Source of the DNA: Nitriliruptoraceae bacterium
GTDB taxonomy: Bacteria > Actinomycetota > Nitriliruptoria > Nitriliruptorales > Nitriliruptoraceae
Assembly (NCBI GenBank): GCA_007122985.1
Contig: SKSM01000014.1
Location: 1-33,571, forward strand
Direction of reading: 5' to 3'
DNA: 33,571 bases
Shown piece by piece: positions 1-33,571 of this stretch. The notes under the pieces are model-generated. The model saw only the letters and a list, made by a program, of their open reading frames with translations, ran no database searches and was not told the DNA's origin. The position numbers were made by a program, and so were the translations under genes. How positions within the stretch are numbered: the stretch's first letter is position 1; every line of letters begins with the position of its first letter.

Positions 1-136
1 GGGCGACCAGCTGTTGTCCGAGCGCGTTCAGTGGCGAGGGGACGGTGACCAGCAACCCACCGACGAGCTCGGCCAGACCGATCCCGACCCCGGCGGCGAC
101 CACGCCCGCGACCAGCACCAGACGATCACGTGTCAC
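1..136 (-). CDS. Membrane-type molybdopterin-dependent oxidoreductase, N-terminal fragment (cut by window edge)
   Basis: Only the first 45 codons lie in the window; the gene runs off the left edge. It starts at GTG 136 with a good ribosome site (GGAGGT at 146-141, spacer 4). A second GTG at 142 overlaps that site and is less likely. The visible peptide is a hydrophobic N-terminal helix followed by LAELVGGLL and VPSPLNALGQ. This resembles the first membrane segment of actinobacterial membrane-anchored sulfite-oxidase-like molybdopterin oxidoreductases. No cofactor-binding residues are visible, so the family call rests on recall of the N-terminal pattern. It lies 75 bases downstream of a 31-residue membrane ORF on the same strand and is probably co-transcribed with it. 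Confidence 0.5.
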   Translation of the reverse strand, partial: MTRDRLVLVAGVVAAGVGIGLAELVGGLLVTVPSPLNALGQQLVA

Positions 137-211
137 GGACACCTCCGGCGCGCCTCGGGCACGGTTCGGACCCGAGCGCTTCGCCGGCTGGTCTGGCCGC
201 TGTCGGGACCG

Positions 212-307
212 TCAGGCGAACAGGATCCAGGAAGCGAGGCCGGCCGTCACCAGCAACCCGATCAGCGATGCGACTCCGAGCACGAGCAGCCACTGTCCTG
301 GGCTCAC
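212..307 (-). CDS. Small single-helix membrane protein, 31 residues
   Basis: A short ORF starts at GTG 307 and stops with TGA at 214-212. It has a near-perfect Shine-Dalgarno, AGGAGGT at 319-313, 5 bases before the start. The peptide begins MSPGQWLLVLGV and ends AGLASWILFA. It is almost entirely one hydrophobic helix with almost no charge. It lies just upstream of the membrane oxidoreductase on the same strand and behind a TAGGCT -10 element. It could be a small subunit or assembly partner of that enzyme, or an independent membrane microprotein. I know of no named family for it. Confidence 0.55.
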   Translation of the reverse strand: MSPGQWLLVLGVASLIGLLVTAGLASWILFA

Positions 308-366
308 CGGCTACCTCCTGGCACGACCGACGGTTGCGGTGGGGTGACGACCGCTGGAAGGCCTGG

Positions 367-372
367 AGCCTA
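367..372 (-). promoter_or_regulatory. -10 element (TAGGCT) for the small membrane ORF and oxidoreductase
   Basis: TAGGCT read on the minus strand matches the actinobacterial TANNNT -10 consensus. The predicted transcript would begin near 360 and give a leader of about 53 bases before GTG 307. No convincing -35 is seen. It is divergent from the TACCGT element at 405-410. Confidence 0.45.
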
Positions 373-404
373 GACGCCGGAGCGCCGTGACTCCAGGCAG
401 CCGC

Positions 405-410
405 TACCGT
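405..410 (+). promoter_or_regulatory. -10 element (TACCGT) for the GNAT gene
   Basis: TACCGT is one of the most frequent -10 hexamers in this window. A start near 417 would give a leader of about 43 bases to GTG 460, which has its own ribosome site. Confidence 0.5.
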
Positions 411-459
411 CGCCCGTAGCGCGCCAGGCGGCGGCCCTGGCCCGCGACCGGAGGCGACC

Positions 460-1326
460 GTGGTGCCCCCTCAGGACACCGATGCCTACACACCGCGGCC
501 GGACGAGTGGTCGCGGCGCGCCCAGCTGCGCGACGGCACGACCGTGCTCCTGCGCTCGATCCGTCCGCAGGACGCCGACCGGCTGGCCCGTGGGGTCAAG
601 CAGCTCTCTCCCGCGTCGCGCTACCTGCGATTCCACTCGCGGGTCGACGAGCTGTCACCGGAGCAGCTGCGCTACCTCACCGAGGTCGACCACCACGACC
701 ACGAGGCGATCGTCGCGCTCGATCTCGACCGCCGCGACCGTCCGGGGATCGGCGTCGCCCGCTACATCCGCGAGACCTACGAGCCGACCGTCGCCGAGGC
801 GGCCATCACCGTGGCCGACGAGTACCACGGCCAGGGGGCGGGGACCATCCTGCTCGGAGCGCTCGCGACACGCGCCCGGGAGGCGGGCATCGAGGTGTTC
901 CGCAGCTACGTCCTTGACGGCAACCACGCCATGCTCGAGGTCTTCGACCACCTCGGCGCGGAGCGGGAGCGTGAGACCGACGGCCTCTGGCGCGTGGATC
1001 TGCGCGTCCCCGACAGCGAGGACGAGGTGCCGAGCTCGCCCGCGGGCCGCGCGTTCCTGGGGCTGGCGAAGCAGGAGCGGACCCTCGCGAGCCTGCTGCC
1101 GCCGATCTGGAGCCGCTGGCACCGCACGCGTCGAAGCGGGTCCACGGGGTCGCCGTCGCCCGGGAGCGACGCCGACGGGCAGCTGACCGGGGAGGAGCTC
1201 GCCGAGGACGAGCTGGCCGAGGACGACGCCGGCCATCGCGGCCGGCTCTCGGACGTGCTGCATCACGAGTTCGAGGAGCTGCAGGACGAGCTCGACGACT
1301 GGCTGCGCAGCCGTGACAACCGGTGA
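460..1326 (+). CDS. GNAT family N-acetyltransferase, Pat-like
   Basis: A 288-residue protein starting at GTG 460, after GGAGG at 450-454. GTG 463 is an equally possible start. Residues of about 18-180 form a GNAT domain. Near its start are RDGTTVLLRSIRPQDADRL and RYLRFHS, typical of the acetyltransferase half of protein lysine acetyltransferases. The acetyl-CoA pyrophosphate loop reads YHGQGAG at residues 122-128, followed by NHAMLEVFDHLGAE. After residue 180 comes a poorly conserved, acidic C-terminal extension rich in E, D and L that ends in a predicted helix. No cyclic-nucleotide domain is fused to it, unlike mycobacterial Pat. The substrate is unknown; acylation of a protein or small amine is the family role. 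Confidence 0.85.
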   Translation: MVPPQDTDAYTPRPDEWSRRAQLRDGTTVLLRSIRPQDADRLARGVKQLSPASRYLRFHSRVDELSPEQLRYLTEVDHHDHEAIVALDLDRRDRPGIGVARYIRETYEPTVAEAAITVADEYHGQGAGTILLGALATRAREAGIEVFRSYVLDGNHAMLEVFDHLGAERERETDGLWRVDLRVPDSEDEVPSSPAGRAFLGLAKQERTLASLLPPIWSRWHRTRRSGSTGSPSPGSDADGQLTGEELAEDELAEDDAGHRGRLSDVLHHEFEELQDELDDWLRSRDNR

Positions 1327-1365
1327 GCCCGCTCGGCCAGGCCACCGCGCCGGCGCCGACGTCGC

Positions 1366-2757
1366 TCAGCAGGCCGGGCTGATCGTCGGCCAGGGGTTGA
1401 CGAAGCCGCCGTTGTAGCGACGTCCGATGTGCAGATGCGGCGAGGTGCCACGGGCATTGCCGGAGTCACCGACCGTGCCGATCTGCTGGCCGCGACTGAC
1501 CGACGCCCCGACCTGGATCCCGCTGGCGATCGAGTCGAGGTGGGCGTTGTACCACTGACTGCCGTCGCGCGTCCGGTAGGTGACGGTCACGCCGCCGAGT
1601 GCCGTCGGCGCGGACGGCGGATTGAGGCGGATCACCTCACCGGCACCGACGGCAACGACCGGCGTGCCGCGCGGCGCGAAGATGTCGTTGCCCTGGTGGT
1701 AGCGGCCGCCGGCGCGCGGATACCCCCAGTCGTTGCTGAAGTCACGCCCCGCGACCGCACCCTGGACCGGGCAGACGATGCCGTCGATCGACGGGCCGCC
1801 GCTGCCTCCCGGGCGGTCGGCGTAGGGCCCGCTGCTGCTGGCCGCACGCTCCTCGCGCGCCCGCTGGCGCTCACGCTCCTCGCGCGCCCGCTGGTCGGCG
1901 AGATCCTGGGTCAGCTCCTCGACCTTCGCATCGACGCGGGCGAGCATCGTGCTGGTCTCGGCCGCCTCCTCCTCGAGTGCGGCGAGGGTGGCGGCCTCCG
2001 CAGCCTCCTGCTCCTCGACCTCGGTCGCGAGCGCAGCGGCCTCCTCGCGGAGCTCCTCGACCGTGGCCAATGTCGTCTCGGCCTCGTCCTCGGCCTCCAG
2101 GGCCCGGACTCGGGCCGTTGCCGCCTCCTGGGTGAGGTGCGCCTGCTGTTCGCGCAGGGAGAACACCTGCTGGACGGTGGCGTCCTGGGCGTCGACCACG
2201 GTGTAGAGCTGCTGCATGCCGACGGCGAACGCGGTCGGATCCTCGGCGCGACGCAGCACCTCGATGGCCATCGCCCCACGCTGCGCACCCGAGCTGCCGT
2301 ACTTGAAGGTCTCGACGAGCTGGTGGATGAGCAGCGCCTCCTCCTCCTCGAGCTCGGCCTCGAGCGTCGCGAGATCGGTCTTGGCCTGCTGGTACTCCTC
2401 GTCGGCCTCTGCCCGCTTCTCCTCGGCTTCGACCAGCGCGGCCTCGGCGAGCTCCACCTGGCCCTCGGCCGCCTCCAGGCGCCCGCGGGCGTCCTCGAGG
2501 GCGACGCGGATCGCAGCGAGCTCGGCTTCGGTCGCCGCGATCTCCTCGCGGACCTCACCGAGCTCGGACTGCAGGGATCCCGCCCGGCGTTCGACCTCGT
2601 CGAGCTCGCGCTCGATCTGCCCGCTGTCACGCTCCTGTGCGGCCGCGGGCGTCAAGGCGGCCAGCACTGCCACCGCAGCGGTTGCCGCCACGGCCCGACG
2701 ACGCACGTGCCGACGCCATGCGCGGCCGCCCGGCGGCTCCTGCCTGCCCTGTGTCAA
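1366..2757 (-). CDS. Secreted M23 family metallopeptidase with coiled-coil N-terminal region
   Basis: A 463-residue protein predicted to start at TTG 2757, behind AGGGGG with a 7-base spacer. Residues 18-41 form an Arg-rich signal peptide with likely cleavage after AAA. Residues of about 42-310 are a long E/A/L-rich coiled coil, like EnvC and other divisome-associated hydrolases. The C-terminal region of about 140 residues is the M23 (LytM) peptidase: zinc ligands fall in YHQGNDIFAPRG and in the HLHIG motif near the end, both intact. The likely role is cleavage of peptidoglycan cross-bridges outside the membrane, probably at division. Regulation through the coiled coil, FtsEX-style, is an inference because no FtsEX genes lie in the window. 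A 21-base near-repeat in the hinge encodes two copies of RAREE. Confidence 0.88.
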   Translation of the reverse strand: MTQGRQEPPGGRAWRRHVRRRAVAATAAVAVLAALTPAAAQERDSGQIERELDEVERRAGSLQSELGEVREEIAATEAELAAIRVALEDARGRLEAAEGQVELAEAALVEAEEKRAEADEEYQQAKTDLATLEAELEEEEALLIHQLVETFKYGSSGAQRGAMAIEVLRRAEDPTAFAVGMQQLYTVVDAQDATVQQVFSLREQQAHLTQEAATARVRALEAEDEAETTLATVEELREEAAALATEVEEQEAAEAATLAALEEEAAETSTMLARVDAKVEELTQDLADQRAREERERQRAREERAASSSGPYADRPGGSGGPSIDGIVCPVQGAVAGRDFSNDWGYPRAGGRYHQGNDIFAPRGTPVVAVGAGEVIRLNPPSAPTALGGVTVTYRTRDGSQWYNAHLDSIASGIQVGASVSRGQQIGTVGDSGNARGTSPHLHIGRRYNGGFVNPWPTISPAC

Positions 2758-2804
2758 CGCACGTCCCCCTGCACCCGTGCCGGGTTCGCGCCGTGTTCAT
2801 CTCA

Positions 2805-2826
2805 CCACAGATCGTGATGGCTGTGG
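2805..2826. promoter_or_regulatory. Inverted repeat CCACAG-N10-CTGTGG in the leader of the M23 gene
   Basis: Two perfect 6-base arms are separated by 10 bases, about 48 bases upstream of the M23 start. The element lies in a stretch with more A+T than its surroundings. A TAACAT hexamer at 2844-2839 on the minus strand could be the -10, which would put the repeat just after the transcription start. It could be a repressor operator or an RNA stem. Confidence 0.3.
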
Positions 2827-2939
2827 CTAGTGTGCCTGATGTTACTCGTGAGGCAAACGCCCTGCGTCGTTCCTCGGTGGTGTCGACCGGCGCGCACCCT
2901 CGCTTGAGGCGCCGGGCGGTGTCCGTCCGCACACCGTGG

Positions 2940-3065
2940 TCATAGCAGCATCGCCGCCCCTCCGTCCACGGACACGACCCCTCCCGTCAGCTGGTCACCG
3001 GCCCCAGCGGTGTCGTGGCGAGTCGCGCCTGCTCGTGCTCGAACGACTGCACTGACCTCTGCGAC
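2940..3065 (-). pseudogene. Decayed C-terminus of a short-chain dehydrogenase/reductase
   Basis: Read on the minus strand, the frame ending at TGA 2942-2940 gives GDQLTGGVVSVDGGAAMLL just before the stop. This matches the conserved tail of short-chain dehydrogenases: (I/L)TG, then V-x-VDGG, then a hydrophobic end. Upstream residues (AEVSAVVRARAGA) loosely recall the preceding helix. Beyond that the frame has no Rossmann motif, no YxxxK and no credible start. The fragment sits beside an AtuA-family gene, and acyclic-terpene clusters encode such dehydrogenases, so it may be the remnant of a lost partner. Confidence 0.5.
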
Positions 3066-3176
3066 CGGAACAGCCCCGGCGCGGTCCGTCCCGAGGACCG
3101 CCAGGCAACTGTAGCCGCACCACGTCGCGGGAGGAACGACGTTCCGCCGGCCGTTCGGGGCGGCCTCGCCGGGCGC

Positions 3177-3182
3177 TACCGT
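3177..3182 (+). promoter_or_regulatory. -10 element (TACCGT) for the AtuA-like gene
   Basis: TACCGT at this place predicts a start near 3189 and a leader of about 36 bases to GTG 3225. This supports the shorter start chosen for that gene. Confidence 0.5.
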
Positions 3183-3224
3183 GCCGCAACGACCCTCGGA
3201 CGCGGCGGATTGCGAGGATCACGC

Positions 3225-5048
3225 GTGGAGGACGCCGTACTTCGGATCGGCAACGGCTCCGGCTTCTATGGGGACCGTCATGAGGCCATGCGTGAGCTGG
3301 TCGAGGGCGGCCCGATCGACGTGGTCACCGGGGACTACCTCGCCGAACTGACGATGCTGATCCTGTGGCGGACACGCCAGAAGGACCCCGACCGCGGCTA
3401 TGCCCGGAGCTTCCTGCGCCAGGCCCGCGACATCCTCGAACCGTGCGCCCGGCAGGGGATCCGCATCGTGGTCAACGCCGGTGGGCTCAACCCGGCTGGT
3501 CTCGCCACGGCGCTGCGTGCGTTGGCCGACGAGCTCGACGTCGACGTCCACATCGCCCACATCGCCGGCGACGACCTGCTGCCGCGGCTGGACGAGCTCA
3601 CGGCGGCGGGCCTGGGGCTCCAGGATCCCACCAGCGGTGAGCCGCTCGCGGTGGGGCCGGTGCCGCCGGTGACGGCCAACGCCTATCTCGGCGGCTGGGG
3701 CATCGCGACGGCGCTGGCGGCCGGGGCGGACGTCGTGGTGACCGGCCGGGTCACCGACGCGAGCCTGACCGTCGGCCCTGCGGCGTGGTGGTTCGGCTGG
3801 GCCCGGGACGACTGGGACCGCCTGGCCGGGGCGACCGTCGCAGGGCACGTCATCGAGTGCGGCGCACAGGCGACCGGCGGCAACCATCCTTTCCTGGACG
3901 AACTCCCCGCTGAGGGCCCTCCACTGCCAGGCTTCCCACTGGCCGAGATCGCAGCCGACGGCTCGGCGACGATCACCAAGCACGCCGGGACGGGCGGCGC
4001 GGTGACCCGCAACACGGTGACGGCGCAGCTGCTCTACGAGATCGACGCCCCGCGCTACCTCGGCCCCGACGTCGTCACCAGGTTCGACACGATCGAACTG
4101 GTCGACGACGGCGCCGACCGCGTCACCATCCGCGGTGTCCGCGGCGAGCCCCCGCCTCCGCAGGCGAAGGTCGCGGTCAACACCCTCGGCGGCTGGCGCA
4201 ACCGCAGCACGTTCGTGCTCACCGGCACGGGCCTGGCCGACAAGGAAGCACGCTTGCGTCGCCAACTCGACGCGGTCCTCGATCTGGATGGACTGGACCA
4301 GGTCACCTGGCAGCGCGGTCGTGCGCCCGATCCGCAGGCGCAGCGCAACCAGGACGCGACGCTGGAGCTGACCCTCCACGTCGCCCATCACGAGCCGGAG
4401 GCGGTCGGTCGCCGCCGCTTCGCCGACCGAATCGTCTCGCTCGCGCTGTCGAGCTACCCGGGCTTCACCCTGACCGGGCCACCGAACGACGCCGAACCGT
4501 TCGGCCGCTACCTGCCCGCCCGCGTTCCGGCACGGGCACTGGTCGAACTGGTGTTCCTCGGCGACGGTGCCCAGCTCGAGGTGACCCCGACCGCCGTGGA
4601 GCACGCCGCCACCGCTGCCACCGACGCCATCGACGGCAGCACGCAGGCCGCCCCGGCAGTCGCCGCACGGCCCGACGAGCCAACGGTGCGCACCCGACTG
4701 GGCGTGCTCGCCGGTGCCCGGTCGGGGGACAAGGGTGGCGACGCCAACGTCGGTGTCTGGGTTCGCGACCCATCGCACTATGCGTGGCTCGTGGCCACCC
4801 TCGGCACCCCGGAGCAGGTGCGTCACCTGCTGCCGGAGGCCGCCGGACTCGACGTGACGGTCCACCACCTGCCCAACCTGCACGCCGTCAACCTCGTGGT
4901 GTACGGCCTGCTCGGCGAGGGGGTCGCCTCCTCGATCCGCCCCGACCCGCAGGCCAAGGGCCTTGGCGAGTTCCTGCGCTCACGCGAGGTCGAGGTGCCC
5001 GCCAGCCTGCTGCCCGCGCCTGAGCGTCAGGACGACGCTGCCCGGTAG
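3225..5048 (+). CDS. AtuA-family (DUF1446) acyclic terpene utilization-like protein
   Basis: A 607-residue protein. The frame is open from 3015, but GTG 3225 is preferred because GAGGA lies 6 bases before it, homology begins at once (LRIGNGSGFYGDR), and a -10 element lies upstream. Residues of about 1-450 form the DUF1446/AtuA domain, with VNAGGLNP, HIAGDDLLPRL, TANAYLGGWGIA and VVTGRVTDASL. The last 120 residues form the small AtuA-associated ferredoxin-fold domain, with GARSGDKGGDANVGVW. In Pseudomonas, AtuA is needed for growth on citronellol and geraniol, but its reaction is unproven. Many actinobacteria carry this two-domain form away from terpene genes, so a role in degrading branched acyl-CoA compounds is only inferred. 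Its 3' end overlaps the convergent SWIM gene by 22 bases. Confidence 0.85.
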   Translation: MEDAVLRIGNGSGFYGDRHEAMRELVEGGPIDVVTGDYLAELTMLILWRTRQKDPDRGYARSFLRQARDILEPCARQGIRIVVNAGGLNPAGLATALRALADELDVDVHIAHIAGDDLLPRLDELTAAGLGLQDPTSGEPLAVGPVPPVTANAYLGGWGIATALAAGADVVVTGRVTDASLTVGPAAWWFGWARDDWDRLAGATVAGHVIECGAQATGGNHPFLDELPAEGPPLPGFPLAEIAADGSATITKHAGTGGAVTRNTVTAQLLYEIDAPRYLGPDVVTRFDTIELVDDGADRVTIRGVRGEPPPPQAKVAVNTLGGWRNRSTFVLTGTGLADKEARLRRQLDAVLDLDGLDQVTWQRGRAPDPQAQRNQDATLELTLHVAHHEPEAVGRRRFADRIVSLALSSYPGFTLTGPPNDAEPFGRYLPARVPARALVELVFLGDGAQLEVTPTAVEHAATAATDAIDGSTQAAPAVAARPDEPTVRTRLGVLAGARSGDKGGDANVGVWVRDPSHYAWLVATLGTPEQVRHLLPEAAGLDVTVHHLPNLHAVNLVVYGLLGEGVASSIRPDPQAKGLGEFLRSREVEVPASLLPAPERQDDAAR

Positions 5049-5971
5049 CGCGCCCGCGCCCCGCTGCCGGTACGCAGGACCTCACCGCCTTCGAACAACC
5101 GGTCGAGCTGGTCCCGCAGCTGCTCGACGTCCCGGCCGAGCGCAGCCGCCAGCGACTCCGCGGATGCGGTGCGCTGCGCCCGTAGCTCGGACAACAGCAG
5201 CTCCTCGTCAGCCGCGTCAGCGCCGTCACCGGCAGCAAGCCGCCAGGCGGTTGCGGCCGCACGCTCGACCAGCCGCTCGAGCGGCTCAGGATCGTCGACC
5301 CCCGGAGGCGGACCCAGATGCCGTAGCAGGCTGGCGGGATCACCGACCGGGGTGGGTTGCAGCTCGATCGCCTCGAGGTCCCCACGAGCTGCCTCGAGGC
5401 CCGCCGAGAGGTCCAGCTCGACATCGACGGCTTCCGACGGCCCCTGCCGCACCTGCTCGAGCAGCTCCTGGCGCGTCCGGCCACGCAGTGCGAACAGCAA
5501 CGAGGGGTCCCGGTCGACCTGCACGGCGGCCGCGACGAACAGCGCGGACAGATGGCGGCACGGCCGCGCACGCTCGGCGCACGTACACCTCGGCTCGAGC
5601 ACGTCGAAGTCCGGCAGCAGGTCGACGCCGGCCTCGGCCAGGGCTGCCACCAGATCGGTGGACAGTTCGTCCTCGAGCAGCGCTGCGGTGTGGCGGAGCT
5701 GGGCACCGAGCGTGGTCAGCGCACGGTCCCACGCTTCGTCCGGGGGCAGCGGCCACCGCAGCTGCGGTTCGAACGAGCTGGCACGTTCGTCAGCGACGAC
5801 GCCGGTCACCCGGCCGGGTTGCAGGCGCAGGTCGCGAACGGCCCCCCGACGGGCGAGTCCGTGACCGCGACGCACCCCGCGGGCGGCGCTGGGCCCGGTC
5901 GCGTCGAGTGCGTCGAGCCACCGCTGCCCCCACCAGTGCTTCACCTCGGTTCGCGCGTCTGTTGCCATCAT
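5027..5971 (-). CDS. SWIM zinc-finger protein, partner of the HelZ-like helicase
   Basis: A 314-residue protein starting at ATG 5971, behind GAGGGGG with a spacer of about 7 bases. The zinc motif CxCx6CxH is intact: C129, C131, C138 and H140. It is preceded by a region with WWGQRWLDAL near the N-terminus, seen in SWIM proteins that accompany SNF2 helicases. The last 80 residues look like a winged-helix-type segment. The gene starts 12 bases after the helicase stop, so the two are very likely translated from one message, as Rv2101/Rv2102 are arranged in Mycobacterium. SWIM fingers bind nucleic acid or protein, so a DNA-targeting subunit for the helicase is the natural inference. The 3' end overlaps the AtuA-like gene by 22 bases. 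Confidence 0.82.
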   Translation of the reverse strand: MMATDARTEVKHWWGQRWLDALDATGPSAARGVRRGHGLARRGAVRDLRLQPGRVTGVVADERASSFEPQLRWPLPPDEAWDRALTTLGAQLRHTAALLEDELSTDLVAALAEAGVDLLPDFDVLEPRCTCAERARPCRHLSALFVAAAVQVDRDPSLLFALRGRTRQELLEQVRQGPSEAVDVELDLSAGLEAARGDLEAIELQPTPVGDPASLLRHLGPPPGVDDPEPLERLVERAAATAWRLAAGDGADAADEELLLSELRAQRTASAESLAAALGRDVEQLRDQLDRLFEGGEVLRTGSGARARYRAASS

Positions 5972-5983
5972 GTGCTCACCCCC

Positions 5984-8900
5984 TCAGGCACGGCCGCCGG
6001 GGATCGAGACCAGTCGGGGACGCTCCTCGGGTGCCGGATCCCCCGGCTCGTCATCGGCCAGGTCGGTCGTGGACAACGACACCAGGTCGTGCAGTTCGTC
6101 GTCGTCGAGCTCGGTGATCCAGGTCTCGCCGGTGCCGACGACGGCATCGGCCAGCGAGCGCTTGCGCTCGAGCAGTTCGGCGATGCGCTCCTCGACCGTT
6201 CCAGCCGTCACCAGCGTATGGACGTTCACCGTCCGGGACTGGCCGATGCGGTGGGCCCGGTCGGTCGCCTGGTCCTCCACTGCCGGGTTCCACCACCGGT
6301 CGAAGTGCAGCACGTGGCTCGCCCGTGTGAGGTTGAGCCCCGTGCCTCCGGCGCGAAGCGAGACCAGCAGCAGCGGTGGTGCATCGTCGTCGTCCTGGAA
6401 GCGTCGGACGAGTTGATCGCGCTGACCGAGCGGAACGCCACCGTGCAGGAACGGCACCTCCGGCAGGTCGAGCTCGTCGCGCAGGTGGCGCACCAGCAGC
6501 TGGCCCATCTCCCGGAACTGGGTGAACACCAGCGCACGGTCGCCGTCATCGATCAGCTCGCCGAGGATCTCCGAGGCGCGGACGAGCTTGCCCGAGCGGT
6601 GGGCGAGCGGGCCGTCCTCGCGGCGGTACTGGGCCGGGTGGTTGCAGATCTGCTTGAGCGCCGTCAGCAGCGCGAGGATCCGCCCACGCCGTTCGAACGC
6701 CGTACCGCCGAGACCCGGGACAGAGAACGCATCGTCGACGGCCGCCTGGTAGAGCGCAACCTGCTCACGCGTGAGCGAGCAGCTGACGGTCAGCTCCTGC
6801 TTGGCCGGCAGGTCGACGGCGACCTGCGGATCGTCCTTGCGGCGCCGCAGCACGAACGGTGCCACCAGCCGACGCAGTCGAGCCGCCGCGGTGGCGTCGT
6901 GCCAGCGCTCGATCGGTACCGCGAACCGCTCGCTGAAGCTGCGCTGCGAGCCCAGCAGGCCGGGGTTGGTGACGTCGATGATCGACCACAGCTCCGCCAG
7001 ACGGTTCTCGATGGGCGTTCCCGTCATCGCCAGGCGTGCCCGCGCGTCCAGCGAGCGCGCCGCCCGTGCTCCCTTCGAGCTGGGGTTCTTGATCTGCTGG
7101 GCCTCGTCGAACACCACGACGTCCCAGCCGACCCGGTCGAGGAGTTCGATGTCACGTCGCAGCAGGGCGTAGCTGGTGATCACCACCTGACCGGCCCGGA
7201 ACGCCCGCGGGGCCACACCGCGGTCGGGACCGTGGTGGCGGATCACCGCGACGTCCGGCGCGAACCGTGCCAGTTCACGCTCCCAGGTGCTGACCACCGA
7301 GGTGGGACACACCACCAGATGCGGGCGGTCCTGAGGACGCGAGGTCAGCAGTGCGAGCGCCTGCAGGGTCTTGCCGAGGCCCATCTGGTCGGCCAGCACC
7401 CCACCCATCCCAAGGTCGGTGAGCTGCTGCAGCCAGGCCACCCCCCGCTCCTGGTAGGCGCGCAGCTCGCCGGTGATGCCGACGAGGCGTGGCTCGCCAG
7501 GTGCGTCCGCGTCACGCAGCTGTCGCAGGAGCTCGGCGACGCGCCCGTCGGCGACCGTGTCCACGCTCCCGAACTCGTCGACGTCGGTACGGCCGGCCAG
7601 TGCGGCTGCCAGCGCCTCGGTGAGGCTCAGCGCGGTCGAACGCCCCGCCAGCTGCTCGATCCGGTCCACCTCGTCGTCGTCGACCCGTACCCACTGGCCA
7701 CGCCAGCGCACCAGCGGCTGGCGCAGTGCAACGATCTGTGCGAACTCCTCCCGCGAGATCGACTCGTCCCCGATCGCGATCTCGTAGTGCAGGTCGGTCC
7801 GCTCCTGGAGCCCCAGGGGTGCCGCCCCCTCGACGCGGAGGCCGGTGGGGGTGGACTGACCGATCCGGGCACGCAGGCGCAGTCGGCGATCGTCGGCGTC
7901 GGCGAGTGCCGACGGCAGCTCCACGGCGACACCCGCAGCTGTCAACGCCTCGACCCCGTCCGTGACCAGCTCGGCCACCTCGCCGGCCGTCAGCGCCAGC
8001 TGGGTCGGCCGGGCCTCGGACAGTGCGCGATCCAGCGGGGGGAACAGGCGTGCGGCGGTCCGCAGCCCCCGGGCGAGGTCGACCGTCGGATCGTCCACAC
8101 GCCGGTCGCCGAGCTCCAACGACGATCCGCCGTGTTCCCACACCGCTGCGGCGTCGATCCGGTGCTCGGGCTCGATGCTGGACCGCAGTCCCAGCCGCAG
8201 GGCCCAGGGCTGCTCAGCGTCCGGCACGCCGGCGTCCGATTCGTCCGGTTGCGGCGCACACAGCTGCAGCCACAGCTGCGCGACGGTTCGTCGGTCGTGC
8301 CCGGCCAACGGAGCGGCCCACTCCTCGACATCAGCGGCCAGATCCTCCGCGGCGACCCGCAGGTGCTCGACGGTCGGGTCACTGCCCCCGAGCGCCGCCA
8401 CCCACATCTGCGGCCACGGTCGGCGCGGCCCCCGTCTGCGTGGGTCGAGCTCCGGTCGGCGCCCCTCGCGAGCGCATGCGTCGGCGACCGCGTCCAGGAA
8501 CGCCCGCACGAGCTCCTCCGCGGGCGCGAGCTGGCCACCGGACCGGCGCAGGGCGTGCGCGGCAATCGGCATCGCGGCCGCGAGACGCGTCGGCCTCGGA
8601 TCATTGGGCGCGACCACCGTCCAGCTCGCGCGCCCCTGGGCCGGATCCGCGGTCGGCCGGAAGGTGGGCAGCACACGGCCTGCGGCCACCAGCTCGAGCG
8701 CGAGCTTCGCCGCCACCGACCAGGCCAGCATCGACGCCGACGGCCGTGACCACGCCGGCCAATCCGAGCCCAGCGGCAGCGCGGCCAGCCGGCGGACCGC
8801 CGGCAACAGCGGGAGCCGCCGTGCCGGTGCGTCCCGTCTGCTCGTGCGTCCGTCGCACACCACCACGGTCGACAGCTGCGCCGGCTCGCCACGCGGAAGA

Positions 8901-9028
8901 TCGAGTCGGTCGGCGGCCTGGACCAGCTCCTGCTCGCCCCACTCAGCGACAGATGCCCACAACAGCAGCGACCCTGCGGCAGGGACCGGTTCACCCGGAA
9001 CGAAGGTCAACTGGGCGGCACGGGCCAC
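5984..9028 (-). CDS. helZ: SNF2/Swi2-family DNA-dependent ATPase, HelZ-like
   Basis: A 1014-residue protein starting at GTG 9028 behind AGGAGGGG. The N-terminal half (about 1-500) carries the bacterial SNF2-associated region. The C-terminal half is a complete SNF2 motor: LADQMGLGKT (motif I, near residue 550), VFDEAQQIKN (motif II), MTGTPIENRL (motif III), and in the second lobe LVSLRAGGTGLNLTRA and DRAHRIGQSRTV (motifs V and VI). All key residues are present. The length matches mycobacterial HelZ (about 1013), and the downstream SWIM protein reinforces the match. The expected activity is ATP-driven translocation on duplex DNA, remodelling protein-DNA complexes during repair or transcription. 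The exact role is not established in any actinobacterium I can cite. Confidence 0.88.
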   Translation of the reverse strand: MARAAQLTFVPGEPVPAAGSLLLWASVAEWGEQELVQAADRLDLPRGEPAQLSTVVVCDGRTSRRDAPARRLPLLPAVRRLAALPLGSDWPAWSRPSASMLAWSVAAKLALELVAAGRVLPTFRPTADPAQGRASWTVVAPNDPRPTRLAAAMPIAAHALRRSGGQLAPAEELVRAFLDAVADACAREGRRPELDPRRRGPRRPWPQMWVAALGGSDPTVEHLRVAAEDLAADVEEWAAPLAGHDRRTVAQLWLQLCAPQPDESDAGVPDAEQPWALRLGLRSSIEPEHRIDAAAVWEHGGSSLELGDRRVDDPTVDLARGLRTAARLFPPLDRALSEARPTQLALTAGEVAELVTDGVEALTAAGVAVELPSALADADDRRLRLRARIGQSTPTGLRVEGAAPLGLQERTDLHYEIAIGDESISREEFAQIVALRQPLVRWRGQWVRVDDDEVDRIEQLAGRSTALSLTEALAAALAGRTDVDEFGSVDTVADGRVAELLRQLRDADAPGEPRLVGITGELRAYQERGVAWLQQLTDLGMGGVLADQMGLGKTLQALALLTSRPQDRPHLVVCPTSVVSTWERELARFAPDVAVIRHHGPDRGVAPRAFRAGQVVITSYALLRRDIELLDRVGWDVVVFDEAQQIKNPSSKGARAARSLDARARLAMTGTPIENRLAELWSIIDVTNPGLLGSQRSFSERFAVPIERWHDATAAARLRRLVAPFVLRRRKDDPQVAVDLPAKQELTVSCSLTREQVALYQAAVDDAFSVPGLGGTAFERRGRILALLTALKQICNHPAQYRREDGPLAHRSGKLVRASEILGELIDDGDRALVFTQFREMGQLLVRHLRDELDLPEVPFLHGGVPLGQRDQLVRRFQDDDDAPPLLLVSLRAGGTGLNLTRASHVLHFDRWWNPAVEDQATDRAHRIGQSRTVNVHTLVTAGTVEERIAELLERKRSLADAVVGTGETWITELDDDELHDLVSLSTTDLADDEPGDPAPEERPRLVSIPGGRA

Positions 9029-9064
9029 GTCCCCTCCTGGGCAGCCGGATCATCGAAGCTCGCC

Positions 9065-9070
9065 AGCGTA
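9065..9070 (-). promoter_or_regulatory. -10 element (TACGCT) for the HelZ-SWIM operon
   Basis: TACGCT on the minus strand predicts a start near 9058 and a leader of about 30 bases holding the AGGAGGGG ribosome site of the helicase. Confidence 0.45.
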
Positions 9071-9195
9071 CGGCGTCGCCGCCACGGCTTCGCACGGGCC
9101 GGTCCCACCCGATCGTGATCGCTCGACCGGGCGCTACGGAAGGTGACCGCAGCAGGATGCGTTCACCTTGTTGAGGAGGCATCCTCACGCCCCAC

Positions 9196-9214
9196 GTCAC
9201 CGAACCCCGGTGAC
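9196..9214. promoter_or_regulatory. Operator-like inverted repeat GTCACC-N7-GGTGAC
   Basis: Perfect 6-base arms lie immediately upstream of a TACGTT -10 element (9223-9228). The repeat therefore covers the -35 to spacer region of the promoter for the 90-residue gene. That is a classic repressor position. The bound protein is unknown. Confidence 0.4.
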
Positions 9215-9222
9215 GGCCCCGG

Positions 9223-9228
9223 TACGTT
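9223..9228 (+). promoter_or_regulatory. -10 element (TACGTT) for the 90-residue gene
   Basis: TACGTT predicts a transcript start near 9235 and a leader of about 34 bases to ATG 9269. Confidence 0.45.
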
Positions 9229-9268
9229 TTCGACCCGAACGATCACCCGCTCGCACTTCGGAGGAACA

Positions 9269-9541
9269 ATGTCCGAGACGCCAGCCGCGACCGAGCACGC
9301 CTCAGCGTCGGCCACGCAGGCCTCGACGGCCGAGGTCACGATCGCCTGGCTCCAGGACCAGTTCCCGGGCTGGACGATCGAGCTCGACGAGTCGGCCTCG
9401 TGGGACGGCGAGACCCGCCCGCTGTGGATCGCCCGCCGGGAGGGACACCATCCCCAGGCGGAACTGACCGCAGCCAAGCTGCACACCCGACTCAGCGACT
9501 ACCTCGACCGTGAGTCACAACGGCAGGCGATGATGAACTGA
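9269..9541 (+). CDS. Conserved-looking small soluble protein, 90 residues, unknown function
   Basis: The start is ATG 9269, with GGAGG at 9260-9264. The frame is open further upstream, but the ribosome site and the -10 element at 9223 support this start. The first 23 residues are Ala/Ser/Thr-rich and probably disordered. The rest is a compact domain with WLQDQFPGWTIELDES, then LWIARREGHHPQAELTAAKL and a C-terminal helix. There is no signal peptide or membrane helix. The alternation looks like a small alpha/beta fold. I do not recognise a named family. It is followed by a weak hairpin at 9550-9563 and then the MarP promoter, so it is probably monocistronic. Confidence 0.75.
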   Translation: MSETPAATEHASASATQASTAEVTIAWLQDQFPGWTIELDESASWDGETRPLWIARREGHHPQAELTAAKLHTRLSDYLDRESQRQAMMN

Positions 9542-9549
9542 CCGCCGGA

Positions 9550-9563
9550 CGGGCAGCAGCCCG
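9550..9563 (+). terminator. Hairpin after the 90-residue gene
   Basis: CGGGC-AGCA-GCCCG forms a 5-base-pair GC stem 8 bases after the stop. There is no T tract, so this is a weak terminator candidate. Confidence 0.3.
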
Positions 9564-9640
9564 CGGCCGTGACCCCGGGCGGCGGCCGGCGTCCGATCGC
9601 CGGATGACCATCCCCGTCCGTCCGGGCCGTTGCGGTCGCG

Positions 9641-9646
9641 TACCGT
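9641..9646 (+). promoter_or_regulatory. Leaderless promoter -10 (TACCGT) for marP
   Basis: TACCGT is followed by exactly 7 bases and then GTG 9654, which places the transcription start on the start codon itself. There is no properly spaced ribosome site, as GAGG ends one base before the GTG. This geometry decides the start of marP. Confidence 0.6.
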
Positions 9647-9653
9647 TCGAGGC

Positions 9654-10817
9654 GTGAACCTCGTTGACCTGCTGCTCGTGTTGCTCGTCGTCATCGCCCT
9701 CGTCGGGGGCCTTCGCGTCGGGCTGATCACGCGTGCGCTGACCTGGTTCGGCGTCGCGATCGGCATCGTCCTGGCCACGCAGACGGTGCCGTTCGCCCTG
9801 TCGTTCATGACCGCCATGGGGGCGATGGTCCGCTTCGTACTGGCCGTGGCCGTTCTCGCGCTGACCGTGTCGCTGTGCGCGACCTTGCTGGGCTCGCTCG
9901 GTCGGCAGCTGCGCCACGGGCTCGGCGACTCGGTGTTCGCCCGGATCGACCGCGTGGCCGGCGGGGTGGCCGGGGTCGTGTTCGTCGTCGGCCTGACCTG
10001 GTTCCTGCTGCCGGCCGCTGCCGAAGTCCCCGGTGGCCTCGCACGTGAGGTCCGCAACTCGACCATCGTCGCCGGCCTTCGCGACGTCACACCACCGCCA
10101 CCGGAGGCCGCGCGCAACCTGCGGACCCTGGTCGCCTCCACCCGCTTTCCCGAGGTGTTCGGCGACCTCGCACCGACCCCTGGGGCCGGGGACCCTCCGA
10201 CCGACGTACCCGTCGACGACGAGGTGGTCGCGCGCGCCAGGGATGCCACGGTGCGCGTGTCGGCACGGGGCTGCGCACGCAACTACGAGGGCTCGGGCGT
10301 GACCATCGACACCGACACGGTGGTCACCAACGCCCACGTCGTGGCCGGCGCGGACGAGGTCGTGCTCTCCCGGCCGGACGGACAGCAGTTCGATGCCGAC
10401 GTCATCGTCTACGACCCCGAGCGCGACCTGGCCGTGCTCGACGCCGACGGGCTCGGGCAGGAGCCCCTACCGCTCGGGCACATCGACACCGGTGCGCGCG
10501 GGATCACGATCGGCTACCCCGGCGGCAGCGAACGACCACGTGTCGCACCGGTGACCATCACCGAACGCCGAACCGCGGTCGGCCGCGACATCTACGGCAT
10601 CGACGAGACCGAGCGGCAGGTGCTGTTCCTGGCCGCGAGCCTCGAGCAGGGGGATTCGGGCTCACCGGTGATCGACGCCGAGGGACGGGTCGTCGCGATC
10701 GTGTTCGCGGTCAGCCCCGACCGCTCGACGACCGCCTTCGCGCTGGACCGTGAGGAGCTCGACGCCGTGCTCGGCGCACCGCGGGTGACCGGCGCGACCG
10801 GCAGCTGCATCAACTGA
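9654..10817 (+). CDS. marP: MarP-like membrane serine protease (CvpA domain plus trypsin-like protease)
   Basis: A 387-residue protein. Residues of about 1-135 contain four hydrophobic helices of the CvpA/colicin V production type. The C-terminal 200 residues form a chymotrypsin-fold protease. The catalytic triad is intact: H228 in TNAHVV, D258 in RDLAVL and S335 in GDSGSP. Two cysteines, in ARGCARNYEG and in the C-terminal GSCIN, match the pair that forms a disulfide in mycobacterial MarP. Length and triad spacing also match (about 397 residues there). MarP acts on the outer face of the membrane, resists acid stress and cleaves a wall hydrolase in Mycobacterium. Here the M23 and Rpf proteins in the window are possible but untested substrates. 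TTG 9630 is an alternative start, with no better support. Confidence 0.9.
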   Translation: MNLVDLLLVLLVVIALVGGLRVGLITRALTWFGVAIGIVLATQTVPFALSFMTAMGAMVRFVLAVAVLALTVSLCATLLGSLGRQLRHGLGDSVFARIDRVAGGVAGVVFVVGLTWFLLPAAAEVPGGLAREVRNSTIVAGLRDVTPPPPEAARNLRTLVASTRFPEVFGDLAPTPGAGDPPTDVPVDDEVVARARDATVRVSARGCARNYEGSGVTIDTDTVVTNAHVVAGADEVVLSRPDGQQFDADVIVYDPERDLAVLDADGLGQEPLPLGHIDTGARGITIGYPGGSERPRVAPVTITERRTAVGRDIYGIDETERQVLFLAASLEQGDSGSPVIDAEGRVVAIVFAVSPDRSTTAFALDREELDAVLGAPRVTGATGSCIN

Positions 10818-10840
10818 CCGGATCCGGGCACCCGGACCGG
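10818..10840. terminator. Bidirectional hairpin between marP and the hemolysin III gene
   Basis: CCGG-A-TCCGG-GCAC-CCGGA-CCGG forms a 9-base-pair stem with one bulged A, in the 42-base gap between convergent stops. There is no T tract. It probably ends both transcripts. Confidence 0.5.
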
Positions 10841-10859
10841 CGATGGGCACTGAGGGCGG

Positions 10860-11549
10860 TCAGATCCGCTCCACGAGGATCGCGAACATCGTGGCATGGG
10901 CTGCGACGGCGGCGATCACCAGCAGATGGAACAGCTCGTGGTATCCGAACCACCGCGGCGAGGGATCCGGTCGCCGCAGCCCCACGATCACGGCTCCGAC
11001 GGTGTAGAACAGGCCGCCGAGTAGCAGCAGGCCAACGATCACCGGCCCGGCTTGCATCCACATCCACGGCAGCAGGATCACCGGCGTCCACCCGATGCTG
11101 AGGTAGACCGCGCTGTTGAAGCCCCGCGGCGGTGCGAACGGCAGCCACTCGACCACGATGCCCAGTGGCACTCCGACCACCGAGGTCACCAGCAGCACCA
11201 CCGAGGGCCACCCGGTCAGACCCAGCAGCGCCAGTGCCACGCCGGTGCCCCCGATGGCCAGGTAGATGCCGGTGTGGTCGAGTCGGAACAGCCGCTCGTA
11301 GGTGGCGGCGTCCCACGGGCGCAGATGGAGCAGCGCACTGAGCGCGAACATCGCCGTGATGCCGAAGGCGAACGCGCCGATGCCGACGGCCGCACGGATC
11401 GTCGGGGCCGTCATCAGCCACACCAACGCACCGGGCACGGCCGCGAGCGCGGCAAGTCGATGCGACCAGCCGCGCAGCCGCGGCCGCGGCAGCGACAACG
11501 CCCGATCGGTGTTCACCGATCGCTGGAGAAACCGCGCTTCCTCACTCAC
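10860..11549 (-). CDS. Hemolysin III / PAQR-type seven-helix membrane protein
   Basis: A 229-residue protein starting at GTG 11549. The frame stays open far upstream, but the leaderless geometry (TAGCAT, 7 bases, GTG) fixes this start. Seven hydrophobic helices follow a short basic N-terminus. The conserved metal-site features of the family are present: a Ser and His in SALLHLRPW at the end of helix 2, LDHTGIYLAIGGTG after it, and HELFH in GYHELFHLLV near the C-terminus. Members include bacterial hemolysin III and eukaryotic adiponectin receptors, which are probable zinc-dependent membrane hydrolases. The bacterial physiological role is unsettled, and the hemolysin name is historical. Confidence 0.87.
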   Translation of the reverse strand: MSEEARFLQRSVNTDRALSLPRPRLRGWSHRLAALAAVPGALVWLMTAPTIRAAVGIGAFAFGITAMFALSALLHLRPWDAATYERLFRLDHTGIYLAIGGTGVALALLGLTGWPSVVLLVTSVVGVPLGIVVEWLPFAPPRGFNSAVYLSIGWTPVILLPWMWMQAGPVIVGLLLLGGLFYTVGAVIVGLRRPDPSPRWFGYHELFHLLVIAAVAAHATMFAILVERI

Positions 11550-11556
11550 GTCATCG

Positions 11557-11562
11557 ATGCTA
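11557..11562 (-). promoter_or_regulatory. Leaderless promoter -10 (TAGCAT) for the hemolysin III gene
   Basis: On the minus strand TAGCAT is followed by exactly 7 bases and GTG 11549. A GAGG lies upstream of the -10 element and so would be outside the message. Leaderless initiation is the simplest reading. Confidence 0.5.
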
Positions 11563-11697
11563 CCTCGCGACGCACAGGCTCGATCGAGGACCGCGGCCGG
11601 CGAGCTCCCCGTGCCCTCATGCACGACCGTGCGCGCCAGGCGTACGCATGCGGGGCCGTCGGTCCGGTCAGCCTGCACCGGTGACGATGGGAAGGGG

Positions 11698-13662
11698 GTG
11701 AGCAATGCAACCGGTGCCGCCGATGAACGGGCCGCCGGCCGCGTCCGGTGGCCGGCGGCGGGCGGCGGCATCATGCTCGCCGCCGCCACTCCCGCCGCCG
11801 TCGGCGTCGCCCGCGGCGTCGACCCCGGTTGGATCCTCGCGCTGCTCGCGCTGCTGCCGCTCGCCGCTGCGGTCACGGTCCGGTGCTTTGCCACACACCG
11901 TGGCCGGACGCATCCAAGCGGCCACGCAGAGGCCTTGCGGCAGCAGCGGCACCTGCTCGACGCGCTGACCGGGCAGAGCGCCGAAGCGCTGCTGGTGATC
12001 AGCCCGGCCGGCCGGGTCACCTACGCCAATCCCCCCGCAGCGAACCTCTTCGGCTTCGACCCTGCCCGGGCACCCGTCAGCGCGCTCGTCGAACAGCTCC
12101 ACCCCGATGAACGCCAGGCGACCGTCGCGGCGCTGCACGAACGGCTCGAACACGGCGATGGTCGACCGATCCGGCTGCCGGCCCGGCTCACCGACCAGGA
12201 CGGCGTCGCCCGCTACGTCGAGCTCACCGCGGTGGACCAACGCCACGACGCGCAGATCGGCGGGGTGACGCTGGCCGTGCGTGAGACGACCGAACGATCG
12301 AAGCTCGAGGCGCAGCTGCGGCAGCTCGCCTTCCACGACCCGTTGACGCACCTGCCCAACCGGTCGCTGTTCCAGGACCGTCTCACCCAGGCACGTGGTC
12401 GGGCGACCCGCAGTGGACGACCGTTGGCGGTGCTGCTGTGCGACCTCGACGACTTCAAGGAAGTCAACGACACGCTCGGGCACCCGGTCGGAGACCAGCT
12501 GCTCGAACGGCTCGCCGAACGGCTCACCGCGACGCTGCGGGCAACCGACACCATCGCCCGACTCGGCGGCGACGAGTTCGTCGTGCTGTGCGAGGACCTG
12601 TCCGCCACACGCGACGCCCTGGTGACCGCACGGCGGCTGCTGGCGGTCACCGACGAGCCGTTCGACCTCGACGGCCACCACGTGGGTCTCGGCATGTCGA
12701 TCGGCATCGCGGTCGATCACGGAGAACGCACCGCCGACGAGCTCGTCCGCGACGCCGACATCGCGCTCTACGAGGCCAAGGCCGAGGGCAAGCAACGCTG
12801 GTCGCTGCACCGCACGGTGATGACCACCCGCATCCAACAGCGGCGGGAGCTCGCCGGCGAGCTCGCAAGGGCCATCGCGGACGGCGGCATCGACGTCGCC
12901 TACCAGCCGATCGTGCGCCTCGCAGATGAACGGATGGTCGGGGTCGAAGCGCTCGCGCGCTGGACCGACGACCACGGACAACCCCGTGCTCCGACCGAGT
13001 TCATCCCGCTCGCCGAGCGCGACGGCCTCATCGCCGACCTCGGGGACCGCGTCCTGGAACGTGCCCTGGCGACCATCAGCACGATCGACGGCTCCCACGG
13101 CGACAATCCACTGTCGGTCGGCATCAACGTCTCCGCGTGCCAGCTGCGCGACCCGCGGCTGGTGGACCGGGTACGCGAGCTCGCCGCCACCCACACACTG
13201 CGGCCCCGCACGCTCGTGCTCGAGCTGACCGAGTCCGTGCTGCTCGACGACCCCATGCAGGCACTCGGCCTCATGCGGGCACTGCAGGGGTTGGGCGTGC
13301 GGTTCGCGATCGACGACTTCGGGACCGGCTACAGCTCGCTGTCCTACCTGCGCCAGCTGCCCGTCGACATCATCAAGATCGACCGCTCATTCGTCAGCGC
13401 GATGCTCGACGACCCCGGGCAGCGCGACCTGGTGGAGGCGATCGTCCACCTCGGCCGCAGCCTCCACCTCGACGTCGTGGCCGAAGGTGTTGAGCAAACG
13501 GCCCAGCGCGACGAGCTCAAGGCCATCGGGTGCGAGTACGCCCAGGGGTTCCTGTGGTCGGCGCCGCTGACGGCCACCGATCTTCGCGCCCGGTTGCTGG
13601 AGGATCGCACGGTGGGCGAGCCGCCTGCGCCGCTGCGGACAGTCGGTGGCGGGGCCCGCTGA
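11698..13662 (+). CDS. PAS-GGDEF-EAL c-di-GMP signalling protein
   Basis: About 654 residues from GTG 11698. The start is uncertain: a purine-rich AAGGGG directly touches it, and ATG 11773 just before the membrane helix is an alternative. A hydrophobic helix (GWILALLALLPLAAAV) anchors the protein. A PAS domain follows (about residues 85-200, with SPAGRVTYANPPAANLFGF). The GGDEF motif is intact at residues 290-294, with an inhibitory RxxD site (RATD) correctly placed five residues before it. The EAL domain has EALARW at residue 417 and DDFGTGYSSL later, both catalytically plausible. The protein could therefore both make and break c-di-GMP. It lies 83 bases upstream of the DASS-kinase-receiver transcription unit, but with its own hairpin and a separate promoter between them. 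Confidence 0.9.
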   Translation: MSNATGAADERAAGRVRWPAAGGGIMLAAATPAAVGVARGVDPGWILALLALLPLAAAVTVRCFATHRGRTHPSGHAEALRQQRHLLDALTGQSAEALLVISPAGRVTYANPPAANLFGFDPARAPVSALVEQLHPDERQATVAALHERLEHGDGRPIRLPARLTDQDGVARYVELTAVDQRHDAQIGGVTLAVRETTERSKLEAQLRQLAFHDPLTHLPNRSLFQDRLTQARGRATRSGRPLAVLLCDLDDFKEVNDTLGHPVGDQLLERLAERLTATLRATDTIARLGGDEFVVLCEDLSATRDALVTARRLLAVTDEPFDLDGHHVGLGMSIGIAVDHGERTADELVRDADIALYEAKAEGKQRWSLHRTVMTTRIQQRRELAGELARAIADGGIDVAYQPIVRLADERMVGVEALARWTDDHGQPRAPTEFIPLAERDGLIADLGDRVLERALATISTIDGSHGDNPLSVGINVSACQLRDPRLVDRVRELAATHTLRPRTLVLELTESVLLDDPMQALGLMRALQGLGVRFAIDDFGTGYSSLSYLRQLPVDIIKIDRSFVSAMLDDPGQRDLVEAIVHLGRSLHLDVVAEGVEQTAQRDELKAIGCEYAQGFLWSAPLTATDLRARLLEDRTVGEPPAPLRTVGGGAR

Positions 13663-13680
13663 GCCGCCCACGCACGCCGC

Positions 13681-13698
13681 GCCGCTGATCGAAGCGGC
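13681..13698 (+). terminator. Hairpin after the GGDEF-EAL gene
   Basis: GCCGCT-GATCGA-AGCGGC gives a perfect 6-base-pair stem 18 bases after the stop. There is no T tract. It would separate this gene from the next promoter at 13733. Confidence 0.4.
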
Positions 13699-13732
13699 TG
13701 CGCCAATGGGGCTGCCCGGCTCGCGCAGCCTC

Positions 13733-13738
13733 TAGGGT
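13733..13738 (+). promoter_or_regulatory. Leaderless promoter -10 (TAGGGT) upstream of the DASS operon
   Basis: TAGGGT is followed by exactly 7 bases and ATG 13746. That ATG opens a 17-codon ORF rather than the transporter, so the message would begin with a translated leader peptide. Confidence 0.55.
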
Positions 13739-13745
13739 GGCCGGC

Positions 13746-13799
13746 ATGAGCCGAACCATCGCCGCCGGCGGGCCTCCACCACAGCTTGCGAACGCGTGA
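13746..13799 (+). CDS. Leaderless upstream ORF, 17 codons (MSRTIAAGGPPPQLANA)
   Basis: The ORF begins exactly where the transcript is predicted to start and ends with TGA 13797-13799, 7 bases before the GTG of the DASS transporter. It is not in frame with the transporter. The transporter start has no clear ribosome site, so termination-reinitiation from this ORF could drive its translation. The peptide contains GGPPP; runs of prolines slow ribosomes when EF-P is limiting, which suggests a control point. There is no run of a single regulatory amino acid and no Cys. The ORF could also be fortuitous. Confidence 0.5.
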   Translation: MSRTIAAGGPPPQLANA

Positions 13800-13806
13800 G
13801 CCGACC

Positions 13807-15213
13807 GTGACCCAGGGCAGCATCCCCACCCGGCTGCCGACGCTGTCGCCGACCCAGTCGATCGGCCTGGCCGTCGGCGCGGTGGTGTTCGCAGTGCCGC
13901 TGGTGCTGGACGTCCCCGGGCTCGAGCCGGCGGGTGAGCGCATGTTGGCCATCTTCCTGCTGGCGATCGTGCTGTGGGTGACCGAGGCGATCCCCCTGGT
14001 CGCCACCGCACTGGCGGTGGTGCTGCTGCAAGTGCTGCTGCTGTCCGACCAAGCCGTGGTCGTGGTCGACGATCCGCTGGTCGCCGCGGACGTCTTCGCA
14101 GCGCTCGCCGATCCGGTCATCGTGCTGTTCCTCGGTGGCTTCCTGATCGCCGACGGAGCCGCCAAGTACGGGCTCGATCGCAACCTCGCCGCGGTGCTGC
14201 TGCGACCCTTCCTGTCCGGTGGAGCACGGCGGGCGGTCCTGGGCCTGATGCTGATCACTGCACTGCTGTCGATGTTCGTCTCGAACACCGCCACCACCGC
14301 GACGATGTTCGCGGTGCTGGTGCCGGTACTGGCCTCCCTGCCGCCGGGATCCGCACGCACCGGCCTCGCCCTGGCGATCCCCGTCGCCGCCAACGTCGGC
14401 GGGATCGGCACCCCGGTCGGAACCCCACCCAACGCGATCGCGCTCGGCCAACTCGCCGCCCGGGGCGAGCAGGTGTCGTTCCTCGGGTGGATGCTCCTGG
14501 CCGTCCCCCTGCTGGTGGTTGTGCTGCTGGGTGCCTGGTGGCTGCTGACCCGCAGGTTCATCCCGTCCGACACGCTCATCGAACTGGATCTGTCGGCCCG
14601 ATTCACGAGGACGCCGGCCGCGATGGTGTTCTCCGCGGTCGCCGGGCTGACGGTCCTGCTGTGGCTGACCGAGCCGCTGCACGGGATCACCTCGTCGACG
14701 GTCGGCTTCATCCCGGTCGTGCTGCTGCTGGCGACCGGGGTGATGGGCTCGCGTGACCTGCAGTCGCTGCCGTGGCACGTGCTGTGGCTCGTCGCCGGCG
14801 GCATTGCGCTCGGCTCGGGAATCGGCGCCTCCGGGCTGGATGCCTGGCTGCTGAACCTGATGGCCTGGGACCGGCTGGGGGCCCCGCTCCTGGTCGCGCT
14901 GCTGGTGTTCACCGGCCTCGCGTTCTCGACCGTGATCTCCTCCTCGGCGGCGGCCAACCTGCTCATCCCGCTGGCACTGGGGGTCGCGACCGGGGTGGGC
15001 GTGGACGCGACGCTGGTGGGGGTCACCGTCGCGCTCGGCTGTGCCCTGGCGATGTCTCTGCCGATCTCCACCCCGCCGAACGCCATCGCCTACGCCACCG
15101 GCGAGGTGACGCAGTCGGCCATGGCGACCACCGGGATCGCGATTGGTGCCGTCGGCGGCCTCCTGCTGGCCTTCGCGATGCCGCCGCTGTGGTCGGCGCT
15201 GGGGCTGCTGTGA
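13807..15213 (+). CDS. DASS (SLC13) family anion/Na+ symporter
   Basis: A 468-residue, highly hydrophobic protein with about 11-12 helices. GTG 13807 is the preferred start; TTG 13786 is an alternative that overlaps the upstream ORF. Family signatures are LWVTEAIPLVATAL, FLGGFLIADGAAKYGL, the first substrate motif SNTATTAT at residue 159, GTPVGTPPNAIA, and STPPNAIAYATGE near the end. The second SNT motif reads SSS (residue 378 onward), a change that may alter the substrate. Relatives move di- and tricarboxylates, sulfate or similar anions; the substrate here cannot be read from the sequence. Its stop overlaps the kinase start in GTGA, so the two are translationally coupled. Confidence 0.87.
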   Translation: MTQGSIPTRLPTLSPTQSIGLAVGAVVFAVPLVLDVPGLEPAGERMLAIFLLAIVLWVTEAIPLVATALAVVLLQVLLLSDQAVVVVDDPLVAADVFAALADPVIVLFLGGFLIADGAAKYGLDRNLAAVLLRPFLSGGARRAVLGLMLITALLSMFVSNTATTATMFAVLVPVLASLPPGSARTGLALAIPVAANVGGIGTPVGTPPNAIALGQLAARGEQVSFLGWMLLAVPLLVVVLLGAWWLLTRRFIPSDTLIELDLSARFTRTPAAMVFSAVAGLTVLLWLTEPLHGITSSTVGFIPVVLLLATGVMGSRDLQSLPWHVLWLVAGGIALGSGIGASGLDAWLLNLMAWDRLGAPLLVALLVFTGLAFSTVISSSAAANLLIPLALGVATGVGVDATLVGVTVALGCALAMSLPISTPPNAIAYATGEVTQSAMATTGIAIGAVGGLLLAFAMPPLWSALGLL

Positions 15214-17177
15214 ACGACGCCACCGGCCCCGTCCCCGCCCCTCCGGTCGCCGTCGCGGTCATCGCCGGCGACCCCGGTCGGGCGGCGCGCGTCCACGACG
15301 AGATCGCTCCGGCGCTCGCTCCGGTCGGGGTGGAGGTGATCACCGCCGCATCGGTGGCCGAGGCCCTGGCGGCCACCCCGGACGGGGCACTCCTCGCTCT
15401 GGCCGTCGTCGATGCCCGGGGCGTCGAGGTCGACTCCGTCCTGGAGCCGGTCGTCGCGCTCGACCCGGCGCCGTACGTGCTGTTGCTCAGCGAGCAGACT
15501 GCCCACCACGACCTGCACCGTGCCATCGACCGTGACCTGATCCAGGCGTTGATAGCGGTGCCGTGGACCCATCAGCAGTTGGCCCTGCAGGTGCGCTCCC
15601 AGCTCGCCCGGTGGCTGCGCCGTCGCGACGAGCGCGACCCGCGGCTGCGCACACTGGACGCCGGCGGACGTCCGCTGGAGCTGCCGTCCAGCCCGCTGCT
15701 GCGTGACCTGGAGCTCGACGACCGCGAGATCACCGCCCGGCTGCTGACCGCGATGGAGCGCGTGCTCGGACCACGGCCACGCCTGCATCTGCCCGCCGGC
15801 ACCCGTCTGACCCATCAGGGCGCCGACGTCGACGGGGTGGTCGTGGTCCTGCGGGGGGCGGTGGCGCTCGACCGGCACACCGAGGTGGGCGACCTGCGCC
15901 TGCATCACGGCTCGACGGGACCGGTCGTCGGGCTGCTGTCGCTCGCCCAGCAGCGCCGCGCCTTCTTCACCTCCCGGACGACGACGGACGTCGAGGTGGT
16001 CCATATCAGCCTCGAACAGCTCGACCGGGCCGTCGCAGCCGAACCGGAGGTCGCGGGGGTGCTGGCGGCCGTCGGGGTCCGTGCGCTGGCGCGGCGGCTG
16101 CGACGTGCAGAGCAGCTCCAGGTCCGCGAGGTGAAGCTCAACCGTGAGCTCGAGCAGGAGCGGGCGCGGCTCACTGACGCCTACCAGCAGCTGGAGTCCG
16201 CCCGACTCGAGCTGGTCCAGGCCGAGCGGATGGCAACGCTCGGTGAGCTCGCGGCCGGTGTCGCCCACGAGCTGAACAACCCCGTGGCGGCGCTCGGTCG
16301 CGCCGCCGAGTTCATCGGCGACGACCTCGATGCCCTCCTCGCCACTCACCCCCGGTCGGCCGCGCTCGCGGAGGTCGTGGCCTGCGCCCGCGACCGTCCG
16401 CCGACGAGCACAGCCGACGACCGTGCCGCGCGGCGGACCCTGGCCGACACCCTTGGCAATGCCGACCTCGCACGACGGCTCGTCGCGGCCGGGGTCGGTG
16501 ATCCGGCGCTGGCCGCGCGCTTGGCGGCTGACGCCGACCCGGACGAGCTGATCACCGCAGCGGACCTGGGGGCGGCCCTGCGCAACCTGACGACGGCCGC
16601 GGCCAGCGTGAGCGAGCTGGTCGAGAGCCTGCGCGCCTATGCCCGCCCGAACGACGCTCCCCTGTCGGACGTGGATCTGCACAACACGATCGAGGACGCC
16701 GTCCGACTCGTGGCCCATCGGCTCGACGCGGTCCACCTCGAGCGTGACTACCGCCCGGACCTGCCGCCGATCCGTGCCTACCCCGGGCCGCTGGGCCAGG
16801 TGTGGACCAACCTGCTGATCAACGCGGTCGACGCCGTGGATGGCAGCGGGACGATCACGATCCGCACGGCGCGACCGGACGACGCGCACGTCGAGGTGAC
16901 CGTGCGGGATGACGGGCCGGGCATCGCAGACGAGCTGCAGGAGCGCGTGTTCGCGCCCCGCTTCACCACCAAGCAGGGCACGGTGCGCTACGGGCTCGGT
17001 ACCGGCCTGGCCATCAGCCGGCGGGTCGTGGAACGACACGACGGCTCGATCAGCCTGCGCTCGCGCACGGAGCCGCCCACCGGGACCGAGGTGGTGGTCC
17101 GCCTGCCGATCGGCGGGCCGTCGGGCAGTGACCGGCGGCCGGCGGAGCCAGCACCGCCCACGGAGGAGACCACGTGA
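15210..17177 (+). CDS. Hybrid sensor histidine kinase: pseudo-receiver, cyclic-nucleotide-type domain, HisKA, HATPase
   Basis: A 655-residue soluble kinase starting at GTG 15210, which overlaps the transporter stop. Residues of about 10-130 look like a receiver domain. It keeps an Asp (VVDARG), but the conserved Lys is replaced (AVPW, where the partner receiver has AKPW), so it is probably degenerate. Residues of about 192-310 fit a cNMP-binding fold (PAGTRLTHQGADVDGVVVVLRGA with positions preserved). A coiled coil follows. The phospho-acceptor is H353 in VAHELNNP. The ATPase domain has NLLINAVDAV (about 534), DDGPGIA (about 568) and GLGTGLAIS (about 595), all intact. There is no membrane segment, so it senses an internal cue or is governed by the transporter. 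Its stop overlaps the next gene in GTGA. Confidence 0.87.
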   Translation: MNDATGPVPAPPVAVAVIAGDPGRAARVHDEIAPALAPVGVEVITAASVAEALAATPDGALLALAVVDARGVEVDSVLEPVVALDPAPYVLLLSEQTAHHDLHRAIDRDLIQALIAVPWTHQQLALQVRSQLARWLRRRDERDPRLRTLDAGGRPLELPSSPLLRDLELDDREITARLLTAMERVLGPRPRLHLPAGTRLTHQGADVDGVVVVLRGAVALDRHTEVGDLRLHHGSTGPVVGLLSLAQQRRAFFTSRTTTDVEVVHISLEQLDRAVAAEPEVAGVLAAVGVRALARRLRRAEQLQVREVKLNRELEQERARLTDAYQQLESARLELVQAERMATLGELAAGVAHELNNPVAALGRAAEFIGDDLDALLATHPRSAALAEVVACARDRPPTSTADDRAARRTLADTLGNADLARRLVAAGVGDPALAARLAADADPDELITAADLGAALRNLTTAAASVSELVESLRAYARPNDAPLSDVDLHNTIEDAVRLVAHRLDAVHLERDYRPDLPPIRAYPGPLGQVWTNLLINAVDAVDGSGTITIRTARPDDAHVEVTVRDDGPGIADELQERVFAPRFTTKQGTVRYGLGTGLAISRRVVERHDGSISLRSRTEPPTGTEVVVRLPIGGPSGSDRRPAEPAPPTEETT

Positions 17178-17659
17178 AGCTGTGTGTACTGGTGCTGGAG
17201 GACGAGCCCGCCGTCCGCGAGGCGCTCGTCCGCGACCTCGAGCCGCTGGCCGACGTCGTGCGCGTCGAGCCGGCCGAGGACGTACCGGACGCGCACGCCG
17301 TCCTCGCCGAGCTCGAGGCGGACGGGGATCTGCTGGCCGTGGTGCTCGCAGACCACCGTCTCCCCGGGACGACCGGCGTGGAGTTCCTGGTCGAGATGCG
17401 TGAGGACGACGCACACGGGGTCTGTCGCAAGGTGCTGGTCACCGGGCAGGCCGACCAGGACGACACCATCCGCGCCGTCAATCGTGCGGGGCTCGACCAC
17501 TACATCGCCAAGCCGTGGGACGCCGACGAACTCGTGGCCGTCACACGCGCGCAGCTGACCGCCTACGTGCTGACGACCGGGATCGATCCGCTCCCCCACC
17601 TGCGCGCCCTGGATGCCGCCGAGGTGATGCCGAGCCTGCGCGGGCGCGGCGATCGGTGA
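17174..17659 (+). CDS. Single-domain response regulator
   Basis: A 161-residue protein starting at GTG 17174, overlapping the kinase stop by 4 bases, with GGAGGAG upstream. It is a complete receiver: acidic pocket LEDEP at residues 8-12, phospho-acceptor D60 in LADHRLPG, Thr in VLVTGQ, and K113 in IAKPWD. After the receiver come about 40 residues with a helix but no recognisable DNA-binding or enzyme domain. Output must be through a partner, such as relaying phosphate or feeding back on the transporter or kinase. The chromosomal order (transporter, kinase, receiver) strongly suggests one signalling unit. Confidence 0.87.
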   Translation: MKLCVLVLEDEPAVREALVRDLEPLADVVRVEPAEDVPDAHAVLAELEADGDLLAVVLADHRLPGTTGVEFLVEMREDDAHGVCRKVLVTGQADQDDTIRAVNRAGLDHYIAKPWDADELVAVTRAQLTAYVLTTGIDPLPHLRALDAAEVMPSLRGRGDR

Positions 17660-17750
17660 CCACGGCGGTGCGCTCGCACGTCGGCCGCCGCACGACCGAC
17701 GCACTTCTCGTGCGCTGGGCATGGCCTCGACGCGCTGAGACCGCGCGGAC

Positions 17751-17764
17751 CCCTGGCCGTACGG
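17751..17764 (+). promoter_or_regulatory. Shared 14-base element CCCTGGCCGTACGG upstream of the SLH-Rpf gene
   Basis: The same 14 bases occur upstream of the other Rpf gene (28886-28873, minus strand), with the same orientation relative to each gene. They include the palindrome CCGTACGG. The element ends 120 bases before GTG 17885. It could be a regulator site common to both Rpf genes. Confidence 0.35.
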
Positions 17765-17884
17765 ACGGAATCGCGGTTGCGCAGCCGACCGCGCACGGCC
17801 ATCCTCTCGGACTTGGGCCGGGGCCCCGTTCGTGGTCCGTGCTGCCCGCATCCATCCCGACACTCCCCAGACCTCGGAGTCCGT

Positions 17885-18898
17885 GTGTCCCCTCGGCGCC
17901 TGCTCGTGCTGCTGCCCCTGTCCGCACTGCTGCTGATCGCGGGAAGCGCCGCCGCAGCCGACGACGCCGACGACGGCGCGAGCAACGATCTCACCGACAT
18001 CGAACTCACCGACATCGAAGGCACCTTCTACGAGGACGCGGTCGCCGGTCTCACCGACGAGGGCATCATCCTGGGATGCGAGCCCGACCTGTTCTGCCCG
18101 GACGATGCGGTGACGCGCGCACAGGCCGCGAGCCTGCTGGTGCGTGCGTTCGACGTCGAGCCGGCTGACGAGCAGCCGTTCGACGACGTCCAGGGCACCA
18201 CCCACGAGGATGCGATCAACGCCCTGGCGGCCAGCGGGATCACCCGGGGCTGCGACGAGGACGCCTTCTGTCCCGACGAGCCCGTCAGCCGCGGTCAGGC
18301 GGCCTCGCTGCTCGACCGGGCGCTCGACCTGCCTCCGACCGAGGGCCCGTTCTTCGACGACGTCGGTGAGACCCACGAGCCCGCGGTCGACCGTCTCGCC
18401 AACATCGGCATCACCGCCGGTTGCTCGGCCTCGCTGGTCAGCTTCTGCCCGAACGACGACATCAAGCGCTCGGAGTTCGCCGTGCTGCTCGGCCGCTACT
18501 TCGGGTTCGCCGACCTCGTCGAGCTCGACCCCTACGAGGAGCGTCGCGCCGAGCAGGACGAGATCGACGAGCAGCGCGCACAGGAGGAGGCCGAGCGGCG
18601 CGCACAGGAGGAGGCCGAGCAGGCGGCGAAGGACGATCCCTTCTACGTGCCCGAGGACCGCTATGCGATGTTCGAGCAGCTCGCCGAGTGCGAGTCAAAC
18701 GGCAACTGGCAGGCCAACACCGGCAACGGCTACTACGGCGGCCTGCAGTTCCTGCCGTCGACCTGGGAGAGCGTCGGCGGGACCGGCCTGCCACACCAGG
18801 CCTCCAAGGACGAGCAGATCTACCGCGGCGACGTCCTCCAGCGCCGCTCGGGCTGGGGGCAGTGGCCGGCCTGCACGTCCATGCTCGGCTGGCGCTGA
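17885..18898 (+). CDS. Secreted SLH-domain protein with C-terminal Rpf (resuscitation-promoting factor) domain
   Basis: A 337-residue protein starting at GTG 17885 after GGAG. Residues 1-24 are a signal peptide (RRLLVLLPLSALLLIAGSAAA). Three S-layer-homology repeats follow (about 35-220). Each carries a paired-cysteine signature, G-C then F-C-P (GCEPDLFCP, GCDEDAFCP, GCSASLVSFCP). A charged hinge (about 220-255) includes a 24-base tandem duplication encoding RAQEEAER twice (18575-18622). The last 75 residues are an Rpf lysozyme-like domain: AECESNGNW with catalytic E270, NTGNGYYGGLQF, and GWGQWPAC with the paired cysteine. Rpf enzymes cleave glycan strands and wake dormant cells. The SLH repeats would anchor it to wall polymers. 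No clear TANNNT promoter is seen. Confidence 0.88.
   Translation: MSPRRLLVLLPLSALLLIAGSAAAADDADDGASNDLTDIELTDIEGTFYEDAVAGLTDEGIILGCEPDLFCPDDAVTRAQAASLLVRAFDVEPADEQPFDDVQGTTHEDAINALAASGITRGCDEDAFCPDEPVSRGQAASLLDRALDLPPTEGPFFDDVGETHEPAVDRLANIGITAGCSASLVSFCPNDDIKRSEFAVLLGRYFGFADLVELDPYEERRAEQDEIDEQRAQEEAERRAQEEAEQAAKDDPFYVPEDRYAMFEQLAECESNGNWQANTGNGYYGGLQFLPSTWESVGGTGLPHQASKDEQIYRGDVLQRRSGWGQWPACTSMLGWR
18575..18622 (+). repeat. Two-copy 24-base tandem repeat in the SLH-Rpf hinge
   Basis: The units at 18575-18598 and 18599-18622 differ only in the last codon (CGG versus CAG). They encode RAQEEAER and RAQEEAEQ in the charged linker between the SLH and Rpf domains. Linker length could vary among strains. 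Confidence 0.85.
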
Positions 18899-18919
18899 CA
18901 CGCACCACGGCCCTGGCCG

Positions 18920-19022
18920 CACGGCTGCGGCGACGCGAGAACCACGCACATGCACGAGGTTTTCGCACCCCTCCGCACCACCACCCGACCCACGGCTGCG
19001 GCGACGCGAGCACCCCGCACAT
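18920..19022. repeat. Direct repeat pair of 32 bases flanking a hairpin, next to tRNA-Met
   Basis: 18920-18951 and 18991-19022 match at 30 of 32 positions (core CACGGCTGCGGCGACGCGAG, then a diverged stretch ending CGCACAT), with a period of 71 bases. Both copies lie between the SLH-Rpf stop and the tRNA. There is no integrase or transposase nearby. This may be a small intergenic repeat or a duplication. Confidence 0.75.
18935..18966 (+). terminator. Hairpin terminator candidate after the SLH-Rpf gene
   Basis: GCGAGAACC and GGTTTTCGC pair over 9 bases (one G-U wobble in RNA) around a 14-base loop, 36 bases after the stop. The descending arm contains TTTT, rare in this GC-rich sequence. On the opposite strand one pair is lost, so the hairpin favours ending the plus-strand transcript. 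Confidence 0.45.
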
Positions 19023-19030
19023 CAGCGAGC

Positions 19031-19107
19031 TGGTGGGCCGGGCGGGGCTCGAACCCGCGCCTGACGGATTATGAGTCCGCTGCTCTGACCTGCTGAGCTA
19101 CCGGCCC
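19031..19107 (-). tRNA. tRNA-Met (anticodon CAT), CCA encoded
   Basis: A complete cloverleaf lies on the minus strand. The acceptor GGGCCGG/CCGGCCC has 7 pairs. The D arm is GCTC/GAGC. The anticodon stem GCGGA/TCCGT surrounds loop CTCATAA, with CAT at 19073-19071. The T arm is GCGGG-TTCGAGC-CCCGC. Discriminator A and an encoded CCA follow (19033-19031). CAT can mean elongator Met or a lysidine-modified Ile tRNA. The first acceptor pair is a normal G-C, which argues against initiator tRNA. Met elongator is the likelier reading. Confidence 0.9.
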
Positions 19108-19117
19108 GCGGACGGGG

Positions 19118-19123
19118 AGCCTA
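19118..19123 (-). promoter_or_regulatory. -10 element (TAGGCT) for tRNA-Met
   Basis: TAGGCT on the minus strand predicts a start near 19111, only a few bases before the mature tRNA end at 19107. Confidence 0.5.
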
Positions 19124-19298
19124 CTGGTCGCCGCCTCCTGCCCCGGCCGTCGGGCGACCGCGACGCCACCGGTGGGATCAGCTGGGCACCGGGCGATGCC
19201 ATCCGGGCTTGGCCGGCGACACGGGGCCGATTCGGCCGGTGCAGCGCCGGTGCGGACCGCTGGGCGCCTCGATGCCGCGACACCCGGTGGTCGCCCGC

Positions 19299-20327
19299 TC
19301 ACCGCAGTGGGTCGAGTCGCTGCTTGTCGATGCGGTCCAGCAACGCATAGGGATAGGCCGGGGTCTCGGGACGGCTGACCGCGTCGAGCTCGGACAGCGC
19401 GGCACCCGACAGCTCGAGCTCGACCGCCCCGAGGTTGTCCTCGAGCTGCTCAAGTGTCCGCACCCCGAGGATGGTGGAGCTCACCCCGGGCTGCGCGTCG
19501 ACCCAGGCGAGGGCGGCCTGGCTCATGGTCGCGTCGTGCGCCTCGGCCACCTCGCACAGGGTGTCGAGGATCGCCCAGGTCCGCTCGGTCGCGCGCGCGT
19601 CGTAGGCCTCGATCCCGCGGTCGGGATCCTCTCCGAGACGCGTCGCACCGCTCGGCCGCTGATCGCGGCGGTACTTGCCCGTCAACCACCCACCGCCGAG
19701 CGGTGACCACGGCAGCAGCCCGAGCCCTTCGTCGAGGCAGCAGGGCACCAGCTCCCATTCGATCTCGCGCGCCAGCAGGTTGTACTGCGGCTGGAGTGAG
19801 ACGGGCGCCGTGACCCCGTGGGCGCGAGCGAGATCGATCGTGCGCTGGAGCTGATACCCGCGCAGGTTGGAGACCCCGACGTAGCGGACCTTGCCGACCC
19901 GGACCAGATCGTCCAGTGCGCCCAACCACTCCTCGACCGGCGTGAGCAGGTCCCAGGCATGGACCTGATAGAGGTCGACGTGGTCCACGCCCAGCCGGTC
20001 CAGGCTCGCGTCGATCGCGCGGTGCAGGTGGCGGCGGGACAGCCCCTGCTGGCCCGCCGACGCCTCGGAGCCGACGGGAAACCGCGCCTTGGTCGCGATC
20101 ACGACGTCCTCGCGTCGACGACGGGACGCCAGCCATCGACCGACGATCTGCTCGCTCAGCCCTCCGACGTAGACGTCGGCGAGGTCGAGCAGGGTGCCGC
20201 CGGCAGCGACGAACCGATCGAGTATTGCGTGGGCGTCCGGTTCGGGGGTCTCCTGGCCGAACGTCATCGTGCCGAGCGCGTAGCTGGACACCAGCAGCCC
20301 GGACGCGCCGACCTGACGGATTCGCAT
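19299..20327 (-). CDS. Aldo/keto reductase
   Basis: A 342-residue protein starting at ATG 20327, behind GGGAGG with a spacer of about 6 bases. The catalytic tetrad is visible: D48 and Y53 in LLDLADVY, K80 in IATKARF and H123 in YQVHAWD. VGVSNLRGYQL, SLQPQYNLLAREIEWE and a C-terminal NADP-binding segment around STILGVRTLEQLEDNL are typical of the YajO/AKR11-12 type. It should reduce a carbonyl with NADPH; the substrate is unknown. A 16-base palindrome (20385-20400) lies upstream and could be its operator. No TANNNT promoter was found. Confidence 0.9.
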   Translation of the reverse strand: MRIRQVGASGLLVSSYALGTMTFGQETPEPDAHAILDRFVAAGGTLLDLADVYVGGLSEQIVGRWLASRRRREDVVIATKARFPVGSEASAGQQGLSRRHLHRAIDASLDRLGVDHVDLYQVHAWDLLTPVEEWLGALDDLVRVGKVRYVGVSNLRGYQLQRTIDLARAHGVTAPVSLQPQYNLLAREIEWELVPCCLDEGLGLLPWSPLGGGWLTGKYRRDQRPSGATRLGEDPDRGIEAYDARATERTWAILDTLCEVAEAHDATMSQAALAWVDAQPGVSSTILGVRTLEQLEDNLGAVELELSGAALSELDAVSRPETPAYPYALLDRIDKQRLDPLR

Positions 20328-20384
20328 GGGTTGCCTCCCGTGCCGGGGCCGGCCCGGCAGTCGTGCCGAGGACTGCTCAGCCCG

Positions 20385-20400
20385 CCAGGATCGATCCTGG
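20385..20400. promoter_or_regulatory. Perfect 16-base palindrome CCAGGATCGATCCTGG
   Basis: It lies 58 bases upstream of the aldo/keto reductase start and just after the terminator of the upstream gene on the same strand. Its position suits an operator. It could alternatively be a second terminator stem, but with no loop it would fold poorly. Confidence 0.4.
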
Positions 20401-20402
20401 AT

Positions 20403-20433
20403 CGGCGTCGGTTGACCGCTTCGACCGACGCCG
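20403..20433 (-). terminator. Strong hairpin terminator after the LLM oxidoreductase gene
   Basis: Perfect 10-base arms CGGCGTCGGT and ACCGACGCCG are separated by 11 bases, and the inner bases can pair further. It begins 17 bases after the LLM stop on the minus strand. There is no T tract, which is usual for high-GC actinobacteria. Confidence 0.6.
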
Positions 20434-20450
20434 TGTGCCCGCGTGCACGC

Positions 20451-21386
20451 TCACGCGGCCGCCACCTGGCCGATCAGGGCGACCATGTCGACGTCGTCGT
20501 GCAACTGGTGCTGGAGCATCACCCGGCTCACGCCGGCGTCGGCATACACCTCGAGCCGCTGCGCGGCCTGCTCCGGGGTGCCGATGATCCACGCACCACG
20601 CAGTCCGTCCAGCCAGGCGTCGAGCTCCCCCTCGGCACCGGACTGCTCCTTGAGGCGGGCAGCCCGGTCACGCAGTTCGTTCTCGTCGGAGCCCAGCAGG
20701 CAGCCGGTCATCATCGACAGCGGCAGCGGTGCGCGACCGACTGCCTCACAGGCCGAACGCAACGCGTCCTTGCGCTCACGGGCCACCTCCACGGACGGAA
20801 AGACGGTGTTGTACTCGTCGGCGAAGCGGGCGGCCAGGCGCGCGGACCTCGGCCCGGCTGCCCCACCGAGGATCAGCGGGACGCTCGGCGACTGCACCGG
20901 CTTCGGCCGTGCCTCGCAGTTGGTCAGGGTGTAGTGCTCGCCGTGGAAGTCGAAGCGCTCCTCGCGCAGCTGGCGGACGACGATCTCCACCTGCTCCTCG
21001 AAGATGTCGTAGCGGGTCCCCAGGTCATGGAACGGCAAGCCGTAGGTCACGTGCTCCAGCTCGTGCCAGCCCGCCCCCATCCCGAGCTCGACGCGGCCGC
21101 CGGAGATGTGGTCGGCGGTCACCACGTTCTTGCTGAGCACCGTCGGGTGGCGAAACGACGTCGGCGAGACCATCGTCCCGAGCCGGATCCGCTCGGTGAG
21201 GGCCCCCAACGCGCCGAGGGTGACCCAGGCATCGAGTGAGGAGCGTTCGGTCCGGCTGGCCACCGACTGGTAGTGGTCCGAGCGGAACAGGCCCTCGAGC
21301 CCGGCGTCCTCGGCGGCGCGGGCGAGCGCCACCCACTGGGGCCAGGTCACCGACTCCTGACCTTCGATCATCAGGTTCACGCGCAC
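20451..21386 (-). CDS. LLM-class (luciferase-like), probably F420-dependent oxidoreductase
   Basis: A 311-residue protein starting at GTG 21386 behind GGGAGA. The frame is open to 21467, but the ribosome site and the TATGGT promoter support this start. It is a TIM barrel of the bacterial luciferase superfamily: GLFRSDHYQS, LGTMVSPTSFRHPTVLSK, GGRVELGMGAGWHELEH and PLILGGAAGPRSARLAARFAD. These motifs match actinobacterial F420-dependent members, although FMN use cannot be excluded. The substrate is unknown. No cofactor-synthesis gene is in the window. Confidence 0.88.
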   Translation of the reverse strand: MRVNLMIEGQESVTWPQWVALARAAEDAGLEGLFRSDHYQSVASRTERSSLDAWVTLGALGALTERIRLGTMVSPTSFRHPTVLSKNVVTADHISGGRVELGMGAGWHELEHVTYGLPFHDLGTRYDIFEEQVEIVVRQLREERFDFHGEHYTLTNCEARPKPVQSPSVPLILGGAAGPRSARLAARFADEYNTVFPSVEVARERKDALRSACEAVGRAPLPLSMMTGCLLGSDENELRDRAARLKEQSGAEGELDAWLDGLRGAWIIGTPEQAAQRLEVYADAGVSRVMLQHQLHDDVDMVALIGQVAAA

Positions 21387-21417
21387 GATCGTCTCCCGTC
21401 TGCTCGGCTTGCACGTG

Positions 21418-21423
21418 ACCATA
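21418..21423 (-). promoter_or_regulatory. -10 element (TATGGT) for the LLM gene
   Basis: TATGGT on the minus strand predicts a start near 21411 and a leader of about 25 bases with the GGGAGA ribosome site. Confidence 0.5.
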
Positions 21424-21541
21424 GGAGGCACCCTGCGCCCACGCACACTGATTCCGATCGGCGCCACGGCCGCCCGCCAGCACCGCAGCCGGTCGGCACC
21501 CGTGACACCCGACGCAACCGAACCCTGAGGAGTTTGCAGGC

Positions 21542-22207
21542 TTGAGCAGCCAGGAGCCGTTGCGACGCCGTGTCAGAGCGGGCATGGAGGCGGCCGCGGC
21601 AACCGCCGGCGTGCACCCGGATGCGACCCCGGCCGATCGCGTCGACCCCACGACGTCCGGACACGCCCGGCCGTGGGTGTCCCAACCGGAGATGAGCGAT
21701 GCGGCGGTGCGCACGGCCACCGGTCGAGGCTGGGACGAGTGGTGCGACCTGATCGACGCCTGGCCAGATCACACCGGGGAACACGCCGCCACTGCCTCAC
21801 TCCTCGAGGACCAGTACGGGCTGGAGGGCTGGTGGGCCCAGTCGGTCACCGTCGGCTACGAACGGATCACCGGCCGACGGCAGCGGCACGAGCGACCCGA
21901 TGGCACCTTCACGGCCTCCAAGTCCCGCACCGTGACGGTGGATGCGGAGGCGCTGCGCGAACTGCTGCTGGACGACGGCGGCCGCGCAGACCTCTTCCCT
22001 GGTCTCGCCACCGAACTGCGGTCGCGTCCGACCTCGAAGAACGTGCGCATCGCGATGGGATCCGGCTCGGCGGAGGTCTCGCTCGAACCCACCGGCGACG
22101 GGCGGGTCAAGGTGACCGTCCAGCACGATCGCCTGCCGAGCGCCGACGACGTCGACCGTTGGAAGCGCTACTGGGAAGCCTGGCTCACCGCCGTCGACGG
22201 CGGGTGA
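21542..22207 (+). CDS. SRPBCC-like/DUF4287-type protein
   Basis: A 221-residue protein starting at TTG 21542, with GAGGAG 9 bases upstream. The first 50 residues are weakly conserved. The core has GRGWDEWCDLIDAW, ASLLEDQYGLEGWWAQSVTVGYERITGRRQ, then a beta-rich half (KSRTVTVDAEALRELL, SGSAEVSLEP, KVTVQHDRL) ending RWKRYWEAWL. This pattern recurs in actinobacterial proteins that join a DUF4287-like segment to an SRPBCC (Bet v1/AHSA1) fold. Such folds bind hydrophobic ligands, but no ligand or partner is known. It is convergent with the sorbosone-dehydrogenase-like gene, 21 bases apart. Confidence 0.7.
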   Translation: MSSQEPLRRRVRAGMEAAAATAGVHPDATPADRVDPTTSGHARPWVSQPEMSDAAVRTATGRGWDEWCDLIDAWPDHTGEHAATASLLEDQYGLEGWWAQSVTVGYERITGRRQRHERPDGTFTASKSRTVTVDAEALRELLLDDGGRADLFPGLATELRSRPTSKNVRIAMGSGSAEVSLEPTGDGRVKVTVQHDRLPSADDVDRWKRYWEAWLTAVDGG

Positions 22208-22228
22208 GCGCCCCGACCGGTTCACGGC

Positions 22229-23473
22229 TCACGCCGGGTCCAGCCGGTAGACCGACCCGCCGAGGTCGAGCACGTAGAGCTCGCCGTCAGCGTCCTCGAC
22301 GAACGAGACAACCTGCCCGCCGTCCACGCCCAGGTCGGCCTGTTCGACCACCTCGCCGTCGTCGACGACCAGGCCGCGGAGCAGCCCGTTGCAGTAGTCG
22401 GCGTAGACGTAGGCGCCGTAGAGCTCATCGATTGCCTCGCCGGTGTAGACGAAGCCGCCGGTGATCGCACAGCCCTCGGGCCCACCGGTCTCGTACTCGT
22501 AGATCGGCGGGACGTGGTCGTCGGGCTCCGGGCCGGCGAACTCGCGGGTTCCCTCCATGAGGTTCCACCCGAAGTTGGCGCCCGCGGCCTCCTCGAGGGG
22601 CAGCAGGTTGACCTCCTCGCGCGCGTCCTGGCCGACGTCGGCGATCCACAGATCGCCGGTCTCGCGATCGAACGAGAACCGCCACGGGTTGCGCAGCCCG
22701 TAGGCGTAGATCTCGTCGGCCGCGCCCTCGTCCGCGACGAAGGGGTTGTCCGGCGGCACCGCGTACGGCTCGTCGCCCTGTGGGTCGATCCGCAGCAGGG
22801 CACCGAGCGGGGTCGAGCGGTCCTGCCCCGCCGCGAGCGGGTCCCCGCCGCCGCCGCCGTCGCCGAGGCCGAGGTAGAGCAAGCCGTCCGGCCCGACCGT
22901 GACGTCGCCGCCGTTGTGGTTCGCGTACGGCTGCTCGAGGGTGAACACCGTGCGTTCGTCGTCTGCCACCACCTCGCCGTCCTCGACCGCGACCGCCGAC
23001 AGCACGGTGTCGCCCGCGGTGTCGGTCAACGACAGGTAGAGCTCGCTGCCGTCGGCCGCGAACGCGAGTCCGAGCAGCCCGCGTTCCCCGTCCACGGTCG
23101 TCCGGCCCGAGACATCGACGACCGGTTCACCCAGCCCGTCGTCGGTCAGGGGGTGGACCGTGCCGCCGCGCTCAGCAAGGTAGATGGTGCCGTCCGGCCC
23201 GACCGCCCCGGCGGTCGGCGAGTCCATCGTGGCCACCTCGGTGAGCGTGACCGCCACGTCGAGCCGGGGGTCGCGCTCGCGGGTGCGCTCGGGAGGGTCC
23301 GGCTCCACGTCGGGCTCGGCCGGCTCCGGCTCCGGGGCGTCCGGTTCCGCACGCTCGTCGTCATCGGGCGCCTCGGGCGCCGGTGGATCGTCTGGCGGTG
23401 CGTCGGCGTCGCAGGCGGCCAGCACGAGCGCGGCAACGGCGAGCACAGCGGTGATCGGGCGCATCCATGACAT
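22229..23473 (-). CDS. Lipoprotein of the PQQ glucose/sorbosone dehydrogenase family
   Basis: A 414-residue protein starting at ATG 23473, fixed by a leaderless promoter; ATG 23464 is the alternative. A lipobox LAAC ends the signal peptide, so the protein is lipid-anchored outside the cell. A Pro/Asp/Glu linker of about 50 residues follows. The remainder is a six-bladed beta-propeller: ERGLLGLAFA, NHNGGDVTVGPDGLLYLGLGD, GALLRIDP, NPWRFSFDRETGDLWIADVGQ, GANFGWNLMEG and YVYADYCNGLLRGL. Relatives oxidise sugars with PQQ, but many actinobacterial members are uncharacterised and may not bind PQQ. No PQQ synthesis gene is present. It is divergent from the double-GNAT gene, with overlapping promoter regions. 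Confidence 0.87.
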   Translation of the reverse strand: MSWMRPITAVLAVAALVLAACDADAPPDDPPAPEAPDDDERAEPDAPEPEPAEPDVEPDPPERTRERDPRLDVAVTLTEVATMDSPTAGAVGPDGTIYLAERGGTVHPLTDDGLGEPVVDVSGRTTVDGERGLLGLAFAADGSELYLSLTDTAGDTVLSAVAVEDGEVVADDERTVFTLEQPYANHNGGDVTVGPDGLLYLGLGDGGGGGDPLAAGQDRSTPLGALLRIDPQGDEPYAVPPDNPFVADEGAADEIYAYGLRNPWRFSFDRETGDLWIADVGQDAREEVNLLPLEEAAGANFGWNLMEGTREFAGPEPDDHVPPIYEYETGGPEGCAITGGFVYTGEAIDELYGAYVYADYCNGLLRGLVVDDGEVVEQADLGVDGGQVVSFVEDADGELYVLDLGGSVYRLDPA

Positions 23474-23480
23474 GCCGGCC

Positions 23481-23486
23481 ACGGTA
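23481..23486 (-). promoter_or_regulatory. Leaderless promoter -10 (TACCGT) for the sorbosone-dehydrogenase-like gene
   Basis: On the minus strand TACCGT is followed by exactly 7 bases and ATG 23473. No ribosome site precedes the ATG. Confidence 0.6.
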
Positions 23487-23490
23487 CCGA

Positions 23491-23501
23491 GCACCCGGTG
23501 C
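23491..23501. promoter_or_regulatory. Inverted repeat GCACC-C-GGTGC between divergent promoters
   Basis: The repeat occupies the 20-base space between the minus-strand -10 (23481-23486) and the plus-strand -10 (23507-23512). A protein bound here could block or couple both promoters. Confidence 0.35.
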
Positions 23502-23506
23502 GCCAC

Positions 23507-23512
23507 TACCGT
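23507..23512 (+). promoter_or_regulatory. -10 element (TACCGT) for the double-GNAT gene
   Basis: TACCGT predicts a start near 23519 and a short leader of about 23 bases with GGGGAGG at 23531-23537 before GTG 23542. Confidence 0.55.
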
Positions 23513-23541
23513 CGCCGCCACACCCGCAGCGGGGAGGCCCT

Positions 23542-24480
23542 GTGGAGGTCACCGTGGCCACGGCCGCCACCCTCGAGGCACTGGCCGCACTGGTCGCCGC
23601 ACAACAGGCCGACCCACGCTCGCACATCGGCTACCTCGGCGACGACGCGACCTCGATCGCCGCCGACCTCGCCGGCCTCGAACCCGACGGCCTCGACGGT
23701 GTCCTCGTCGCACAGGCCGCCGACCGGGTAGTCGGGGTGCTGGGCGCCGAGTACGACACCGACCCGCCGCGGGTCTGGTGGCACGGACCGTTCGTCGCCG
23801 GTGTCGACGATCCCGGCGAGGCGGCCGACGCGCTCTACGGCGCCGCACGGCAGCGGCTGCCCGGTGTCGTCCGCGAGGAGGAACTGGCACCCGACGACCG
23901 CAACCAGCTGGTCGCCGAGCTCGCCCGACGGCACGGATTCGTCGCCGAGGAGGCCTCCGCGGTACTGACCCGGCCGCTGTGGCCCACGACGGATCCGCCC
24001 GCCGATCACCCGGAGGTCGCGATCGCGCCGCTGGCAGCGGGCCACCGTCGCGAGGTCGCGACGCTCCATGACACGACCTTCCCCGGCACGCACACGGTCA
24101 GCGATCGGCTGGACCTCGGCGAGGAGCGACGGGTGCTGGTCGCGACGAGCCACGACGCCGGCGTGGTCTGCGGCTACGTGGCCGTCGAGGTGCAGGCGAA
24201 CCAGGCCGGCTACATCGACTACCTCGCCGTAGCCGAGCAGCACCGTGGCCGCGGGATCGGCGGCGCGCTGGTGTCGGTCGCCTGCGCGTCGCTCGCGGCG
24301 GCGGGCTGCGGGTCCGCGACCCTGACCGTGCGGGAGTCGAACGGTGCGGCCCGAGCGCTCTACTCGCGGCTGGGCTTTCGCGAGGTCCGGCTGCTGCGTC
24401 CCTGGCGCCGCGGCTTCCGCCTCAACGACCCGGTCGCCGAGGCCGACCCGGTGCCACCGGCGGAGCCGGCCGGGCCGTGA
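23542..24480 (+). CDS. Tandem GNAT acetyltransferase
   Basis: A 312-residue protein starting at GTG 23542, after GGGGAGG with a spacer of 4. Residues of about 1-150 look like a degenerate GNAT half without a clear acetyl-CoA loop. Residues of about 155-300 form an active-looking GNAT domain: YIDYLAVAEQHRGRGIGGALV contains the R/Q-x-x-G-x-G/A loop, followed by TLTVRESNGAARALYSRLGF. A double-GNAT layout with one working half is common in actinobacterial enzymes such as mycothiol synthase relatives. This one lacks features that would assign it to MshD. The substrate is unknown. Its last 59 bases overlap the convergent DUF429 gene. Confidence 0.85.
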   Translation: MEVTVATAATLEALAALVAAQQADPRSHIGYLGDDATSIAADLAGLEPDGLDGVLVAQAADRVVGVLGAEYDTDPPRVWWHGPFVAGVDDPGEAADALYGAARQRLPGVVREEELAPDDRNQLVAELARRHGFVAEEASAVLTRPLWPTTDPPADHPEVAIAPLAAGHRREVATLHDTTFPGTHTVSDRLDLGEERRVLVATSHDAGVVCGYVAVEVQANQAGYIDYLAVAEQHRGRGIGGALVSVACASLAAAGCGSATLTVRESNGAARALYSRLGFREVRLLRPWRRGFRLNDPVAEADPVPPAEPAGP

Positions 24481-25156
24481 TGACGATGCGACGGCCCCGG
24501 TCGATCTGATCGGTCGCGTCCGGGACCTGCAGCAGCGGCAGCCCCGCCGCGGCCGCGTCGGCGACCCAGGCGCACACGGCCGCGTCGACCACGTCGTCAG
24601 GGGCGACGTGCTCGTCGCCGGGGAACCGGTCGGGCAGGTGCACGCCGTGCCGCGCCAGGATGGACCGGCGGGTCGTGATGCCGCCCCACGACCGTTTGGG
24701 CGGCGGGACATCGCCGACGACCGCGGCGAAGGCGACCTCCGGGTGGACCTCCAGCAGCTCGTGGCCGGCGGCGAGCAGGTCGTCGACCGCGGCGATCTTT
24801 GGCACCAGCCGCCAGGCCTGCAGGCTGAGGCCGACGCCCGTCACGGCCGTCGCCAGCTCGGTCGCGGCCGCGTGGTCGCAGATGCTGCCGTCGCGGTAGC
24901 CGTCCACGACACAGCGCGGCGGCGCGGAGAACACGCTGCCCGTACGTCCGGGCAGCAGCCTTCGCGCCGCAACGTCCGCGTCGCGGCGCCCGTCGACCAG
25001 CCCGATCGGCATGTCGATCCCGGCGGCGTCCACCGGCGGCGCCAGCGCCTCGGTCAGCGCGTCCACCACCTCGACGTCGGCGACCGCCCCGTCGACCAGC
25101 AGCACGACGACCCAGCCCACCGCACAGCCGTCTGCACCGATCACCCGTCGGGTCAC
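24422..25156 (-). CDS. DUF429 family protein (predicted RNase H-like nuclease)
   Basis: A 244-residue protein starting at GTG 25156, with GAGG just upstream; GTG 25162 overlaps that site. It opens with VIGADGCAVGWVVVLL, typical of the first strand of the RNase H-like fold in DUF429. AAGIDMPIGL carries a second conserved acidic residue, ARRLLPGRTGSVFSAPPR is the family loop, and EVHPEVAFAAVVGD and DDVVDAAVCAWVAD lie near the end. Nuclease activity is a structural prediction only. The start region is divergent from the gene at 25273 through a symmetric -10 element. The 3' end overlaps the double-GNAT gene by 59 bases. Confidence 0.82.
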   Translation of the reverse strand: MTRRVIGADGCAVGWVVVLLVDGAVADVEVVDALTEALAPPVDAAGIDMPIGLVDGRRDADVAARRLLPGRTGSVFSAPPRCVVDGYRDGSICDHAAATELATAVTGVGLSLQAWRLVPKIAAVDDLLAAGHELLEVHPEVAFAAVVGDVPPPKRSWGGITTRRSILARHGVHLPDRFPGDEHVAPDDVVDAAVCAWVADAAAAGLPLLQVPDATDQIDRGRRIVITARPAPPVAPGRPRRPGR

Positions 25157-25205
25157 GTTCACCTCACGTCGCCGCGACCGGCACCGCACACGGCCATCCA
25201 CGGGT

Positions 25206-25212
25206 TACCGTA
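25206..25212. promoter_or_regulatory. Symmetric bidirectional -10 element TACCGTA
   Basis: On the plus strand TACCGT (25206-25211) could start the 81-residue gene. On the minus strand TACGGT (25212-25207) could start the DUF429 gene. The two hexamers overlap by five bases, so one polymerase site could fire in either direction. The predicted leaders are about 55 and 44 bases. Confidence 0.5.
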
Positions 25213-25272
25213 GGACCTGCGCGGACCAGCCGAGCGCACCGACCAGCAGCGAACGAGTCGAGGGAGAGTCAG

Positions 25273-25518
25273 GTGGCACGTCGCAACCGTCCGGCGAGCA
25301 CGCCGTCGCAGACCTCCGGTCCCGCCAAGGGCCGCCCGGCACCGAAGGGGCGCCCGACGCCCGGCAAGCGCGAGCGCGCCGAGCAAGCCCGCCGGCGGGC
25401 GCGTCGGCGACGCATCCAGGTCTGGGCATGGTGGTCACTGCTCGTGGTGGTGGTCATCGGCACGCTGGTGTTCTTCGCCGTGACCGACCTCGGCCAGACC
25501 ACCCCGACCGGCTTCTGA
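25273..25518 (+). CDS. Small basic single-pass membrane protein, 81 residues
   Basis: The start is GTG 25273, with a GGGAGAG ribosome site. Residues 1-48 are very rich in Arg, Pro, Lys and Ala (RPAPKGRPTPGKRERAEQ) and should be disordered and cytoplasmic. Residues of about 50-69 form one transmembrane helix (WAWWSLLVVVVIGTLVFFAV), with a short polar tail outside. The shape suggests a membrane anchor or nucleic-acid- or polymer-binding microprotein, but I recognise no family. It is convergent with the acyl-CoA dehydrogenase gene. Confidence 0.75.
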   Translation: MARRNRPASTPSQTSGPAKGRPAPKGRPTPGKRERAEQARRRARRRRIQVWAWWSLLVVVVIGTLVFFAVTDLGQTTPTGF

Positions 25519-25531
25519 GCCCACCGGGCCC

Positions 25532-25540
25532 GCGCCTCGC

Positions 25541-25546
<6 letters not shown>
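25532..25546. terminator. Small hairpin between convergent genes
   Basis: CGCCT-CGCTC-AGGCG gives a 5-base-pair stem straddling the acyl-CoA dehydrogenase stop (25543-25541). It is a weak candidate for ending the plus-strand transcript. Confidence 0.3.
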
Positions 25547-26758
<1,212 letters not shown>

Positions 26759-26827
26759 CCGGATGCTCCTCGTCGCGGTGTGCAGCACGGTATGCGGCGG
26801 TGCCGCCCGGCAACGAACCGGCGCGCC

Positions 26828-27073
26828 TCAGGGACGTTCGCGGTCGAGGGCGCGCGCCTCGTGATAGCCGGACACCGCGGCCAGAGCGAACTCCTCCGCG
26901 CGGCGCTTGGCGTCCAGCGCCGCACGGACACTGCCCTCACGCGCCTGCGTCACCGCGTACCTGCCGGCCTCGCGGCGCCGCTGCTGCCCGTGGTCCGGGT
27001 CCAGCAGATACATCGTCGCAGCGCCGAGCGCCGCGCCGCTCGACAGTGCCAACAGCGTGCGAATGCGCACCAC
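26828..27073 (-). CDS. Small membrane protein with MYLLDPxxG motif, 81 residues
   Basis: The start is GTG 27073, with AGGAG 4 bases upstream; GTG 27070 is an alternative. One N-terminal helix (TLLALSSGAALGAATMYLL) is followed by DPDHGQQRRREAG and a charged helical tail. The MYLLDP-x-x-G-x-x-R-R pattern recurs in small membrane proteins across bacteria, sometimes annotated YtxH-like, without a known function. It lies between the crotonase (20-base gap) and the acyl-CoA dehydrogenase (69-base gap), on the same strand, so it is probably co-transcribed. Confidence 0.75.
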   Translation of the reverse strand: MVRIRTLLALSSGAALGAATMYLLDPDHGQQRRREAGRYAVTQAREGSVRAALDAKRRAEEFALAAVSGYHEARALDRERP

Positions 27074-27092
27074 GCAACTCCTGGTGTTCGGC

Positions 27093-27941
27093 TCAGATCG
27101 TGCCGGGCTCGGGCGGGCGTCCGGCGTCGCGCTCCTCGACCGCCTGCTTCCACCCGACGTCCTCCGCGCGCTGCTTGAAGGCTACGCCCTCCGGGGTGTG
27201 CCGGGCGATGCCGTCGAACAGCGTCGCCAGCAACTGGCTGGAGGACAGCCCCATGTTGTCGAACGCCTGGTTAACGACCGTCTTGGCCATCGCAAGCTGG
27301 TTGGCCGGCACGCTCGCGATGCGTTCGACGAGCGCATCGACCCGCGCCTCGAGCTCGTCGCCGGGCACGGCCTCGCTGACGAGCCCGATCCGAGCGGCCT
27401 CGACGCCGTCGATGAGGTCACCGGTCAGCAGCAACCGCTTGGCCCGGTCGAGCCCGACCCGGTAGACCCACATCATGGTCGTGGGGATGCCCCACGCCCG
27501 CGCTGGCGGATACCCGATCACGGCGTCCTCGGCCATCACGATCTGATCACAGCACAGCGCGATGTCCGAGCCCCCCGCGACCGCTGCACCGTGGACCTGT
27601 GCGATGACCGGGGTCTGCGAGCGCCAGATCGCCATGAAGTCGTGGGTGTTCGCCCCCATGAGACGCAGATCGACCATCGGATCCCATGGCATCTGCTGCT
27701 GCCCGGGGTTCGGTCCGGGGGCCTCGGCGTAGACCTCCAGGTCGTAGCCGCCGCAGAACCCCTTGCCGGCACCGGAGAGGACCATGACGCGGACGTCCGG
27801 ATCGGCGTCGGCCGTCTCGACCGCCCGGCGCAGCTCGCGCGGCATCGGCTCGACGATGCTGTTGAGGCGCTCGGGGCGATCGAGGACGATGCGGGCGACC
27901 AGCCCGTCGCGCTCGACGGTGAGGGTCTCGAAGCTGTCCAC
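27093..27941 (-). CDS. Crotonase (enoyl-CoA hydratase/isomerase) superfamily protein
   Basis: A 282-residue protein starting at GTG 27941, behind GGGAGGA. The frame is open far upstream, but homology starts here. The oxyanion-hole residues are present in SGAGKGFCGGYDLE and HGAAVAGGSDIALCCD. The two catalytic glutamates of classical enoyl-CoA hydratase are not: the GGxCE position reads GGSD, and the QPE position reads YPPARAWGIP. It is therefore probably not a standard hydratase and may be an isomerase, hydrolase or another crotonase type. It heads the operon with the small membrane protein and acyl-CoA dehydrogenase. Confidence 0.87.
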   Translation of the reverse strand: MDSFETLTVERDGLVARIVLDRPERLNSIVEPMPRELRRAVETADADPDVRVMVLSGAGKGFCGGYDLEVYAEAPGPNPGQQQMPWDPMVDLRLMGANTHDFMAIWRSQTPVIAQVHGAAVAGGSDIALCCDQIVMAEDAVIGYPPARAWGIPTTMMWVYRVGLDRAKRLLLTGDLIDGVEAARIGLVSEAVPGDELEARVDALVERIASVPANQLAMAKTVVNQAFDNMGLSSSQLLATLFDGIARHTPEGVAFKQRAEDVGWKQAVEERDAGRPPEPGTI

Positions 27942-27964
27942 CCACGCTCCTCCCGGCGCGGCGG

Positions 27965-27970
27965 ACCCTA
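27965..27970 (-). promoter_or_regulatory. -10 element (TAGGGT) for the acyl-CoA operon
   Basis: TAGGGT on the minus strand predicts a start near 27958 and a 17-base leader that just contains the GGGAGGA ribosome site of the crotonase gene. Confidence 0.5.
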
Positions 27971-28022
27971 CCGATCCGGCGGCCCCGTGGTCACCTCCGC
28001 GACCCGTGGCGTGTGGCCCGGT

Positions 28023-28043
28023 GGTTCGCGTGCAGCGCGAACC
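28023..28043 (-). terminator. Hairpin terminator after the second Rpf gene
   Basis: GGTTCGCG-TGCAG-CGCGAACC forms a perfect 8-base-pair stem with a 5-base loop, 7 bases after the Rpf stop on the minus strand. There is no T tract. Confidence 0.55.
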
Positions 28044-28050
28044 CGAGCCG

Positions 28051-28683
28051 TCAGCGCAGGCCGAGCTGCGCCGAGCACGCGGGCCATGCGCCCCAGCCGG
28101 CCGGGTGGATCTCGAGCAACCGCTCGGCGATCTCGATCTGCTGCTCGCGCGTGGCCTGGTGCGGGTAGGCGCTGTAGCGATCGCCACCGGCCCACTGCCA
28201 GGAGTCGAGGTCGAACTGCAGCCCGCCGAAGTAGCCGTTGCCGGTGTTGATCGACCAGTCGCCACTGGACTCGCACTCGGCGAGCTCGTCCCACACCGTC
28301 TCGGACATCGACGCGCCACCGCCCGCTGCCGCCTCGCCGTCCGGCTCGGCGGGCTCGGACTCGGGCTCCGACTCGGGCTCCGACTCGCTCGCCGACGCCG
28401 GCTCGGCGCTCGGTGCGGGTGCCACGATCTCGGCGGCCGCGCGCACGTCGTCCACCGGCACGAGCTCCCCACGGGGAACCCGGTCGGCGAGGTCGACCGA
28501 CGTGGACGCCTCGGCGGGCGCCGGCTCGGCCGCGACGACCGGAACGGTGGCAGGCTCGTCGGACTCGCCGTTGGGGGTCGCCTCGATCGCGACCGCGGCC
28601 GAGCCGGCAACGGCGATCGCCGCGGCGACGACGAGGCCTTCGAGCGAGCGGCGGGCACGGATCGAGCGCAGCAGTGACCGCAC
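28051..28683 (-). CDS. Rpf-family transglycosylase (resuscitation-promoting factor)
   Basis: A 210-residue protein starting at GTG 28683, behind GGAGG with a 5-base spacer. A basic N-terminus and a hydrophobic helix (LVVAAAIAVAGSAAVA) give export or membrane anchoring. Residues of about 36-130 are a low-complexity linker with ESEPESEPESEP, suited to crossing the cell wall. The last 80 residues are the Rpf domain: ELAECESSGDWSINTGNGYFGG with the catalytic Glu in CES, PHQATREQQIEIAERLL, and GWGAWPAC with the second Cys. It should cleave peptidoglycan glycan strands. It is the second Rpf protein in this window and lacks the SLH anchor of the first. Confidence 0.9.
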   Translation of the reverse strand: MRSLLRSIRARRSLEGLVVAAAIAVAGSAAVAIEATPNGESDEPATVPVVAAEPAPAEASTSVDLADRVPRGELVPVDDVRAAAEIVAPAPSAEPASASESEPESEPESEPAEPDGEAAAGGGASMSETVWDELAECESSGDWSINTGNGYFGGLQFDLDSWQWAGGDRYSAYPHQATREQQIEIAERLLEIHPAGWGAWPACSAQLGLR

Positions 28684-28872
28684 AGGGCCTCCGGGGACGT
28701 GGATATCGAATGGGGTGGACGCGAACCGTCCAGAACAGGTCGGACCACACGGGTGCCAACCGAAGGTGCTCGCCCACGGTGGCGGACATCGCCACGGCCG
28801 ACCACCCCCGCGCCCCGTCCGTCCGTCGGTGGTCCACACCGCCAACGGCATACCGAGCCCGACGGTCCACGG

Positions 28873-28886
28873 CCGTACGGCCAGGG
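28873..28886 (-). promoter_or_regulatory. Shared 14-base element CCCTGGCCGTACGG upstream of the second Rpf gene
   Basis: It is identical to 17751-17764 and has the same orientation relative to its gene. In this copy it is embedded in the longer palindrome GGCCGTACGGCC. It lies 189 bases before GTG 28683. Confidence 0.35.
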
Positions 28887-28978
28887 TCGCCCCTGCGGAT
28901 CCCACGCTGGCCTCGCTCGGCTCATCCGTACCGCGGCCGCAGGTCCCCCCGGTGGGCGTGCACCGCACCTATGGTCGG

Positions 28979-28984
28979 TAGGCT
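28979..28984 (+). promoter_or_regulatory. -10 element (TAGGCT) for the EamA gene
   Basis: TAGGCT predicts a start near 28991 and a leader of about 39 bases. A second candidate, TATGGT, lies at 28970-28975. Confidence 0.45.
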
Positions 28985-29029
28985 GGAAGTGGCGTCCGGC
29001 GTTCCGGACGAACGTGCCGGGAGGTGGAC

Positions 29030-30004
29030 GTGACGCACGCAGGCGGCGCGCAGGCGCGACCACGCCTGCTGGCGACGTCCCTCGGCACCAACCTGGATGC
29101 GTTCGGTTGGCGCGAGTGGGGCCTGCTGGCTGCGATCGCCACGATCTGGGGCTCGTCGTTCGTGCTCACGGAGATCGGGCTGCGCAGCTTCGCTCCCGGC
29201 GTGGTCACGCTGTGCCGCATCGCCTTGGGCGCCATGGCCGTCGCGCTGGTCCCGCGGGCACGCCGGACACGCATCGCCCGCGAGGACATTCCGGGGGTGG
29301 CGTTGCTCGGGGTGGTCTGGATGGGGATACCGCTACTGCTGTTCCCCGTCGCACAGCAGTGGATCGACTCCTCGGTCGCCGGGATGGTCAACGGAGGCAT
29401 GCCGCTGACGGTCGCTGCCTGGTCGGCGATCCTGCTTCGCCGACTCCCGGGCCGCACCCAGTCGATCGGGCTCACCGTTGGCTTCGTGGGCATCGTCGCG
29501 ATCTCGATGCCGGAGCTCCCGCTGGGACAGTTCGCCGCGGCTGGCACCGCCGAGACCGCCACCGGCACGGCCCTGGTGTTGCTGGTCATCGTCCTCTACG
29601 GACTCGCCGCCAACCTCGCGGTGCCGCTCCAGCAGCGCTACGGCGCCCTGGCGGTGCTGCTCCGCGCCCAGCTGGCGGCACTGGTGGTGGTCACACCCTT
29701 CGGCCTGGCCGCACTGCCGCGCTCCACCTTCGCCTGGGGACCAGCCCTGGCGATGGTGCCGCTCGGCGTGCTCGGCACCGGCGTGGCGTTCGTCCTGATG
29801 ACCACCCTGGTCGGCCGCGTCGGCGGCCCCCGCGGCTCGATCGCGATCTACTTCGTTCCCGTCGTGGCCATCGTCCTCGGCGTCGTCGCGCTCGGCGAGG
29901 CGATCCATCCCCTGGCCGTCGCGGGAACCGGGCTGGTCCTGGTCGGCGCCTGGGTCACCTCCCGACGCGAGCACACGGCGGCCGCCCCCGAACGCACGGG
30001 TTGA
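29030..30004 (+). CDS. EamA/DMT-family membrane transporter
   Basis: A 324-residue protein starting at GTG 29030, 5 bases after GGGAGG; GTG 29024 overlaps that site. It has ten hydrophobic helices in two EamA repeats. The first repeat begins LLAAIATIWGSSFVLTEIGL and contains LCRIALGAM. The second ends with RGSIAIYFVPVVAIVLGVVALGE, the typical EamA closing helix. These proteins export or exchange small metabolites such as amino acids. The substrate is unknown. It is convergent with the thiamine-binding-type gene, 27 bases apart. Confidence 0.87.
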   Translation: MTHAGGAQARPRLLATSLGTNLDAFGWREWGLLAAIATIWGSSFVLTEIGLRSFAPGVVTLCRIALGAMAVALVPRARRTRIAREDIPGVALLGVVWMGIPLLLFPVAQQWIDSSVAGMVNGGMPLTVAAWSAILLRRLPGRTQSIGLTVGFVGIVAISMPELPLGQFAAAGTAETATGTALVLLVIVLYGLAANLAVPLQQRYGALAVLLRAQLAALVVVTPFGLAALPRSTFAWGPALAMVPLGVLGTGVAFVLMTTLVGRVGGPRGSIAIYFVPVVAIVLGVVALGEAIHPLAVAGTGLVLVGAWVTSRREHTAAAPERTG

Positions 30005-30031
30005 CCGCCGACGTCGGGCCGTGCTGAGAGG

Positions 30032-30349
30032 TCAAGCAGCACTGCCCGGGTCTCGTTCCTCGGCCAGGGCGAGCTCGACGCGTTCGACCTTGGCGGTCAG
30101 CGCTCCCTCGTACCCCGGGCGGTGGTCGATCTTGACGACCATGGACACCCGCGGAGCATGCCGCTCGACGTACTCCAGACACCGCTGGAGCAGCGCGAAC
30201 ACCTCGTCTGGCTCGCCCTCGACCGTGGTGAACATCGCCCCGGTCTGGCTCGGCAACCCGCTGGAACGAACGAGCCGGACCACGCCGGCGACGACGTCGC
30301 CGACCGACTCCTCGCCGCCGACGGGGCTGATCGAGAACGCCGCGAGCAT
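30032..30349 (-). CDS. MTH1187/YkoF-like (UPF0045) thiamine-binding family protein
   Basis: A 105-residue protein starting at ATG 30349, behind GGAGG. It begins MLAAFSISPVGGEESVG, continues VRSSGLPSQTGAMFTTVEG and ends in RVSMVVKIDHRPGYEGAL with KVERVE. This is the ferredoxin-like fold of the MTH1187 family, relatives of YkoF which binds thiamine precursors. The ligand here is unproven. No thiamine gene lies nearby. A TATGGT -10 lies at 30390-30385. Confidence 0.83.
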   Translation of the reverse strand: MLAAFSISPVGGEESVGDVVAGVVRLVRSSGLPSQTGAMFTTVEGEPDEVFALLQRCLEYVERHAPRVSMVVKIDHRPGYEGALTAKVERVELALAEERDPGSAA

Positions 30350-30384
30350 GGGTGACCTCCATGTTTCGGATGCGCTCACCTCGC

Positions 30385-30390
30385 ACCATA
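30385..30390 (-). promoter_or_regulatory. -10 element (TATGGT) for the MTH1187-like gene
   Basis: TATGGT on the minus strand predicts a start near 30378 and a leader of about 29 bases with a GGAGG ribosome site. Confidence 0.45.
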
Positions 30391-30486
30391 CGCCGTGCGG
30401 ACGTGCGCGGTCCCGACGTTCGATCCCGATCGGCCGTCGACCGGCACGCTGGGTCCTCTCGGAACAGGCCCCCGATGCTGCCTGGC

Positions 30487-30492
30487 TACCCT
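30487..30492 (+). promoter_or_regulatory. -10 candidate (TACCCT) for the four-helix membrane gene
   Basis: TACCCT predicts a start near 30499 and a long leader of about 96 bases. It is the only TANNNT in the divergent gap that I would offer. Confidence 0.3.
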
Positions 30493-30594
30493 GCCGCCCC
30501 GGCTCGTCCGCCGCTGCTCCCGGCCCGACATCCGCGCACAGGCCCGCCCGACGGCCGCACCCCGGCCGCCCGCGACACCCCGTTCGGAGCGTCT

Positions 30595-31008
30595 GTGACC
30601 GTCCTGCACCGCTACCTGGGCATCGTCATCGTGGCGATGTTCCTCGTCGTGGTGGTCACGGCACTGGCGCTCCGCGTCACCCGACGCGAGGAGACCCCGG
30701 TGTGGCTGTGGGTCGTCCAGCACTGGACCGAGAACCTGCTGGTGGTCCAGACCGTCACCGGGCTGATCCTGCTGTTCATGGGTCGCCGCGCGGTGGGCAT
30801 GCCGCTTGCCTGGCTGCACTACTTCTACGGATCGCTGTTCCCGCTGGTGGCCATCATCGGCGGCCGCATCGCCGGCCTGCGTCGTGAGCGCCGTGAGTAC
30901 GTCGGGCTCGGCTGGGGTGCGTTCATCGCATTCGCACTGACGTTCCGGGGGATCCAGACGGCCTGCGGCGAAGCCTGGGAAGACCTCGCACGCTGTGTGG
31001 GTTGGTAA
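30595..31008 (+). CDS. Four-helix membrane protein with conserved-looking histidines, unknown function
   Basis: A 137-residue protein starting at GTG 30595, 5 bases after GGAG. Four transmembrane helices are visible: VTVLHRYLGIVIVAMFLVVVV, an ENLLVVQTVTGLILLF helix, LHYFYGSLFPLVAIIGG, and GWGAFIAFALTFRGIQTAC. Histidines lie near the membrane edges (LHRYLG, VQHWTE, WLHYFYG). The LHYFYG motif and helix arrangement recall small heme-binding or cytochrome-like membrane proteins, but no established heme motif is present. Function is not assigned. It is followed after 32 bases by the DsbA-fold gene on the same strand. Confidence 0.75.
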   Translation: MTVLHRYLGIVIVAMFLVVVVTALALRVTRREETPVWLWVVQHWTENLLVVQTVTGLILLFMGRRAVGMPLAWLHYFYGSLFPLVAIIGGRIAGLRRERREYVGLGWGAFIAFALTFRGIQTACGEAWEDLARCVGW

Positions 31009-31040
31009 CCGTCAGCACCCGACCGACAAAGGACCACTCT

Positions 31041-31646
31041 GTGACCCGCCGCTTCGGCCTCACCTTCGACTACCTGTGCCCGTTCGCGCGCAACGCCAAC
31101 GAGTACGCGATCGCGGCGATCCGCGACGGCGCCGACATCGACGTCACGTGGATGCCGTACTCGCTCGCGCAGAACCATGTCGACGAGGACGAGCCATCGA
31201 TCTGGGACCGTGAACAGCCCGACCGCGCCGCGGGGATCCTCGCCCTGCAGGCCGGACTGGCGGCGCGCGACCACGTTCCGCACCGGTTCCTGGAGGTCCA
31301 TGAGCAGCTGTTCGCCGCACGTCACGACCACGGCCAGGACCTCAAGGAGCCCGAGGTCGTGCGTGCGGCGCTCAGCCGGGCGGGCGCCGACCCGGACGAG
31401 GTGCTCGCCCATGTCGAGGACGGCTCGGCGCTGAAGATCCTGCGTCACGAACACGACGCAGCGCGGTCCCGCGAGGTGTGGGGGGTGCCGACGTTCGTCA
31501 CCGACGAGCGAGCCGTGTTCGTGCGCGTCCTCGACCGTCCGAACGGCGACGCCGCAGCCGCACGGCGGCGCATCGATGCGGTGCTCGACCTGGTCGACGG
31601 CGACCTGAAGCTGCACGAGTTCAAGCAGGTGGACCTGCCGGTGTGA
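31041..31646 (+). CDS. DsbA-fold (2-hydroxychromene-2-carboxylate isomerase/GST-kappa-like) protein
   Basis: A 201-residue protein starting at GTG 31041, with AAAGGA upstream. The thioredoxin-like fold is evident from FDYLCPFARNANEYA, a helical insertion (LAARDHVPHRFLEVHEQLFAARHDHG), and the cis-proline loop REVWGVPTFVTDE. The active-site region has only one cysteine (C13 of CPFAR, no CxxC). This argues against a disulfide oxidase and for an isomerase-, DsbA-like or glutathione/mycothiol-dependent role. No signal peptide is seen, so it is cytoplasmic. It is probably co-transcribed with the four-helix membrane protein. Confidence 0.82.
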   Translation: MTRRFGLTFDYLCPFARNANEYAIAAIRDGADIDVTWMPYSLAQNHVDEDEPSIWDREQPDRAAGILALQAGLAARDHVPHRFLEVHEQLFAARHDHGQDLKEPEVVRAALSRAGADPDEVLAHVEDGSALKILRHEHDAARSREVWGVPTFVTDERAVFVRVLDRPNGDAAAARRRIDAVLDLVDGDLKLHEFKQVDLPV

Positions 31647-31678
31647 CGGTCCGGCGCGACGGCGGTCGACCGTGCAGA

Positions 31679-32059
31679 TCAGTCCTCCACGCCGAGTAGT
31701 TCCTTGGCGCGGTCGACCTCCTCGCACACCAGCACCAGCTTGCTGCCGGCGGCGATGTAGGCCTGTTCGATGTTGACCCCGGCGTCGGCGAGTATGCGAC
31801 ACGCCCGACCGAGGTGACCCGGCTCGTCTGGCAGTGGCACGACCACGACCCGACGTGCGGCGCGGACCTCGATGCCGGCGCCCTGGAGCACCTCGAGCGC
31901 CTCGTCCGCCTGGTCGACGAGGACGTGCACGATGCCCTTGCCCTGACCGGTGAAGGCGCTGATCGCCTCGATGTTGATACCGGCCTCACCGAGCAGCTCA
32001 CCGAGTCGTGCGAGCTGGCCCGGCTGGTCGTCGGGAATGAACACCAGGTCCTTGCGCAT
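31679..32059 (-). CDS. Two-ACT-domain regulatory protein
   Basis: A 126-residue protein starting at ATG 32059, with GAGGAGG 5-6 bases upstream. It consists only of two ACT domains. The first begins KDLVFIPDDQPGQLARLGELLGEAGINIEAIS. The second contains VVPLPDEPGHLGRACRILADAGVNIEQAY. ACT domains bind amino acids or similar small molecules and usually regulate enzymes. There is no enzyme domain here and no obvious partner next door, so it probably acts in trans. Confidence 0.87.
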   Translation of the reverse strand: MRKDLVFIPDDQPGQLARLGELLGEAGINIEAISAFTGQGKGIVHVLVDQADEALEVLQGAGIEVRAARRVVVVPLPDEPGHLGRACRILADAGVNIEQAYIAAGSKLVLVCEEVDRAKELLGVED

Positions 32060-32083
32060 GCCTGACCTCCTCGTCGAGGCGCG

Positions 32084-32089
32084 AGGCTA
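32084..32089 (-). promoter_or_regulatory. -10 element (TAGCCT) for the ACT-domain gene
   Basis: TAGCCT on the minus strand predicts a start near 32077 and a leader of about 18 bases with the GAGGAGG ribosome site. Confidence 0.5.
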
Positions 32090-32133
32090 GTCGCCCCGCA
32101 CGGTTGCCGTGCCGAGCCCACAGTGGTGGTTGC

Positions 32134-32139
32134 TACACT
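32134..32139 (+). promoter_or_regulatory. -10 element (TACACT) upstream of tRNA-Asn
   Basis: TACACT predicts a start near 32147, so the precursor would carry a 5' leader of about 88 bases before the tRNA. Confidence 0.4.
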
Positions 32140-32234
32140 CGTCGCACCGCTCGCCCCCACGGGGACGAGCGCTGCTGTTCCAGGAGGTCCCACCCGGATC
32201 CCACCGGTCGGGGGGATCTCGGGGACCCAACCCT

Positions 32235-32307
32235 TCCGGGGTAGCTCAGTTGGCAGAGCGTTCGACTGTTAATCGAAATGTCGCCGGTTCGAGCCCGGCC
32301 CCCGGAG
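32235..32307 (+). tRNA. tRNA-Asn (anticodon GTT)
   Basis: A complete cloverleaf. The acceptor TCCGGGG/CCCCGGA has 7 pairs. The D arm is GCTC/GAGC. The anticodon stem TTCGA/TCGAA surrounds loop CTGTTAA, with GTT at 32268-32270. The T arm is GCCGG-TTCGAGC-CCGGC, and the discriminator is G. CCA is not encoded. A strong hairpin follows at 32318. Confidence 0.95.
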
Positions 32308-32317
32308 CTCCCAGCTG

Positions 32318-32339
32318 ACGGGCCGCACGCGCGGCCCGT
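32318..32339. terminator. Strong bidirectional terminator after tRNA-Asn
   Basis: ACGGGCCGC-ACGC-GCGGCCCGT forms a perfect 9-base-pair stem with a 4-base loop, 10 bases after the tRNA and just before the stop of the convergent reductase gene. It can serve both strands. Confidence 0.75.
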
Positions 32340-32348
32340 TGTCCGCCG

Positions 32349-33311
32349 CTACGGCCGCAGCACCAGCTTGCCGAACAGCTGCCCGTCGAGCATCCGCTGG
32401 AACGCCTCACGGCCGTCGGCGAGCGCGAACACCTCGTCGATCGGCGGACGCACGCCGGTGGCATCGAGCATCCGGGTCAGTCGGACCAGCTCATCACGGG
32501 TGCCCATGGTCGAGCCGACGATCTCGAGCTGCCGGAAGAAGACACGCCCGAGATCGGCTGGCGGATTGAAGCCGGACGTGGCACCGGCCACGACGACCAC
32601 CCCGCCGGGCTCCAGGGCCTTGAGCGAATGCGACCAGGTTGCCTCGCCCACGGTCTCGAGCACCGCGTCGACCCGGTTGGCCAGCCGCTCACCGGAGGCG
32701 ACCGCCGCGTGAGCACCGAGCGCGAGCGCCCGGTCCAGCTTGTCCTGGTCACGGCTGGTGACGGTCACGTGCAGGCCTGCCGCGCGCGCCAGCAGCACCG
32801 CTGCGGACGCGACACCCCCACCGGCGCCCTGGACCAGGACGCGCTGGCCCGGCCGCAGTTGCGCACGGGTGAACAGCATCCGGTAGGCGGTCAGCCACGC
32901 GGTCGGCAGGCAGGCGGCCTCCTCGAAGGTCAGGCCCGCCGGCTTGTCCACCAGGTTGCGGGTCGGCACTGCGACCCGATCGGCGAACGTTCCGTCGTAG
33001 TGCTCGGAGAGGATCGACCGATCGGGCGCGAGGGTCTCGTCGACGCCGTCCGGGTCGGCGACGACCGCGTGGACGACCACCTCACGGCCGTCGGCGGTGA
33101 TGCCCGCCGCGTCGCAGCCGAGCACGATCGGCAGCCGGTCCCGGTCGATCCCGACACCGCGGAGCGTCCACAGGTCGTGGTGGTTGAGCGAGGCCGCACG
33201 AACCTCCACGACCTCCCAGCCGGGGGGTGGCTCGGGCTCTTGGTACTCGCCGAGCACGAGGCCCGCGAGCGGATCGTCAGGTGTGGTGGCGGCAGCGGTG
33301 ATGGCGAACAT
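32349..33311 (-). CDS. Medium-chain (MDR) zinc-independent dehydrogenase/quinone reductase-like
   Basis: A 320-residue protein starting at ATG 33311, fixed by a leaderless promoter. It has the GroES-like N-terminal half (VRAASLNHHDLWTLRG, LPIVLGCDAAG) and a Rossmann C-terminal half with VLVQGAGGGVASAAVLLARAAGL and ALGAHAAVAS. The catalytic-zinc GHE motif is replaced by GCDAAG, and the structural-zinc cysteine cluster is absent. It therefore belongs with the quinone oxidoreductase/crotonyl-CoA-reductase-like zinc-free members. FGKLVLRP at the end is typical. The substrate is unknown. Confidence 0.88.
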   Translation of the reverse strand: MFAITAAATTPDDPLAGLVLGEYQEPEPPPGWEVVEVRAASLNHHDLWTLRGVGIDRDRLPIVLGCDAAGITADGREVVVHAVVADPDGVDETLAPDRSILSEHYDGTFADRVAVPTRNLVDKPAGLTFEEAACLPTAWLTAYRMLFTRAQLRPGQRVLVQGAGGGVASAAVLLARAAGLHVTVTSRDQDKLDRALALGAHAAVASGERLANRVDAVLETVGEATWSHSLKALEPGGVVVVAGATSGFNPPADLGRVFFRQLEIVGSTMGTRDELVRLTRMLDATGVRPPIDEVFALADGREAFQRMLDGQLFGKLVLRP

Positions 33312-33318
33312 GGACCGC

Positions 33319-33324
33319 AGCGTA
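33319..33324 (-). promoter_or_regulatory. Leaderless promoter -10 (TACGCT) for the MDR gene
   Basis: On the minus strand TACGCT is followed by exactly 7 bases and ATG 33311. No ribosome site is present between them. Confidence 0.6.
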
Positions 33325-33347
33325 GTGGCGCGGCGTCAGTGGGACCG

Positions 33348-33571
33348 TCAGCGCAGCGCCACCGGGTCCGGGCCGGGTGGCAATGGGACGTCGAGGTGGT
33401 GTGCGGGGCCGGTTGCCCGCGGTGCCGCACCGCGCGCGGCAGCCTCGACGAGCCAGGCTGCGCGGTCCGCACCGAGCTGCGAAGCCTCGGCGGCCAGCCG
33501 TCCGGCGGCGGCCGAGGCATCCCGGTCGACGAGCTGGCGCACGACCGCCCACCGCAGCCGGCGCCCGCTGA
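33348..33571 (-). CDS. C-terminal fragment of an unidentified protein (cut by window edge)
   Basis: The last 73 or so codons of a gene enter from the right edge and stop with TGA 33350-33348. The visible part is an Arg/Ala/Leu-rich helical stretch (RRLRWAVVRQLVDRD, AAGRLAAEASQLGADRAAWL) and a Pro-rich tail ending PPGPDPVALR. The helical arginine pattern could belong to a repeat-type domain. I do not recognise the family. It ends only about 24 bases before the MDR -10 element on the same strand. Confidence 0.55.
   Translation of the reverse strand, partial: SGRRLRWAVVRQLVDRDASAAAGRLAAEASQLGADRAAWLVEAAARGAAPRATGPAHHLDVPLPPGPDPVALR

Follow-up and report, generated by a model that had tools for sequence, protein, structure and literature searches.

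The window analysed here (the whole stretch of 33,571 nucleotides from an uncultured Nitriliruptoraceae bacterium, genome G000 of the comparison) carries the seven bases TACCGTA at positions 25206-25212, which read as TACCGT on the plus strand (25206-25211) and as TACGGT on the minus strand (25212-25207), with five bases common to both hexamers. An initial annotation had proposed this site as a symmetric -10 element facing two genes, and both the site and its setting were confirmed: gene calls based on codon usage place it in the gap at 25157-25272, between a minus-strand DUF429 gene and a plus-strand gene for an 81-residue protein (Table 1). The DUF429 start was set at GTG 25156 by these calls together with homologues, and the longest-ORF start at 25201 was not used. 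The 81-residue protein matched no Pfam family at the default cut-off. Its gene also occurs in the three other genomes of the genus (G023, G024, and G025), and GAGGGAGA of its ribosome binding site is conserved in G024 and G025.

Table 1. Features of the divergent locus, in window coordinates.
Feature	Position	Strand	Details and basis
DUF429 protein	24422..25156	-	PF04250, E 4e-39 (scan used longer ORF to 25201)
Divergent intergenic gap	25157..25272		116 bp; codon-usage gene calls
GAGG, likely ribosome binding site of DUF429	25162..25165	-	5 bases before GTG 25156; sequence
Predicted start site, G on minus strand	25201	-	6 bases after -10; 18 bp from 25219; inferred from sequence
-10 hexamer TACCGT, candidate promoter of 81-residue gene	25206..25211	+	67 bp 5' of start codon; sequence
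-10 hexamer TACGGT, candidate promoter of DUF429	25207..25212	-	56 bp 5' of start codon; sequence
Predicted start site, G	25219	+	8 bases after -10; inferred from sequence
GAGGGAGAG, likely ribosome binding site of 81-residue gene	25260..25268	+	sequence
81-residue protein	25273..25518	+	start GTG 25273; one likely membrane stretch, by eye
Acyl-CoA dehydrogenase (ACAD)	25541..26758	-	separated from DUF429 by 81-residue gene

Judged indirectly from its positional peak and comparative pattern, TANNNT behaves as the -10 element of Nitriliruptoraceae. In samples of 342, 197, and 353 starts from G000, G025, and G016, respectively, it shows a peak at -60 to -20 relative to start codons and few occurrences within genes, while the reversed-letter control T...AT gives no such peak in the same three samples. 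In the zone 20-60 bp ahead of starts, the G000 sample has 11 occurrences each of TACCGT and TACGGT, and the G016 sample has 8 of TACCGT and 11 of TACGGT. Genes were called with a simple purpose-made caller, and the G000 profile sample includes contigs picked for holding TACCGTA. For the offset, per-hexamer, per-element, and divergent/tandem gap counts given below, contigs were taken by number only; the focal gap of G025 was retained in the offset count and excluded from the other three. Within the portion of G025 contig 128 that was sampled, 24 window genes had an orthologue, and 16 of these window genes have TANNNT within 130 bp upstream. Eleven of these 16 have one in G025 too, mostly at a similar distance, and five have none there. 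The middle bases of orthologous hexamers often differ between the window and G025 (TATGGT/TAGCGT, TACCGT/TAGCGT, and TATGGT/TAGGCT). Among divergent genes, 122/232 on the left-hand side and 113/232 on the right-hand side have no TANNNT 15-120 bp before their start; since about half of divergent genes lack the hexamer in its usual zone, other promoter types probably exist in the lineage, and the absence of another TANNNT is no proof that TACCGTA is used.

The focal site is the only TANNNTA of the window, and its gap holds no further TANNNT on either strand. Upstream on the minus strand, the next TANNNT is at 26787, before the ACAD gene, with none between 25207 and 26787; on the plus strand, no other occurs from 23507 to 25206. 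All nine divergent gaps called in the window have at least one TANNNT, and a shared one is present in the focal gap alone. The window is GC-rich, at 69.7-73.6% per 2-kb step. Shuffling gives an expectation of 0.19 per shuffle for the exact 7-mer, which appeared in 18 of 100 shuffles, and Markov models predict 1.3-1.5 occurrences of any TANNNTA. The presence of TACCGTA is thus by itself not beyond chance, and its location is what matters. Across the 3.19 Mb of G000, TACCGTA occurs 17 times, versus 91 for a reversed-letter control. Nine of these 17 sites fall in divergent gaps (the focal one included), five in tandem gaps, and three within called genes; this placement was not counted as evidence, and the caller misplaced the start of the 81-residue gene in the short locus L021.

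Bidirectional promoters have been described in enteric bacteria from start-site maps and reporter tests (PMC12825309, PMC10268837). They are defined by divergent mapped starts 7-25 bp apart (PMC10268837), with 18 bp as the most frequent distance and 10 and 23 bp also common (PMC12825309), and their enrichment between divergent genes was reported for the Salmonella and E. coli chromosomes (PMC10268837). With its predicted distance of 18 bp, the focal site resembles the symmetric 18-bp class of these reports: TACCGT and TACGGT carry reciprocal -11A and -7T on the two strands, lie between divergent genes, and have a weak or missing -35. It differs from that class by a GC-rich TACCGTA in place of an AT-rich -10, by the lack of a T at -18, and by starts that are predicted from sequence. 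The key bases serving both hexamers are 25207 and 25211, where the -11A of one strand stands opposite the -7T of the other. The initial annotation had assigned this role to the TA ends, whose outer bases proved not to be common, 25206 belonging to the plus hexamer only and 25212 to the minus hexamer only. The starts that it had placed at 25218 (plus) and 25200 (minus) both fall on T and needed adjustment; the nearest purines are one base off, and the spacing of 18 bp is unchanged. The T at -18 and the A at +1, which are usual but not required in the 18-bp class, are both absent here (the plus strand has A at 25200 and T at 25218). No -35 of the TTGACA type was found at 15-19 bp in G000, where the best match is 3/6 on both strands, nor by a consensus scan, and the best TTGACA matches across the four genus genomes reach only 1-3/6. 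A -35 score of 3 or less is found at 492 of 572 lineage candidate -10s. Scores of at least 4 are found at 80/572, versus 42/572 after shuffling, so that some lineage promoters do possess a -35. Among actinobacteria, the -10 of Streptomyces avermitilis derived from mapped starts is TANNNT, with a less conserved -35 (PMC8780764). The signature is thus the same as here, although the main text of that source contains neither the word 'divergent' nor 'bidirectional'. Among the matches listed for actinobacterial and bacterial bidirectional promoters, in a literature coverage outside which most subscription journals lie, no such case appeared.

The divergent 81-residue/DUF429 pair is present in all four genus genomes (G000, G023, G024, and G025), and each of their gaps contains a single minus-strand TANNNT, which shares bases with a TANNNT on the plus strand. 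The gaps of G000, G024, and G025 hold TACCGTA, and TTACCGTANGACCT is conserved in these three genomes. The G023 gap holds AGGATAGGGT, which reads as TATCCT on the minus strand and TAGGGT on the plus strand, with TA common to both, and fits the pattern ANNNTANNNT of the 23-bp class. By arithmetic, the predicted start spacing is 18 bp for TACCGTA and 23 bp for AGGATAGGGT. As in the 23-bp class (PMC12825309), the G023 hexamers are placed back to back and share TA, with predicted starts 23 bp apart; unlike that class, the same gene pair carries the 18-bp class in sister species. The plus hexamer of G023 is 59 bp before the GTG at the end of its gap, and the minus hexamer is 36-56 bp from the DUF429 start across the four genomes. 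The G024 gap (L002) also has a second plus-strand TACCGT, 12 bp after the shared one. Because G024 and G025 are near-identical at the locus, independent comparisons are few. Since symmetry was the reason for choosing G000, and G024 and G025 are closely related to each other, the sole unselected test is G023. The chance of a shared element in G023 is roughly 8-12%, given that about 12% of hexamers are shared and that an antisense hexamer occurs in 18 of 208 tandem gaps. Its different shared element is therefore suggestive, though not conclusive, support for two-way use. A scan of genome records returned four loci and no further species of the genus; two of them were distant (33% and 36%), and the gene ends of L195 equal those of L058 (G017).

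Conservation of the site as proof of dual use was considered and rejected. Eleven promoter pairs (window versus L094-L096) were hand-picked from the 24 orthologue rows, each with a hexamer upstream on both sides and one alignment. The base directly after the -10 is identical in 11/11 pairs, even where the hexamer middle differs, so that the A kept at the focal site proves nothing by itself. In near-site identity, the focal pair is the highest of the 11 by one base (15/23, with five others at 14), and over 47 bases it is an unremarkable fourth, with 24 identical bases (others 29, 25, and 25).

Whether symmetry exceeds chance was assessed across five genomes with promoter-placed elements. Of the elements in divergent gaps, 29/234 had shared geometry of the 18-bp or 23-bp type, compared with 26/209 of those in tandem gaps (p 0.56). 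Divided by class, TANNNTA accounted for 14/234 and 11/209, and ANNNTANNNT for 15/234 and 15/209, respectively. There was thus no lineage enrichment of the 18-bp class between divergent genes in this test, which concerns hexamers across the lineage and neither mapped starts nor the focal site itself. Symmetry alone is weak evidence, given that divergent gaps are no richer in shared -10 hexamers than tandem ones. The antisense TANNNT frequency cited above refers to tandem gaps of 80-140 bp. Hexamers serving both genes occur in 62 divergent gaps; they form a separate pair in 52 and are present only in shared form in ten, the focal site being of this rarer sort. Two apparent signs of genome-wide selection were rejected. 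Offsets between opposite hexamers in the divergent gaps of three genomes pile up at the 18-bp (9) and 23-bp (13) registers, and a per-hexamer count over five genomes gave 49/254 versus 26/209 (p 0.03). However, a shared TA favours these registers, shared elements in divergent gaps were counted twice, and the effect was gone once each element was counted once. Of the six TANNNTA sites that the unselected G000 sample has in divergent gaps, four are on contig 13 (L045 and L074), in AT-rich surroundings, and this cluster is possibly foreign DNA.

Gene order in other genera provides a different type of evidence. DUF429 was matched in 20 genomes, four of them of the genus, and 13 outside loci were scored that had more than 50% identity and a match reaching the protein start; L069 and L073, which lack the 5' end, were left out, as were L071 and L072 (42% and 38%). 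In 12 of the 13, DUF429 is located behind a co-directional gene and has no TANNNT directly before it; in L067, one TANNNT lies at -167, within the upstream gene. The partner is a TetR regulator in six loci (g8 and g14), ACAD in four (G016 and three g2 genomes), a GSDH-family gene in one (G007), and an unlabelled gene in one (G019), and it frequently overlaps DUF429 by a few bases. In the 13th locus (G001, L066), which was judged by eye from the sequence because an incorrect ORF was called across DUF429, this gene seems divergent from a transporter-like gene, with separate TACGGT and TAGCCT hexamers. In the genus genomes, by contrast, the 81-residue gene stands antisense directly before DUF429, and a possible old partner is found beyond it on the DUF429 strand: ACAD in G000, TetR in G024 and G025, and an alpha/beta hydrolase followed by ACAD in G023. 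Set against the order in other genera, this arrangement suggests that the small gene was inserted into the operon in reverse orientation. On the other side of DUF429 in the window, a plus-strand GNAT acetyltransferase gene (23542-24480) stands between it and a GSDH gene (22229-23506). DUF429 is directly followed by a gene whose ends are GSDH-like in L058, L002, and L003, so that G000 seems to have undergone two insertions into the same old cluster.

The reading favoured here, and in our judgement a probable one, is that TACCGTA acts as a bidirectional promoter supplying DUF429 after the operon was split. The two-way interpretation of the initial annotation gains from the lineage -10 signature, the occurrence of both hexamers at promoter distance elsewhere, their standing as the sole TANNNT of the gap, and the recurrence of a shared element in four genus genomes. 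Its description as a clean example does not hold, as the site lacks both a -35 and a T at -18, both suggested starts fall on T, and shared geometry is not enriched between divergent genes. We infer that the seven bases would accommodate the principal sigma factor in either of two orientations, with DNA opening at the reciprocal -11A/-7T pairs 25207 and 25211 serving both directions. Transcription would then start near 25219 for the 81-residue gene and near 25201 for DUF429. The two orientations would be mutually exclusive at any moment, one binding event excluding the other, so that the genes would share one weak promoter without a -35, and two weak, largely independent transcripts would be expected. 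Historically, DUF429 would originally have been transcribed from its upstream co-directional gene, until, in the ancestor of the genus, a copy of the small gene came to separate the two, pointing the other way. The -10 of the small gene, which was or became two-way, would then have supplied the orphaned DUF429. The fuller proposal that the symmetry of the newcomer's -10 rescued DUF429 from the split, with two-way function kept while the geometry came to differ (18-bp in three genomes, 23-bp in one), is advanced tentatively, as a possible but doubtful course of events.

The chief rival is a one-way promoter, in which TACCGT drives the 81-residue gene alone and is symmetric by chance, while DUF429 depends on readthrough from the old operon promoter, across the antisense strand of the 81-residue gene, or on a promoter of another type than TANNNT. 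We regard it as rather unlikely, though it agrees with several observations. About 12% of lineage -10s have shared geometry whatever the gene order. Outside the genus, the 81-residue protein has 11 matches; of the best five (the six weaker being L010-L015), four have plain one-way hexamers (TAGATT, TACGCT, TACCCT, and TACCAT; 0/4 shared) and the fifth has no TANNNT. No terminator-like site was found within 24300-26200. A structure considered as a possible stop to readthrough from ACAD is a GC hairpin lacking a run of T (z -0.29 on the plus strand and -1.75 on the minus strand). On the other hand, G023 has a different shared element, which chance would give at the rate estimated above, and DUF429 has its own likely ribosome binding site.

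Two further explanations appear much less probable. Minus-strand starts might occur and yield only spurious or short RNA, with DUF429 expressed independently of them. Symmetric -10s in tandem gaps (11/209), where the second direction faces no gene start within the gap, are in line with this, but the promoter-like distance of 36-56 bp between the minus hexamer and the DUF429 start in four genomes argues against it, and we hold it to be improbable. Slightly more remote still is the view that the palindrome is primarily a regulator's operator and its promoter function secondary. TAC-C-GTA is a perfect odd palindrome, a 14-base block with one base free is kept in three genomes, and a TetR-family gene lies just past the 81-residue gene in G024 and G025. 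However, the symmetry ends at the 7-mer, which is shorter than usual operators, no regulator gene adjoins the site in G000, and the palindrome is absent from G023.

The promoter type itself is known, and the new part is comparative, namely the gene order together with the shared -10 across the genus. The site is plausibly an ordinary member of a known promoter kind, with predicted activity and an informative gene-order history. It offers a natural before-and-after comparison: in related genera DUF429 trails a co-directional gene, and in this genus it is on its own downstream of a shared -10. Should the favoured reading be true, symmetry lets a rearranged gene remain transcribed. The negative result also matters, as it indicates that in this GC-rich family, shared -10s are not commoner between divergent genes.

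Further observations concern TANNNT sites elsewhere in these genomes. Within called coding sequence, TANNNTA occurs 4, 1, and 0 times in 346, 208, and 359 kb of G000, G025, and G016, compared with 101, 49, and 67 occurrences of ATNNNAT; codon usage, avoidance of TA, or avoidance of stray promoters could explain this scarcity. Finally, TANNNT is found only 12-13 bp before the start codons at 9654, 10860, and 32349 of the window and at 12472 of L094, which fits leaderless transcripts. This short spacing is present in both the window and G025 for 9654 and 32349, in the window only for 10860, and in G025 only for 12472 of L094.
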